From the NCBI GenBank assembly GCA_945865545.1, contig CAMBEQ010000011.1, positions 1-64,000 of the forward strand: DNA of 64,000 nt. Direction: 5' to 3'. Below are positions 1-64,000 of this stretch, in pieces. The position numbers and the translations under genes were made by a program. The notes below the pieces were generated by a model. It worked only from the letters and a program-made list of their open reading frames with translations. It searched no databases and had not been told where the DNA came from. The stretch is from Sediminibacterium ginsengisoli (GTDB lineage: Bacteria; Bacteroidota; Bacteroidia; Chitinophagales; Chitinophagaceae). Every line of letters starts with the position of its first letter. Position 1 is the first letter of the stretch.

Positions 1-73
1 AAGCCATTTTCTTTGTTTTAATGTTTTGTTCTTAACTAAAATTTATTATTTTTGCCACCCTTAAAAGGAACAC

Positions 74-147
74 TCCTCCTTAGCTCAGTTGGTTAGAGCA
101 CATCACTGTTAATGATGGGGTCCTCCGTTCAAGTCGGAGAGGGGGAG
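74..147 (+). tRNA. tRNA-Asn (anticodon GTT)
   Basis: Cloverleaf read by eye: acceptor TCCTCCT/AGGGGGA, D-arm TAGCTCAGTTGGTTAGAGCA, anticodon stem CATCA-CTGTTAA-TGATG with GTT, T-arm GTTCAAGTC; CCA not encoded. Confidence 0.95.
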
Positions 148-155
148 CACTCAAG

Positions 156-184
156 AAAAGCCTTGCATTTTGCAGGGCTTTTTT
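156..184 (+). terminator. Rho-independent-like terminator downstream of tRNA-Asn
   Basis: AAAAGCCTTGCA-TTT-TGCAGGGCTTTTTT hairpin plus T-run. Confidence 0.75.
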
Positions 185-270
185 ATTGGTTATCATTTAC
201 CTGCGTATAAATACGCTGATTTCACATCATTAAATGCTTCATATTTGTATTCGCTATTGATTTGTGCTAA

Positions 271-290
271 TATGTACATATATTTGTACA
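271..290 (+). promoter_or_regulatory. Candidate YefM-YoeB autorepression operator
   Basis: TATGTACATA palindrome plus a second TGTACA hexamer; hexamers at 273-278 and 285-290, 12 bp centre to centre, just upstream of the antitoxin ATG. Confidence 0.7.
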
Positions 291-303
291 TAAATATGTA
301 ATT

Positions 304-555
304 ATGTTATCTACCACACTTTCAGATTTTCGTAAAGAAACCAAGCAATACCTTGATAAGGTTACCAATGAGCATGAAACCTTAATTATTAATAGAGGTA
401 AAGACATTGGCGTTGTAATCATTTCTTTAGAGGAATACAATTCCATGAATGCAACATTACACGAGATGTCCTCTAAAAAAAATATGGAAGTTTTAGATGC
501 GTCTATAAAGCAATTTAAAGATGGCAAAATGAGGGAGCGTAAATTAATAGAATAA
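304..555 (+). CDS. YefM/Phd-family antitoxin
   Basis: 83 aa; MLSTTLSDFRKETKQYLDKV...INRGKDIGVVIISLEEYNSM is typical Phd/YefM; overlaps the toxin start. Confidence 0.88.
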   Translation: MLSTTLSDFRKETKQYLDKVTNEHETLIINRGKDIGVVIISLEEYNSMNATLHEMSSKKNMEVLDASIKQFKDGKMRERKLIE

Positions 556-812
556 TGAGATATATCTTTATAGACATGGCTTGGGATGAATATCTTTTTT
601 GGCAAAAAAATGATAAACAGAAAATTAATAAAATAAATGAACTGTTAAAAGATATTTCAAGAAGTCCATATGAAGGTATAGGTAAACCAGAGGCATTAAA
701 ATTTAATTACGCTGGTTATTGGTCAAGAAGAATTGATGAAGAACACAGATTAATTTACAAAGTTGAACAAGATGAGATTCAAATTTTAAAATGTAGATTT
801 CATTACGATTAA
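555..812 (+). CDS. YoeB-family mRNA interferase toxin
   Basis: 85 aa; WDEYLFWQKNDKQKINKINELLKDISRSPYEGIGKPEALK...YWSRRIDEEHRLIYKV...CRFHYD matches the YoeB pattern. Confidence 0.93.
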   Translation: MRYIFIDMAWDEYLFWQKNDKQKINKINELLKDISRSPYEGIGKPEALKFNYAGYWSRRIDEEHRLIYKVEQDEIQILKCRFHYD

Positions 813-847
813 GCATAAATGTCTATTTTTTCTATGTAAATTTGAGT

Positions 848-1123
848 ATGAAAGTTCAAGAAGTTAATTACATAGCTGATTATACCATTAGCATCAAGTT
901 TGATGATGGTATTTCTGGAACCATTCAATTAAACGATTTGGTTCAAAAGGGCATTTTCAAAGTGCTTCAAGATCAAAACCAATTTGCTAAGGTTTATACA
1001 AATGGTTATTCAATTGCTTGGTCAAATGAACTTGAAATTGACGCTACTAAAATTTATTGCGATCTAACTGGTAAAAATTTTGGAGAAATCCTCAGTCCAA
1101 AATTGACTCATCCAATAAATTAG
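848..1123 (+). CDS. DUF2442 domain protein
   Basis: Small protein with VNYIADYTISIKFDDGISGTIQLNDL...NELEIDATKIYCDLTG, DUF2442-like; ATG at 848 preferred over 842. Confidence 0.75.
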   Translation: MKVQEVNYIADYTISIKFDDGISGTIQLNDLVQKGIFKVLQDQNQFAKVYTNGYSIAWSNELEIDATKIYCDLTGKNFGEILSPKLTHPIN

Positions 1124-1332
1124 TTATGATTTTTTTTGTAAGAGGAGAATATTTGTCGATCTACTTTATTTTTCACAAAATCTTTGGTATTAAAAGACAG
1201 CTCAATCATAGCAATAGAGGCAGCTAATCTTTCTTCAATAGTTTTATCAAACCAAAATTGGTAATCAATATTCTTATCCTTAGACATATTTCTTGATGCA
1301 TATGTGTCAACATCAACAAAAGTTTTTTTCAT
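1120..1332 (-). CDS. Small hypothetical protein (EERLAA motif)
   Basis: 70 aa ORF, tail-to-tail overlap with the DUF2442 gene; FWFDKTIEERLAASIAMIEL resembles short proteins often next to nucleotidyltransferase-type TA genes. Confidence 0.5.
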   Translation of the reverse strand: MKKTFVDVDTYASRNMSKDKNIDYQFWFDKTIEERLAASIAMIELSFNTKDFVKNKVDRQIFSSYKKNHN

Positions 1333-1374
1333 AGGATATATTATTTATTATAAAGCTAATTAAAATTAATAATC

Positions 1375-1731
1375 CTAGGACAATAACAACTCAGCAGGTA
1401 TTTTTAGTTCTTGATGAAAAAACTTGGCCAGCTCAAGGGTTAATGGCTTCTTTTTGTTTAGTAAAGAAGATACGTAACCTTTGCTACCTACCTTACCAAC
1501 AAGGTCCTTATTTTTCAATCCCAGCTCATTCATTTTTAATTTAATGGCATCAATAGGATGCGGAAGTGGAATGGGATAGTTGGCATTTTCATATTGTTTA
1601 ATTAATAGAAGTGCTACTTGTAGTTTCTCACCTTGCGGGTTATTTGATTTAACCTTATTCTCAAACTGAACATCTACCCAATCAAGGCATTGCTTATACT
1701 GTTTTTTAGTTTTAATGATTCTCAGTTCCAT
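1375..1731 (-). CDS. HigA-like helix-turn-helix antitoxin (orphan)
   Basis: MELRIIKTKKQYKQCLDWVD...HPIDAIKLKMNELGLKNKDLVGKVGSKGYVSSLLNKKKPLTLELAKFFHQELKIPAELLL; start at 1731 preferred over the 1860 ORF start. Confidence 0.82.
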   Translation of the reverse strand: MELRIIKTKKQYKQCLDWVDVQFENKVKSNNPQGEKLQVALLLIKQYENANYPIPLPHPIDAIKLKMNELGLKNKDLVGKVGSKGYVSSLLNKKKPLTLELAKFFHQELKIPAELLLS

Positions 1732-1860
1732 ATTCAAGTAGCGTTCTTCGGGTGATATTATTAAACACAAAATTAAAGATAATAAGTTTACTAATAGAAA
1801 ACTTTCTAAATTCAATCTATTTTGAAAAAGCTGCAACTTTGGTGCTAAAGGGTAGCACAA

Positions 1861-1901
1861 AAGAAAAGCCTTGTCCCGAGAAATCGGGACAGGGCTTTTT
1901 T
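1861..1901 (+). terminator. Strong terminator-like hairpin
   Basis: AAAAGCCTTGTCCCGAGAAATCGGGACAGGGCTTTTTT: long stem plus T-run. Confidence 0.8.
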
Positions 1902-2023
1902 ATTGCCTATCAGTGAGTTAGGGAACTTACCTACTGTGTATAAATACGCTGTTTTCTTTTCATTTTCCTTCAGATATTCATTTTTAATAAAGTACATGAA
2001 ATATTTTATTAAAGTTCCATTTT

Positions 2024-2035
2024 AAGTTAACTTTG
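2024..2035 (+). promoter_or_regulatory. Putative higBA promoter/operator
   Basis: Perfect palindrome AAGTTAACTT (2024-2033) overlapping a Bacteroidota -7 element TAACTTTG (2028-2035). Confidence 0.5.
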
Positions 2036-2047
2036 TAAACGAAGGAT

Positions 2048-2392
2048 TTGATGAATCAAGTAAGAAAGCTGGTTTTTTATAGAAATCATTTTCATGATTT
2101 TTTTGATAAGCAATCTGAGAAAGCTAAAGAAAAAATTGATTACGTTTTATTCTTACTAACTCATATAGATAAAGTTCCTGAGAAGTTTTTAAAACATTTA
2201 GAAGGACAAAAAGGATTGTATGAAATAAGGGTTGAACATAGCAGCAATATTTTTAGAATATTCTGTTGTTTTGATAAAGGGAAAATTGTTGTTTTATTAA
2301 ATGGTTATCAAAAGAAATCACAAAAGACTTCCCTTAAAGAAATTGAGATGGCGAATAAATTAATGAACGAATATTTTAGTACTACTAAATAA
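2048..2392 (+). CDS. RelE/HigB-like toxin (Gp49-like)
   Basis: 114 aa; FLKHLEGQKGLYEIRVEHSSNIFRIFCCFDKGKIVVLLNGYQKKSQKT is characteristic of the phage Gp49/HigB-like family. Confidence 0.9.
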   Translation: MMNQVRKLVFYRNHFHDFFDKQSEKAKEKIDYVLFLLTHIDKVPEKFLKHLEGQKGLYEIRVEHSSNIFRIFCCFDKGKIVVLLNGYQKKSQKTSLKEIEMANKLMNEYFSTTK

Positions 2393-2399
2393 ATAAGTA

Positions 2400-2702
2400 A
2401 TGGCAAAGAAAGAAAATAATATTACAAATTTTAATGAGCATTTAACTGGACGTTATGGTGATAGAGGATCTGAGAAGAGAACTGAATTTGAAATTAAAGC
2501 AAAAGCCTTTCTTATAGGAGAGTTAATAAAAGAAGAAAGAAAAAATGCTAAAATGACGCAAGAACAATTGGCAGATAAGATTGGTGCAAAAAAAAGTTTT
2601 ATCTCACGAATTGAAAATGGCAAAACAGATATTCAACTTTCTACTTTATATAGGTTGCTTGAATTTGGACTAGGTAAAACTGTTGAGGTTTCTGTTAACT
2701 AA
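2400..2702 (+). CDS. XRE-family antitoxin (HigA-like)
   Basis: 100 aa; LIKEERKNAKMTQEQLADKIGAKKSFISRIENGKTDIQLSTLYRLLEFGLG helix-turn-helix; immediately downstream of the toxin. Confidence 0.92.
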   Translation: MAKKENNITNFNEHLTGRYGDRGSEKRTEFEIKAKAFLIGELIKEERKNAKMTQEQLADKIGAKKSFISRIENGKTDIQLSTLYRLLEFGLGKTVEVSVN

Positions 2703-2713
2703 TACTACCTATA

Positions 2714-2740
2714 CTTGACGTCGCAATTTGCGACTTCAAG
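2714..2740. repeat. Long inverted repeat without a T-run
   Basis: CTTGA-c-GTCGCAA-t-TTGCGAC-t-TCAAG. Confidence 0.7.
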
Positions 2741-2843
2741 TTGCAACTTTGTTGGGTTATTGGCATTACAACATATTTTCTTCACTATTTTTTTCTAAAT
2801 AGAGACATTTCTTTAATTTTGGTCTAAATCAAATAGACACAAA

Positions 2844-3086
2844 ATGAACGCACCTTTCAGCAAGTACCTCTACATTGGATTTTTATTATTAGGCTTATAC
2901 CAAGCCATTTTCTCTAAAGACTATATTCAAGCAGCAGCATCACTGGGTATTGGCTTGGCATTTGATCCATTCAATCCAGAACAAAAATGGAATGACAGAC
3001 CTACTCGGCAAAAGGCGGTTTTAATCATTCATCTTGCTTTAGTAGCAGCCATGTTTGGATTTGGCGTTGGTTTGAATGACAAATAA
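2844..3086 (+). CDS. Small membrane protein, hypothetical
   Basis: 80 aa ORF with two hydrophobic segments. Confidence 0.6.
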   Translation: MNAPFSKYLYIGFLLLGLYQAIFSKDYIQAAASLGIGLAFDPFNPEQKWNDRPTRQKAVLIIHLALVAAMFGFGVGLNDK

Positions 3087-3153
3087 CCTTCCTTTAATTT
3101 GAACTTAAATTATTTTAAAATCAACAAAGTTTGATGCGGCTTGCCTTATTGCA

Positions 3154-4083
3154 TTAATTAGCAATAAGAAATTTATTTACATCTAACCAATAGATGAATG
3201 AATCAAACCAACGGTTACTTGTTTTATTTGGATTGCCTAAGCCAAAGCCATGCCCTCCATTTTGATATAAATGAAATTCAACTGGTCGACCAGCTTTAAA
3301 CCAAGAATCAATTACGCCAAATTGGGAATTAAATAAAAAATCATCGGAGGCAATTACATTAAACATTGGAGGAGCATTCTCGGGTACTTTCACTGGACCT
3401 ATTCCTCCATAAATTGGACCAATAAAAGCAAGCTTCATGGTTTTGGAATTTAGTGTTGCATGCATTGTAAGTCCTGCTCCTGCAGAAAAGCCAATCATTC
3501 CAATTCTTTTTGTATCAATGCCCCATTCACTCGCGTTTTTTACTATCATAGCATAGGCGGCTTCAGCATCCTCAAGTTGATTGGAAAGATCCATTTGAAA
3601 GGGAGTAGAAGGGGTCGTCTTTTTTGAAGTATCATCAGTTTTTTGTGGTGCAGGACGTGGGCGGTTCATCCATGCTGTAAATTCATCCAAAGATGCTACA
3701 GTGGGAAATAATCTATATTTTAAAACAAATGCAGCTATTCCTTTTTTAGCAAGTGCCTCGGCTACTTCCCATCCTTCATTACCCATGGAAAGCCATCGAT
3801 ATCCTCCGCCGGGAGCAACAATAACAGCAGCTCCAGTTGCTTTTCCTTTTTCAGGTAGGAAGGGCGTTAAAGTAGCTATGGAAATATTTCTTGCCATTGG
3901 GTCACCCCATTGGCGAAACCAAGATTCTGGTGCAGGCTGATCCTTCACAGATCCTGTGCCTAATAAAATTGCATTGGGCTCTTTAGGAGCATCAAGAGGG
4001 TAAATAGTTCCATCCTGAGCATATGTATTTAATGCGAAGCATTGAAAACTTAGTAGAATAAATAGTTTGTAAATTTTTTGCAT
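3154..4083 (-). CDS. Secreted alpha/beta hydrolase (acetyl-esterase-like)
   Basis: Signal peptide; APGGGYRWLSMGNEGWEVAEALAKKGIAAFVLKYRL, GFSAGAGL nucleophile elbow, C-terminal GGHGFGLG. Confidence 0.85.
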   Translation of the reverse strand: MQKIYKLFILLSFQCFALNTYAQDGTIYPLDAPKEPNAILLGTGSVKDQPAPESWFRQWGDPMARNISIATLTPFLPEKGKATGAAVIVAPGGGYRWLSMGNEGWEVAEALAKKGIAAFVLKYRLFPTVASLDEFTAWMNRPRPAPQKTDDTSKKTTPSTPFQMDLSNQLEDAEAAYAMIVKNASEWGIDTKRIGMIGFSAGAGLTMHATLNSKTMKLAFIGPIYGGIGPVKVPENAPPMFNVIASDDFLFNSQFGVIDSWFKAGRPVEFHLYQNGGHGFGLGNPNKTSNRWFDSFIYWLDVNKFLIAN

Positions 4084-4179
4084 GATGTTTCAATAAGTTT
4101 TTTGGTCTAATAATTTTACTTTAATGAGTGAGGGAATCACATAATGAAAATACAAATTAATTATGTATTTTTTATTTAT

Positions 4180-5298
4180 TTAATGAATCAGAATTGGGGA
4201 AGCAATTTTGACATTGAATGCTTTCAAGTAATTAAACCAGTCTGAAGCAGAAAGAATGTCACCTGCTTTATCCCAAGTGGCGCCCTTATAATAAATTAAG
4301 GGTTGATTTGAATTGCTTTGAACTATAGAAAGTAAATGACCTTTAGTTAATGTCATTTTATTTTTAATGGATGGTATGATACAAGCCACTCCTATAGTGC
4401 CGTCCTTTCCATGCGTTGGCTCCCAATAACCTAATACACCTTTTTGTTCATCTAAATACATGGTACCTGCATCTGCCCTTCTTGAAATTCCGATGGCTAA
4501 TGGAAGTGGTTGGTTTTTATTAAATGAATACACAACACTTACTTTATTTAATTGTGCTCCTGCATCTAATGAAATAGATTTTATTAGTGATACCGCATCA
4601 CCATCTATATTCCATGTATCATAGCTTAATTCAAAACTACTTCTCAGTGGGCCATTATCCAACACTTTCCAACTTGAATAATTTTTGGGGTACCAAATTG
4701 AATCTTTACTATAAGGGGCAATATCTCCCGCTCCTAAAAAATAGCCAACATGATAATAATCTAATCCATCTCCATTGTCCTCATGGTAGTTATTTGTTTT
4801 ATACCATTCATTGATAATCATTTTTTTAGTTCTTTTAGACCAGACATCAGTACCATATGCGTTTTCATTAGGAGTTTGTTCCAATGCCTTTCCATACATT
4901 CTAAATGCAATTTTATCATTTTCCCATGCAAAATCATCTTTGCGTTCTGGGACAAATCTGCAATAAGTTTTTGTTTCAAAAATAGGTCTGGTTCCTTTTA
5001 CAAGTTGGATGGCGATGTTTGTATGAGCGGATATACTTACCTGTACTAATAAATGTTGAATGACTTTGGTTCCTTTGTATTCATACTGGTAAACGATGGG
5101 TGCTTTTGTTTTTTTATTGATAATGACTAATGCTGATGTATCAATATTATTATATTTTGAAAGAATGGTATTCCATGGAATTTCAACTACCTCATTATTT
5201 CTATCAATGTTAGATGTGTTGGTTAATACAATAGTGGCTTGACCAAAAACAAGGGAGCTCAACAATATGAAAATTGTAAACAATAAAATATTTTTCAT
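4180..5298 (-). CDS. DUF4861 family secreted protein
   Basis: Signal peptide; NENAYGTDVWSKRTKKMIINEWYKTNNYHEDNGDGLDYYHVGYFLGAGDIAPY; clusters with GH88/DUF2264. Confidence 0.75.
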   Translation of the reverse strand: MKNILLFTIFILLSSLVFGQATIVLTNTSNIDRNNEVVEIPWNTILSKYNNIDTSALVIINKKTKAPIVYQYEYKGTKVIQHLLVQVSISAHTNIAIQLVKGTRPIFETKTYCRFVPERKDDFAWENDKIAFRMYGKALEQTPNENAYGTDVWSKRTKKMIINEWYKTNNYHEDNGDGLDYYHVGYFLGAGDIAPYSKDSIWYPKNYSSWKVLDNGPLRSSFELSYDTWNIDGDAVSLIKSISLDAGAQLNKVSVVYSFNKNQPLPLAIGISRRADAGTMYLDEQKGVLGYWEPTHGKDGTIGVACIIPSIKNKMTLTKGHLLSIVQSNSNQPLIYYKGATWDKAGDILSASDWFNYLKAFNVKIASPILIH

Positions 5299-5308
5299 TC
5301 AATCAAAT

Positions 5309-6592
5309 TTAATAATCTACTGCGTAGTCTTTTTGAAATGGTTTTCCACTCCATGCTTTTCTTTGCGTCCATTCGGTAAAGGGGTTGGTCCAAAATTCAT
5401 GCGTGGCTTCTAAGCCTAGGGGTAAAAAAGCCAATGAAGTTAAATACATACTGCCTGTATTAGAATAAGAGTCGGTAATGGCTTCCTGTTGATTGCCAAT
5501 AAAACCAAGTGTAAGCCAGCCTTCCTTTGTAAATGTACTTGGGATAAAAATATTTTTAAAAACTGCAGTCAATGCACTTCTTACTTGCGCAGGTGCTATA
5601 GGTGTAGGCAGTTGATTGTCTAATGCTAATTTGGCCAATGGTTGAAAGGCACCCACTCGGTAGGTAGAGGATCGGCCTACCACGACAAAAGTACCTTCTG
5701 GTGAAATAAACCTTTCTTGAAAGGTAGCATAGCGTTGCATTCTTTTATAGGCTATTTCATATTCAGAAGAAGGTATGCGGTTTTTTATTCTATTTACACG
5801 CAGTATTTCTACCAACATAGGCTGTATCACAAATCCATTGTAATGATCAAAATGAAATTTTTCCCCATCCGAATACCATCCATCTCCTACATACCAGGAT
5901 TCTATTTTTTTAATTCCTTTATCTATTCTGTCCGCATCAAATGGCTTATCAATGAATAATAAAAAACTTTCAATCATCGCTGCAAACAAAACCCAATTAT
6001 TATTTGGGGGTTCTATTTTTCTTAGCTCCGTAAATTCTTTAATATAATTTTCTTTCGTCTTTTGACTTAGTGGCTCCCACAAAACTTTTGGTGCAGACAA
6101 AAGGGCTTGTGCTATAAATGCTGCATCAACCAAAGGCTGTCTATCCTTAGGGTTTCCCCAATATAAATAATCAGAACTATTAGGGTCCACTGCATTGGCT
6201 AAACTCTGCAAACTTTGTTCTTTTAATTTATTTCTTATTGCTGTTTCTTTTATAGCATCCTTAGTAGTATTGTTATCAGGTAAGGATAAAAAAGGAGCAA
6301 TGCCTACTAATAATCTTCCAAATGCTTCCATGTAGGCTACTTGAGTATTAAGATTACCCCAGGTGGGACTATAAGCCACTTTCATTTTTAATTTCAATTC
6401 ACCCTTATTCATATTCTCTAAAACAGGAGTAGCTATTTTATCTAAAAGGCCCACCCAGTAAGCACGATCCTGTGCTCCAGTAGTTTCTTTTTGATTGCTT
6501 ACGATTGTTGTGGCAGCCAGTGTATTAGCCGCAGGGATTAAGCCTAATGTACTTAACAAGGAGGACCACTTTAAAAAATTTCTTCTTTCCAT
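5309..6592 (-). CDS. DUF2264 domain protein
   Basis: RRNFLKWSS N-terminus; PNNNWVLFAAMIESFLL...WYVGDGWYSDGEKFHFDHYNGFVIQPMLVEIL. Confidence 0.82.
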   Translation of the reverse strand: MERRNFLKWSSLLSTLGLIPAANTLAATTIVSNQKETTGAQDRAYWVGLLDKIATPVLENMNKGELKLKMKVAYSPTWGNLNTQVAYMEAFGRLLVGIAPFLSLPDNNTTKDAIKETAIRNKLKEQSLQSLANAVDPNSSDYLYWGNPKDRQPLVDAAFIAQALLSAPKVLWEPLSQKTKENYIKEFTELRKIEPPNNNWVLFAAMIESFLLFIDKPFDADRIDKGIKKIESWYVGDGWYSDGEKFHFDHYNGFVIQPMLVEILRVNRIKNRIPSSEYEIAYKRMQRYATFQERFISPEGTFVVVGRSSTYRVGAFQPLAKLALDNQLPTPIAPAQVRSALTAVFKNIFIPSTFTKEGWLTLGFIGNQQEAITDSYSNTGSMYLTSLAFLPLGLEATHEFWTNPFTEWTQRKAWSGKPFQKDYAVDY

Positions 6593-6641
6593 ATAATTGC
6601 TTCAATTAATAATATGGCTTTATGCTTATAGCCCATAGAAA

Positions 6642-7844
6642 TTATTTATTTAAATACCAATCTTTATATCTTTTCAAAGCTTCTAACAAATAGTAATCTG
6701 CATAAACCAAAGGCACGTCTATTTCTGAATTCAAGGGCAATGCACCTACGCAATGTTTTATTAAGAAACCACCATTCTCTCCCACTTTTGCAAGATAGGT
6801 ATCGCTGGATAAGGATTCCATCATTTTAACTCCAGCATTTATAAATTCATTTTTTTCCTTCCCAGTAGTAAATTGTCCTAATTCCATTAGCGCAGAAGCG
6901 GTAATGGCTGCAGCCGAAGCATCTCTTTTAGCAAGGGGTTGAAGGCCTGCATCAAAATCCCAATAAGGTACTTTGTCCTCTGGCATATTAGGATGATGTA
7001 AAATAAATTTTGCTATATTTTTTGCAAAATTTAAATATTTAATATTTTTCGTATCACGATACATCACAATAAATCCATACAAACCCCAAGCTTGTCCACG
7101 CGACCAAGCCGATGTATTGGCGGCTCCTTGATGGGTTGCTTTTTTTAATACTTTACCAGTTTCTAGATCATAATCTACCACATGATATGAACTAAAGTCG
7201 CTTCTGTAATGATTTTGGATGGTGGTATTGGTATGCGTTTCTGATATAGCTTGGTATTTGGGATCTCCTCCATGTTGGCTTACCCAATTCAACATTTCTA
7301 AATTCATCATATTATCCACAATAACAGGACAATTAAAATATTGATTCTTATTCCATGATTGAATGGATTTCATTTTTGGTTTATAGCGAGTGGCTAAAGA
7401 TTCCGCCGATCTAAAAATGATTTGCTTGTATTTCTCGTCTTTAAATAATCTGTAGGCATTACCATAACTGCAGTACATCATAAATCCTAAATCATGATTC
7501 TCTGTGAATGTTTGGTTGGATTCGATCACTTTTAAAGCACGTAAGGCTTCTGCTTTAATGGTTTCGTCATGTGTTTGTTCAAAGATGTATAATAGAGATC
7601 CAGGATAAAAGCCTGTACACCACCAAGTAATATGATTTAAAATAAGTTTATTGGTTGCTTTATCATAGGATTGAGGCAAGCTATCCTTGGGCACTTGCTT
7701 CATCATATACAAATATTGATTTTTTGCAAGGGTATAGTTATCGGTAATTAGTTTACTCATGACTTGATCTCTCTTACTCGTTTGAGTAAAGCCAAGGGTA
7801 CTTAACAAAATAAATAATAATAGCAGGGGTTGTTTTAAGTTCAT
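6642..7844 (-). CDS. Glycoside hydrolase family 88 (unsaturated glucuronyl hydrolase-like)
   Basis: HDLGFMMYCSYGNAYRL, THQGAANTSAWSRGQAWGLYGF, VPYWDFDAG; signal peptide from ATG at 7844. Confidence 0.9.
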   Translation of the reverse strand: MNLKQPLLLLFILLSTLGFTQTSKRDQVMSKLITDNYTLAKNQYLYMMKQVPKDSLPQSYDKATNKLILNHITWWCTGFYPGSLLYIFEQTHDETIKAEALRALKVIESNQTFTENHDLGFMMYCSYGNAYRLFKDEKYKQIIFRSAESLATRYKPKMKSIQSWNKNQYFNCPVIVDNMMNLEMLNWVSQHGGDPKYQAISETHTNTTIQNHYRSDFSSYHVVDYDLETGKVLKKATHQGAANTSAWSRGQAWGLYGFIVMYRDTKNIKYLNFAKNIAKFILHHPNMPEDKVPYWDFDAGLQPLAKRDASAAAITASALMELGQFTTGKEKNEFINAGVKMMESLSSDTYLAKVGENGGFLIKHCVGALPLNSEIDVPLVYADYYLLEALKRYKDWYLNK

Positions 7845-7967
7845 TAGTTTAGTTTTAAAAATAAAATTTACCTTTATTAATAGGGAGGCCAAAATTTGCT
7901 GTAGTAATGTAGCAAAAAACTGGCAAATTAAAAAGTTTTTATACAGTAATTAGTAAAAATATTCTAT

Positions 7968-8798
7968 ATGCAAATAAGGTTTCAGCATAGTCCATTAGAG
8001 ACTAGCAAAATGAATACTGCTGAATTACGTTCTAATTTTTTAATACAGCTGCTAATGCTAGCCGGCGAAATAAACTTAGTCTATTCTCATTATGATAGAA
8101 TGATTGTAGGGGGTGTAATGCCTACCAATAAAAATATTGATTTGTCCAATGAAGAAGAATTAAAAGCTGAGTTTTTCTTAGAACGCCGCGAGCTAGGGAT
8201 TATCAATATTGGCGGTAAAGGAAAAATAATAACCGATGGGGTAGAATATGAAATAGAAAAATTAGCATGTTTGTATGTTGGAAAGGGTACCAAAAAAGTA
8301 ATTTTTTCTAGTGTTGATGAAAAGGACCCCGCTATGTTTTATTTATTATCTGCACCTGCACATCATGTTTATCCAACAACTAAAACGACAAAAGAACAAG
8401 CAGCACCAGTTATTTTAGGAGATTTTTCTACTTCTAATAAACGCACTATCTATAAATACATTCATAATGATGGCATACAAAGCTGTCAGTTGGTAATGGG
8501 TGTTACTATTTTAGAGGAAGGTTGTGTATGGAACTCCGTTCCGCCGCATACGCATACTAGACGAATGGAAGCTTATTTTTATTTTGATTTGAATGAGGCA
8601 CATCGTGTGATGCACTTTATGGGAGAGCCTCAGGAAACAAGACATATCGTTATTGCCAATAATGAAGCTATTTTATCAGCGCCTTGGAGCATGCATTTTG
8701 GTGTTGGTACATCCAATTATGGGTTCATTTGGGGAATGGCCGGCGAGAATAAGGAATTTACAGATATGGATCCGGTTGCCATAGCTAGTATTCAATAA
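7968..8798 (+). CDS. kduI: 5-dehydro-4-deoxy-D-glucuronate isomerase
   Basis: 276 aa; YSHYDRMIVGGVMP, FFLERRELGIINIGGKG, VPPHTHTRRMEAYFYF, WSMHFGVGTSNYGFIWGMAGEN. Confidence 0.95.
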   Translation: MQIRFQHSPLETSKMNTAELRSNFLIQLLMLAGEINLVYSHYDRMIVGGVMPTNKNIDLSNEEELKAEFFLERRELGIINIGGKGKIITDGVEYEIEKLACLYVGKGTKKVIFSSVDEKDPAMFYLLSAPAHHVYPTTKTTKEQAAPVILGDFSTSNKRTIYKYIHNDGIQSCQLVMGVTILEEGCVWNSVPPHTHTRRMEAYFYFDLNEAHRVMHFMGEPQETRHIVIANNEAILSAPWSMHFGVGTSNYGFIWGMAGENKEFTDMDPVAIASIQ

Positions 8799-8812
8799 AG
8801 CAGCAGGGGAAT

Positions 8813-9367
8813 ATGGCAACATTCAATTCAATCATGACTTTAAGATTAGCTAATGCATCAGAAATAGATATTATTTGGTCTATTTTACAGCAAGCCATAG
8901 CACAAAGGAAAAAGGATGGAAGTGACCAATGGCAAAACGGTTATCCCAATGAGCAAAAAATTGCTAATGACATTCATAATGGAGCAGGATATGTCGTTGT
9001 TAATAATGATACAATAGTGGCTTATGCTGCCATCATTTTTGGCATAGAACCTACCTATAATGAAATTAAAGGGAAATGGCTTTCCGATGGAAATTATGCC
9101 GCTGTTCACCGCGTAGCCACTTCTGATGAATTTAAAGGAAAGGGAATAGCCACTCAATTATTTTCAATGATTGAAGCTTTGTGTATTGATAAAAATGTAT
9201 TTAGCATTAAGGTGGATACTAATTTCGACAATGTACCCATGCTTAAAATTGTAAAAAAATTAAATTATACCTATTGCGGCGAAATATTCGTTAGTGGTTC
9301 TTCTAGAATGGCGTATGAAAAATTATTAAAGGAACCAAATAGTATTAATCAATCATCATCAAAATAA
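8813..9367 (+). CDS. GNAT family N-acetyltransferase
   Basis: HRVATSDEFKGKGIATQLFSMIEALC acetyl-CoA binding motif. Confidence 0.88.
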   Translation: MATFNSIMTLRLANASEIDIIWSILQQAIAQRKKDGSDQWQNGYPNEQKIANDIHNGAGYVVVNNDTIVAYAAIIFGIEPTYNEIKGKWLSDGNYAAVHRVATSDEFKGKGIATQLFSMIEALCIDKNVFSIKVDTNFDNVPMLKIVKKLNYTYCGEIFVSGSSRMAYEKLLKEPNSINQSSSK

Positions 9368-9372
9368 TTATC

Positions 9373-10179
9373 ATGAAATATATTTTATTTTTTTTCATAG
9401 CCCTTTATAGTAATTGTGTCTTTGCTCAAAAAACAGTCATTACCAACTTACCCTATTATCCAAAAAATGATACGAGTGATGCCTATAAAAAAAGTCAATG
9501 TAAATTAGATATCTATATTCCTAATAATAATAAATCATTACCTGTTATTGTTTGGTTTCATGGAGGCGGTTTAACAGCGGGGACTAAAGCAATTCCTGAG
9601 GAATTAAAAAGCGACAAATTTATTATCGTTTCTGTAGAATACAGATTAAGTCCCAAAGTGCATTCGCCAGTTTATATTGAAGATGCCGCGGAGGCTGTAG
9701 CTTGGGTATTTAACAATATTCAACAATTGGGTGGCGACACGAGTAACCTATTTTTATCGGGTCATTCTGCAGGAGGCTATTTGGCGATGATGTTAACTAT
9801 GGATGAATCATGGTTATTAAAAAGAAACATTGATGCCAATAAAATTAAAGCTATTATCCCTTTAAGCCCACAAGTAATTACACATTTTACCATTAGGGCG
9901 GAAAGTAAAATAAGTGAAATTCAACCAGTGATTAACGAGTTAGCGCCGATGAATTTTATTAAGTCAAATACACCTACTATTATTGATATTACGGGCGATA
10001 GAGAATTGGAACTATTTGGAAGATATGAAGAGAATGCCTATTTTGCAAGAATGATGAAATTGGCTGGAAATAAAAAAATATCACTTTTTGAATTACAAGG
10101 ATTTAATCATGGCGCCATGCTACTTCCAGGAATTCATTTAATGTTTCAAGAAATAGATAAAATTTTAAACAATAAATAA
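9373..10179 (+). CDS. Secreted alpha/beta hydrolase
   Basis: VIVWFHGGGLTAGTK, GHSAGGYLAMML, C-terminal FNHGAM. Confidence 0.88.
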   Translation: MKYILFFFIALYSNCVFAQKTVITNLPYYPKNDTSDAYKKSQCKLDIYIPNNNKSLPVIVWFHGGGLTAGTKAIPEELKSDKFIIVSVEYRLSPKVHSPVYIEDAAEAVAWVFNNIQQLGGDTSNLFLSGHSAGGYLAMMLTMDESWLLKRNIDANKIKAIIPLSPQVITHFTIRAESKISEIQPVINELAPMNFIKSNTPTIIDITGDRELELFGRYEENAYFARMMKLAGNKKISLFELQGFNHGAMLLPGIHLMFQEIDKILNNK

Positions 10180-10183
10180 ATAA

Positions 10184-10615
10184 ATGAAAATGAAAAAAAT
10201 AATCATCTTATTCTTCCTAGCATTTACTACAAGCACATTGATTGCGCAAGACTTAACCCAAGGACTTTGGTACAATGAAAAGAAAAGTGCAAAAGTTCAA
10301 TTTTATCTACAAGGAGATAAAATGTTTGGTAAAATAGTTTGGCTAAAAGATCCTTTATTAAATGGAAAGCCAAAACTAGATAAAAGTAATCCCGATGCGG
10401 CACTAAAAGTGAAACCCTTATTAGGATTAGTCTTTATGAAGGCTTTTACAAAAACTGAAAAAAATATTTGGGAAGAAGGTACTATTTATGATCCAGAGAA
10501 TGGTAAAACTTATCAATGTAAAATAACGATTGTCTCGCCTACTCAATTAGACGTACGTGGCTTTATAGGCTTTTCAATTATGGGAAGAACTTCTCATTTT
10601 ACCAAAGCCGATTAG
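10184..10615 (+). CDS. DUF2147 domain secreted protein
   Basis: LTQGLWYNEKKSAKVQFYLQGDKMFGKIVWL...GTIYDPENGKTYQCKI...LDVRGFIGFSIMGRTSHF. Confidence 0.85.
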   Translation: MKMKKIIILFFLAFTTSTLIAQDLTQGLWYNEKKSAKVQFYLQGDKMFGKIVWLKDPLLNGKPKLDKSNPDAALKVKPLLGLVFMKAFTKTEKNIWEEGTIYDPENGKTYQCKITIVSPTQLDVRGFIGFSIMGRTSHFTKAD

Positions 10616-10671
10616 ACACTGGATGAAGAAGTAATATCTATAATTATTTCCTTTATTCAAACATAAAAACG

Positions 10672-11157
10672 ATGAACATGAAAAAAGTATTATTAATGGC
10701 ATTGGTTGTTTTTTTTGGAATGGCAATAGTATCAAAAGCCCAAAATGCTACAGCTAAGCAGGGAGAAAAAATATTTCTTGAACATGCAGATGATTGCCTG
10801 CTTATTATTGAAAAAGAAGCACAAAGCATCGGCATCAAAGGCGTTGCCATTATGGCATTTATACCAGGTGATTCAACAATGGCTTGGGTATCAAAAATGA
10901 AAGTGGAAGGAGCTTTAACAAGAGATAAAATGAATTTCCTTGCTATCGCTAATTCCAAATCTTCAGAAATGGCGCTTACCTTAAAAAATAGTGGTAGTGG
11001 TGTAAGGCCGCTTTTACATGGTGAATTGGGATACCCAGGTGGGGTGATCAAAAAAGTAAATGTTGGTTATATCCTTGCCGCTTTTTCTGGTGGTCGTTCT
11101 GAACAAGATGTGGTGGCAGCAAGCAAAGGCTTGGAGGAATTATCGAAATACTTTTAA
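10672..11157 (+). CDS. Exported protein, GlcG/HbpS-like
   Basis: Signal peptide; C-terminal GGVIKKVNVGYILAAFSGGRSEQDVVAASKGLEEL resembles GlcG/HbpS; low-identity judgement. Confidence 0.45.
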   Translation: MNMKKVLLMALVVFFGMAIVSKAQNATAKQGEKIFLEHADDCLLIIEKEAQSIGIKGVAIMAFIPGDSTMAWVSKMKVEGALTRDKMNFLAIANSKSSEMALTLKNSGSGVRPLLHGELGYPGGVIKKVNVGYILAAFSGGRSEQDVVAASKGLEELSKYF

Positions 11158-11160
11158 GAA

Positions 11161-12180
11161 TCAATGATGTGCGTGATCGTTTTTATAATGTTTCAATAAT
11201 TCATCGCCTCCAAAGTCATTTTGAAGATCTCGAATCACTGAATGTACGTGATTGGCATTATTTTGTGTGTTATCATATTCTATCAAAAAGGTAGGACCTT
11301 GAACACGATAGTAAGTGCCCTTGCCCATCATTGAATGACTATCACCCGCCCAGGAAAACCAAATATCTTCCAATCCATTTGCATGAATTTTTTTAAGCAT
11401 TGCTTCTGCAAGTAGTTTGGTGTATCGGTTTACGTATAGGCTAATTAACTGCAACATTAATTGTTGCTGTTCATTGGAAAGTTCTTTATATCTAATTCCT
11501 TCTGGATTGTTTAGCATTAAAATTCTTTTATCAAAACTGATAATTTCTTTATAGGCAATGGAATCAATAATGGTTTTTCTAAATTGGGATTCAGTTAAAG
11601 AACTCAATAATTTAAAACCCATTTCGGTTTCCTCTTTTAATACTTGCTTCCCTTTTTGCTTCCCACTAAGCACTATGCCAGGATTGGATCCTAAAAATCC
11701 AGGCGTTCCAGAAATGAGTGTTTGCTTTGAAAAAGAAAAATTAAAAGAAATATGATGACCCTCAAATCTCCATCCCCATATAGTTTTATCTGAAGGAATT
11801 CCAAAAATAGTTATATGATAATTACCCGTGTCTCTATAATGATCTTCAGGTTTGCGCATTTCCAATTCTTTTAACAACTGATCCAATTGCATAATATCTT
11901 TTGTTTTATGAAAGGCGGCATCTCCCAAACAAGTTTTTAATAAATCAAAAGCAGCTATTTTTTGGATATTATTCATTTCATTTAAAGTGATGCCTTTTCT
12001 ATCCATAGGTACAAAATGAAAATTATATCGTTCGTCTGTATCAAATGGGAATAGAGTTTCCACTTTTTGTTCTTTACTCAAAAGATCAATGAAATAATTA
12101 GCCGCATTCACCGCCTTTTGTGCGCTACTATTTAGACTCAATAGAATAAAACTGGCAACTAAAAAAATACATTGTTTCAT
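11161..12180 (-). CDS. DUF3500 domain secreted protein
   Basis: ITIFGIPSDKTIWGWRFEGHHISFNFSF, WFSWAGDSHSMMGKGTYYRVQGPTFLIEYDNTQNNANHVHSVIRD; start at 12180 preferred. Confidence 0.85.
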   Translation of the reverse strand: MKQCIFLVASFILLSLNSSAQKAVNAANYFIDLLSKEQKVETLFPFDTDERYNFHFVPMDRKGITLNEMNNIQKIAAFDLLKTCLGDAAFHKTKDIMQLDQLLKELEMRKPEDHYRDTGNYHITIFGIPSDKTIWGWRFEGHHISFNFSFSKQTLISGTPGFLGSNPGIVLSGKQKGKQVLKEETEMGFKLLSSLTESQFRKTIIDSIAYKEIISFDKRILMLNNPEGIRYKELSNEQQQLMLQLISLYVNRYTKLLAEAMLKKIHANGLEDIWFSWAGDSHSMMGKGTYYRVQGPTFLIEYDNTQNNANHVHSVIRDLQNDFGGDELLKHYKNDHAHH

Positions 12181-12307
12181 AAAAGTGTTTATTAAGATTA
12201 ACAAGTTAAGAAAAAGCGCTATATCTTTTGCTCTATTCATCACAAAACAGTAGCAAAGCAGCTTTTTATATGTTATATTCCATAAATTGCTTTGTTAACT
12301 ACTCATA

Positions 12308-14677
12308 ATGTCATTTTACTACAGATCAATTTTACGGTTATTGTTTTTTACAATGATCTCCTTTCAGGCTAATGCTCAAGAAAGCTATATAGCTAAAGGA
12401 ACTGTTATTGATTATGAAACTAAGCTGCCTATTAAACAAGTGAGTGTGGTTGTTCAAAGTTTAAGAACTGGAACTACCACCAATGATAGTGGTTATTTTT
12501 CTATCCCTATAAAATCATCAAAAGTAATTATTCAATTTACTTATATTGGCTATACTAGTATTAATAAAGAGTATATTTTTTTAGCAACTACTAAGCCCTT
12601 TCTAATTGAACTTAAAAGAGAGGCCACCCCTTCTTTAGATGATGTCACTGTGAAGGCATTTAAAGAACGCTCTAAATTAAAAACCACTGAAATGAATGTG
12701 GTAAGAATAAACCCAGAATCAATAAAACAAGGCCCCATTTTATTAGGGGAGGCAGATATTATTAAAGCATTAATATTACAACCAGGTATTACAAGCACTG
12801 GAGAAAGTGCTGGAGGTTTTAATGTACGTGGTGGTAATGCAGATGAAAATTTAGTTTTAGTGGACGGCGCTCCACTTTTTAATACTTCTCATTTACTTGG
12901 TTTTTATACTTCTCTAAGTCCAGATGTGGTTCAAGATATTTCATTATACAAAGGCGGGATGCCTGCAGAATATGGTGGCCGACTTTCCTCTTTACTTACA
13001 ATGAAAATAAAAAATGGGAATAAAGAAGAAATACAATACAACGGGGGTGTAGGTCCTATGAGCAGTCGTTTTTTTGTTAATGGGCCCTTGATTAAAAATA
13101 AATTAACCTTTACAAGTGGTTTCAGAACTGCTTATCCAAATTTTATATTGAATCAATTGGGTTCTAATTTTGGCAATAGCCGCGCTTCATTTTATGATGC
13201 TGTTTTAAAAGCCGAGTATACCATTAATGATAAAAATACTTTGTCTATTACTGGATACAGAAGCTTTGATAAATTTAAGTTTGATTCTACTATGGAATAT
13301 CAATGGGAATCTAATTTGGTGTCTTTAAATTTTAATTCAGAATTGAATTCAAAGCTAACTTTCAAGTTTAATGCCAATCGCAGTAATTTTTTTTCTACCA
13401 TCTTTGGATTGGATAAGGCATACGAATACTCACTTATTTCTAAAATAGATCAAACCCAGTTAAAACCAACATTTGTATATCATCCTGCAGAAAATCATAC
13501 CATTGAAACAGGCCTAGATTATATATTATATCAAGTATCCCCAGGGGCGCAAAAACCCAATTCGGTTTCAAGTAATATCATACCCATCACTATTCCAAAG
13601 GAGCAGGGGCGAGAAATGGCTGCATTTATTAGCGATAACATTGAAGTGAATAGCAAATTGTCGATACAATTAGGTTTACGTTATGTTGGATATGATTATT
13701 TAGGACCTAAAAATGTATACCAATATGAGCAAGGGTATCCCATGTCCAAAGAAACTATTTCTGATACTATACGATATGCAGCAAATAAAATAATTAATTC
13801 TGAACAAGGGTTTGAACCTAGAATTGCTATCAAGTATAGCTTATCTGATGTATTGTCATTAAAAATAAGTTATAATAGAGGTCAACAATTTTTACATTTA
13901 ATCTCTAATACGACTTCTATCTCTCCAGTTGACTTCTGGAAATTAAGTGATCCTTATATTAAAAAACAAATAGGGGATCAATATGCCACTGGTCTTTTTA
14001 GCAGCTTTGTCAATAATTTATATGAAGCATCAGTGGTAGTATATTATAAAACCACTCAAAACACCGTTCAATATAAAGACGGGGGGACGCTCTTATTGAA
14101 TCCTTATATAGAAAGTGCCTTATTAAATGCTAGAGGTAGAGCCTACGGAGTAGAAATGAGCGTTGCTAAAAACTTTGGAAAAGTAACTGGGCAAGTTAAT
14201 TACACTTATTCTCAAACACAAGTAAAAGTACTCAATACTTTCCCTTCTGAAATTGTAAATAAAGGTGCTTATTATTTTGCAGATATAGATAAACCGCATA
14301 ATCTAGCCATTATTGCAAAAATAAAATTACAGCGAGGTTGGACATTCAATACCAATTTCATTTTTACATCTGGCAGGCCTGCTACTTTCCCAGATGGTAA
14401 TTATTTATTTAATCAAAATGTAGTTTCTAATTATTCATTACGCAATTCAGATAGGCTCCCTGCTTACCATAGAATTGATGCAGGGTGGAGTTACAGTACT
14501 AAAATAAGTCCTGAGCAAAAGAAATACAGCACTTGGAACATTTCATTTTATAATTTATACATGCACGAAAATGCTTATTCTGTATATTTTAAAAATGTAA
14601 ATACCAGATTGCGTGCCTACCAACTTTCAATTATTGGAAGCATCATCCCATCTATCACCTGGAATTATAATTTCTAA
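12308..14677 (+). CDS. TonB-dependent receptor with carboxypeptidase-regulatory-like N-domain
   Basis: GTVIDYETKLPIKQVSVVV, plug GGFNVRGGNADENLVLVDGAPLFNTSHLLGFYTSLSPDVV, beta barrel. Confidence 0.93.
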   Translation: MSFYYRSILRLLFFTMISFQANAQESYIAKGTVIDYETKLPIKQVSVVVQSLRTGTTTNDSGYFSIPIKSSKVIIQFTYIGYTSINKEYIFLATTKPFLIELKREATPSLDDVTVKAFKERSKLKTTEMNVVRINPESIKQGPILLGEADIIKALILQPGITSTGESAGGFNVRGGNADENLVLVDGAPLFNTSHLLGFYTSLSPDVVQDISLYKGGMPAEYGGRLSSLLTMKIKNGNKEEIQYNGGVGPMSSRFFVNGPLIKNKLTFTSGFRTAYPNFILNQLGSNFGNSRASFYDAVLKAEYTINDKNTLSITGYRSFDKFKFDSTMEYQWESNLVSLNFNSELNSKLTFKFNANRSNFFSTIFGLDKAYEYSLISKIDQTQLKPTFVYHPAENHTIETGLDYILYQVSPGAQKPNSVSSNIIPITIPKEQGREMAAFISDNIEVNSKLSIQLGLRYVGYDYLGPKNVYQYEQGYPMSKETISDTIRYAANKIINSEQGFEPRIAIKYSLSDVLSLKISYNRGQQFLHLISNTTSISPVDFWKLSDPYIKKQIGDQYATGLFSSFVNNLYEASVVVYYKTTQNTVQYKDGGTLLLNPYIESALLNARGRAYGVEMSVAKNFGKVTGQVNYTYSQTQVKVLNTFPSEIVNKGAYYFADIDKPHNLAIIAKIKLQRGWTFNTNFIFTSGRPATFPDGNYLFNQNVVSNYSLRNSDRLPAYHRIDAGWSYSTKISPEQKKYSTWNISFYNLYMHENAYSVYFKNVNTRLRAYQLSIIGSIIPSITWNYNF

Positions 14678-14680
14678 TCC

Positions 14681-15772
14681 ATGCAAAATCGAAATATATA
14701 TATTTATTTGAGTTTAATGATGCTTTTTGCACAAAGCTGTATTAAAGAGGTTAATCCAAGCACTAGGCAAGCAGCACCAATTTTAGTGGTGGAAGGATCC
14801 ATTACTACCGACTCTATCCCTTATACGGTCCAATTAACTTATTCAGGAGCGATTGTCTCTTCATCTGCTGATATTGCAGAAAGCAATTATGTGAAAGATG
14901 CCACCGTAAGTATTTCAGATAATTTAGGTAATACCACTATATTAAAATATACCATCAATGGAATTTATAAAACGAATGACCCATCTTATATTGGCAAAGT
15001 GGGCCGTAGTTATTCTATTAAAGTTCAATTAAAAAATGGAACTACCTATATTTCTACACCTGAAAAAATTAAAAATCCTATACCTATTTCTAAAGTAAGA
15101 GGCAATTTCGTGAATAAATCTGACATGTTTTTCCCAACTTATATGAGTGTTTCCATTGATGCAAAAGATCCTGGTAGCGAGGAAAATTATTATCAATGGA
15201 AATTTAATGCTTGGATTGGTAGAAAAACTAAAGGAGTCCCTTGTGGAATAGGTTGTATTATGTTGGAATATTGTTACCAGAAGTATGAAGACTACACGGT
15301 AAGATTATTATCTGACGCCTCCATCAATGGAAATGAAATCCTAAACAAAACAGTTGGGAAAACTTATATTTATTCTTATACCGATCCTCATGTTGATATT
15401 AGTCAATTAAGTTTAACAAGAGAAGCCTATCAATTTTGGAAACGATATGATGATCAATTAACAAGAACAGGCAGTGTTTTAGATCCCTTGCCCGCCTCTA
15501 TCAAAGGGAATGTTTATAATCAAAGTAATGCTTCCGACTTTGCTTTGGGCTATTTTTCTGCGGCTGGGGTTACCCATAAAAAAGTGACATTAGTACCCTA
15601 TGGAATTACTCCTTTTTTATTAGAAATAACTGCTAATCAATTTATGCCCACCAAAAGTGTTGCTTGCTTCTTGCATTATCCAGACGCCCTTAAATACGGT
15701 CTACCACCAGCTCCTCAAAACCCTATACCTGTAGGCTGGGAAAATGCAGAAAAAATTAAAGTAATTTGGTAA
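14681..15772 (+). CDS. DUF4249 domain lipoprotein
   Basis: Lipobox-like FAQSCIKE; APILVVEGSITTDSIPYTVQLTYS; adjacent to the TonB receptor. Confidence 0.85.
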   Translation: MQNRNIYIYLSLMMLFAQSCIKEVNPSTRQAAPILVVEGSITTDSIPYTVQLTYSGAIVSSSADIAESNYVKDATVSISDNLGNTTILKYTINGIYKTNDPSYIGKVGRSYSIKVQLKNGTTYISTPEKIKNPIPISKVRGNFVNKSDMFFPTYMSVSIDAKDPGSEENYYQWKFNAWIGRKTKGVPCGIGCIMLEYCYQKYEDYTVRLLSDASINGNEILNKTVGKTYIYSYTDPHVDISQLSLTREAYQFWKRYDDQLTRTGSVLDPLPASIKGNVYNQSNASDFALGYFSAAGVTHKKVTLVPYGITPFLLEITANQFMPTKSVACFLHYPDALKYGLPPAPQNPIPVGWENAEKIKVIW

Positions 15773-15803
15773 GTAAGCTGTAACTAATTAGTAGCTTAGT
15801 GAA

Positions 15804-16988
15804 ATGAAAAAGTCACTTCTTTATTTTGTATTTGGTCTATTGATCATTTTTGAATGCCTCAGGGTTTATTTAATTATGCCAATGCCGGGAAGTCAAAAAT
15901 CCAACACGATAGAATTGGCCTACTTTTTAGGGTCTAATAAAAATATAATTAGACTCATTGGGTATTTACTTTTATTATATCCATTATTCTATTTGTTCAA
16001 GAATGGAGTTAAGAAAGAGAAAGTGGTAGTTTCTATTTTATTTTTTATTTATATATCTATCTTTTACGTTTTTACCTTTCAGATGGAAGCGGATAAAATG
16101 TTTTATCAGCCAACTAATATTACTTTTCTAAGTAAAGATAAAAATAAAATTCCATCTCATAAATTAGTAATCGGCGTTGAACTTGATGGTTTTGCAAGAG
16201 CTTATCCTATTCAGCTTATTGGTTATCACCATCAAGTAAGAGATACTATAAATAATAAGCCTATCATGGTTACTTATTGTACTGTTTGTAGAACAGGAAG
16301 AGTATATAGCCCAATAGTAAATGGCAAAGTGGAAACTTTTAGATTGGTAGGTATGGATCATTTTAATGCTATGTTTGAAGATGCCACTACCAAAAGTTGG
16401 TGGAGACAATCTAATGGGTTGTGTATTGCTGGCCCATTAAGGGGACATCAATTAGAGGAAATTAAATCCACTCAACTTACTTTAAGTGCATGGGAAAGAG
16501 CACACAATAATACATTGGTGTTGCAACCTGATGAAAAATTTAAAGAGAAGTTCGAGAAAATGGATAACTATGATAAAGGAACGTCAAAAAGTGATTTAAC
16601 TAAAAGAAATAGTACTTCTTGGAAAGATAAATCATGGGTAATAGGTATTCAAAATGCTGGGGTTGCTAAATGTTATGATTGGAATCAAATTGCTCGGCTT
16701 AGAATTATCCAAGATTCGATACCTAATCTACCTTTACTTATTTTACTAGAGAATGACACTGCCTCTTTTCATACCTATAGTCGAATGATACAAAATGAAA
16801 CACTAAAGTTTATAAAAAAAGGAGATACTATTAGAGATATAAACACAGGGTCATATTGGAATTATGATGGATTGTGTTTAGATGGGAAGTTAAAAGGTAC
16901 TGTTTTACAAAAAGTAGGTAGCTTTCAAGAATTTCTTCATTCCTGGGAGTTTTTTCATCCAAAGAACCTTCGTTACTCAAGTAAATAA
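15804..16988 (+). CDS. DUF3179 domain membrane-anchored protein
   Basis: N-terminal TM helices; GVELDGFARAYPIQLIGYHHQVRDTINNKPIMVTYCTVCRTGRVYSP. Confidence 0.85.
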   Translation: MKKSLLYFVFGLLIIFECLRVYLIMPMPGSQKSNTIELAYFLGSNKNIIRLIGYLLLLYPLFYLFKNGVKKEKVVVSILFFIYISIFYVFTFQMEADKMFYQPTNITFLSKDKNKIPSHKLVIGVELDGFARAYPIQLIGYHHQVRDTINNKPIMVTYCTVCRTGRVYSPIVNGKVETFRLVGMDHFNAMFEDATTKSWWRQSNGLCIAGPLRGHQLEEIKSTQLTLSAWERAHNNTLVLQPDEKFKEKFEKMDNYDKGTSKSDLTKRNSTSWKDKSWVIGIQNAGVAKCYDWNQIARLRIIQDSIPNLPLLILLENDTASFHTYSRMIQNETLKFIKKGDTIRDINTGSYWNYDGLCLDGKLKGTVLQKVGSFQEFLHSWEFFHPKNLRYSSK

Positions 16989-17134
16989 AGTGGATGAAAA
17001 TTTAATAAATTTTCTAAAATGTTAGTATATATTTCTTAATTTTAGTTAATGAGTCAGCCATGATGGATACTCATTTAAATTAGTGATAATACTATTAAAT
17101 TATTAGTTCCTATAAACATTATAAAATAAAATAA

Positions 17135-19165
17135 ATGAAAAATCTATTTAATGCACAATTAGCTAAAAGCTTATTCGCTTTGTGCTTATTGACACAAACA
17201 ACATTGTTTGCTCAGAAAAAGGATTACACTTATGTAGCAGTTCCTTTTACACAAGTAAAAATTACAGATAATTTTTGGTTGCCAAGACTAAAATTAAATC
17301 ATACAAGTACTATTCCTACCTCATTTGAGCGTTGTGAAAATACAGGAAGAGTAAAGAATTTTGAAATGGCTGCCACTAAATCAGGAAAATTTTGCACTAC
17401 ATTTCCTTTTGATGATACAGACATTTATAAAACCATTGAAGGAGCTTCTTTTTCCATCAGCATTTTCCCGGATGCTAAAATGGCTAAGTACATGGATTCT
17501 TTAATTGATATTGTAGCAAAAGCGCAAGAACCAGATGGCTATTTGTATACTGCTCGTACTATTGATCCTACCAATCCACACAGCTGGGCTGGGAAAGTAC
17601 GTTGGGAAAAAGAGCGTGAATTAAGTCATGAATTGTACAACGCGGGACATTTATATGAAGCAGCAGTAGCGCATTTTGAAGCCACTGGAAAAAGGAACTT
17701 ACTTAATATTGCTTTAAAAAATGCCGACTTAGTATGCTCTGTTTTTGGACAAGATAAATTGCATTCTGCACCAGGTCATGAAGTGGTTGAAATGGGGTTA
17801 GTTAAATTATATAGAATTACAGGTAAAGCCGAATACTTAAATACAGCTAAATATTTTATTGAAGAAAGAGGACACTTTAAAGGCTATGATGCAAGCAGTC
17901 TTGACCCATGGAAAAATGGAGCTTATTGGCAGGATCATATACCTGTAGTAGATCAAAAAGAAGCTATTGGCCACTCTGTAAGAGCTGGTTATTTATATTC
18001 TGCAGTGGCAGATATTGCGGCCTTAACCGATGACAAAGCGATGTTGGCTGCCATTGATAGTATTTGGGTGAATTTAGTATCTAAAAAATTGTATGTACAA
18101 GGTGGAGCTGGCGCCATTCCAAGTGGAGAGCGTTATGGAGATAATTATGAGTTGCCAAATTTAACAGCTTATAATGAAACATGCGCAGCTATATCAAATG
18201 TATATTGGAATCAAAGAATGTTTCAATTACATGGTGAATCTAAATACATTGATGTACTAGAAAAGATTTTATACAATGGACTTATTTCTGGAGTTCAGCT
18301 AGATGGTAAAAAATTCTTTTATACTAATGCATTGGAATCAAGAGCAACCTCTACGCATAAAAGTTTTGAAGGGGAACGTTCTGGATGGTTTGAATGTTCT
18401 TGTTGTCCAACTAATGTAACAAGATTATTGCCTTCGATTCCTGGTTATATGTATGCACAAAATGGCAGAGATTTATTTGTTAATTTATTTGTGAATAGTA
18501 GTACCACTATTAATATCAATCAAAAGCAAGTTGATATTGAACAAACCAATAACTATCCATGGAATGGCGATTTAAAATTTGTGGTATCACCTAAGAAAGG
18601 AATGGTCCCTTTTGCCTTGAAAGTACGTATTCCAGGATGGGCGCTTGAAGAAGCAATCCCTTCTGATTTATATACTTTTGGTTCAAAAGCAAATAATAAA
18701 GTAGTCATTAAAGTAAATGGGGTAGCGGTAGATTATAAAACTGAAAATGGCTATGCCATCATTGATAAAAATTGGAATAAAAATGATGTAGTAGAAATGA
18801 ATTTACCAATGGATGTGCGTCGTGTTTATTCTGATAAATTAGCGGATGATATTGGTAAAGTGGCCATTCAAAGAGGTCCTTTAATGTATTGTGCAGAGTG
18901 GGCTGATAATGATGGCAAGGTAACCAATATTATACTTCCTAGTGGCAGTGCGTTTACATCAGAGTTTAATCCTAATTTATTAAATGGGGTTACTACATTA
19001 AAAGCCAACATTCAAAAAGTAGAAATAGCTAATAATCAAGTGAACACAGTTCAAAGACAATTAATTGCTATTCCTTATTATGCATGGGCTAACAGAGGAA
19101 AGGGCGAAATGACTGTATGGTTTAATGAGCAATTAAAAGATATTGATGTGATTACCAAGAAATAA
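17135..19165 (+). CDS. Glycoside hydrolase family 127 (beta-L-arabinofuranosidase-like, DUF1680)
   Basis: VPFTQVKITDNFWLPRLKLNHTSTIPTSFERCENTGR, ESRATSTHKSFEGERSGWFECSCCPTNVTRLLPSIPGYMYA. Confidence 0.93.
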   Translation: MKNLFNAQLAKSLFALCLLTQTTLFAQKKDYTYVAVPFTQVKITDNFWLPRLKLNHTSTIPTSFERCENTGRVKNFEMAATKSGKFCTTFPFDDTDIYKTIEGASFSISIFPDAKMAKYMDSLIDIVAKAQEPDGYLYTARTIDPTNPHSWAGKVRWEKERELSHELYNAGHLYEAAVAHFEATGKRNLLNIALKNADLVCSVFGQDKLHSAPGHEVVEMGLVKLYRITGKAEYLNTAKYFIEERGHFKGYDASSLDPWKNGAYWQDHIPVVDQKEAIGHSVRAGYLYSAVADIAALTDDKAMLAAIDSIWVNLVSKKLYVQGGAGAIPSGERYGDNYELPNLTAYNETCAAISNVYWNQRMFQLHGESKYIDVLEKILYNGLISGVQLDGKKFFYTNALESRATSTHKSFEGERSGWFECSCCPTNVTRLLPSIPGYMYAQNGRDLFVNLFVNSSTTININQKQVDIEQTNNYPWNGDLKFVVSPKKGMVPFALKVRIPGWALEEAIPSDLYTFGSKANNKVVIKVNGVAVDYKTENGYAIIDKNWNKNDVVEMNLPMDVRRVYSDKLADDIGKVAIQRGPLMYCAEWADNDGKVTNIILPSGSAFTSEFNPNLLNGVTTLKANIQKVEIANNQVNTVQRQLIAIPYYAWANRGKGEMTVWFNEQLKDIDVITKK

Positions 19166-19184
19166 TCATTTCTTCATCTAACTT

Positions 19185-19216
19185 ATAACGGCTATAGCAA
19201 AAACTATAGCCGTTAT
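19185..19216 (+). terminator. Perfect 13-bp hairpin between convergent genes
   Basis: ATAACGGCTATAG-caaaaa-CTATAGCCGTTAT. Confidence 0.75.
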
Positions 19217-19277
19217 TATTTCTAGTAGTTTTAGTCTTCTTGATATTGTACATGGCTTACCATATAATTTAAAGTGG

Positions 19278-20522
19278 TTATTTTAAATGAAAAATAACAG
19301 GGAATAAAAAAGTCACTAAGCCAGCCCATATTCCGTAGATTGGTAAAAATACAGCAATGCATTTTTCTACCTCTTTTACTTCGGCATTTTTAAAAGCAGT
19401 TAAAAATAGCTTATAGGATACCATAAGTAAGTTGATGAATATTAAAATGTTTCCTACCAGAACCGCTACTCTATTTGGAGAGATCCCCCATTCAATGATA
19501 CGGAAGCTAATGGCAGAAAGTGCAATACAATTTACTATAATGGTGAGCAGAGATAGTCCAAATAGCACTAGTATGCTTATTTTATGATTAGCGCCTTTAC
19601 CGGCCTCAGCAACAGAAAAAAGTATTAATGCCATAACACCAATTAATAAGGCATTAAAAACCAGCAGTAAATTTCTATCTTGATATGGATATTTTTTAGT
19701 GATAATGATGGCAATTAAATAAATAAATAAATTTAAAAAAACCAATGGTGTAAATATTTTAGCAATTACTGGTGAAACTTTATTAATTAATTGAACATTG
19801 TTTTGAATTAAATAAGTGCCAATAAAGGGAATCGCAGCTAACCCCCATATTAAAATATATTGAGTATACAACTGTTCGATTTTTATTCCTATCAATTCAA
19901 AAAGCTGCATAGTTAGGGCGCTAAATAATAGGGTCGATAGTAATATAATAGCAGATATGACCACCATATCGCCATTGTATCGTAAAAACTGAATACGGCT
20001 ATCACTATTATTTACATTATTTCCTAAAAACGAATAACCTAAAATAGACCATAAAAAAAATGGGACATGAATAAATACTAATGTAATGGAATTACTTGTA
20101 TTAATATTGGGCAATAAGTTGATATAAACTGCTGCAATAATAACCATCAAAAAGGGCAGTATCCATTTTTTGAATAATATTTTTTGTTTCCAAATAAAAT
20201 AACTACTTAATAAGGGAAAGACAATAAAGGAAATGTTTCTCATGAAAAAACTTTCTTTATCCAAGCCGGTAAAATTGGGAATATTAGCTATCAAGCCTGC
20301 GATGATTGCAATGATTACTACAAACCCTATTTCATTTTTTGAGCCAAGTATTTTTGTATTATTTTGATAATTTAACCTTTCGTTCCAATATTGTAAGTAT
20401 ATAACTTCTTTATTATCTGCATATACCTGCTCAAAATGTTCCTTAAACACTAATTTGTTCTTTCTGTATAATTTTTCAAGCCCTGCAGGGTTATTTAGAT
20501 TACTAATAATTTCATCTTTCAT
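19278..20522 (-). CDS. Multi-pass membrane protein (DUF4153-like)
   Basis: Many hydrophobic helices; family assignment tentative. Confidence 0.55.
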   Translation of the reverse strand: MKDEIISNLNNPAGLEKLYRKNKLVFKEHFEQVYADNKEVIYLQYWNERLNYQNNTKILGSKNEIGFVVIIAIIAGLIANIPNFTGLDKESFFMRNISFIVFPLLSSYFIWKQKILFKKWILPFLMVIIAAVYINLLPNINTSNSITLVFIHVPFFLWSILGYSFLGNNVNNSDSRIQFLRYNGDMVVISAIILLSTLLFSALTMQLFELIGIKIEQLYTQYILIWGLAAIPFIGTYLIQNNVQLINKVSPVIAKIFTPLVFLNLFIYLIAIIITKKYPYQDRNLLLVFNALLIGVMALILFSVAEAGKGANHKISILVLFGLSLLTIIVNCIALSAISFRIIEWGISPNRVAVLVGNILIFINLLMVSYKLFLTAFKNAEVKEVEKCIAVFLPIYGIWAGLVTFLFPVIFHLK

Positions 20523-20597
20523 AGTAGGTCAATTTCGGGGGATTAGCATTTAGATCTAATTGCAATTTAATTCATTTCATTTACCTTTAATATAATT

Positions 20598-21251
20598 ATG
20601 AAAAGTTTAACTGCTATTTTAATTGGAGCCACTGGAGCCACTGGGTCTGAAGTTTTAAATCAATTATTACTGGATATAAGTTATAGTAAGGTAATTGTTT
20701 TTTCTAGACGGCCTATTGTACCAGTTCATTCCAAGCTAGAAGTTCATGTAGTTGATTTCGAGGAAATATCCAATTGGGCGTATCTTATTAAAGGAGATGT
20801 TTTATATTCAACATTAGGAACTACTTTAAAAGTAGCCGGATCCAAATTAAACCAATTTAAAATAGATTATACCTTTCAGTATGAAGTGGCTAAAATAGCT
20901 AGTCAGGCTGGAGTGGAAACCTATGTTTTGGTATCTTCCTATGGCGCTAATGAAAAAAGTAATTTATTTTATCCTCGTATGAAAGGACAATTAGATAAAG
21001 CAGTTCAAGATTTAAATTTTAAACAAATTCATATTTTTAGACCAGGAATATTAGGAAGGCAGGCTGAAAAACTGAGACCTCTTGAGAAGATAAGCATTAC
21101 AATTATTAATTGGCTAAATAAGTTTGGCTTATTTCGTAACCAAAGGCCTATGCCTGTTGAATTATTGGCGCAAAAAATGATATTGGTCAGTACATTGGTT
21201 AGCCTAAACAAAACTAATATCTATTCCTTAGATAAAATTTTCGAAGTTTAA
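20598..21251 (+). CDS. NAD(P)-binding Rossmann / NAD-dependent epimerase-like protein
   Basis: ILIGATGATGSEVLNQLL, VSSYGANEKSNLFYPRMKGQLDKAV. Confidence 0.85.
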   Translation: MKSLTAILIGATGATGSEVLNQLLLDISYSKVIVFSRRPIVPVHSKLEVHVVDFEEISNWAYLIKGDVLYSTLGTTLKVAGSKLNQFKIDYTFQYEVAKIASQAGVETYVLVSSYGANEKSNLFYPRMKGQLDKAVQDLNFKQIHIFRPGILGRQAEKLRPLEKISITIINWLNKFGLFRNQRPMPVELLAQKMILVSTLVSLNKTNIYSLDKIFEV

Positions 21252-21282
21252 TAAGAGATTGTTTCCTAGCAATATTTGACAT

Positions 21283-21797
21283 ATGACAATAACGATTCAT
21301 CAGGCCACTATTAAAGACAAACTTGAACTTCAAGGGTTGGGTAAACAAACTTTTATAGAAACTTTTACCCAGCACAATTCGAAAGAGGATTGGAGCAATA
21401 TTTAACATCTAGTTTTAATTTAGAAACATTAATAAATCAACTAAATAATCCTAATTCTACATTTTATTTTGCGCAAGATGATCAAAACAAAGTGGGCTAT
21501 TTGAAAATTAACTTAGGCCCTGTACAAACTGAATTAAAAGACCCCCATTCACTAGAAATTGAACGGATTTATGTTTTAAAATCTTATATTGGTAAAAAGG
21601 CAGGGCAGCTATTATTTGAGAAAGCACTTGCCATTGCCAAAGCATTGAAGCTAAAATACATATGGCTAGGGGTTTGGGAAAAAAATGAAAGAGCACTCCA
21701 ATTTTACAAAAAAAATGGCTTTGTTGAATTTGATCAACATCAATTTGTTCTAGGGAAGGATGTACAAAATGATATTTTGATGAAACTTACCTTGTAA
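21283..21797 (+). pseudogene. GNAT acetyltransferase interrupted by a 1-nt frameshift
   Basis: ATG at 21283 gives MTITIHQATIKDKLELQGLGKQTFIETFTQHNSKED then stops at 21403-21405; the next frame from 21390 continues (L)EQYLTSSFNLETLINQL...LFEKALAIAKALKLKYIWLGVWEKNERALQFYKKNGF. One extra T in GATTGG restores ED-LEQYL. Confidence 0.8.
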
Positions 21798-21868
21798 TTA
21801 GGCTATTGATTTAAACTAATACCATTACAATTTTACTTAAATTGGGGTATATATTAAAATCAAATATC

Positions 21869-22723
21869 ATGAAGGGAGTTGTTACATTCATCACTGTCTT
21901 AATCCTAGTATTTATTACAGGCCTAAGTACTGCACAAAATAAAACTACTAAAGAAACAGTAAGCTGGAAGCTAGGGTTAGCCTTATATAGTTATAATGCA
22001 TCTTCTTTGCCAGAAGAACTTGAGTTTGCAAAAAAATCTGGAATTAAATTTATCGAAGGTTTTTCTTTTGGAAAAGCAGGAGCTGAACTGAAGGATTCAA
22101 TCATTATGACTTTGTCCCCTTCTGGCATTTTAAAAATAAAAGCACTTATCAAAAAAAGTGGTTTACAAATGGAATCAATGTATGTAACGGGTGGGAATAC
22201 CATTGCTCAGTGGAAACGTGATTTTGAATTGGCCAAAGCTTTAGAATTAAAATTTGTTACAGGAGAACCTGACTTTTCTATGTTAAACAGTGTTGATAGT
22301 TTAGCAGGATTATATGGAATTAAAGTGGCATTGCACAATCATTGGAAAGGGGCTAGTCAATATTGGCATCCTGATTCTACCTTAGCTGCTTTAAAAGGGC
22401 ATTCTAATTTTGGCGTTTGTGCTGATGTTCGTCATTATCCTAAAAGTGGCATTGTTCCTGAAGAGGCCCTAAAAAAATTAGCTGGCCATGTGATGGCTTT
22501 GCATTTGGCAGATATTGCCGGATACAATGATACTCAATTGAGAGATGCTCCAGTGGGTACAGGCGTTGTGAATTTTTCTAAAATTTTTGATGAATTGAAA
22601 AGACAAAACTTTCATGGCACTATTAATATAGAAAGAGACCAACAAGATTTGCCCAATAATTTAATTTCTGTACAACAAATAGTAAGCTATTATTTGAAAA
22701 CTTTAGGTTTAACTCACAATTAA
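21869..22723 (+). CDS. Secreted sugar phosphate isomerase/epimerase-like TIM barrel
   Basis: Signal peptide; IKVALHNHWKGASQYWHPDSTLAALKGHSNFGVCADVRH, MALHLADI. Confidence 0.85.
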   Translation: MKGVVTFITVLILVFITGLSTAQNKTTKETVSWKLGLALYSYNASSLPEELEFAKKSGIKFIEGFSFGKAGAELKDSIIMTLSPSGILKIKALIKKSGLQMESMYVTGGNTIAQWKRDFELAKALELKFVTGEPDFSMLNSVDSLAGLYGIKVALHNHWKGASQYWHPDSTLAALKGHSNFGVCADVRHYPKSGIVPEEALKKLAGHVMALHLADIAGYNDTQLRDAPVGTGVVNFSKIFDELKRQNFHGTINIERDQQDLPNNLISVQQIVSYYLKTLGLTHN

Positions 22724-22741
22724 GTTTTAACTTTGTATTCA

Positions 22742-23146
22742 ATGAAAAAGCTGCTCATTTTTACGCTTGCCTTTTTGGTCCTCTTATCCTCTTCTGGGGT
22801 GATGATGAATATGCATTATTGCATGGGTAAATTCATTGGGTCTAATATCAGTTTGTCTTACAATAGTGCTTCTAATTGTACGAGCTGTGGCATGGAAAAA
22901 GAGGCCAATGCTAGAAAAGGTTGTTGCCACGACAGCAAAACCCTATTAAAAAGTAGCACAGATCAAAAATTACTCAATGCTGAATTTAGACTAACTAAAA
23001 TTTATCCAATTGTTTTATTCAATAATGGGTATCAATTTAAAGAACTTAAGCTTTTATCTGTAAACAATAATAGTTTCATAGCATCTTCACCGCCTTTAAT
23101 ACAGCGGCCTGCAATTTTTATTCGTAATTGCAGTTTCCTTATTTAA
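22742..23146 (+). CDS. HYC_CC_PP family protein
   Basis: MHYCMGK, GCCHD, SPPLIQRP motifs; directly upstream of an HMA-TonB receptor. Confidence 0.8.
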   Translation: MKKLLIFTLAFLVLLSSSGVMMNMHYCMGKFIGSNISLSYNSASNCTSCGMEKEANARKGCCHDSKTLLKSSTDQKLLNAEFRLTKIYPIVLFNNGYQFKELKLLSVNNNSFIASSPPLIQRPAIFIRNCSFLI

Positions 23147-23244
23147 AATTTATAAGTAATTAATAATTCCATTTTATTTATTTGGAATTAAGACGGATTC
23201 CTATAAACATTTTAGGAGCTGTTTAATTTATTAAATTTCTATTG

Positions 23245-25857
23245 ATGAAAATAATTAAGACCTTATTTTTAATATCCTTTTTGATAATATCTTTTCTTGT
23301 TCAAGCGCAAGATAGTACCCATGCTAACACTACCATTTCAATTAAGGTTTTTGGTGCTTGTGAGCAGTGTAAAAATAGAATAGAAAATGCATTGAAGATA
23401 AAAGGTATAAAAAAAGCAGTTTGGGATGTAGATGCTCAATTACTTGATTTGGTATATGACTCAACACTCATTTCTTTAAATAAAATTGAAAATAAAATTA
23501 TAGCGGTCGGCCATGATTTAGAGTTTAAAAAAGCCAAAGACATTATCTATAAAGAATTACCCGCTTGTTGTCATTATAGAGATTTAGCGCAAGAGTTAAA
23601 TAATAAATTAAATCATCACTTATCTGATTCGGCTTCTTTACCATTAATTCCGAACGACTCAATTAGTCAAGAAAGAGCTATTGTAGTGAGTGGGGTTGTT
23701 TTGCAGGAGAATAATAATGGAAAATTTGAGCCATTGTCCAATGCAAGTGTTTATTGGTCTGGAACAAAAAATGGTGTCTTAACAGATAGCTTTGGGGTTT
23801 TTCATATCAATTTAATGGCTTCGAATAGAAGGTTGGTGATTAGTTATGTGGGTTATAAACCAGATACTATTTCTGTAGCCAATTACAAAGACCTTAAAAT
23901 TATTTTAGCATTCAAGAATCAGTTAAACGAAGTAACTGTTTTTAGCAGACCTACTGGTACTTATATTCCGTATTTAAGCATCATAAGAACCCAGGTAATG
24001 ACAGGCACTGAATTATTAAAAGCAGCCTGCTGTAATTTGAGTGAAAGTTTTGAAACCAATCCTTCGGTAGATGTTTCCTTTAACGATGCTGTTACCGGCT
24101 CTAAGCAAATTCAACTTTTAGGATTAAGTGGTAATTACACACAACTTACTGTTGAAAATTTACCTGGACCAAGAGGTTTGGCTACACCCCTTGGGTTAAA
24201 TTCTATTGCAGGCCCTTGGATAGAAAGTATTCAGCTTACTAAGGGGGTAGGATCGGTAGCTAACGGTTTTGAAAGCATTGCGGGTCAAATTAATGTTGAA
24301 CTTAAAAAACCAGAAGCCACTGAAAGATTATTAGCCAATGTGTATATGAATGATTTTGGAAAAACAGATTTAAATCTAAACTTATCACAAAAATTAAATG
24401 CTAAATGGTCGAGTGGATTATTATTACATGATAATTTTTTTAATAATAAACAACTTGATATTAATAAAGATGGGTTTAGAGATTTACCAACAGGAAATCA
24501 ATTTGGATTGGTGAACAGATACAAATTTGATAATAGTAAAGGTTGGCTAGCTCAATTTGGTATCAAGTTAATGAATGATAATAAAGTGGGGGGTGAATCG
24601 GCATTTGATCCTGCTAAAGATAAAAACACAACCAACCATTATGGGCTAGGCATTACTACAGAACGGTATGAACTTTTTGGTAAAATTGGCTATGTATTTC
24701 CACAACAAAAATATAAAAGCATTGGATTGCAAATGGCTGCCATTGATCATCAGCAGGATGCTTATTTTGGATTAACCACCTACAATGCAAAACAACAAAG
24801 CTTTTATGGAAACTTTATTTATCAATCTATCATTAATTCTACCATTCATAAATATAGAACAGGTTTAAGTTTTCAATATGACAAATACAATGAAAATTTA
24901 AATTATCTAAATTATAATAGAAAAGAAATAGTACCAGGAGCATTCTTTGAATATACTTTTACACCTACCGAGCAATTTAGCATGGTAGCGGGTCTTAGAG
25001 CAGACAATAATAATTTATTTGGTAGCTTTATTACACCACGTTTAAATGTGAGGTATGAGCCTATTAAGGGAACTACATTTAGAATAAGTGTTGGTCGGGG
25101 CCAAAGAACCGCTAATATTTTAGCAGAAAATAATAGTGTATTGGTAAGTGCAAGACAACTAGATTTTGACAACTACCCTAAAGGTGTTGGCTATGGATTA
25201 AATCCAGAAATTGCATGGAATAAAGGAATTAGCTTTGATCAAAAATTTAAATTATTTAATAATTCTGCATCTTTAGGGATTGATTATTTTAGGAATGATT
25301 TTGAAAATCAAGTAGTAGTTGATTTGGAAAATGCCAGAATGATTCATTTTTATAATTTAAATGGAAAATCTTATTCAAATAGTATTCAAGCAGAATTAAT
25401 TATTCAGCCTGCTCAAAAATTAGATGTTAAAATGGCATTCCGTTATTTTGATGTACAACAAACCTATCATGGTACTTTATTGGAGCGCCCAATGATTTCA
25501 AAAAATCGAGCTTTTTTAAGTGTTGACTATGCTACTAATAATAGTTGGAAATTTAATTATACGATTACTTATAATGGAAGAAAAAGAATTAGCAATACAA
25601 CTGCCAATCCAGCTCAATATGAACTGCCAGCTTATTCGCCTAGTTATGTATTAATGAATGCTCAAGTGACTAAAACAATAGGAAAGTCAAACCCTATGGA
25701 GGTGTATATGGGTGTTGAAAATGCATCTAATTTCTATCAGCAAAATCCTATTATAGCTGCAAGCACCCCTTTTAGTCCCTATTTTGATGCTTCTATGGTT
25801 TGGGGGCCCACTACTGGAAGAATGATTTATTTAGGATGGAGAATTAAGATAAAATAG
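23245..25857 (+). CDS. TonB-dependent receptor with N-terminal heavy-metal-associated (HMA) domain
   Basis: SIKVFGACEQCKNRIENALKIKGIKKAVWDVDAQLLDL (HMA), LPACCHYRD, carboxypeptidase-like repeat, AACCNLSESFETNPSVDVSFNDAVTGSKQIQLLGLSGNYTQ plug. Confidence 0.93.
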   Translation: MKIIKTLFLISFLIISFLVQAQDSTHANTTISIKVFGACEQCKNRIENALKIKGIKKAVWDVDAQLLDLVYDSTLISLNKIENKIIAVGHDLEFKKAKDIIYKELPACCHYRDLAQELNNKLNHHLSDSASLPLIPNDSISQERAIVVSGVVLQENNNGKFEPLSNASVYWSGTKNGVLTDSFGVFHINLMASNRRLVISYVGYKPDTISVANYKDLKIILAFKNQLNEVTVFSRPTGTYIPYLSIIRTQVMTGTELLKAACCNLSESFETNPSVDVSFNDAVTGSKQIQLLGLSGNYTQLTVENLPGPRGLATPLGLNSIAGPWIESIQLTKGVGSVANGFESIAGQINVELKKPEATERLLANVYMNDFGKTDLNLNLSQKLNAKWSSGLLLHDNFFNNKQLDINKDGFRDLPTGNQFGLVNRYKFDNSKGWLAQFGIKLMNDNKVGGESAFDPAKDKNTTNHYGLGITTERYELFGKIGYVFPQQKYKSIGLQMAAIDHQQDAYFGLTTYNAKQQSFYGNFIYQSIINSTIHKYRTGLSFQYDKYNENLNYLNYNRKEIVPGAFFEYTFTPTEQFSMVAGLRADNNNLFGSFITPRLNVRYEPIKGTTFRISVGRGQRTANILAENNSVLVSARQLDFDNYPKGVGYGLNPEIAWNKGISFDQKFKLFNNSASLGIDYFRNDFENQVVVDLENARMIHFYNLNGKSYSNSIQAELIIQPAQKLDVKMAFRYFDVQQTYHGTLLERPMISKNRAFLSVDYATNNSWKFNYTITYNGRKRISNTTANPAQYELPAYSPSYVLMNAQVTKTIGKSNPMEVYMGVENASNFYQQNPIIAASTPFSPYFDASMVWGPTTGRMIYLGWRIKIK

Positions 25858-26014
25858 TGTGTCCTTATTATTCAATTTTGGAATAGAATAAACTTTGGAT
25901 AACTGAAATAAAAGAAGAGGCCTATATTATTTAAATGGTCTCGTTTGAGCGTTAAAAGGAGCTATGCTTTAATAGTTGTACCTTTACAACTACCAATTAT
26001 TAAAAGACCTTATT

Positions 26015-27205
26015 TTGAAGTTTATAGATTTAGGATTAGACCAGCGGATTTTAGATGGCATTGATGCCATGGGTTATGAAACAGCAACACCAGTTCAGCA
26101 ACAAGTGATGGTTCCTATTTTAGAAGGGAAAGACATTATTGCGGCCGCTCAAACAGGAACAGGTAAAACCGCAGCCTTTTTATTACCCTTATTGCATCGA
26201 TTACTCACGGTGTCTCATCAACCTGGAGATATTAATGCGTTAATTATAGTACCTACTCGTGAATTGGCTATTCAAATTGCCGAAAGTATTGAAGGGCTAT
26301 CTTATTTCACAGATGTAAGTTCCATTGCCGTATATGGTGGTGGAGATGGCAATTCATTTGTTACTGAAAAAAAAGCCTTAACCAGTGGCGTTGACATTGT
26401 GGTATGTACCCCGGGTAGAATGATTGCGCATTTAAATATGGGCTACGTAAAATTAAAGGGACTTAAGTATTTAGTGTTAGACGAAGCAGATAGGATGTTA
26501 GATATGGGCTTTAGCGATGACATTGCTAAAATCATTACTTTTTTACCAGCGGTACGCCAAAACTTATTGTTTTCGGCTACGATGCCTTCGAAAATGAGGG
26601 AATTGGCTAAAAAAATATTGCATCAACCAGTAGAAATAAATATTGCTATTTCAAAGCCACCAGAGCACATTATTCAAAAAGCATTTATAGTATATGATGC
26701 ACAAAAAGTACCAGTTATTATAGATATGCTTAGTTCAAAACGCTATTCTAAAGTAATTGTGTTTTGTTCTAAAAAAATTAATGTAAAACAGTTAGCGAAT
26801 AAATTAATGAATGCAAAGCTTTCTGTTGCAGAAATTCATTCCGATTTAGATCAAAAAAGCAGAGAGCAATTTTTACAAGATTTTAGAAATCAAAAAACTA
26901 ATATTCTAGTAGCCACTGATATTTTAAGCAGAGGTATTGATATTGATGATATTGATTTAGTCATTAATTATGACGTACCTAATGATGGCGAAGACTACAT
27001 TCACAGAATTGGTAGAACCGCTCGTGCAGCTACATCTGGAACAGCATTTACCTTGGTTGGAGAAAAAGAACAAAGCAAATTTTTAGAAATAGAAACTTTA
27101 TTAGGGGCACCTGTTTTAAAAGGTAAAGTACCAGATATGTTTGGACCCACTCCCAACTATGCACCCAAGCAAAGTAGTGGAAAGAACTTTGTTCGAAGAA
27201 AATAA
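26015..27205 (+). CDS. DEAD/DEAH-box RNA helicase
   Basis: AAQTGTGKT, PTRELA, TPGR, VLDEADRMLDMGF, SAT, HRIGRTAR. In-frame TTG at 26015 (MKFIDLGLDQRIL...) is a plausible start; the ORF is open from 25976. Confidence 0.94.
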   Translation: MKFIDLGLDQRILDGIDAMGYETATPVQQQVMVPILEGKDIIAAAQTGTGKTAAFLLPLLHRLLTVSHQPGDINALIIVPTRELAIQIAESIEGLSYFTDVSSIAVYGGGDGNSFVTEKKALTSGVDIVVCTPGRMIAHLNMGYVKLKGLKYLVLDEADRMLDMGFSDDIAKIITFLPAVRQNLLFSATMPSKMRELAKKILHQPVEINIAISKPPEHIIQKAFIVYDAQKVPVIIDMLSSKRYSKVIVFCSKKINVKQLANKLMNAKLSVAEIHSDLDQKSREQFLQDFRNQKTNILVATDILSRGIDIDDIDLVINYDVPNDGEDYIHRIGRTARAATSGTAFTLVGEKEQSKFLEIETLLGAPVLKGKVPDMFGPTPNYAPKQSSGKNFVRRK

Positions 27206-27239
27206 GCAGCCATATTTAGTACCTATATAATAATTACCA

Positions 27240-27800
27240 ATGAAGGTTTCAGAAAAATTAAAGCAACGTGCGCAAGGATTATGTGAACTTTGTACCACAG
27301 AAGAAGCAATTACTGCTTATGCTGTTAGCCCAAAAAATAATGACAGTATTGAAAATGAGGTAGCACTCTGTACTACCTGCTTAGAAATAATTGAAGGGAA
27401 AGAAGCAGGAAATCATTGGCAGAGTTTAGCAGGAAGTATATGGAATACAGAGCCAAGTGTACAAGCATTAAGCTATCGAATACTATATGAATTAAAAGAC
27501 AATGAATGGGCCAATGAAATTCTAACTTCTGTTGAATTAGAGGAGCCTATCATTACTTGGGCAGTGAGTGCATTTATAAAATCTCCAATTCATGTAGATA
27601 GTAATGGGACGGAATTACAAAATGGAGACACCGTAGTACTTATTCAAGGTTTAAATGTAAAGGGGGCTAATTTTATGGCACCTAAAGGGACCATAGTTAA
27701 GAAAATTCATTTAGTAGCCGATAATCCCGAACAAATTGAAGGGAAAGTAAATGAACAAACTATTGTACTACTTACGAAGTATTTAAGAAAATCAATGTAG
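27240..27800 (+). CDS. PhnA-domain protein
   Basis: CELC...CTTCLEII zinc ribbon and C-terminal VDSNGTELQNGDTVVLIQGLNVKGANFMAPKGTIVKKIHLV. Confidence 0.9.
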   Translation: MKVSEKLKQRAQGLCELCTTEEAITAYAVSPKNNDSIENEVALCTTCLEIIEGKEAGNHWQSLAGSIWNTEPSVQALSYRILYELKDNEWANEILTSVELEEPIITWAVSAFIKSPIHVDSNGTELQNGDTVVLIQGLNVKGANFMAPKGTIVKKIHLVADNPEQIEGKVNEQTIVLLTKYLRKSM

Positions 27801-27815
27801 TGTAAACTTTACTGT

Positions 27816-28487
27816 ATGAATAAATTCATTTTAAGTTGTTGCTTGCTTTTAGGTGTTAACTTTTTAACTATAGCACAAAGTTCCTCACCACATCCTTTTC
27901 AAGAGGAAATAAATGCCTTTGCGAAGGCAGATAGCTTATACAGTCCTGTAAAAAATAGTATTGTATTTGTGGGGAGCTCTTCGTTTAGAATGTGGACGAA
28001 TATTAATGACAACTTTCCTGGATATCCTATCATTAATAGGGGCTTTGGTGGATCTGTTTTAACAGATGTGATTTATTATGCTAAAGAAACGATACTAAAA
28101 TATCAGCCAAAGCAAATTTATATTTATTGTGGTGAAAATGATATTGCTGCAGGCGAAGCTGTTTCATCCGAAATCGTATTAACGCGTTTTAAAGAGCTAT
28201 TTAAAATTATTAGAACCAATTTAAACGCTTCAGTGCCTATTGTATTTGTTTCCCTTAAGCCAAGTGTTGCAAGGTGGAATATGCAAGAACGTATAGTAAA
28301 GACGAATAATCTGATCCAGCAGTATATTGCTACTCAAAAAAATGTATCATTCTTAGATATTCATAGCGCCATGTTGGATGCGAATGGCCAGGTTCTTAAT
28401 GACCTATTTATAGGGGACAACTTGCATATGAATGCAAAAGGCTATCAGATTTGGCAAAAAATAATTGCCCCTACTTTAGTAAAGTAA
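27816..28487 (+). CDS. Secreted SGNH/GDSL hydrolase
   Basis: FVGSSSFRMW, INRGFGGSVLTD, YCGENDIAAG, DNLHMNAKGYQIW. Confidence 0.92.
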   Translation: MNKFILSCCLLLGVNFLTIAQSSSPHPFQEEINAFAKADSLYSPVKNSIVFVGSSSFRMWTNINDNFPGYPIINRGFGGSVLTDVIYYAKETILKYQPKQIYIYCGENDIAAGEAVSSEIVLTRFKELFKIIRTNLNASVPIVFVSLKPSVARWNMQERIVKTNNLIQQYIATQKNVSFLDIHSAMLDANGQVLNDLFIGDNLHMNAKGYQIWQKIIAPTLVK

Positions 28488-28514
28488 TATTTAATAAATG
28501 AAGTCTAAATAGGA

Positions 28515-28676
28515 TCAACTTCCTCTAGAACCACCTGTTTTAATTGGCTTCTTAGTTGTACCTGTAGACTTAGTGTTGGCTTTAGCTATAAATTGAGAAC
28601 TACCACCTTGAAAGTTAGTTTTTGTTGCAGTGGCAGCTTTTTTATCAGCTACTTTCTTGTTAATATGAAATCCCAT
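28515..28676 (-). CDS. Small basic low-complexity protein (53 aa), not in the ORF track
   Basis: My translation: MGFHINKKVADKKAATATKTNFQGGSSQFIAKANTKSTGTTKKPIKTGGSRGS*. Confidence 0.55.
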   Translation of the reverse strand: MGFHINKKVADKKAATATKTNFQGGSSQFIAKANTKSTGTTKKPIKTGGSRGS

Positions 28677-28808
28677 AATTGATTAATTATAGGTTAAAAG
28701 TAATTAATTTTTCTTAAATAATCTCTTATTTCTAATCAAAGTCAAATGGGAGACTCGAATTTTGAGTAACTTCAGAAAGCATTAAGTAATTATAAATTTA
28801 AGCATACT

Positions 28809-29747
28809 ATGAAAAATTCATCCAGAAATAATTTTAGTGGTTTCCCAAATAATCATACTATAAGCCCCAGACGTGATTTTTTAAAACTAAGCAGCTTAGG
28901 TTTATTGGGAACAGCTATGCCTAGTTATGCTAGTTCCTTCTTTTCACCTATCCCTAAATACCCAGCGAAGCTTTCGGTTCAATTGTATACTGTTAGAGAT
29001 CAGTTTTTAAAAGATATCCCCGGTACTTTAAAAAAACTTTCTAATATAGGTTTTAAATATGTAGAAACAGCTTTTTGGCCAGAAGGTATTACCATTGAAC
29101 AAGCAAGCCAATATTTAAATGATGCTGGTTTATTGGTTTCCTCTTGTCACATTGAAATTCCAATGGGAGACAAAAAACAAATTATGTTGGACACGGCGAA
29201 TGCCTTTGGCAGTAATAAAATGATTTGGCATGGTTGGCCCGAGGATAAACGTTATAGTAGTTTAGAAGGAACCAAAGAACTTATCTCCATTTACAATGAA
29301 GCATCCAGATTTGCTAAAGAGAATGGTTTAGAATTTGGATTGCACAATCATTGGTGGGAATATAGAAACAAGGTGGGTGGAAAATTGGTCTATGAAATTT
29401 TATTAGAGGAACTAGATAAAGATATTTTTTTCGAGATGGATACCTATTGGGTGAAAGTGGCTGGACACAATCCAGCAAACATTATTACTAAGCTTGGTAG
29501 TCGCGCTAAATTTTTACATATTAAAGATGGCCCAGCTTTATACAATGACAAATTAGCTATTGACAATCCCGATCCTATGACCGCTGTAGGAAAGGGCACA
29601 CAGAATTTTCCTGCTATTATAAAAGCAGCTAATGGGAATCCCGATTTTTTAGTGATTGAAATGGATAAAACAGCTACAGATGTATTTGAAGCCTTAAAAG
29701 AAAGCTTTGATTATATGATCAATAATAAATTAGCCATTGTTGGGTAA
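28809..29747 (+). CDS. Tat-signal sugar phosphate isomerase/epimerase-like protein
   Basis: SPRRDFLKLSSLGLLG Tat-like signal; FGLHNHWWEYR, FEMDTYWVKVAG, FLHIKDG. Confidence 0.9.
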   Translation: MKNSSRNNFSGFPNNHTISPRRDFLKLSSLGLLGTAMPSYASSFFSPIPKYPAKLSVQLYTVRDQFLKDIPGTLKKLSNIGFKYVETAFWPEGITIEQASQYLNDAGLLVSSCHIEIPMGDKKQIMLDTANAFGSNKMIWHGWPEDKRYSSLEGTKELISIYNEASRFAKENGLEFGLHNHWWEYRNKVGGKLVYEILLEELDKDIFFEMDTYWVKVAGHNPANIITKLGSRAKFLHIKDGPALYNDKLAIDNPDPMTAVGKGTQNFPAIIKAANGNPDFLVIEMDKTATDVFEALKESFDYMINNKLAIVG

Positions 29748-29769
29748 GTACCACTTATTAATCTAAAAA

Positions 29770-30885
29770 CTAAGACACTGTTTTTACATAGTGTACATTA
29801 CGTTCGCTTAAATAGTTCATTATAAAATTAAAGCAGGCTTCGTCCTTGCCCACTAATTCTGGAGGGAAAACACCTTTTTCAGTAAATAAATTATTAGCCA
29901 ACATATTTAAAGCGCCGGTGCAGGTATAGCCTGTGGTACGGCTCATACTACTGGTTTTTGAAATAGCATCATATTCATCGTAAAGCGAATAGCAAATTGT
30001 TTTTCCTTCTCCAGTTACTTTAATAGTCATGATGGTAAACTCGGGTTCGGTAGCGCCTAATTTCCATTGATCAAATAATAAACTAGAAGTAAATCCTAAT
30101 GGAGAAATTTCTTGTCCATTGTATTTGATGGGCGTAGTATTTAAAAATCCAGCTTTAATAAGTGCTTGCATTAAATCAATATGTCCAGGGTATCTTAATG
30201 TTTTTTCTTTCATATTAGGGATATGCCCCATGGTAAATAATATACTTCTTAAGCCATCAGTATTAAATGCTTCTAGCGTACCTACTTGGTCAAAGTCAAT
30301 TAACTCTGCATCACTTAAAGCAGGCTTGGTAACAATACAACCATTTTCGACATAGCGCGCTGGACGTGTATACTCTTCTAAAACATCAATGGGAGAAAAA
30401 GGTGCTTTGTATTCAAATGGTTGAGTTCTCTTTTTTGGTAATCCACCTACCATGCATTCAAAATCTTCAATTTTCATTCTTGCATTGTGATATCCAATGA
30501 TAAAATTACTCATGCCTGGTGCCACGCCACAATCTACAATGGCAGTTACATTGTTTTTTTTTGCCAACGTGTCTAATTGCATGGCATCTTCAGGAAAAAA
30601 AGAAATGTCTACCACATTTTTTTTAGCATTAATCACCGCTTCCAAAGTTTTATAGCCCATAAAGCCAGGGACTGCGGTAATTACATAATCAAAGTTGGCC
30701 AGTAAGTTGGTATAATTTTTATAATCACCCAAATCGGCTTGAACTGTTTTTATATTTTTACTTTTATCAGCTAAGATGGCTAATGAGTTATTACTAATAT
30801 CAAAGGAAGTGACTTCGTTATTTTTTGCAAGGTCAATGGCCATTGCACGACCTACCATACCTGCTCCTAAAATTGCTATTTTCAT
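29770..30885 (-). CDS. Saccharopine dehydrogenase family protein
   Basis: ILGAGMVGRAMAIDLA, AIVDCGVAPGMSN, YTRPARYVENG, GEGKTICYSLYDEYD. Confidence 0.9.
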   Translation of the reverse strand: MKIAILGAGMVGRAMAIDLAKNNEVTSFDISNNSLAILADKSKNIKTVQADLGDYKNYTNLLANFDYVITAVPGFMGYKTLEAVINAKKNVVDISFFPEDAMQLDTLAKKNNVTAIVDCGVAPGMSNFIIGYHNARMKIEDFECMVGGLPKKRTQPFEYKAPFSPIDVLEEYTRPARYVENGCIVTKPALSDAELIDFDQVGTLEAFNTDGLRSILFTMGHIPNMKEKTLRYPGHIDLMQALIKAGFLNTTPIKYNGQEISPLGFTSSLLFDQWKLGATEPEFTIMTIKVTGEGKTICYSLYDEYDAISKTSSMSRTTGYTCTGALNMLANNLFTEKGVFPPELVGKDEACFNFIMNYLSERNVHYVKTVS

Positions 30886-31200
30886 GTTATATATATTTTC
30901 TATTTTTTTAAAGGAAATCGATCACTTGCTTCTTGCTATAAACTTGAAAGGCAAGGTAGTTTAATATGCTTACATGGCCATCGTAAAAAATTAGAAAATT
31001 AAATGTTTTTAGCCAGATTTATTTTTAATAAATATACTTATTTTATTTACCCAGTAACTTATTAATTCACTGAAAATCAATATAATATAATAGTTCTAAT
31101 TCTATTTTTTGTAAGTAGTAGCCACATAAAAAATAGTATACTTATTGTTTTTTTTCTTAGCTTCAATAGGCCTATTTAATTTTTAATTTAAACGATTCAA

Positions 31201-32625
31201 ATGTCTATCAAATCTAATTATTCTGATGGTTTTTTTGATGTAAGTGCTACCCATGGTTTTTTACCTATTAAAGCCCCTCTGGTAAAATTACCTGCGGTGT
31301 ACAATGCTTTACAAGAAGTGCTGGATAAAATGCCGGTGGTTTTAAATGAAAATGAATTTGGATTTTTACACACCATTGATGGTATTGTGGCGCCGGTGAT
31401 GGCTATTAAAAATCACTTAGAGGATGTAGAAAAAGAGCAGGATATTTTTATTTTACAAGCTTTATTTAGATCCTATAGTTTTTTAAGTTCTGCTTATTTA
31501 TTAGAACCTTCCTATCAACAATTTAAGAAAGATGGCAAATATGGTAAAGCAAGAAATTTTTTACCAGCCAATATTGCACAACCTTTTTGCAAAGTGGCAG
31601 AAAAATTAAATGTATTTGCTTGGTTAGATTATCATTATGCTTATTCTTTAGGTAATTATCAAAAACTTGATGACAAAGGCGATTTAAACTGGGAAAATAT
31701 TACGATGTGTAATCGATTTTCTGGTCAACCGGATGAAGTGGGTTTTATTATGTTACATGTTGACATCAATCGTTTTTCTGCTAATTTAGTAGGTACTGTG
31801 ATGCAAACCATTCAAGCATTATACAATGGAGATACATCTGTAGGTTCTTTATTGGAGAAGAATTGGAATACTATGCAACAAATGAATTTGAGAAGAAAAG
31901 AAATGTGGAAGGCCTCAAGATGGCAGCGCTACAACGATTTTAGAATTTTTATTATGGGCGTCAAAGGCAATACTGAATTATTTGGAGAAGGGGTTACCTA
32001 TGAAAATGTTTGGGACGAGCCTAAAGCCTTTAGGGGACAAACGGGTGCCCAAGATGATATAATTCCTATGCAAGATATTTTTTCTGGGGTAATTTTTTAT
32101 TATCCTCAAAACGAATTAACCAAATACTTATTGGACTTACGTTTATATAGACCAAAGTGTGTACAGAATTTCTTCATCGATTTAGAAACCTCTATGAAAG
32201 AAGTTCATCCAAAGGGGTTGATGGGAAAATTATTAGATAATAAGGATATTACTGGACTTTGCTTTTTATTAGGCATTCTAGAAGAAATTTATCACTTTAG
32301 AAATGGACATTGGCAGTTTGTACAAAAGTATATTATGGCCAATACAAAATATGCAATGGCTACTGGAGGCACTCCTATCACATCCTGGATTCCGAATCAA
32401 ATTTTATCGGTCATACACCAAATGGAAGACGTGGCAACAGCCATAAAACAATTAGGTAGTTCTGATAATTCGATTGCCAATGCTTTGTATGAAAAAAATG
32501 TAAGTTTATTACCCACTAAACGTGGATTAATTGATGGACAATTGGCTTTGATTCATAAAAATGATTTTTCTGCTGAAGCTATTTTTGCTTTAAATCAAAA
32601 ATTCGGTTACGACGATACTGAATAG
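31201..32625 (+). CDS. Indoleamine 2,3-dioxygenase-like protein
   Basis: DYHYAYSLGNYQ, YLLDLRLYRPKCVQNFFIDL (IDO-signature-like), GHWQFVQKYIMANTKYAMATGGTPITSWIPNQ (proximal His and TGG-TP loop). Confidence 0.78.
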   Translation: MSIKSNYSDGFFDVSATHGFLPIKAPLVKLPAVYNALQEVLDKMPVVLNENEFGFLHTIDGIVAPVMAIKNHLEDVEKEQDIFILQALFRSYSFLSSAYLLEPSYQQFKKDGKYGKARNFLPANIAQPFCKVAEKLNVFAWLDYHYAYSLGNYQKLDDKGDLNWENITMCNRFSGQPDEVGFIMLHVDINRFSANLVGTVMQTIQALYNGDTSVGSLLEKNWNTMQQMNLRRKEMWKASRWQRYNDFRIFIMGVKGNTELFGEGVTYENVWDEPKAFRGQTGAQDDIIPMQDIFSGVIFYYPQNELTKYLLDLRLYRPKCVQNFFIDLETSMKEVHPKGLMGKLLDNKDITGLCFLLGILEEIYHFRNGHWQFVQKYIMANTKYAMATGGTPITSWIPNQILSVIHQMEDVATAIKQLGSSDNSIANALYEKNVSLLPTKRGLIDGQLALIHKNDFSAEAIFALNQKFGYDDTE

Positions 32626-32717
32626 GAATAATTCCCTACACTTAAATATTAAATTATTTAAATGTTAGATTATGAGACGACGGTAATCGCTACTTGCAAA
32701 CTTGAAACTATCAGGTA

Positions 32718-34181
32718 CTACAACTTATTAATCAAGTGCCCTAGGATATCTTTAAATGAAAAACCTTCAGTTAATTTTTCTTTATTCAATTTTTTATTTT
32801 CGACCAAGGCCCATAAAATAAATTCTTTAATAAAGTAAGCATCTTCCTTACTGGTATCTGGAGCATACTTCTTCATAAGTGCGTCCAAAGGTTTTACTTC
32901 GTCTAATACTTTCTTATATTGCTTTTCATCAAAATCTTCATACAATTCAAACCCGCCTTCTGCTATAAACCATTCAAGTAATTCAGAATAAGCATTTTTT
33001 TCATTTTGCTTTTCTAGTTTACTAATTTTTGGGAATTGGTTTTTAAATAAGGTACTAATTGCCTTTTCTATTAGAAGATTAGCAATGACTTCAGCGCCTT
33101 CTTGCTCTCCTTCGTATACTAGCTCTATTTTTCCGGTAATGGCGGGTATAATGCCCATAAAATCGGATAAGCGCACCGCTGTTTTGGTTAACCCATTTTT
33201 TAAGGCTCTTCTTTCTGCAGCACTTATTAAATTTTCCATGGCAGAAATAGTCATTCTCGCACTCACACCACTTTTAGAATCAATGTATTCACTAGCTCTT
33301 GCTTCAAAACTAATTTGCTCTATAATGTCTTTGGCTAAATTAGGAACATATACCAGCTCCGATTGTACTGCGTTTATTTTAGCTTCTTGTTCTGTAATTT
33401 TTTTAGCAACTGCAATATTTTTAGGGTAATGCGTTAATATTTGGGAACCAATCCTATCTTTTAATGGGGTTACAATACTTCCTCTATTGGTATAATCTTC
33501 GGGGTTGGCGGTAAAAATAAATTGAATGTCTAAATTCATTCTAAGTTTAAAACCTCTAATTTGAATATCGCCTTCTTGTAAGATATTAAATAAAGCCACT
33601 TGAATCCTGGCTTGTAAATCGGGTAGCTCATTAATTACAAAGATGCTTCTGTTGGCTCTAGGGATCATTCCAAAATGAATCACGCGTTCGTCGGCATAAG
33701 ATAATTTTAAATTAGCGGCTTTAATAGGATCTACATCCCCAATAATATCTGCAATGGTAACATCCGGTGTGGCTAGCTTTTCAAAGAAACGTTCGTTGCG
33801 GTGCAACCACTCAATAGGTGTTGCATCTCCTTTTTCACTAATTACATCCTTAGCGAATCGGGAAATGGGAGCTAAAGGATCATCGTTAATTTCAGATCCA
33901 GCTACGAATGGGATATACTCATCCAATAACTGTATCATTAATCGAGCCAATTTTGTTTTGGCTTGTCCTCTTAAGCCCAATAAATTAATATTGTGCTTGG
34001 ATAAAATGGCTCTTTCAATTTCTGGAATAACGGTTTCTTCAAATCCGTGTATACCTTCGAAGGCAGGAATGCCTTCTTTAATTTTAAGAATCAAATTATC
34101 TCTTAATTCATCTTTTATACTTTTACTTTGGTAACCTTGTTTTTTTAAGTCGCCTAAGGTCTTTATTTTTTCAATTTTCAT
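32718..34181 (-). CDS. ChlI/MoxR-like AAA+ ATPase
   Basis: Walker A-like LGLRGQAKTKLARLM; Walker B-like SIFVINELPDLQARIQVALFNILQEGDIQIRGFKLRM; ANPEDYTNRGSIVTPLKDRIGSQI. Confidence 0.88.
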   Translation of the reverse strand: MKIEKIKTLGDLKKQGYQSKSIKDELRDNLILKIKEGIPAFEGIHGFEETVIPEIERAILSKHNINLLGLRGQAKTKLARLMIQLLDEYIPFVAGSEINDDPLAPISRFAKDVISEKGDATPIEWLHRNERFFEKLATPDVTIADIIGDVDPIKAANLKLSYADERVIHFGMIPRANRSIFVINELPDLQARIQVALFNILQEGDIQIRGFKLRMNLDIQFIFTANPEDYTNRGSIVTPLKDRIGSQILTHYPKNIAVAKKITEQEAKINAVQSELVYVPNLAKDIIEQISFEARASEYIDSKSGVSARMTISAMENLISAAERRALKNGLTKTAVRLSDFMGIIPAITGKIELVYEGEQEGAEVIANLLIEKAISTLFKNQFPKISKLEKQNEKNAYSELLEWFIAEGGFELYEDFDEKQYKKVLDEVKPLDALMKKYAPDTSKEDAYFIKEFILWALVENKKLNKEKLTEGFSFKDILGHLINKL

Positions 34182-34200
34182 AAGGAGGTAATTAAACTAT

Positions 34201-35307
34201 TTATTTAAGTTTCTTTTTTCTATTGGTTTCGTAATCTTCAAAAATCATTTCGCCTAATCCTTTCAGCCCTGTGTAAAAAGCTTTTCCTTGATTGGCTTCG
34301 GTAAACGCATTCACAAATTTTTGTAAATAGGGATCCTGCGCAATCATGAAAGTAGTAATAGGAATATGGAGTTTTCGTGCCATCTTGGCTTGGTTGTAAC
34401 ATTTTTCTACTATGTATTGATCCAGTCCATTACTATTCATATAGTAATTACCATCGGCTTCTTTAATACAACTTGGCTTGCCATCTGTGATCATAAAAAT
34501 TTGCTTATTGGTATTTCTTTTTCTTCTTAAAATATCCATGGCCAGCTGCAAACCCGCCACCGTATTGGTATGATAGGGTCCTACTTTTAAATAAGGCAAT
34601 TCTTGAATACTAATGGTCCAAGCATCATCGCCAAAAACTAAAATATCAATGGTGTCTTTAGGATAACGTGTAGTTATTAATTCGGCCAATGCCATAGCTA
34701 CTTTTTTAGCAGGTGTAATTCTGTCTTCTCCATATAATATCATGCTATGACTAATATCAATCATCAACACCGTACTCATTTGTGATTTTTGTTCGGTCTG
34801 TTCTACTACTAAATCTTCTTCTGTCAAATTAAATGTATCAATACCATGATTAATTTGTGCATTTTTGATACTCTCTGTTAAAGAAATATTTTCAATATTG
34901 TCTCCAAAATTAAATTCTTTGAATTCTCCATTTTTTTCATCGCCCTGGCCCAAGGTTTTTGTTTTATGATTTCCCTTACCCGCAGTTTTTAAATCTCCGA
35001 AAATATTATTCAGTGCAGTTTGTCGAATAGCCCTTTCTGTTTTAGCCGTTATTTTTGTTTCTCCATCTCCTCCACCATCTTTAATTTCTTGTTTGACATA
35101 GCCCTTCTTCTTTAAATCTTCTATAAAATCATCAATGGTATATTTTTCATCAGTTAATTTATATTCCACATCCAATTCGCGCATCCAGCTAATGGTTTCG
35201 TCAAAATCGCCAGAAGTGTGCACAATCAATTCCTTGAATATCTCAAACAATCTATCAAAGGGAGATTGCTCTGGTGCTTCGTAAGTTTTAAAGTGAAATC
35301 CTTTCAT
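34201..35307 (-). CDS. von Willebrand factor A (VWA) domain protein
   Basis: MIDISHSMILYGEDRITPAKKVAMALAELI (MIDAS DxSxS) and FMITDGKPS. Confidence 0.9.
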   Translation of the reverse strand: MKGFHFKTYEAPEQSPFDRLFEIFKELIVHTSGDFDETISWMRELDVEYKLTDEKYTIDDFIEDLKKKGYVKQEIKDGGGDGETKITAKTERAIRQTALNNIFGDLKTAGKGNHKTKTLGQGDEKNGEFKEFNFGDNIENISLTESIKNAQINHGIDTFNLTEEDLVVEQTEQKSQMSTVLMIDISHSMILYGEDRITPAKKVAMALAELITTRYPKDTIDILVFGDDAWTISIQELPYLKVGPYHTNTVAGLQLAMDILRRKRNTNKQIFMITDGKPSCIKEADGNYYMNSNGLDQYIVEKCYNQAKMARKLHIPITTFMIAQDPYLQKFVNAFTEANQGKAFYTGLKGLGEMIFEDYETNRKKKLK

Positions 35308-35458
35308 TATTTTCGCAAATAGGCGGGTGTAAATTTACTTGTAAAAACCCATTATAGAACAATTTGTTTAAGGTCGGCAAGAGGCCTATACTAAAATAAA
35401 AAACAAAGCGCATTAATAAGCCAAGAACACCTATTTTTGGCTCTTAAAAATATAAATC

Positions 35459-35683
35459 ATGGCTACTAAAATTACTATTAACAATAATGGGTCTTTGAAA
35501 ATTGAAGGCGATTTTACCATTGAAGATCGCACTGGAAATAAGTACGATTTGGCTGGAAGAGAAGTAATCGGATTATGTCGTTGCGGCTTAAGTAAAAACA
35601 AACCTTTTTGCGATGGTGCGCATAATGGCAACTTTACGCATGAAGCAACTGCTTTTGCGCTACCTCCAAAAAAGACGGTTTAA
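35459..35683 (+). CDS. CDGSH iron-sulfur domain protein
   Basis: [17 protein letters not shown]. Confidence 0.95.
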
Positions 35684-35711
35684 TTCTAGCCTAAATAGTA
35701 TTGCAGTAAAC

Positions 35712-36761
35712 TTAGCTTTTTAAACTAGCTAAGTCAATCACGAATCGATATTTTACATCGCCTTTTAACATTCTTGCATAAGCTTCATTGATGCCTTGCA
35801 TTTTAATTATTTCAATGTCTGAAACAATATTATGTTCGGCACAATAGTCTAGCATTTCTTGAGTTTCTTGCATTCCTCCAATACATGAACCTATTACACT
35901 GCGTCTGTTGGTAACTAAAGAAAAAGGCTGAACCTTTGGTGATTCTATGGGAAGTCCTACCACCATTAATTTTCCGTTGGTGGCTAATAAATTTAAATAG
36001 CTTGTATAGTCATGATTTGCAGAAATGGCATCTAAAATAACATCAAAATAACTATTGTACTTTTTCATAGCTGCTGCATCGGTGCTTAATAAAAAGTGCG
36101 TAGCCCCTAATTTTTTGGCATCTGCTTCTTTGGAAGGAGAAGTACTTATAACCGTCACTTCAGCACCAAATGAAACAGCAAATTTTACACCCATATGACC
36201 TAGTCCACCCAAACCCACTACCGCTACTTTCATTCCTTTTTTAACGCCGGCAAATACCAATGGAGAATAAGTGGTAATGCCTGCACACAATAAAGGAGCC
36301 ACCGCGGCTAAGTCTAATTTAGGTGAAATATGGAAAGTATATCTTTGGTCCACTACAATTTGAGTAGAGTAGCCACCCATGGTAATGCCTGCTCCGTTTC
36401 TTTCCTTTGCATTATAGGTTCCTGTCATTCCTTCGTCACAATATTGTTCTAAACTTTCTTGACAGTTTTTACAAGTTCTGCAACTATCTACCATTACCCC
36501 TACACCGGCCAAGTCACCTACTTTAAATTTACTTGCACCACTACCTACAGCAGTTACTTTACCTACAATTTCATGTCCGGGTACCATGGGGTAAACAGAA
36601 CCACCCCATTCGTTTTTTGCTTGGTGTAAATCGCTATGGCAAACACCACAATATAAAATTTCCACTTGCACATCGTTTTCGCCAAGGGTTCTTCTGTCAA
36701 ATGAATAAGCTTCTAAGGGAGTACTAGCGCTTAATGCAGCGTATGATTTGGTATTGGGCAT
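35712..36761 (-). CDS. Zinc-dependent NAD(P)-dependent alcohol dehydrogenase
   Basis: CGVCHSDLHQAKNEWGGSVYPMVPGHEIVGKV; GLGGLGHMGVKFA. Confidence 0.95.
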   Translation of the reverse strand: MPNTKSYAALSASTPLEAYSFDRRTLGENDVQVEILYCGVCHSDLHQAKNEWGGSVYPMVPGHEIVGKVTAVGSGASKFKVGDLAGVGVMVDSCRTCKNCQESLEQYCDEGMTGTYNAKERNGAGITMGGYSTQIVVDQRYTFHISPKLDLAAVAPLLCAGITTYSPLVFAGVKKGMKVAVVGLGGLGHMGVKFAVSFGAEVTVISTSPSKEADAKKLGATHFLLSTDAAAMKKYNSYFDVILDAISANHDYTSYLNLLATNGKLMVVGLPIESPKVQPFSLVTNRRSVIGSCIGGMQETQEMLDYCAEHNIVSDIEIIKMQGINEAYARMLKGDVKYRFVIDLASLKS

Positions 36762-36880
36762 GATTTTTATTTTTGAGTGCTAAAGTTAAGTAGGTATTTA
36801 CAGAGCACCTAGAAATTTCTTCTTTTTATATGGTATTCTTATATTAATTTTAGTGGACTTTATAGTACAATGATTTTTAT

Positions 36881-37540
36881 ATGATTCAAGCTACCACCCT
36901 CCAATTTCTAAAAGCGATTAAAAAGAACAACAATAGAGAATGGTTTGAAAAGAATAGGCCAAAGTATGAATCTGCAAAACAGGATTATTTGCAATTTGTC
37001 ACAGAGGTGCTTAACGGCATTAAAAAATCTGACTCATCACTTCAGTTTTTAGAACCCAAACAATGTGTTTTTAGAATACATAGAGACGCTCGGTTTAGTA
37101 AAAATAAAGACCCTTATAAAACTAATTTTGGAGCAAGTTTTAGTTGTGGTGCAAAAAAAATTGATACTGCAGGTTATTATTTTCATTTAGAACCTGGCGC
37201 CTGCTTTATTGGCGGCGGCTTTTGGTTTCCTATGGCGCCAGAATTAAATAAGATTAGACAAGAAATGGATTATGGCTTTAAAGAATTTAAATCAATAATT
37301 AACGAAAAAAAATTTAAAGCTACTTATGGAGGCATCAATGAAACAGATAAATTGGTGAGGCCTCCTAAAGGCTATGAAGCAGAAAATCCTGCGATTGAAT
37401 ATTTAAAATTAAAGAATTTTACCGCTACTATGGAAATAAGCGATGCAGATGTTTTAAATAAAAATCTTATAAAAAAAGTGATTAGTTCATTTGAAACATT
37501 GTCTCCATTGGTTCATTTTTTAAACAAGGCGATTCTATAG
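36881..37540 (+). CDS. DUF2461 domain protein
   Basis: NNNREWFEKNRPKYESAKQDYLQFV, FRIHRDARFSKNKDPYKTNFGASFS. Confidence 0.92.
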   Translation: MIQATTLQFLKAIKKNNNREWFEKNRPKYESAKQDYLQFVTEVLNGIKKSDSSLQFLEPKQCVFRIHRDARFSKNKDPYKTNFGASFSCGAKKIDTAGYYFHLEPGACFIGGGFWFPMAPELNKIRQEMDYGFKEFKSIINEKKFKATYGGINETDKLVRPPKGYEAENPAIEYLKLKNFTATMEISDADVLNKNLIKKVISSFETLSPLVHFLNKAIL

Positions 37541-37679
37541 CAAAAACTGTCCATTAAGGAATTAGAAAAGGGTTACCCCATTTTTTATCTACATAAACAT
37601 TTGTTCCAGCAAGTGTTTATATTTAACCAATTTTTATAAAATAGGTGCGGAAAAGAACGAAAGTAAGTGGGAAGGGCTT

Positions 37680-39209
37680 TTATTTTAGAATATACTGGTC
37701 TGCAAGTGCAGTGAAGTTATTAACTTCTTCTAATTCCCAATTTTTATCTTTATTTAAATACGGAGCCATGAGGGCTGCTATCATTGGAGCTAAGGCTACC
37801 GCTAATTTAGCATCCAGAAAAAGCAATCTAATTCTTCTTGCTAATACATCTTCAACACCCATTGCCATTTCATGTTTAACAGCATAGACTACCTCTGCTT
37901 TTGTAAATGCAAAGTTGGGATGAAGAAGATCATTTAAAGATGGGTCAGTTTTTAAAATAGCGTTCAAATTATTTTTTCTTTCCTCTAAGTCGCCAATGCT
38001 CATTTCGGCAGTCTTGCATTTTACTTTTGGCAATTTACCAGTAAAGGCAGCGTTCTCCACTGCATCTGCAGCCATTTTTCTATAAGTAGTCCATTTGCCA
38101 CCAGTAATGGTAACTAGTCCACTTGGAGAAATACTTAAATGATGTTCTCTAGAAATTAAAGAGGTTCGACCCTTTCCTTTTTGTTTTACCAATGGTCTCA
38201 ATCCTACATATACACTATTAATATCTGCTCTAGTAATTAAAGTGGTTCCGTATTGATTAATATGTTTTAAAATAAATTCAATTTCTTCTTCAAGTGGTTT
38301 AGGTTCGTAAGAGGTAATATCAATAGGCGTATCCGTAGTACCCAGTATAACTTTATCATGCCAGGGTACTGCAAATAATACCCGGCCATCATCTGTTTTA
38401 GGAATCATCATGGCGTCGGTGCTAGGAAAAAATTTTGCATCAACAACCAAATGTATCCCTTGAGAAGGGCTTACTAAATCATGTATTAATTGATCGTCCA
38501 TTTGAACGATTGAATTGGTAAATACCCCGGTGGCATTAATGACCGTTTTTGTTTTTAGGGTATATGTATTTCCAGTTAGTGTATCAATACATTCTACACC
38601 GCTTATTTTTCCATTGTCTTTTATAAACCCAGTTGCTTTACAATAATTTAAAACAGTCGCTCCATTTTTTATAGCAGTGGCAGCCATCTCGATGGCTAAT
38701 TGACTGTCTTCAAATTGTCCATCATAATATAAAATACCACCGGCTAATTTATTGGGGTTGATAGAGGGTAAATGGGTAATGGTTTCTTTTTTTGAAAGAG
38801 ATTCGGTTTTTCCAATAGATAGGCTTCCAGAAAGGAGGTCGTATATTTTTAATCCTATCCAATAAAACATTTTCCACCACCAACTAAAAACGGGTATGAT
38901 AAATATTTGAACCGAGGTTAAATGAGGCGCGTTTTTTAAGAGGTATCCTCTTTCTCTCAAAGCTTCGCGGACTAGTTTAATGTTACCTTGTTCTAAATAC
39001 CTAACTCCGCCGTGAACTAATTTGGTAGACCTGCTAGAAGTGCCTTTGGCAAAATCATGGCTTTCGATTAATAAGGTTTTGTAACCTCTTGAGGCTGCAT
39101 CTAAAGCAGCGCCTATGCCGGTAGCTCCCCCTCCAATAATAATGATGTCCCAGAACTCTTTATTTTCTAGGGCTTTTAATTGGGAGGCTCTATTCATACA
39201 ATTTTTCAA
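37680..39209 (-). CDS. glpD: Glycerol-3-phosphate dehydrogenase/oxidase
   Basis: DIIIIGGGATGIGAALDAASRGYKTLLIESHDFAKGTSSRSTKLVHGGVRYLEQG. Confidence 0.95.
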   Translation of the reverse strand: MKNCMNRASQLKALENKEFWDIIIIGGGATGIGAALDAASRGYKTLLIESHDFAKGTSSRSTKLVHGGVRYLEQGNIKLVREALRERGYLLKNAPHLTSVQIFIIPVFSWWWKMFYWIGLKIYDLLSGSLSIGKTESLSKKETITHLPSINPNKLAGGILYYDGQFEDSQLAIEMAATAIKNGATVLNYCKATGFIKDNGKISGVECIDTLTGNTYTLKTKTVINATGVFTNSIVQMDDQLIHDLVSPSQGIHLVVDAKFFPSTDAMMIPKTDDGRVLFAVPWHDKVILGTTDTPIDITSYEPKPLEEEIEFILKHINQYGTTLITRADINSVYVGLRPLVKQKGKGRTSLISREHHLSISPSGLVTITGGKWTTYRKMAADAVENAAFTGKLPKVKCKTAEMSIGDLEERKNNLNAILKTDPSLNDLLHPNFAFTKAEVVYAVKHEMAMGVEDVLARRIRLLFLDAKLAVALAPMIAALMAPYLNKDKNWELEEVNNFTALADQYILK

Positions 39210-39377
39210 AAATTTGTTACAAAATTACTACTAAATTGCTGATTCTGTCTATTAATTATAAATTCAAAAGTAGGGGAGTAGATTTAAGTAAGATTTTAGT
39301 CTTATTAATTTAATTTGACTACATGGTTTTTTAAACAAGTATATTTGATCATTCAAAGCAGTTAATTTTTGTCCAAT

Positions 39378-40631
39378 ATGAAGAAGTGCCTCATTAATTT
39401 TCTTTTACTGCTTTTTATTTTTTCCACAATGAATGGATTTGCACAAGATACCTTGCAAGTAAAAAGTCCTTTGCATAAAAAAAATATTTTTACACTTGGA
39501 TTATATAAGCAACCTGGCTTAGATTCTATGGTTGATTTTGTTGATGGATTGTACCGTGTTTTTAAAATTAATAAACTTAGGGGACAGAATGAAAAATTGA
39601 ATAAATCAAATTTCACTTTTGTACCTAATGTGGGGTATAGTTTAGCTACTGGCTTTGCTACTTCTATTAATGCAAATATGATCGTATCGAAAAATAACCC
39701 AAAAGACAATCAATCTATTATTTTTTCTGAATTAAAATACACCCAAAAGAAACAAATTATTTCTCAGTTGGTTTCTAATCTTTGGTTAAAAAACAACGAA
39801 TATAATATTACTACCAATTGGGCTTATTTAAAATTTCCTCAATCTGATTTTGGCTTGGGGGCGAATAGTTCTTTACAATTACTGGATAAGATTGATTACT
39901 CTTATTTAAAATTATATCAATCTGTTTTAAAAAAAATAGGCACTGATTTATATTTTGGCCCAGGTATTAATATAGATTATCATTGGAATATAACAGATAC
40001 CACTACTCTAAATAAACCAATGGTTGGTTTTAATGAGTATGGTTTTACAAAAAAGTCTAGCTCGGTTGGGCTATTATTGAATGTTTTATATGATACTAGA
40101 AAATCTGTAATTAGCCCAATGGCCAATAGCAATTATTTAAACATAGTATATAGAAAAAATTTTACTTTTTTAGGAAGTGATGCGCCCTGGCAATCATTAT
40201 TAATTGATTATAGAAAATACCTTCCATTCCCAAAGGGCAGTAAAAATATTTTAGCTTTTTGGTCTTATAATGTTATTACACTTGCTGGTAAACCACCGTA
40301 TTTAAATTTATTTTCTACAGGATCTGATACCTATAATAATACAGGCAGGGGGTATATACAGGGGAGATTTAGAGGGGATAAATTTGTTTACTTAGAATCG
40401 GAATATCGCTTTGGAATCACTGAAAATGGTTTTATAGGCGGGGTTATTTTTACCAATATGCAAAGTCTTTCAGAACAGCACGGCAAGCCCATACAAGCTA
40501 TTTTACCTGGTTATGGTGCCGGTATTCGTATTAAGTTAAGCAAACATTCCAATACCAATATTGCTATTGACTATGGAATAGGCCAAGGGGGTTCCAAGGG
40601 AATTTTTATGAATTTGGGGGAAGTGTTCTAA
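39378..40631 (+). CDS. BamA/TamA-like outer membrane beta-barrel protein
   Basis: Signal peptide; barrel repeats; RGYIQGRFRGDKFVYLESEYRF motif. Confidence 0.8.
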   Translation: MKKCLINFLLLLFIFSTMNGFAQDTLQVKSPLHKKNIFTLGLYKQPGLDSMVDFVDGLYRVFKINKLRGQNEKLNKSNFTFVPNVGYSLATGFATSINANMIVSKNNPKDNQSIIFSELKYTQKKQIISQLVSNLWLKNNEYNITTNWAYLKFPQSDFGLGANSSLQLLDKIDYSYLKLYQSVLKKIGTDLYFGPGINIDYHWNITDTTTLNKPMVGFNEYGFTKKSSSVGLLLNVLYDTRKSVISPMANSNYLNIVYRKNFTFLGSDAPWQSLLIDYRKYLPFPKGSKNILAFWSYNVITLAGKPPYLNLFSTGSDTYNNTGRGYIQGRFRGDKFVYLESEYRFGITENGFIGGVIFTNMQSLSEQHGKPIQAILPGYGAGIRIKLSKHSNTNIAIDYGIGQGGSKGIFMNLGEVF

Positions 40632-40681
40632 AAATGGATACTTTTAATAAATTTATAGGTATGAAAATAAATAAAAATACA

Positions 40682-41500
40682 ATGGATTCACGTAGACAGT
40701 TTATTAAAAACATTTCTTTTGCTTCTGCATTTTTACTTACTGGTAAAATTTCTAACTTAAGTGCCGCAGAGGTAATTAGCTATCGTAATAAAGTAAAATT
40801 ACGTTTTGTAGTAGCATCCGATATTCATTATGGCCAACCTAACACTGCCTATGAGCAAATGTTGGATACGGTCACTAAGCATATTAATTTATTTCATGGC
40901 CACAGCCCCTTAGATTTTTGTGTGATGAATGGAGATTTAATTCATAATGAAAAATCATTTATGCCTTTGGTTAAAGCAAAGTTGGATGGTTTGACCATGC
41001 CTTATTTTGTTACGCGAGGTAACCATGATATGGTGTCGTCGGACTACTGGAATAGTATTTGGGGGATGCCTTTAAATCATGATGTATTAATAAAAAAGAA
41101 TGCCATTTTGTTAGGCGATACCTCTAACGAAATTGGAACTTATGAATCACCAGACATTAATTGGTTATCCAATAAATTAGAAGCCCATAGAGATAAAAAA
41201 AATTGTTTTGTATTTATACATATTCCACAAGCAAAATGGACACCCTATGCAATAGATAATCCAGCTGTTTTTGAGACCATTAAAAAATTCCCCAACGTTA
41301 AGGCTGTGTTTCACGGACATGAACATGATCACGATGGATTTAAAATGGTTGACAATGTGCCCTTTATTTTTGATGCCCATGTGGGGGGCAACTGGGGTAC
41401 TGCATATAAAGGCTTTAGAGTTGTGGAACTGATGAACGACAATACGATGATTACTTATATGATGAATCCAACGGACAAATTAAATGAACTTAGTTTTTAA
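40682..41500 (+). CDS. Tat-exported metallophosphoesterase
   Basis: SRRQFIKNISFASAFLLTG; ASDIHYG, NGDLIH, RGNHD, FHGHEHD. Confidence 0.92.
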   Translation: MDSRRQFIKNISFASAFLLTGKISNLSAAEVISYRNKVKLRFVVASDIHYGQPNTAYEQMLDTVTKHINLFHGHSPLDFCVMNGDLIHNEKSFMPLVKAKLDGLTMPYFVTRGNHDMVSSDYWNSIWGMPLNHDVLIKKNAILLGDTSNEIGTYESPDINWLSNKLEAHRDKKNCFVFIHIPQAKWTPYAIDNPAVFETIKKFPNVKAVFHGHEHDHDGFKMVDNVPFIFDAHVGGNWGTAYKGFRVVELMNDNTMITYMMNPTDKLNELSF

Positions 41501-41714
41501 TCATTCGAATATACAATTGTTCTACTTTGGTTCTTGCCCATGGGGTTTTGCGTAAAAATTTCAAACTAGACTGAATACTGGGATTGCTATTAAAGCAATT
41601 GATAGGAATATGCTGGCCTAAATCTTCCCATCCAAAATAAGCCACTAGTTCAGTGACCACATTTTCGAGTGTTTTTCCATGTAAAGGGTCCTTGGAAGCT
41701 TGTTGCATATGCAA
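41490..41714 (-). CDS. VF530 family protein
   Basis: DPLHGKTLENVVTELVAYFGWEDLGQHIPINCFNSNPSIQSSLKFLRKTPWARTKVE. Confidence 0.93.
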   Translation of the reverse strand: MHMQQASKDPLHGKTLENVVTELVAYFGWEDLGQHIPINCFNSNPSIQSSLKFLRKTPWARTKVEQLYIRMIKN

Positions 41715-41733
41715 TATTAAGTAATTTGCTGCT

Positions 41734-42333
41734 ATGCAGCCTCTCCGATATTTTATTGTTTATAAACCTGTGAATATGGTTTCTCAATTTGTGAGTACCC
41801 ATCAAGTGAATTTATTACATCAATTAGATTTTGCTTTTCCCGAAGGGACACATGCCATTGGCCGCTTAGATCAAAATTCGGAAGGATTATTATTACTTAC
41901 TACTAATAAAAAAATTACTAAACTTTTATTTCAAGGAGTTGTTCCACATCAACGTACTTATTTAGTCCAAGTTAAGAACAAGGTGGAACCTGCTATTGTA
42001 GAAAAATTAGCCAATGGTATAGACATTAGTGCTCCCAATGGAAGTTTATTTAAAACAACGCCTTGCTTGGTTAAATGGGTCAATCCGCCAGTTGGTTTAT
42101 CAGCAGTTGATAAGCCATTGCATCCCAAGGTGCAAACCACTTGGTTGGAAATTACATTAACAGAAGGGCGATACCATCAGGTGCGTAAAATGGTAGCCGC
42201 AGTCAATCATAAATGTATTCGGTTGATAAGAACTTCCATAGAAAATATTAAAATTGACAGGATGCAACCAGGCGATGTGCTTGAAATGGAGGAAGAAAAA
42301 TTCTACCAGCTGCTCAATTTACATGCAAAATAA
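41734..42333 (+). CDS. Pseudouridine synthase (RluE/RsuA-type)
   Basis: YFIVYKPVNMVSQF, AIGRLDQNSEGLLLLTT, LTEGRYHQVRKMVAAV. Confidence 0.93.
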   Translation: MQPLRYFIVYKPVNMVSQFVSTHQVNLLHQLDFAFPEGTHAIGRLDQNSEGLLLLTTNKKITKLLFQGVVPHQRTYLVQVKNKVEPAIVEKLANGIDISAPNGSLFKTTPCLVKWVNPPVGLSAVDKPLHPKVQTTWLEITLTEGRYHQVRKMVAAVNHKCIRLIRTSIENIKIDRMQPGDVLEMEEEKFYQLLNLHAK

Positions 42334-42400
42334 TTAGTATATTTAATGATACCTGGATACTTATTTTTTACAGGGGTATTCATTTTTTAAAACGATAGTT

Positions 42401-42517
42401 ATGAATAAATCATTATCAAACAAGTATGCATTGCAATCCATTGTTAAAAATGGAGGTACTATAGGTAATATTTTAATTAGTGACCTTATTGCTTATTCTA
42501 ATAAAGAAAATAAATAA
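42401..42517 (+). CDS. Small ORF (38 aa) coupled to ribokinase
   Basis: MNKSLSNKYALQSIVKNGGTIGNILISDLIAYSNKENK*; stop overlaps the next ATG (TAATG). Not in the ORF track. Confidence 0.4.
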   Translation: MNKSLSNKYALQSIVKNGGTIGNILISDLIAYSNKENK

Positions 42518-43419
42518 TGAGTCATTCAAAAATTGTAGTCATAGGAAGTGCCAATACCGATATGGTAGTAAAAGCAAAAACGCTTCCCTTGCCTGGAGAA
42601 ACTATTTTAGGTGGACAATTTTTTATGAATGCAGGAGGAAAAGGAGCTAATCAGGCAGTGGCTGCAGCACGCATGGGAGGTCAGGTAATTTTAGTGGCTA
42701 AAGTAGGAGATGATATTTTTGGAAAGCAAACTATTGAAGGGCTTCAAAAAGAAAATATAAATACAGATTTTGTTTTTATAGATGCCCTAGCGCCATCGGG
42801 CACTGCTTTAATTAATGTGAATGAAGAAGGAGAGAATTGTATAGTAGTGGCACCAGGGGCCAATGCTAATTTATTACCCGCCGACCTACAGCAGGTTAAT
42901 ATTATTTCAACAGCTGAAATAATATTAATGCAATTGGAAGTGCCCATGCAAACTATTGAACAAGTTGCAAAAAATGCAAAACTGAGTCATCAAAAAGTGA
43001 TCATCAATCCTGCACCTGCTCAACTTTTATCAGATGAGTTATTAAAAGGCTTGTATTTAATAACCCCTAATGAAACCGAAGCTAGCATGTTAACAGGCAT
43101 AGCAGTAGTAGATGAAAAAACTGCGTCAAAGGCGGCAGATCAATTTTTAAAAAAAGGGGTACAAAATGTAATTATTACCTTAGGCAAACAAGGTGCTTAT
43201 TTTCAAAATAGCACAGAACATATTTTAGTACCAGCACCTTTAGTTCATGCGCTAGATACTACAGCGGCTGGTGATACATTTAGCGGGGCCATTACGGTAG
43301 CACTCACCGAAAATAAATCTTGGGAGCAAGCTATTCAATTTGCAGTAAAGGCAGCATCTATTTCTGTAACTAGATTAGGCGCACAAGCTTCCGTGCCTTA
43401 TAGAAATGAAATTGAATGA
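42517..43419 (+). CDS. rbsK: Ribokinase
   Basis: GSANTDMVVKAKTLPLPGETILGGQFFMNAGGKGANQAVAAARMGG; DTTAAGDTFSGA. Confidence 0.94.
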   Translation: MSHSKIVVIGSANTDMVVKAKTLPLPGETILGGQFFMNAGGKGANQAVAAARMGGQVILVAKVGDDIFGKQTIEGLQKENINTDFVFIDALAPSGTALINVNEEGENCIVVAPGANANLLPADLQQVNIISTAEIILMQLEVPMQTIEQVAKNAKLSHQKVIINPAPAQLLSDELLKGLYLITPNETEASMLTGIAVVDEKTASKAADQFLKKGVQNVIITLGKQGAYFQNSTEHILVPAPLVHALDTTAAGDTFSGAITVALTENKSWEQAIQFAVKAASISVTRLGAQASVPYRNEIE

Positions 43420-43447
43420 TCCTTTATACATTTTAAAATAACCAATT

Positions 43448-44446
43448 ATGTTTATTGTAGAAAATTACTCGCTAGCCATTTTACTTTGTTTTGTAACAAT
43501 GGTTTGTTGGGGCTCTTGGGCAAACACCACTAAGCTTACTTCTCCCAGCTGGCGTTTTGAGTTATTGTATTGGGATTATGGAGTAGGTATTTTATTAACT
43601 ACATTAATTATTGCGTTTACCTTAGGATCACATGGTCAAGAAGGCAGGTCATTTTTAGCAGATATCCAACAAGCGTCCAACAGCAATATAATGTCAGCTG
43701 TAATTGGAGGTGTTGTATTTAATTTGGCTAATATATTATTAGTAGCTGCTATTGCAATAGCGGGGATGTCTGTTGCATTTCCAATAGGTATTGGTATTGC
43801 TTTAGCTTTAGGGGTGATTGTAAATTATCTAGATCATCCACAAGGTAATCCACTACTGATCTTTGGCGGCGTGGCATTGATTGTTGTAGCCATTTTATTA
43901 AATGCAAGAGCTTATCAAAAACTACAATCCAGTGCAGCAGAAAAAATTTCTAAAAAAGGTTTATTTCTTTCCATCGTGAGTGGTTGCTTGATGGGTTTTT
44001 TTTATAAATACGTAGCGGCTTCAATGGTGAATAACTTTAATGTTCCAGAAGCGGATAAACTTACTCCCTATACTGCACTTGTATTTTTTGGAATAGGGGT
44101 AGTAGCAAGTAGTTTTGTATTTAATAGTATTCAAATGAAAAAACCATTTGCAGGATCCTCCCTTTCTTTCACAGATTATTTTAAGGGTAGTTTAAAAGAT
44201 CATTTTGTAGGTATTTTAGGCGGAGCCATTTGGAGTATTGGAATGTCTTTTAATATCATAGCCTCCGGTAAGGCCGGTCCTGCAATATCTTATGGATTAG
44301 GGCAAGGGGCTACAGTGATTGCTGCCATATGGGGTATTTATGTGTGGAGAGAATTTGATAAAGCACCCAAAGGCACTAAAGCAATACTTAATGTAATGTT
44401 GTTATTGTATATGGTAGGATTAAGTTTGATTATTTTATCTAAATAA
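43448..44446 (+). CDS. GRP/DMT-type sugar transporter
   Basis: About 10 TM segments; CWGSWANTTKLTSPSWRFELLYWDYGVG; adjacent to ribokinase. Confidence 0.85.
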   Translation: MFIVENYSLAILLCFVTMVCWGSWANTTKLTSPSWRFELLYWDYGVGILLTTLIIAFTLGSHGQEGRSFLADIQQASNSNIMSAVIGGVVFNLANILLVAAIAIAGMSVAFPIGIGIALALGVIVNYLDHPQGNPLLIFGGVALIVVAILLNARAYQKLQSSAAEKISKKGLFLSIVSGCLMGFFYKYVAASMVNNFNVPEADKLTPYTALVFFGIGVVASSFVFNSIQMKKPFAGSSLSFTDYFKGSLKDHFVGILGGAIWSIGMSFNIIASGKAGPAISYGLGQGATVIAAIWGIYVWREFDKAPKGTKAILNVMLLLYMVGLSLIILSK

Positions 44447-44669
44447 GCATAGCCAAATTACATAAAGCAAAAACTGATTTTGGTCATCAATGCAATAGGA
44501 TGATCTTGTTATTGTCTTAGAATGTATTAAAAAGCAATGGGTTGTGACTATTTTTAGTAGTTAAAGTATCATTTTTTGAGCATGGGTTATGAAAAAGCAA
44601 TGAACTATAATTTGATTGAATCAGAAAAAGTAGTAAATTAGGTATATACAGTCACCCCAATCCTTATCT

Positions 44670-45101
44670 ATGCCAACCGTACACGACCTATTACATAATA
44701 AAAATAGAAAGCTCATTGCCGTATCCAGTAATACTTCTATTATAGATGCGCTTAAGATGATGGCTGATTTTAATATTGGCTGTTTGATTGTATTAGAAGG
44801 AGACCATTATATAGGCATGTTTACAGAAAGGGACTATGCGCGTAAAATTGTATTAGAAGGACGTAATTCTCAAACGACCACGGTAGATGAAATTATGGTA
44901 ACAGACATTCCCTTATTAGATAGTAAAGACAGTATTGAACTTTGTACCAAAATTATGACGGAAAAAACTTTGCGTTATTTGCCTGTTTTTGAAAATGGGA
45001 AGCTCATTAATTTAATAAGCCAAAGTGATATTATCAAGCATACCATTGACTCCCAAAAATCACTCATTGAGCATTTACAAGATTATATGAACTTGAAGTA
45101 A
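44670..45101 (+). CDS. CBS domain protein
   Basis: Tandem CBS; IGMFTERDYARKIVLEGR, LPVFENGKLINLISQSDIIKH. Confidence 0.93.
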   Translation: MPTVHDLLHNKNRKLIAVSSNTSIIDALKMMADFNIGCLIVLEGDHYIGMFTERDYARKIVLEGRNSQTTTVDEIMVTDIPLLDSKDSIELCTKIMTEKTLRYLPVFENGKLINLISQSDIIKHTIDSQKSLIEHLQDYMNLK

Positions 45102-45102
45102 T

Positions 45103-45984
45103 TTATTCGTGTTCAACCATGTCATACAGATGATGTATGAGCCCATCTGCCAAACCAATTTTAGGCACATATATTTCTTCAATATCGGCCCATTTACAAA
45201 TAGCATTATAAATAGTTAAAGCAGGTACAATTACTTCAGCTCTATCTTCCTTAAGGGTATAGGTATGCATTCTTTCATCCACTGAAAGAGGATCCATTTC
45301 TTTATAAACTTCTTTTAAACTTTCTGCACTAATAAATTTCCCATCTTTATTACCATTCAAAGCAAATAATTTATTGATATTGCCTCCGGATCCAATACCA
45401 ATCATCTTATTGTATTTTTTGGATAGGTCCTTCAAAGTATCTTTCATCTCCTCCCAGGTTTCGTCTTTTACTTTTTTTGTAAGAATACGAACTGTACCAA
45501 TATTGAAAGATTTTTGAACTACTACATTAGACTTATGGTATAGAGTTATTTCGGTACTACCGCCACCTACGTCAATGTATAAATAACTTTTATCTTTGTC
45601 TAGTAATTCTGCAATATGGTTTTCGTAAATAATTTCGGCTTCCAATTCGCCGGTAATTACTTCAATCTCAATACTTGTTTCTGATTTAATTTCTTTGATG
45701 ATCTCTTTTGCATTTTCGGCATCTCTCATGGCACTGGTGGCGCATGCCATATAGTGATCCACTTCATACACTTTCATTAGATTATTGAAAGCTTTGATGG
45801 TATTAATAAGCATTTTCTTTTTTTGACCACCAATATGCCCCTTTTCAAATACATCAAAACCCAAACGGACAGGAATTCTTAAAAGGCATAATTTATTAAA
45901 TTCGACTTCCTTTCCTCTTTTTACTACTGCACAAATAAGTAATCTTACCGCGTTACTTCCAATATCTATAGCTGCGAGTACCAA
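45103..45984 (-). CDS. ppx: Exopolyphosphatase (Ppx/GppA family)
   Basis: AAIDIGSNAVRLLI, YIDVGGGSTEITL. Confidence 0.92.
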   Translation of the reverse strand: MVLAAIDIGSNAVRLLICAVVKRGKEVEFNKLCLLRIPVRLGFDVFEKGHIGGQKKKMLINTIKAFNNLMKVYEVDHYMACATSAMRDAENAKEIIKEIKSETSIEIEVITGELEAEIIYENHIAELLDKDKSYLYIDVGGGSTEITLYHKSNVVVQKSFNIGTVRILTKKVKDETWEEMKDTLKDLSKKYNKMIGIGSGGNINKLFALNGNKDGKFISAESLKEVYKEMDPLSVDERMHTYTLKEDRAEVIVPALTIYNAICKWADIEEIYVPKIGLADGLIHHLYDMVEHE

Positions 45985-45987
45985 TTT

Positions 45988-48054
45988 TTATAATTTTTTT
46001 CCTATTAAGTAATGGTAGGTTTCTACCTGAGATTTATATATTTTTCTTCTAGCGGAAGGTACATAATTATTGTTTAAGTTCTCGTCTAAAATTCTGGCTT
46101 TATTATTATCTTTTAGCTGAATGTTAATGATGTCTATGAGTTCTTTTTTTAAGTGGGCATCTAATATTGGGGCAGCCACTTCTATTCGATGGTCTAAATT
46201 ACGTACCATCCAATCGGCGCTTGAAATAAAAACTTTTTCGTTTCCTTTATTGTGAAATATCATCACCCTTGCATGTTCTAGGTATTGGTCTACGATACTT
46301 ATGGCATTTAACTTAGCGTTCAATTTTTCGGCTTCTTTCTTTAAAGTAAGAATACCTCGGATAATTAAATGAACCTCCACACCAGCTTTTAAAGCTTTGT
46401 ATAAATGGTCAATCAGCAATTGGTCGCTCAAGGAATTTAATTTTACGATAATTTTAGCGGGTTTGCCTAGTTTCGCAAATTTAATTTCATTGTTGATTAA
46501 TTGAATAATAGTATTGCGCATGTTAATAGGGGATATTAACAAGTTCCTAGTTTTGCCAATGGGCTTATCACCCATTTGCCAAGTTTCTAAATAGGTAAAT
46601 ACTTTATTCACTTCCATTAACAATGGCTTAGAGGCGGTCAATAAACAATGATCGGAATAAATTCTAGCCGTTTTTTCATTTAAATTCCCAGTACTAATAA
46701 ATCCATATTGCACCAATTTATTATCAATTCTTTTTTGAATGATACAAATTTTGGCATGTACTTTCACATTGGGAATGCCCACTAATACTTTGACACCTTC
46801 CTCTTCCATAGCAGTTTTCCATTCTAAATTGGCTTCTTCATCAAAACGGGCTTTTAGTTCTAAAAATACAGTCACTTTTTTTCCGTTTCTAGCAGCATTA
46901 ATTAAGGCGTTAATTACTTTAGAGTTGCTTGCTAAGCGGTAGGCTGTTATTTTAATTGAAATGACAGCATCATCCATGGCCGCTTCTCTGAGCATATCAA
47001 TGACGGGGTCGTAGCTGTGATAGGGGAAATGCAATAACACATCTTTTTGAAGAACTATTTCAGAGACTTGATAATTTTTCTTGAAAGCAGGGTGAGCAAA
47101 TGGTTTAGGCCTGTCTTGTTTTTCAACCAATACATCTGGAAAATCCATAAAATGCCTAAAATTATGAATATGACCTCCTGGTATAATGCTACTCTTTCTA
47201 GTTAGGTGTAATTTTTGAATTAAAAAGTCGAGTAATTCTGCATTCATATCTTTGTCATATACAAATCGAACGGGCTTACCTTTCCTTCTATTTTTTATAC
47301 CTTTTGAAATTTTCTCTACAAAATTAATGCCCACTTCTTGATCCAAATCAATTTCTGCATCCTTTGTAATTTTAAACACATGCGCATCAAATTGATTGAA
47401 TTTAAAATGCGAAAAAATAACTGGCAAATTAAATTTAATAATATCCTCTAATAAGATAATCGATTTTGTCCCTGGGCTAGAAGGTAGGATAATAAAGCGG
47501 CCAACGGATTTAGAAGGAATTTCAATTAAAGAAAATTTTTCATGATAAGCATTTTGCTTATTTCTCATTACGATGGCTAAGTACAAGCTTTTGTCTCTTA
47601 AGTAAGGCAGATCAGGTAAGTTTTCAATCATCAATGGAATAATGTAGGGACGCACTACATTATCAAAATAATCCCGAATAAACTCCTTTTGAATGGCATT
47701 TAATTTTCGCTCATTTATTATTAAAATTTTACGTTTAATGAGCTCCTTGTTAATATTATTCCAAATACGAGCAAATTCACTTTGTTGCTTGAGCACCACC
47801 CTTTGAATTTCATCTAAAATCACTTGAGGCGATTCTAACATATCTATATTCGTGCTTTTCTTCTTATCATTAAGTTCCACCATTCTTTTTAAAGTGGCCA
47901 CCCGAACTCTAAAAAACTCATCTAAATTGTTGGAAAAAATGCCTAAAAATCGAATTCTATCTTTTAAAGTAACCGATTGGTCATTGGCTTCTTGTAATAC
48001 CCTGGCATTAAAACTAAGCCAGCTGATATCTCTAGGTATATAATTGTTCTTCAT
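45988..48054 (-). CDS. ppk1: Polyphosphate kinase 1
   Basis: RDISWLSFNARVLQEA, VFLELKARFDEEANLEW, VHAKICII, STGNLNEKTARIYSDHCLLT, SSADWMVRNLDHRIEVAAPI. Confidence 0.96.
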   Translation of the reverse strand: MKNNYIPRDISWLSFNARVLQEANDQSVTLKDRIRFLGIFSNNLDEFFRVRVATLKRMVELNDKKKSTNIDMLESPQVILDEIQRVVLKQQSEFARIWNNINKELIKRKILIINERKLNAIQKEFIRDYFDNVVRPYIIPLMIENLPDLPYLRDKSLYLAIVMRNKQNAYHEKFSLIEIPSKSVGRFIILPSSPGTKSIILLEDIIKFNLPVIFSHFKFNQFDAHVFKITKDAEIDLDQEVGINFVEKISKGIKNRRKGKPVRFVYDKDMNAELLDFLIQKLHLTRKSSIIPGGHIHNFRHFMDFPDVLVEKQDRPKPFAHPAFKKNYQVSEIVLQKDVLLHFPYHSYDPVIDMLREAAMDDAVISIKITAYRLASNSKVINALINAARNGKKVTVFLELKARFDEEANLEWKTAMEEEGVKVLVGIPNVKVHAKICIIQKRIDNKLVQYGFISTGNLNEKTARIYSDHCLLTASKPLLMEVNKVFTYLETWQMGDKPIGKTRNLLISPINMRNTIIQLINNEIKFAKLGKPAKIIVKLNSLSDQLLIDHLYKALKAGVEVHLIIRGILTLKKEAEKLNAKLNAISIVDQYLEHARVMIFHNKGNEKVFISSADWMVRNLDHRIEVAAPILDAHLKKELIDIINIQLKDNNKARILDENLNNNYVPSARRKIYKSQVETYHYLIGKKL

Positions 48055-48188
48055 GGTGCTTAAAATTCACTGTAAAATTACAAAACTTGAGTTAAGTAAT
48101 ATTCCGGTCACAATTTATTAATGTTAAGTTAATAATGTGGATACATTGAAGTTACCCCGCTATGCGTTATTTACATAAAATACTACCC

Positions 48189-49031
48189 ATGGACAAAAGA
48201 CCAATGGAAATATGTATCATTAGCGACCTACATTTAGGCACTTTTGGGTGCCAGGCAAAGGAAGCACTTAATTATTTAAAGAGCATAAAGCCTAAAACAC
48301 TTATTTTAAATGGGGATATTATTGATATCTGGCAATTTAACAAACGCTATTTTCCAGCTAGCCATATGGCCGTAATCAAGCAAATTTTTAGCATGGCCAG
48401 TAAGGATACTAAAGTTATTTATATCACGGGGAATCATGATGAGGCATTGCGTAAATATGCCGATTTTGAAATGGGTAATATACAATTAACCGATAAAATT
48501 GTTTTTGAAATTAATGGAGAAAAGAACTGGGTATTTCATGGAGACGTTTTTGATAGAACCACCAAAGGAGGGGCTAAGTTTATTGCGAAATTAGGAGGAT
48601 ATGGATACGACTTATTAATCCTTATTAATAGTGTGCTTAATTGGGGTATGAAAATAATGGGCAAAGAAAAAATGAGTTTTAGTAAGAATGTTAAAAATGG
48701 CGTGAAAAAAGCAGTATCATGGATTAACAATTTTGAACAAATTGCTGCCGAATTGGCTATTGAAAATGATTATCAATATGTGATATGTGGGCACATTCAT
48801 CAGCCACAGCATCGAGTAATTCAAACCGACAAGGGATCTGTCACCTATTTAAATAGTGGGGATTGGATTGAAAATTTAACTTCTTTGGAATATTATGATA
48901 ATGCCTGGAAATTATATCATTATGATCCTAAGCAATTCCAAAATGAAATAGTAAGCAAGAATAAAATAATTAATTTGAAAGAAGAGTTAAGCGTATTAAC
49001 CAAAGAGGTTGCTTTTCAGGTTTCAATGTAA
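48189..49031 (+). CDS. LpxH-like metallophosphoesterase (UDP-2,3-diacylglucosamine diphosphatase family)
   Basis: ISDLHLGTFGC, LNGDIIDIWQFNKRYFP, TGNHDEALR, CGHIHQPQ; start uncertain (48162 or 48189). Confidence 0.88.
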   Translation: MDKRPMEICIISDLHLGTFGCQAKEALNYLKSIKPKTLILNGDIIDIWQFNKRYFPASHMAVIKQIFSMASKDTKVIYITGNHDEALRKYADFEMGNIQLTDKIVFEINGEKNWVFHGDVFDRTTKGGAKFIAKLGGYGYDLLILINSVLNWGMKIMGKEKMSFSKNVKNGVKKAVSWINNFEQIAAELAIENDYQYVICGHIHQPQHRVIQTDKGSVTYLNSGDWIENLTSLEYYDNAWKLYHYDPKQFQNEIVSKNKIINLKEELSVLTKEVAFQVSM

Positions 49032-49042
49032 TTATTTATTAA

Positions 49043-50038
49043 ATGAAAATATTTTACGCCATACAAGGAACAGGCAATGGTCATTTAAGTAGGGCCGAAG
49101 AATTGTATCCCTATTTAAAAAAATATGGAGCTATTGATTTCTTTTTAAGCGGGTCTAATGCGCAATTAAATACATCGCTTCCCATTAAGTACAAAAGCAA
49201 TGGGGTTAGTTTGCATTATAAGAATACGGGAGGAATGGATTATGGTAAAATTACCAAATCGCTGGGGTTTAGTATATACAAAGAAGCCAAAGCTTTGCCT
49301 TTAGAAAAATATGATGTTATCATTAATGATTTTGAATTTATCACCTCTTTAGCATGTAGCTTAAAGAAGAAAAAAAGTATTCAATTTGGGCATCAAGCCA
49401 GTTTTCAAAGTAAATTAACGCCTAGGTCCACTTCCTTTAATCCCATTGGAAACTTGGTTTTGGATAAATTTGTAAAAAGTACTAATTATTTGGGTTTGCA
49501 CTTTGAATCTTATGATAAGAACATTTACAATCCCATCATCAAAGAAGAAATAGTACAAGCAGAAGTGATGGATGACGGGCATATTTCGGTGTATTTGCCT
49601 CAATATTCTATAGCTATTTTATCCCCTTATTTATTAGCCAATCCTTTATTTCACTTTGAAGTTTTTACAAAAGAAGTAAAGGTATTGACTAATTATAAAA
49701 ACATTTCTTTTTATCCTATTGACAATAAAGTTTTTACTAGTAGCTTAATTAGATGCCATGGCATTATCACTGCGGGAGGTTTTGAAACCCCAGCAGAAGC
49801 TATGTATTTAAAAAAGAAAGTATTGAGTATTCCTATCTTAAATCATTTTGAACAAGAATGTAATGGAGCTGCTATGAAAAAATTGGGAGTAAAAGTGATC
49901 AAAAAAATAGATTCAAGTTTTCATCAAATATTTAATGAATGGGTAGCGTCGGAAAATAATATTCAATTTAAATTGACTCATTCTACCGAAGCTATCGTTG
50001 ATATATTGATGCAAAATATCCCTACCAATCATAATTAA
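49043..50038 (+). CDS. MGT/UGT-like glycosyltransferase
   Basis: MKIFYAIQGTGNGHLSRAEELYPYLKKYG; C-terminal GIITAGGFETPAEAMYLKKKVLSIPILNHFEQECNGAAM. Confidence 0.85.
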   Translation: MKIFYAIQGTGNGHLSRAEELYPYLKKYGAIDFFLSGSNAQLNTSLPIKYKSNGVSLHYKNTGGMDYGKITKSLGFSIYKEAKALPLEKYDVIINDFEFITSLACSLKKKKSIQFGHQASFQSKLTPRSTSFNPIGNLVLDKFVKSTNYLGLHFESYDKNIYNPIIKEEIVQAEVMDDGHISVYLPQYSIAILSPYLLANPLFHFEVFTKEVKVLTNYKNISFYPIDNKVFTSSLIRCHGIITAGGFETPAEAMYLKKKVLSIPILNHFEQECNGAAMKKLGVKVIKKIDSSFHQIFNEWVASENNIQFKLTHSTEAIVDILMQNIPTNHN

Positions 50039-50078
50039 TTCAAATTTTCTCACAACACCTAAATAAACCATTTCTATC

Positions 50079-50426
50079 ATGTATTTAATTCAAAATCAAA
50101 ATAAAGAAACTGTAGCGTATATTCAAAATATGATGATATTGGATGCTAGTCAAGAGCAAGTGATTGGCATTCTAATTGGAGATTGTTTTTTTGGAAAAAA
50201 TAAAAAAGTTGTAGGTAAAATATTTAATAAAACGGCATATTTATTAAATGGAGAAATTGTAGGGAAAATTGAACTTAATGCATCTTATAAAAATACAGCC
50301 ATTAAGAAAAGCTTAATGAGTCAGGCATGGGATATATTAATGCATGTAAATGAACATACTGGAGCTTGGATTGAAGAAACAAAAAAATGGAGCAAGACCG
50401 ATCTTGCCAAAAATTTAGAAGCTTAA
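50079..50426 (+). CDS. Hypothetical protein
   Basis: 115 aa ORF; no recognised family. Confidence 0.6.
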   Translation: MYLIQNQNKETVAYIQNMMILDASQEQVIGILIGDCFFGKNKKVVGKIFNKTAYLLNGEIVGKIELNASYKNTAIKKSLMSQAWDILMHVNEHTGAWIEETKKWSKTDLAKNLEA

Positions 50427-50442
50427 AAATAGTTGATTTAAT

Positions 50443-50482
50443 AAAAAAGCCATTGCAGTATTATTCTACAATGGCTTTTTTA
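50443..50482. terminator. Bidirectional terminator between convergent genes
   Basis: AAAAAAGCCATTG-cagtattattcta-CAATGGCTTTTTT. Confidence 0.85.
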
Positions 50483-50495
50483 TGGAGTGTAATGA

Positions 50496-51773
50496 TTATT
50501 TCACCTCACTACCATATATAATGCGCTCAATTTTTCCAGTCAAATCTCCATGTGAATTGGGCGTATGTTGAGTCATGATTAGTACAATTAAATTGTCTTT
50601 AGGATCGGCCCAATAATTGGTACCGTAATAACCACCCCAACTAAATGAACCTTTATTTCTTGGATTTAAATTAGCCGATTTTTCAGAGGTAATCGAAAAT
50701 CCTAATCCAAAATTATCTCTATCATTTTGTGGGCTTACCATAATGGCAGCAGTACGTGGGGCAATAATTTGCTTACCATTGTATTTACCGCCATTCAATA
50801 TCATTTGTAAAAATATGGCGTAATCATAAGCTGTAGAAGACAATCCCGCTCCTCCTGAAAAATATGTTTTTGTAACCAAAGGATAGTTGGGGTTTATATT
50901 TCTGAAAGTAGGTGACCACTCTATAATTTGATTGGCTTCATTTTCGGTATACACTGTAGGCAGGCGATCTGCTTTGGAAGCAGGCACATTAAAGTAAGTA
51001 TCCTTCATACCTAATGGATCAAAAATATTTTTTTGAAAATAATTTTCCAATGTTGTGCCGCTAACTATTTCAACAATACAACCTAGTAAGTCGGTATTTA
51101 AACCATAGGTAAACTTTTCACCTGGTTGATGTCCAAGTGGCAAACTACCTAGTTTTGTCATTTTGTCTAATAAACTTTCTTTGTATTCTCCCAAACCAGA
51201 AGGCACTCCTGCTTTTGTATAAATAGCGTTCATTTTATCAGAGCCAATGTCTGTATAATCAATTCCAGAACTATGGGTTAATAAATCACGAATGGTTATT
51301 TCACGTTTTGCAGGGAAGGTCGTATAAGAAGAATCTTTGGTATTTAATTGATCCAATACTTTTGGATTTTTAAAAGTTGCAATAAAATCAGAAACTTTTT
51401 GATCCAAACCAATTTTACCTTGTTCCACCAATTGCAATACCGCTAAACTAGTGATGGCTTTGGTTTGACTCATAATACGGTAAATGGCATTGGCAGGCAT
51501 TGGTTTTTTACTTGCTTCATTGGCATAGCCTAATCCTTTGTAATAAACTACTTTATTATCTTTTACAATAATGACACTTGTGCCTGTTAGCCAATGATTG
51601 GCAACGTACTTATTTGCTTCTGCATCAATTTGTGCTAATTTTTTATAATCAAAATGAGCGCTCTTGGTTACTTCACTAGAAAGTACTTGACTGTAGGTGC
51701 TAGTTGAAAAAACTAAAACAATAGCTAAGGCTAGCATTAGCTGTTTTAATCTTGAATTGAAATAATTTTTCAT
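50496..51773 (-). CDS. Serine beta-lactamase-like (class C/esterase family) protein
   Basis: YRIMSQTKAITSLAVLQLVEQGKI (SxxK), YGLNTDLLG, signal peptide. Confidence 0.92.
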   Translation of the reverse strand: MKNYFNSRLKQLMLALAIVLVFSTSTYSQVLSSEVTKSAHFDYKKLAQIDAEANKYVANHWLTGTSVIIVKDNKVVYYKGLGYANEASKKPMPANAIYRIMSQTKAITSLAVLQLVEQGKIGLDQKVSDFIATFKNPKVLDQLNTKDSSYTTFPAKREITIRDLLTHSSGIDYTDIGSDKMNAIYTKAGVPSGLGEYKESLLDKMTKLGSLPLGHQPGEKFTYGLNTDLLGCIVEIVSGTTLENYFQKNIFDPLGMKDTYFNVPASKADRLPTVYTENEANQIIEWSPTFRNINPNYPLVTKTYFSGGAGLSSTAYDYAIFLQMILNGGKYNGKQIIAPRTAAIMVSPQNDRDNFGLGFSITSEKSANLNPRNKGSFSWGGYYGTNYWADPKDNLIVLIMTQHTPNSHGDLTGKIERIIYGSEVK

Positions 51774-51830
51774 CTTTGTTATTTTAATTGGTTATAAATT
51801 TTATTATTTATTTTATCAGGACCTAATTTA

Positions 51831-53111
51831 TTATTTTTCATTTTTTACGACCTTCCCTCCAATCATTACAAATTTTACTTTTTCCAATTCGGTAATGTCT
51901 TTTAAGGGGTCTCCTTTCACTGCAATTATATCGGCAAATTTTCCAACCTCAATGGAACCTATTTCTTTATCTTTTTGTAATAGCTGAGCATTTACAATAG
52001 TACCTGCCTGTATGGCTTGCATAGGGGTCATTCCAATTTTAATAAACTCTCCAAATTCGCGTGCCGAATAATTAGCAGGCCAGCCAATAAAATCGGTACC
52101 TACTCCAATTTTTACTCCTTTTTTTACTGCTACACGTAATTTTTCATACATACCAGCTCTTGAATCATTGGCGAGTGCAATGGCTTTGGCTAGCGCTTTG
52201 CTATCTGCTAATTTTTCTTTAAAATATAAATCAATGGTGAGTGTTGGAATTAAATAAGTGCCATGTTGTACCATTAAATCAATCGCCTCTTCATCCATAT
52301 AGGAACCATGTTCAATACTTCTAACACCCGCTTTTACTGCTTGTTTGATGCCTTCATTAGCATGTGCATGCGCCATCACAGGAACTTCTCTTCTTCCGGC
52401 TTCTTCTACTGCCATTTTTAATTCTTCTGGGCTAAAATGTACATTTTGAGGATTATCGCCTGTGGTCATAAATGCGCCAGTTACTAAAATTTTTATCCAA
52501 TCACTTCCATTTTTTATTTCGTTACGAATGGCTTTTCTCACTTCTTCGGGGCCATCTACAATTAAACCATCGGGAATTATTTTTTGTTCATAAGAAATAA
52601 AATTAATGTCCCCTCCGCCACCAGTTACAGATAAATAATGCCCTGCACCATAAATATGCGGACCTACAAAAACTCCTTTATTGATGGCATTTCTAATTTC
52701 TAAATTGGCATAACCAACGTCTTCGTCACCTGCCACACGTAAAGCAGTCCATCCTGCTGAAAGTAAATCCTGTACTGCTTTTAAGCCAGTTAATGTTTTA
52801 GCGGATGAGCTTGCTCGCAAATGACCAACTTGATAATCATCTGAACTATTGTCTGGATGCACATGAGCGTCAATCAATCCAGGTAAAATGGTGTAGTCTC
52901 CTAAATCAATGACTACATATTCTTTACCATACTTATTCGCATTTTCTTTTTTATCAATCGCGATAATTTTATTTTCATTAATGATAATGGCGGGATTTGC
53001 AATTACTTTTCCAGTACCATCAATTAAATTTTTTGCAAGTAGTATTGTTTTTTGACCAAATAAATTGATACTTAGTATAATAAATAGGCAAATACCTATA
53101 ATTGGTTTCAT
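51831..53111 (-). CDS. Secreted amidohydrolase family protein
   Basis: LPGLIDAHVHPD, PVMAHAHANEGIKQAVKAGVRSIEHGS, GTDFIGWP. Confidence 0.92.
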   Translation of the reverse strand: MKPIIGICLFIILSINLFGQKTILLAKNLIDGTGKVIANPAIIINENKIIAIDKKENANKYGKEYVVIDLGDYTILPGLIDAHVHPDNSSDDYQVGHLRASSSAKTLTGLKAVQDLLSAGWTALRVAGDEDVGYANLEIRNAINKGVFVGPHIYGAGHYLSVTGGGGDINFISYEQKIIPDGLIVDGPEEVRKAIRNEIKNGSDWIKILVTGAFMTTGDNPQNVHFSPEELKMAVEEAGRREVPVMAHAHANEGIKQAVKAGVRSIEHGSYMDEEAIDLMVQHGTYLIPTLTIDLYFKEKLADSKALAKAIALANDSRAGMYEKLRVAVKKGVKIGVGTDFIGWPANYSAREFGEFIKIGMTPMQAIQAGTIVNAQLLQKDKEIGSIEVGKFADIIAVKGDPLKDITELEKVKFVMIGGKVVKNEK

Positions 53112-53229
53112 ATTTTTTCTTTTACTTCCCTCAATTTAAATAAAATATTAACTATATACTAATTTGTGTTGCTAACTTTATTATATTTAAACTACTGATA
53201 AACCTGCAAATAAATTAATATTACCTTCT

Positions 53230-54072
53230 ATGGCAAAGTCTTTTTTATCTCTGGAGCAAATAGAAGCCTATCATAGGGATGGGTATGTTATTGTAAAGAA
53301 TTTTTGTTCCAAACAAGAAGTAGATAAGTTGTATTCCACTGCTATACAAGACAATGCCATGGCCAATAATGCGCTTGATTTAAATGATCAGACAGGCAAA
53401 AAAACAAAGCTTTCTTTGTGGTTTACACCGGGCAATGATGTTTTTGGCTATTTAACCAGAAGTGAAAGAATGGTGAATGCAATAGGTCAGTTATTTGATA
53501 ATAAGTCTCCTGCTTGTCATTTTCACTCAAAACTCATGCAAAAAGAACCTAAAGTAGGAGGGGCATGGGAATGGCATCAGGATTATGGGTATTGGTATAA
53601 AAATCAGTTTATGTTCCCTGATCAATTAATAAGTGTAATGGTAGCTTTGACTGCTGCCAATAAACAAAATGGCTGTATTCAAGTCATCAAGGGGTCACAT
53701 AAAATGGGTCGTGTCAATCATGGTTTTGCGGGAGAACAAGTTGGGGCAGACCAGATTATGGTTGATAATGCATTGAAAACCATGGATTTAGTATATGTAG
53801 AGATTGAGCCTGGAGATGCCCTTTTCTTTCATAGCAATATTTTACACCGTTCCGAAGCCAATGTATCGGATAGCCCAAGATGGTCCATTATTTCCTGCTA
53901 TAGTACACAATCTAATTTAGCTTATAATGAGCATTCTAACTCTTGGCATACACCCATTGATATAGTTCCAGATGAAGCATTGTTGAACTGGGAATCTAGT
54001 TCACTTTCTGGGGCCGATTTTTTGAAAAAAGAAAATGATCCTGCTTTGAAAGAAACTGGTTGGGAAAAGTAG
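53230..54072 (+). CDS. Phytanoyl-CoA dioxygenase family protein
   Basis: YHRDGYVIVKNF, WEWHQDYGYWYKNQF, GDALFFHSNILHRSEANVS. Confidence 0.92.
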   Translation: MAKSFLSLEQIEAYHRDGYVIVKNFCSKQEVDKLYSTAIQDNAMANNALDLNDQTGKKTKLSLWFTPGNDVFGYLTRSERMVNAIGQLFDNKSPACHFHSKLMQKEPKVGGAWEWHQDYGYWYKNQFMFPDQLISVMVALTAANKQNGCIQVIKGSHKMGRVNHGFAGEQVGADQIMVDNALKTMDLVYVEIEPGDALFFHSNILHRSEANVSDSPRWSIISCYSTQSNLAYNEHSNSWHTPIDIVPDEALLNWESSSLSGADFLKKENDPALKETGWEK

Positions 54073-54193
54073 AAAAATAATTCATTTTAAGGGCCAATTT
54101 TTTTTAATTACTACTAATATATTTCTTAGTTTTATACGCTACAAAATTTACAATTAATAGCTTAACTGTTAATTAATAAAATGTATATTATTT

Positions 54194-55693
54194 ATGTATT
54201 TATTAGGAATTGATATAGGCACTTCTTTTATTAAATTGTCTTTAGTAGATGCATCTACTCAAAAAAGCATTGTAACTGTTCAATATCCAGATACAGAAAA
54301 TGCAATTATTTCAAAACAAACTGGTTGGGCAGAACAATCACCTAATACTTGGTGGGAGCAAGTACAACAAGGGGCTTTAAAACTTCATGCCGCCGCCTCA
54401 AAAATTAATGCCAAATACGACCCTCAAGCGATCGCGGCTATTGGTATTGCCTACCAAATGCATGGCTTGGTATTGGTAGATAAAAATCAAACTGTTTTAA
54501 GAGATAGTATTATTTGGTGTGATAGTCGTGCAGTAGAATATGGTAACAAAGCTTTTGACACTATTGGCCATGAAAAATGTTTGGCTCATTTATTAAATTC
54601 TCCAGGAAATTTTACAGCTGCGAAATTAGCTTGGGTGAAAAAAAATGAGCCAGCGGTATATCAACAAATTCATAAAATAATGTTGCCTGGTGATTTTATT
54701 GCCATGAAATTAACTGGAGCGATCACTACTACTGTTTCTGCTTTATCAGAAGGTATTTTTTGGGATTTTAAAAACAAAGAAATTTCTAAATCGGTATTGG
54801 AATATTTTGGATTTGACGCTTCTTTTTTCCCAACCATTCAAGAAGTGTTTAGTGATCATGGTTCTTTACAGGCGTCTGTCGCCAATACATTACAATTAAA
54901 AGCGGGTATACCCGTAACTTATAAAGCAGGAGACCAACCCAATAATGCCCTTTCTTTAAATGTATTAGCTCCAGGTGAAGTGGCTGCTACGGCAGGTACT
55001 TCGGGGGTTATTTATGGAGTGGGGGATACCTTGTCTTATGATCAACAATCTAGAGTGAATAGTTTTGCGCATGTAAATCACACTGCAGATAACAATAGAA
55101 TTGGAATGCTATTGTGTATTAACGGAACAGGGATTTTAAATAGTTGGGTGAAAAAAATGATTGGCGTAAACTATGATTACAATCAAATGAACCAAGCGGC
55201 TTCGGGTATTGAAGCGGGAAGCGAAGGTTTAAAAATATTTCCTTTTGGAAATGGAGCAGAACGAATTTTTGAAAATAAAATTTTAGGAGCGCAATTTTCT
55301 GGAATTGATTTAAACAAACATACTGCAGCACATATTTTTAATGCAGCACAAGAAGGCATTGCATTTGCTTTTAGATATGGCTTAGATATTATGCGTGAAA
55401 ACAATTTGCAACCTAATATTATTAGAGCAGGGTATGCTAATTTATTTTTAAGCAAAGTATTTAGCAATGCATTTGTGAATGCTACCGGAGTGCCTGTTGC
55501 GTTATATCATTCAGATGGAAGTGTGGGTGCTGCCATCGGAGCTGGAATAGGATCGGGCATTTATAAAAATGCAGCCGAAGCTTTTTCAGACTTCAAGCCT
55601 TTACAAATTATAGAGCCAACTAAAGTAAAAGAGTATGATGTGCTTTATTTGGATTGGAAAGAACAATTAGAAAAACAACTACTTAATCATTAA
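54194..55693 (+). CDS. xylB: Xylulokinase
   Basis: LLGIDIGTSFIKLSLVD, GWAEQSPNTWWEQ, DSIIWCDSRAVEYG, KAGDQPNNALSLNVLAPGEVAATAGTSGVIYG. Confidence 0.94.
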   Translation: MYLLGIDIGTSFIKLSLVDASTQKSIVTVQYPDTENAIISKQTGWAEQSPNTWWEQVQQGALKLHAAASKINAKYDPQAIAAIGIAYQMHGLVLVDKNQTVLRDSIIWCDSRAVEYGNKAFDTIGHEKCLAHLLNSPGNFTAAKLAWVKKNEPAVYQQIHKIMLPGDFIAMKLTGAITTTVSALSEGIFWDFKNKEISKSVLEYFGFDASFFPTIQEVFSDHGSLQASVANTLQLKAGIPVTYKAGDQPNNALSLNVLAPGEVAATAGTSGVIYGVGDTLSYDQQSRVNSFAHVNHTADNNRIGMLLCINGTGILNSWVKKMIGVNYDYNQMNQAASGIEAGSEGLKIFPFGNGAERIFENKILGAQFSGIDLNKHTAAHIFNAAQEGIAFAFRYGLDIMRENNLQPNIIRAGYANLFLSKVFSNAFVNATGVPVALYHSDGSVGAAIGAGIGSGIYKNAAEAFSDFKPLQIIEPTKVKEYDVLYLDWKEQLEKQLLNH

Positions 55694-55724
55694 TATATTT
55701 ACAAAACAATAAAAAATCAATAAT

Positions 55725-57053
55725 ATGTCAGTACTACTAGGAGAAAAAGAATATTTCAAAGGCATTGGCGCCATAAAATTTGAAGGATTAAATAGTGATA
55801 ATCCTTTAAGCTATCGTTGGTATGATGAAAATAAAATAGTGGCAGGAAAAACCATGAAAGAGTGGTTGCGTTTTGCCGTGGCTTATTGGCATAGCTTTGT
55901 AGGCAATGGTGGAGACCCATTTGGTGAACCCACGCTTATTTATCCTTGGAATGCCAATAGCGATGCAGTGGCTCGTGCTAAAGATAAAGCAGATGCTGCT
56001 TTTGAATTAATTACCAAATTAGGTATGCCTTATTATTGCTTTCATGATGTGGATGTAGTGGATTATACCAATGATGTGAATGAAAATGATAAACGCTTGC
56101 AAGCGCTTACTGCTTATTTAAAACAAAAGCAAGATGCAAGTGGTGTTAAATTATTATGGGGCACTGCCAATGTTTTTAGCAATAAGCGTTATATGAATGG
56201 GGCTTCTACCAATCCAGATTTTCATGTGTTAAGCCATGCTGCAGCACAAGTTAAAGGGGCATTGGATGCCACCATCGCTTTGGGTGGTGAGAATTATGTT
56301 TTCTGGGGCGGACGTGAAGGGTATATGACTTTGTTGAATACCAATATGAAAAGAGAAAAAGAACATTTGGCAAAATTTTTACATACAGCAAAAGATTACG
56401 CAAGAAAAAATGGTTTTAAAGGTACTTTCTTTATTGAGCCGAAACCATGTGAGCCTACCAAGCATCAATATGATTATGATAGTGAAACGGTAATTGGTTT
56501 CTTGCGTCAGTATGATTTATTAAATGATTTCAAATTAAACATCGAAGTAAACCACGCTACATTAGCAGGTCATACTTTCCAACATGAATTACAAGTAGCA
56601 GTGGATGCTGGTATGTTAGGAAGTATAGATGCCAATAGAGGTGATACTCAAAATGGTTGGGATACCGATCAGTTTCCAACGAATATTAATGAATTAGTAG
56701 AATCTATGTTGATTATTGTGGAAGCAGGTGGATTCAAGGGTGGTGGAATTAATTTTGATGCAAAACGCAGAAGAAATTCAACTGACCCTGCAGATTTATT
56801 CCATGCACATATTGGTGGTATAGATACTTTTGCTCGTGCTTTAATAACAGCGGAAGCTGTTTTACAAAAGTCGGACTATAAAAAAATTCGTACCAACAGA
56901 TATGCTTCTTTTGACACTGGTAAAGGAAAAGATTTTGAACAAGGAAAATTAAGTTTAGAAGATTTAAGAGCCTATGCTATTGAAAAAGGAGAACCTGCAG
57001 CTACTAGCGGACAACAAGAGTTCCTAGAAAATATTATTAACCGACATATATAG
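55725..57053 (+). CDS. xylA: Xylose isomerase
   Basis: [60 protein letters not shown]. Confidence 0.97.
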
Positions 57054-58375
57054 TGAATCAGGCCCCAGACAATAAACTAGGCCTTTGGACAAGCACTTCA
57101 TTAGTAGTAGGAAATATGATTGGAGCAGGTGTTTTTTTGATGCCTGCTACCCTGGCTGGTTTTGGAGGCATTAGTTTAATTGGTTGGGTTTGTTCTGCGA
57201 TAGGCGCTTTTTTAATTGCAAAAGTATTTGCTCATTTAAGTAAGTTACTTCCAGCTGCGGATGGTGGGCCTTTTGCTTATTCCCAAAAAGGGTTAGGTGA
57301 TTTTGCCGGATTCTTAGTGGCTTGGGGTTATTTAGTATCGGTATGGTGTACCAATGCAGCCATTACAGTTTCTTTTATTAGTGCATTAAGTACTTTTATT
57401 CCTGCTTTGGCTAGCAATTCGGTTTTAGCCATTATCACTGGCTTAGCGACAATTTGGTTTTTAACCTGGGTCAATTCCTTAGGCATTTTAACTTCGGGGT
57501 TGGTTCAATTAATTTCCACCATATTAAAAATGGTACCAATTGTTTTAATTGGCATTGTTGGATTATTTTATATTCATTGGGAAAATTTCTTACCTTTTAA
57601 TTCAAGTGGCACTTCCACCATTACGGCCATCACTGCTACTACTACTTTAACTTTTTTTGCTTTTTTAGGAATTGAATGTGCTACCATTCCATCGGGTAGT
57701 GTGGCCAATTCGGCAGCTACTGTGGCGAAGGCTACTACTATGGGGACGCTTATTGCAACAGTAGTTTATATAGTAAGTTCAGTAAGTATTATGGGTATGA
57801 TTCCTGCTGCAACGTTAAAACATAGTGTAACTCCTTTTGCCGATGCGGCTGTTTTAATTTGGGGACATGGCGCGGAGTACTGGGTGAGTGCTGGAGTGGC
57901 CATTGCTGCTTTTGGTGCCTTGAATGGGTATATATTAATACAAGGACAATTGCCTTATGCTATTGCTAAAGATCAATTATTTCCTAAACTTTTTACTCGA
58001 AAAAATAAAAAAGGGGTGCCTGTATTAGGCGTGGTCATTTCAAGTGTATTTGTTTCTGTATTAATGAGTATGAATTATACCAAAGGATTAGTAGAGCAGT
58101 TTAAATTTTTAATGTTAATGACTACTTCTACGATTTTAATACCCTATATTTTTTGTACCGCTTCTTATTTAATCATGCGATTTAAATTGCCTTTTAGATC
58201 AAGTAAATATTTAGCCTATGCTATTTTGTTAGCTACACTAACTTTTATATTTTGCTTGTGGTTGATGATAGGCTTAGGACAAGAAACTGTTTTCTGGGGC
58301 TTTTTCTTAACGATGACCTCGGTGCCAATCTATGTTTTTGCAGTTGCAAAAAGAGATAAAAATTTAATTCAATAA
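57053..58375 (+). CDS. APC family amino acid permease (arginine/agmatine antiporter-like)
   Basis: GLWTSTSLVVGNMIGAGVFLMPATLAGFGGISLIGW; GTG start overlaps the xylA stop. Confidence 0.9.
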   Translation: MNQAPDNKLGLWTSTSLVVGNMIGAGVFLMPATLAGFGGISLIGWVCSAIGAFLIAKVFAHLSKLLPAADGGPFAYSQKGLGDFAGFLVAWGYLVSVWCTNAAITVSFISALSTFIPALASNSVLAIITGLATIWFLTWVNSLGILTSGLVQLISTILKMVPIVLIGIVGLFYIHWENFLPFNSSGTSTITAITATTTLTFFAFLGIECATIPSGSVANSAATVAKATTMGTLIATVVYIVSSVSIMGMIPAATLKHSVTPFADAAVLIWGHGAEYWVSAGVAIAAFGALNGYILIQGQLPYAIAKDQLFPKLFTRKNKKGVPVLGVVISSVFVSVLMSMNYTKGLVEQFKFLMLMTTSTILIPYIFCTASYLIMRFKLPFRSSKYLAYAILLATLTFIFCLWLMIGLGQETVFWGFFLTMTSVPIYVFAVAKRDKNLIQ

Positions 58376-58385
58376 TTAATTCTAC

Positions 58386-59255
58386 ATGAACGCACATTCA
58401 GAATCAGGAAAATTAAGTTCTTTATTTATAAAAAAAGCGGCTGCTGCATTTATTGATGATGCACATATTACTCAACATTGGGAAGCTTTAAATTATCTAG
58501 GTAAACCTGAAATACACAAAGCACTCATTGAATATGAGGCCTTTGAAAAAATATTCAAAGACCATGGGGCAGCTATACATTATTTCCCAGAGGAGGATAC
58601 AGTGAACATGGATTCCATTTATTGCAGAGACGCTTCTATTGCCACCAGTAAGGGAATGATTATTTGCACTATGGGAAAAGAAGGGCGAAAATACGAACCT
58701 GCTGCACAACAAAAAGCTTTTGAAGCGGCAGGCATTCCTGTATTGGGGGTCATTACAGCACCAGGTACTATTGAAGGAGGAGATGTGGCTTGGCTGGATT
58801 CAAAAACATTAGCTATAGGGCATACTTATAGAACCAATAAAGAAGGAATTGAGCAAATTACTGCCTTATTAAAACCATTAGGTGTGGAAGTAATTACTGT
58901 TCCTATGCCCCATTACAGAGGACCTTCGGATGTATTTCATTTGATGTCGGTATTAAGTCCGGTGGATAATAATTTAGCGGTAGTCTATTCTCCTTTAATT
59001 CCTATTATTTTTAGAAATGAATTAATTGCTCGTGGGTTTGAACTAGTAGAAGTACCCGAATCTGAATTTGATAGCATGGGTTGCAATGTTTTAGCATTAG
59101 CTCCTCGTATTTGTTTAATGGTCAAAGGGAATCCTATTACAAAATCTCGTTTAGAAGTAGCCGGTTGTAAAGTAATAGAATACGAAGGTGCCGAAATAAG
59201 TGTGAAAGGTGGCGGTGGACCTACTTGTTTAACAAGACCTATTTCAAGAGTTTAA
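58386..59255 (+). CDS. DDAH/arginine deiminase superfamily hydrolase
   Basis: YCRDASIATSKGMII, GTIEGGDVAWLD, GGGGPTCLTRPI catalytic Cys. Confidence 0.88.
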   Translation: MNAHSESGKLSSLFIKKAAAAFIDDAHITQHWEALNYLGKPEIHKALIEYEAFEKIFKDHGAAIHYFPEEDTVNMDSIYCRDASIATSKGMIICTMGKEGRKYEPAAQQKAFEAAGIPVLGVITAPGTIEGGDVAWLDSKTLAIGHTYRTNKEGIEQITALLKPLGVEVITVPMPHYRGPSDVFHLMSVLSPVDNNLAVVYSPLIPIIFRNELIARGFELVEVPESEFDSMGCNVLALAPRICLMVKGNPITKSRLEVAGCKVIEYEGAEISVKGGGGPTCLTRPISRV

Positions 59256-60663
59256 CTTTTTGTTCTGTATCGGATAAAAGTTGATCTAGTATTTTCCTAC
59301 TTAAATATTTTCCCTTGTTGATGACCGCATCAATTTTTTTGGTATTATTAATATCCATTAGGGGGTTTGCATTTAAAATTAATAGATCTGCATTTTTCCC
59401 TTTTGAAATTGAACCATACTCTTTTGATTGATTAAAAAATGCAGGTCCGTTTACAATGGAACATATCAATGCTTGTTGTGGGGTCAATCCATATTTTACC
59501 ATAATGGCTAATTCATCATGCATACCTAGTCCAGGATAATTAAAGGAGTTCAAATAACCTGCATCTGTTCCAGCTAATATAGTAACTCCACTATTGTATA
59601 GCAAGGGAAGTAAATTAGCAGCAGCTTCAAAATTTTGATGTCTTGATGTAATCGCTTCTGCATTGTCTTTAGCAGCTCTGTCAACTCTCCAGTTGTAAGT
59701 TCTTTTTAAAGCGGGCCCCAAGTACCTTAAGTAATCGTCATTGTTATGACTTGTTTTATCTAAATAAGTGGTAATAAAAGAGCCGTTTATGGTAGGTACC
59801 ACTGCTGTGCCATTTGCCGCCAACTGTTTAAATTTTGCAATAGCTATTGTGCGATCAAAACTTTTTAAGTAAAGCTCATTGGCTTCTTTGCTACTAATTT
59901 TATTGGCTGCTCTTAATTTTGTGATACTGTCTTCGTTTTTAGAAGCAGCTCTTTGTAAATATCCAATATGCTCAATGGCAGACAATCCATTTTTTGAAAA
60001 AACATCCACATTAATAGTGGAAGGAATATGACCGGTAACTTTCCAGCCTCTTTTTCTTGCAGCTATAATACTTTTTAAAAATAAATCTGGCGCTAAAGTA
60101 TTATCGGTTATTTTAATAAAATCTACTTTTAATTTTTGCAAGGAGTCTAAGGCCTTAGTTAATTCTTTTTCATCAGCAATTTCTAAATCGCCAGGCCAAA
60201 TGGAATTAATACCTTCCAATTTTGGTCCCGAAGTGAAAATAGTTGGCCCCAACAAATTACCTTTAGCTATTTTGCTTTTCCATTTGATCACATCTAAACT
60301 AATATCTCCTGCGCAATCTCTAACATGACCAACACCCATCGCAATATACAATGTTAGTAGCATTTCATTCTCGGCTTTTAAAGTGTCTCCGCCAAAATGA
60401 ACGTGCATATCCCAAAGCGATGGCATGATATATTTCCCTGTTGCATCAATTGTTTCATTAGAGGCATAAGCTTTTTTAAGGGAGACACTATTTATCTCAA
60501 CTATTTTATTTTTTTGAATAGCAATATAACAATTAGGAATAATTTTATTATTGACAACATCAATAATATTTACATTATTGATAATAAGGTCGGCTCTTTT
60601 TTGTTGTGCATTGGTACTTAATGCAAGTAAAATAAAAAATAAGGAAAAAGGTATGAATTTCAT
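59239..60663 (-). CDS. Secreted amidohydrolase family protein
   Basis: IMPSLWDMHVHFGGD, GWKVTGHIPSTIN, ILAGTDAGYLNSFNYPGLGMHDEL. Confidence 0.9.
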   Translation of the reverse strand: MKFIPFSLFFILLALSTNAQQKRADLIINNVNIIDVVNNKIIPNCYIAIQKNKIVEINSVSLKKAYASNETIDATGKYIMPSLWDMHVHFGGDTLKAENEMLLTLYIAMGVGHVRDCAGDISLDVIKWKSKIAKGNLLGPTIFTSGPKLEGINSIWPGDLEIADEKELTKALDSLQKLKVDFIKITDNTLAPDLFLKSIIAARKRGWKVTGHIPSTINVDVFSKNGLSAIEHIGYLQRAASKNEDSITKLRAANKISSKEANELYLKSFDRTIAIAKFKQLAANGTAVVPTINGSFITTYLDKTSHNNDDYLRYLGPALKRTYNWRVDRAAKDNAEAITSRHQNFEAAANLLPLLYNSGVTILAGTDAGYLNSFNYPGLGMHDELAIMVKYGLTPQQALICSIVNGPAFFNQSKEYGSISKGKNADLLILNANPLMDINNTKKIDAVINKGKYLSRKILDQLLSDTEQKVKLLK

Positions 60664-60682
60664 GGTATTTAGTTGTCTTTAA

Positions 60683-61237
60683 TTATTTTCTCCAATCCCA
60701 AAGTACAATATCCCAACCAATGCCACCATATTCAATGGTATGTATAATATTGAAACCTGTTTTTAAATGTGCTTTGATGGATCTTGGATTTTCTTGCGCT
60801 ACATCGGTAATTAAATATTGATATTCTTTGCTTAAACATTGTTGATAATAAGTATACATTTTTTGTACTAGTCCAATACCCCTATAAGCTTTGCCAACGC
60901 ATAGTTGACCTACTAAAATATAGTTGATATTTTTTAAAGCAGCGCCATTGTAATTTAACGCGTCAATGGAATCAAACAGGCTATCTAGTAATGGGTGTTG
61001 ACCATAACTGTCTTTAGTAGTTACAATTACATAACCAGCAATTTTATCTCCATCCTTAGCAATAATGGAAGGTTGAAACTGATGCATTTGTTGTAAAGTT
61101 TCCATCGAATATTCTGCTGTTAAAAATCCTTCTTTACCAGCTTCTGTTTCGCCAATGAGTTTTCTTAAATTTTCTTTTTGTAATAATCTAATACCTTCTA
61201 ATTCAGCATCATTTGAAACACGAACAATTTCAATCAT
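60683..61237 (-). CDS. GNAT family N-acetyltransferase
   Basis: GQLCVGKAYRGIGLVQKMYTYY; start overlaps the CLC stop. Confidence 0.88.
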   Translation of the reverse strand: MIEIVRVSNDAELEGIRLLQKENLRKLIGETEAGKEGFLTAEYSMETLQQMHQFQPSIIAKDGDKIAGYVIVTTKDSYGQHPLLDSLFDSIDALNYNGAALKNINYILVGQLCVGKAYRGIGLVQKMYTYYQQCLSKEYQYLITDVAQENPRSIKAHLKTGFNIIHTIEYGGIGWDIVLWDWRK

Positions 61238-62496
61238 AAACTTTGACTTTTCTTTATAAAATTATATAAATCATATTTGGCGCCTGTTTTAAGTTGAGCG
61301 CTATAAATTCCATTTACCCCAGAACTAAAATAAGCCACCACACTTGCTATGCCCACGAAAACACCTGCTTCCCATCCAAATAATTCAATGCCCATCACAA
61401 TGGAGGCGATGTAGCAATTGGTGGCGCCTGCGAATACTGCCACCAATCCCATTCCTGCAAGAAGCGCCAAAGGAAGCGGTATAAACCAAATAAGGATACT
61501 GCCTAAAGTAGCGCCTATAAAAAATAAAGGAGTTACTTCGCCACCTTTAAAACCCGCACTCAAAGTAAAACTGGTGAGTAGTATTTTAAGGGCAAAATCA
61601 AAATTTCCAGCAGGCGTAAGAAATGCATTTGAAATAGAGGGAATGCCTAGTCCAATAAATTTTGTTGAATTGGTGAATACTATCAACAAGGCAATAACAA
61701 TGCCACCTAAAAATGGACGCCAGGGTGCAAATTTTATTTTTGAAAATAATCCTTCAAATATTTTTCCTGAGTAAGTAAAGATAAAAGCAGTTAATCCAAA
61801 TATGAATCCTGCTAATAAGGTCCATGATAAATTAATTAAGGTAATAAATGGCACAGTAGGGATTGTATACATAGTATGTTTCACTTGCCATGCCAAACAA
61901 ATATAATGTGCACAATAAGCCGTAATAATACTTGGCAAAATATTACCCATTTTTATTTGTCTAAAAGTCATCAACTCTAAAGCAAAAATAGCAGCAGCCA
62001 AAGGGGTTCCAAAAACAGCAGCAAAACCTGCACTAATGCCAATAATTAAAATGGTTTTTCTTTCTTCCTTATTTAAATTAAACCAATTAGTGAATTGGTC
62101 TGCTATGGAACCACCCATTTGAACAGCAGTACCTTCTCTGCCAGCAGAACCCCCAGCTATATGCGTTAGAAGGGTGCTTATAAAAACAAGTGGAGCCATC
62201 AACAAAGGGATAGGTTTTATATTGGTGTTGGCATCGACTGTTTGATGTATTTCTAAAATTAAATTATTTCCTTTATTGCTTTCTGCTCCATAATAATAGT
62301 AAGCAAGTCCAATGACTAAACCAATAACAGGTAAAAAATTGATCATCCAAAAATGATGAGACCTCCATTCAGTAACCCAATCCAAGGAAATTAAAAATAA
62401 GGCTGTGGCAGATCCTACTAGGCTTCCCACTAGGATGCAAATGAGCATCCATTTAAGAATAAATAAAAAACTAGTATTTAATTTTTTTTCTTGCAT
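61234..62496 (-). CDS. CLC family anion transporter (CLC-F-like)
   Basis: GGSAGREGTAVQMGGSIADQF, SNKGNNLILEIHQTV, KGGEVTPLFFIGATLGSI. Confidence 0.88.
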   Translation of the reverse strand: MQEKKLNTSFLFILKWMLICILVGSLVGSATALFLISLDWVTEWRSHHFWMINFLPVIGLVIGLAYYYYGAESNKGNNLILEIHQTVDANTNIKPIPLLMAPLVFISTLLTHIAGGSAGREGTAVQMGGSIADQFTNWFNLNKEERKTILIIGISAGFAAVFGTPLAAAIFALELMTFRQIKMGNILPSIITAYCAHYICLAWQVKHTMYTIPTVPFITLINLSWTLLAGFIFGLTAFIFTYSGKIFEGLFSKIKFAPWRPFLGGIVIALLIVFTNSTKFIGLGIPSISNAFLTPAGNFDFALKILLTSFTLSAGFKGGEVTPLFFIGATLGSILIWFIPLPLALLAGMGLVAVFAGATNCYIASIVMGIELFGWEAGVFVGIASVVAYFSSGVNGIYSAQLKTGAKYDLYNFIKKSQSL

Positions 62497-62516
62497 TGTA
62501 ATAGCTATAATTTCAA

Positions 62517-62777
62517 TTATGCTTTATCCTCATTCGTTTTGTGAACCTTCTTTTTACTTAACATCACAATAGCAATAATCACCCAAATCACATTCACCAA
62601 CATGGAAGGGTAGGCTTGATGGTAATAGGTGTTTACGACAAAGAAAACTCCTCCAATGATATTAGCAACAACATATATTTTGTTATTGGCTGCTAATCTG
62701 CCTGTAATATTTAAGGCATAGGATCCTACTATTAATATAGAGCCAATCCAGCCTAAAACTTCAATTAGTATTCTCAT
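62517..62777 (-). CDS. CBU_0592-like small membrane protein
   Basis: EVLGWIGSILIVGSYALNITGRLAANNKIYVVANIIGGVFFVVNTYYHQAYPSMLVNVIWVIIAI. Confidence 0.8.
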   Translation of the reverse strand: MRILIEVLGWIGSILIVGSYALNITGRLAANNKIYVVANIIGGVFFVVNTYYHQAYPSMLVNVIWVIIAIVMLSKKKVHKTNEDKA

Positions 62778-62869
62778 GGAATGAAATTAAGTTAAATAGC
62801 ATAAATGGCTTAGCAAATGAAGTTTAAACTTCAAACAAAATCCAAAATATTGACTATTTTTAATCTTAT

Positions 62870-63502
62870 ATGGAAAACTCGTATAAAAAATTATTAGAAA
62901 ATAATAAAAAGTGGGTGGCAGATCAATTGGCGTTGGACCCTGTTTATTTTAAAAAATTGGCCGACAGTCAAAATCCTGAATATTTATGGATTGGCTGTTC
63001 GGATAGTCGAGTTCCTGCTAATACAATTACGGGAACAGACCCGGGTGAAATGTTTGTACATCGCAATATTGCCAATATGGTGGTACATACCGATATGAAC
63101 ATGTTAAGTGTTTTATCTTATGCTGTACAAGTGTTGAAAGTAAAACACATTATAGTATGTGGGCATTATGGCTGTGGTGGTATACTGGCCGCCATGGGGA
63201 ATAAGCAGGTTGGTTTAATTGACAACTGGTTAAGACATATTAAAGATGTCTATCGCTATCATCATAAAGAATTAGATGCTATTGTTAATGAGATTGAAAG
63301 AGCTAAAAGATTTGTAGAATTAAATGTGATAGAGCAAGTGCACGATTTAGGCAAAACATCCATTGTTCAAAATGCTTGGAAAAATAAACAACCCTTGCAT
63401 GTCCATGGCTGGGTGTACGACATTCATGATGGAGTCATTAATGACTTAAATGTCAGTTTTACTTGTACCAAGGATTTGCACAGTGTTTATCACTTAGATT
63501 AG
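62870..63502 (+). CDS. can: Beta-carbonic anhydrase
   Basis: [47 protein letters not shown]. Confidence 0.96.
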
Positions 63503-63789
63503 CCATTCAAAATACTCCTATTTAAAATTGATTATAACATTTTGTGTATTCCTAATATAAATTCACAAGTCATTTTTTTAGACTAAGTAAAGAAAAATTA
63601 TAATGCAATAGCAGCTTGCATATATTTAAAATTTGAATATTTTTTATTGTACTATTTCACTGATTTTCAACCATATATATAAGGAATTAAGGATAAATTA
63701 TTTTCTGTTTAGAGTTAATACTAAGTTCACATTGAGGTAACATTACGGTAACATTGAAATCTAATCTTTGCGGTATAAATAATTATACT

Positions 63790-64000
63790 GTGAAAAGGTT
63801 ATTACTACTCATTGGATTTATCGGAATTGCATTTATATCTCAAGCTCAAAAAGCTAAATTAACTGGTAAAATTACTAGTAATAAAAACGAAGCACTTGCG
63901 AGTGTTTCACTTACATTAAAATCTGATAAAACACAGATTGCTAAAACTGACATTGAAGGAAGATATAGTTTTATAATTGATGTAGCTAAAAACTATACAC
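63790..64000 (+). CDS. TonB/carboxypeptidase-regulatory-like outer membrane protein (truncated by window edge)
   Basis: GTG start: VKRLLLLIGFIGIAFISQAQKAKLTGKITSNKNEALASVSLTLKSDKTQIAKTDIEGRYSFIIDVAKNYT... Confidence 0.75.
   Translation, partial: MKRLLLLIGFIGIAFISQAQKAKLTGKITSNKNEALASVSLTLKSDKTQIAKTDIEGRYSFIIDVAKNYT

Follow-up and report, generated by a model that had tools for sequence, protein, structure and literature searches.

The tRNA-Asn gene at the start of a Sediminibacterium contig is followed by what is probably a tRNA-anchored array of gene cassettes, with cassettes entering at the 3' end of the tRNA gene or at existing junctions behind it. The window, meaning the whole stretch of DNA analyzed here, covers the initial 64 kb of contig C11, which belongs to a MAG of 2.26 Mb in 66 contigs. 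An earlier note on this DNA had described four sequence blocks that occur twice behind the tRNA gene, and suggested an island boundary or a cassette-like repeat that captures toxin-antitoxin (TA) genes. The two repeat copies are two joints of a degraded cassette array behind tRNA-Asn. Comparison of genomes provides good support for both the array and its shuffling, and the evidence for movement is comparative throughout.

The tRNA-Asn locus and its repeat

The tRNA-Asn(GTT) gene that anchors the array is located at positions 74–148 on the plus strand, downstream of a gene order conserved in the genus. Its last nine bases, AGGGGGAGC (140–148), are the insertion core. All four blocks reported earlier are present at their positions and in the order described. 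However, they do not make up a single repeat, as the first two form a terminator hairpin and the fourth is an operator-like palindrome. The repeat also begins farther to the left than position 153, where its start had been placed; the second copy includes AAGGGTAGC (1848–1856), which is a damaged version of the 3' end of the tRNA, preceded by a left arm that has since degraded. The hairpin, AAAAGCCTTG-N-CAGGGCTTTTTT, is found at only two sites in the 2.26-Mb genome, both of them here, with none in a reversed control. Two hairpin cores were found in the window compared with 0.10 expected.

The end of contig C65 is the same 148 bp as the start of C11, which places the tRNA-Asn of the window at the conserved HflX-side tRNA-Asn locus of the genus. 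From our reading of the sequence, this locus presumably consists of tRNA-Met, a secreted or outer-membrane-type gene, an HflX-like GTPase, a Rieske-like gene, and tRNA-Asn. In MAGs, contigs end at tRNA-Asn and at cassette junctions and overlap there by an identical 148–149 bp, as seen for C65/C11 of G000, the window genome (L095 and the window), and for C63/C35 of G006 (L099 and L056). These identical contig-end overlaps indicate that the arrays are under-assembled in MAGs, and cassette arrays would account for contig breaks behind tRNA-Asn in such assemblies.

Structure of the junctions

In the junction consensus, AACCCTTTAATTTCCTAATAGTCACATACTCAATCATCGCATTATAGTTGCATCTTTCGTC-NNN-AAGGGGAGC is followed by 7 nt of variable spacer and by a hairpin with a T-tract, after which TCAGTGAGTTAGGG-TAGTTGCATCTTT is often present. 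The conserved left arm spans approximately 65–73 bp and ends in AAGGGGAGC, which matches the tRNA-Asn end AGGGGGAGC at eight of nine bases; a right arm is usual and not constant. As the junctions were gathered by their core pattern, conservation from −25 to −1 is partly selected, and that of the arm farther left is unselected. A hairpin with a T-tract occurs within +75 in 84% of array junctions and 97% of tRNA junctions, compared with 4% in each of two controls, shuffled sequence and the region at +200. The spacers are 0.66–0.69 identical in close pairs compared with 0.41 in random ones. They thus change as well as travel, and the point of strand exchange is not fixed to the base.

Several junctions depart from this pattern. 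In "short" junctions (L055:8381-8426, L101, L148 and others) the left arm ends at TTGCATCT and the next cassette is joined directly, and these look as if two copies of TAGTTGCATCTTT had recombined, removing the core and the terminator. At L162 in G132 the host tRNA ends in TTTGGGAGC, tandem partial tRNA copies are present, and the cassette-type junction reads CAGCTTTGGGAGC. This junction resembles the variant tRNA end of G132 itself, and the site has no left arm; here the core apparently tracks the tRNA end of its host. A segment of the left arm, ATTATAGTTGCATC (about −37 to −15), resembles the promoter region directly before tRNA-Asn (ATTATTTTTGCATC). One possibility is that the junction works as a promoter-leader-terminator unit and yields a tiny RNA.

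Junctions and cassette genes in the window

The first junction consists of the 7-nt spacer ACTCAAG (149–155), which differs between junctions, a terminator hairpin (156–184; MFE −18.3 kcal/mol for 149–190) and, from comparison with G022, G034 and G006, a right-arm remnant (189–202; TCAGTGAGTTAGGGTAGTTGCATCT in relatives) that is mostly deleted in the window, all on the plus strand. The palindrome GCGTATAAATACGC at 203–216 (strand not applicable) is operator-like and, given its occurrence across the genus, no recombination signal. The earlier note had placed YefM/YoeB and DUF2442 between the two copies, and Pfam matches confirm a Phd/YefM antitoxin (304–555; PF02604, E 2.2e-15), a YoeB toxin (555–812; PF06769, E 3.3e-37) and a DUF2442 gene (848–1123; PF10387, E 3.4e-10) as cassette genes on the plus strand. 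Cassette comparison identifies the DUF2442 gene as a cassette of its own elsewhere, presumably with a DUF4160-like partner that has been lost in the window.

Two genes on the minus strand follow. The first encodes 70 amino acids (1120–1332), has no match in Pfam and, from the relatives compared, represents a recurrent cassette family; in G004, G006, G102 and G140 this family adjoins a 150-aa gene that we take to be nucleotidyltransferase-like. The second (1375–1731) had been called an orphan HigA. It is indeed antitoxin-like and an orphan, but has no Pfam match, and its PADLOC match is PD-Lambda-2_B (PDLC03982, E 2.5e-32). A HigB-like partner of about 102 aa is kept in G034, G140, G132 and L262 and is absent from the window.

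The second junction begins with a degraded left arm and core GCTGCAACTTTGGTGCTAAAGGGTAGC (1830–1856), recognized by sequence comparison. The 7-nt spacer ACAAAAG (1857–1863) is identical to the spacer that precedes the HigBA-like cassette in G034, and leads to a terminator hairpin (1864–1901; MFE −31.3 kcal/mol for 1858–1906) and, by junction comparison, the right arm TCAGTGAGTTAGGG (1910–1923), all on the plus strand. An operator-like palindrome with one mismatch (GTGTATAAATACGC) lies at 1936–1949, again with no strand applicable. The pair read previously as HigBA is, according to Pfam, a Gp49/DUF891 (HigB-like) toxin (2051–2392; PF05973, E 7.9e-22) and an HTH (HigA-like) antitoxin (2400–2702; PF01381, E 8.5e-14), both on the plus strand. 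The same strand carries the next left-arm remnant (AGTTGCAACTTTGTTGGG; 2739–2757), whose core is lost relative to the corresponding cassette end in G034, and an 80-aa small membrane-protein gene (2844–3086) that recurs as a cassette gene in the relatives compared.

The cargo in the window is thus rich in TA genes (YefM/YoeB, Gp49/HTH and the partnerless PD-Lambda-2_B-like protein). The array is eroded: the right arm of the first junction is mostly gone, the left arm of the second is degraded, and the boundaries that once lay around DUF2442 and beyond 2702 have disappeared. This array is old, and two or three cassettes have fused as their junctions eroded.

Array variation among relatives

Among the relatives examined, the order of genes is conserved upstream of tRNA-Asn and differs throughout downstream of it. 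YefM/YoeB comes first in the window genome (G000) and G022 and later in G004 and G034. Similarly, the Gp49/HTH pair is first in G034 and second in G000, and DUF2442 is first in G004 and later in G006. In the relatives the repeated junction stands between modules. The earlier note had asked whether other copies flank accessory genes, and junctions of the same type do border many other cassettes. Within each of 217 loci all junctions are on one strand, with no locus having both. Complete units (n = 82) have a median length of 900 bp (range 224–2930 bp) and mostly contain one ORF.

In pairs of junctions drawn from related genomes, and so phylogenetically non-independent, the 164 array junctions give 148 pairs that share the left cassette, 117 that share the right and only 3 that share both, and the 40 tRNA junctions give 52 tRNA-tRNA pairs that share the left side and none that share the right. 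In left-sharing pairs the identity is 0.93–1.00 over the core (−9 to −1) and 0.34 at +1. The tRNA preceding a junction is tRNA-Asn in 49 of 51 cases.

G011 and G091 are 99.7% identical upstream of the array. A 1.0-kb HTH cassette is found directly after tRNA-Asn in G011, while G091 has the following cassette directly at the tRNA, with the HTH cassette two cassettes farther along. By comparison of the two loci, this is a moved cassette with the matching empty site. Such empty sites had been named as something to look for, and tRNA-Asn is also followed by differing cassettes among relatives. In 14 close pairs, a cassette located behind tRNA-Asn in one genome is located behind a left arm in another, with a left-flank identity outside the 9-bp core of 0.16 compared with 0.18 by chance. 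As only this core of approximately 9 bp is common to the two sides, these pairs favor site-specific over homologous recombination. The exchange of cassettes and the empty site support the suggestion of a cassette-like repeat or island boundary at the tRNA 3' end. The capture of genes is likewise supported, but the TA genes are merely part of the cargo.

A palindrome distinct from the junctions

The fourth block of the repeat, the 14-mer GTATAAATACGCTG, does not belong to the recombination signal; it is an operator-like palindrome that some cassettes carry and that also precedes recA and dprA. The 14-mer has exactly three exact copies in the genome, the two sites in the window and one at C47:3609 (L053:3609) that stands upstream of a PIN-like gene. 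With up to two mismatches allowed, two copies were found in the window compared with 0.29 expected. The palindrome, GCGTAT-AA-ATACGC, has 55 exact copies in the 121 genomes of the genus compared with approximately 11 in a reversed control. It is located 149–155 bp before recA (PF00154) in four genomes (L385, L386, L388, L395) and 36 bp before dprA in G030 (dprA loci L040 and L061). It also precedes HigBA-like, YefM/YoeB and PIN genes, and some copies are inside genes. We rejected GTATAAATACGCTG as a recombination site given these occurrences before dprA and recA, inside other genes, and away from junctions. The 14-mer is probably an operator that is separate from the cassette joints. The palindrome fits neither of the LexA motifs reported for Bacteroidetes, CTAA-N5-TTAG and GGA-N5-TCC (PMC8565304). 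It is a candidate for a diverged SOS or DNA-damage operator, which we offer as a lead only.

Recombinases and integrase islands at the same tRNA

The earlier observation that no integrase is visible holds for the window, and no integrase was recognized within the cassette units. The window genome and G008 (97% complete, at least three junctions) contain only two PF00589 proteins each, which from their size and sequence we infer to be XerC and XerD. No protein in the 121 genus genomes scored over the curated cut-off for the integron integrase (TIGR02249).

Islands with their own integrases share this tRNA gene. In Sandaracinomonas limnophila FSY-15 (L295, L296, L299) and in G146 (L297-L298), an island of approximately 14–17 kb separates tRNA-Asn from the cassette array and is delimited by a tRNA-Asn repeat of 43 bp. 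It contains copper-type and metal-binding genes, a serine recombinase, and a 410-aa tyrosine integrase (PF00589 and PF13102). A satellite-like element at the same tRNA-Asn in L190 (841–5509), next to a cassette, encodes a 436-aa integrase with Arm-DNA-bind_5, HTH_17, KilAC and a D5/DUF5906 primase, and ends with about 49 bp of the tRNA. Integrase islands are thus marked by the 43–49 bp of tRNA that they leave, from the anticodon loop on, whereas cassette junctions share approximately 9 bp with one mismatch. The 410-aa integrase beside the Sandaracinomonas array was considered as the cassette recombinase and is not supported in that role, as its element has its own 43-bp tRNA repeat and homologues are missing from most array carriers. 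Remnants of island-type integrases are found near arrays in G034 and G091, and it is possible that island integrases act as helpers for the cassettes.

Distribution and cargo

The left arm (65 bp, E ≤ 0.001) occurs in 43 of the 121 genus genomes. Its exact core, TGCATCTTTCGTCNNNAAGGGGAGC, is present in at least 118 stretches of GTDB genomes (Bacteroidota), in records titled Aquirufa, Sandaracinomonas, Flavobacterium, Algoriphagus, Haliscomenobacter, Chitinophagaceae, Sphingobacteriales and other Bacteroidota, although the titles of MAGs may be wrong. Many of these records are apparently freshwater MAGs, and cultured Aquirufa and Sandaracinomonas are included. The 73-bp arm was found in 1 of 396 sampled genomes of the phylum, and the system is therefore patchy and not universal. 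Neither the left nor the right arm was detected in IMG/VR, INPHARED or PLSDB at the sensitivities used.

Pfam matches among 56 representative cassette proteins include HTH regulators, GNAT acetyltransferases, short-chain dehydrogenases, acyltransferases, YoeB and HigB toxins, PhzF, MFS, HxlR and others. PADLOC additionally identifies PD-Lambda-2 A and B and SoFic-like proteins among the cassette proteins.

Proposed mechanism and alternative explanations

We propose that a cassette would consist of a terminator, in some cases a right arm, one or more genes, a left arm and AAGGGGAGC, usually without a recombinase of its own. It would enter at the tRNA-Asn 3' end or at an existing junction, and the incoming terminator would keep tRNA-Asn intact with a terminated transcript. 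We infer the recombination chemistry from sequence comparison. A broader proposal, in which our confidence falls somewhat short of even, is that the arrays represent a distinct cassette-capture system across freshwater Bacteroidota, analogous to integrons but unrelated to them. The tRNA-Asn 3' end would be its fixed entry point and the arm of approximately 70 bp together with AAGGGGAGC its recombination site, every cassette would supply a terminator of its own, and a trans-acting recombinase, either a resident Xer protein or a travelling helper, would move cassettes between species.

The conserved arms of 65–73 bp might allow homologous recombination or natural transformation alone to shuffle the cassettes. 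Consistent with this, the same cassettes occur with swapped terminators, their right homology starting at +28 to +36, and the short junctions resemble recombination between TAGTTGCATCTTT copies. However, the 14 close pairs, in which cassettes join the tRNA or the left arm with approximately 9 bp in common, are hard to explain in this way, as are the neighboring cassettes of G011 and G091, which have no shared right arm, and we consider this explanation unlikely. We assign a similarly low likelihood to serial insertion of integrase-bearing islands or satellites at tRNA-Asn that decayed and left their cargo between tRNA-end remnants, with no cassette system involved. Integrase elements do occupy tRNA-Asn (the copper-resistance-type island of Sandaracinomonas and G146, and the L190 satellite), and islands of freshwater Methylopumilus are recognizable by repeated copies of the final 20 bp of tRNA-Lys (PMC10872708). 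However, the tRNA repeat left by islands is 43–49 bp, and cassette junctions share only about 9 bp of tRNA and carry a different arm of 65–73 bp. The units, most of which hold a single gene, also retain intact boundaries and recur in different species, unlike random debris.

A chromosomal integron, or an integrase-less attC cluster (CALIN), would account for single-gene cassettes in tandem, all oriented alike, and for the hairpins at their junctions, and some right arms read GTTAGGC, like the R' box of attC. However, the boundary is at the end of AAGGGGAGC, with the hairpin 5' of the gene, and the R''-R' signature is found in 5.5% of the 164 junctions compared with 1.8% of shuffles. This rare signature and the lack of TIGR02249 matches above the cut-off in 121 genomes led us to reject the attC reading, leaving an integron of either kind very improbable. 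Least credible of all is a chance or generic terminator repeat with no mobile significance. While two of the blocks first noticed are terminator arms, their hairpin is not spread over many unrelated sites, as the earlier note had considered it might be, but is unique to two in the genome; it is part of a junction conserved in many genomes, and the exchange of cassettes contradicts this explanation. A tRNA-anchored cassette array is our preferred reading.

Comparison with known systems

Open-access papers on tRNA-linked cassette arrays in Bacteroidota, on Aquirufa islands and on Sediminibacterium yielded no earlier account of this system. If our reading is right, freshwater Bacteroidota have an integron-like exchange platform that integron finders would miss. 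It would have a recognizable 70-bp signature, a fixed tRNA entry point, and a cargo that includes toxin-antitoxin and anti-phage-type genes. It would also provide a handle on how small genes pass from one order to another with no plasmid or phage vector in evidence, as the arm was not found in the plasmid and phage collections searched, and would pose the question of which recombinase reads the AAGGGGAGC junction.

Integrase islands that target tRNA genes (ICEs, IMEs and satellites, such as that of Sandaracinomonas limnophila) use the same tRNA gene, insert downstream and leave the tRNA intact, as the cassettes do. However, they encode an integrase and a small HTH partner and have a 43–49 bp tRNA repeat, and the cassettes have no integrase and share approximately 9 bp. 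The pdif modules of Acinetobacter plasmids are small, TA-rich units between recombination sites that are moved by the host XerCD and have no recombinase of their own. The arrays described here differ in being chromosomal and tRNA-anchored, and we noticed no dif-like inverted 11-bp arms.

In Methylopumilus, a freshwater organism, the additive flexible island region fGI-2 at tRNA-Lys holds variable islands of 330 bp to 42 kb with recurring tRNA 3'-end repeats, which are not integrons (PMC10872708). The present locus is likewise variable behind its tRNA and has repeats of the tRNA end that recur, but it is built of units of approximately 1 kb with a 65–73 bp arm beyond the tRNA end, a spacer and a terminator, and is found across several orders. 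Tycheposons of Prochlorococcus, as cited in PMC10872708, are tRNA-anchored cargo elements of 4–200 kb with a tyrosine recombinase. On that account they resemble the arrays in their anchoring and differ from the cassettes, which are approximately 1 kb and have no tyrosine recombinase.

The closest resemblance in organization is to integron cassette arrays and CALINs (reviewed in PMC8618304). These share tandem, mostly single-gene, non-replicating cassettes in one orientation that are shuffled between genomes, with junctions of conserved sequence and one anchored end, and integrase-less clusters are known. However, IntI above the cut-off is absent here and the R'' (RYYYAAC) and R' (GTTRRRY) boxes are inconsistent. 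The anchor is a tRNA 3' end, the boundary falls at AAGGGGAGC instead of G|TTRRRY, the hairpin lies 5' of the gene where attC lies 3' of it, and the arms are conserved in primary sequence. The array behind tRNA-Asn works like an integron cassette array, a tandem array of small shuffled cassettes, and is set apart from integrons by the three features tested: IntI, the attC boxes and the G|TTRRRY boundary.
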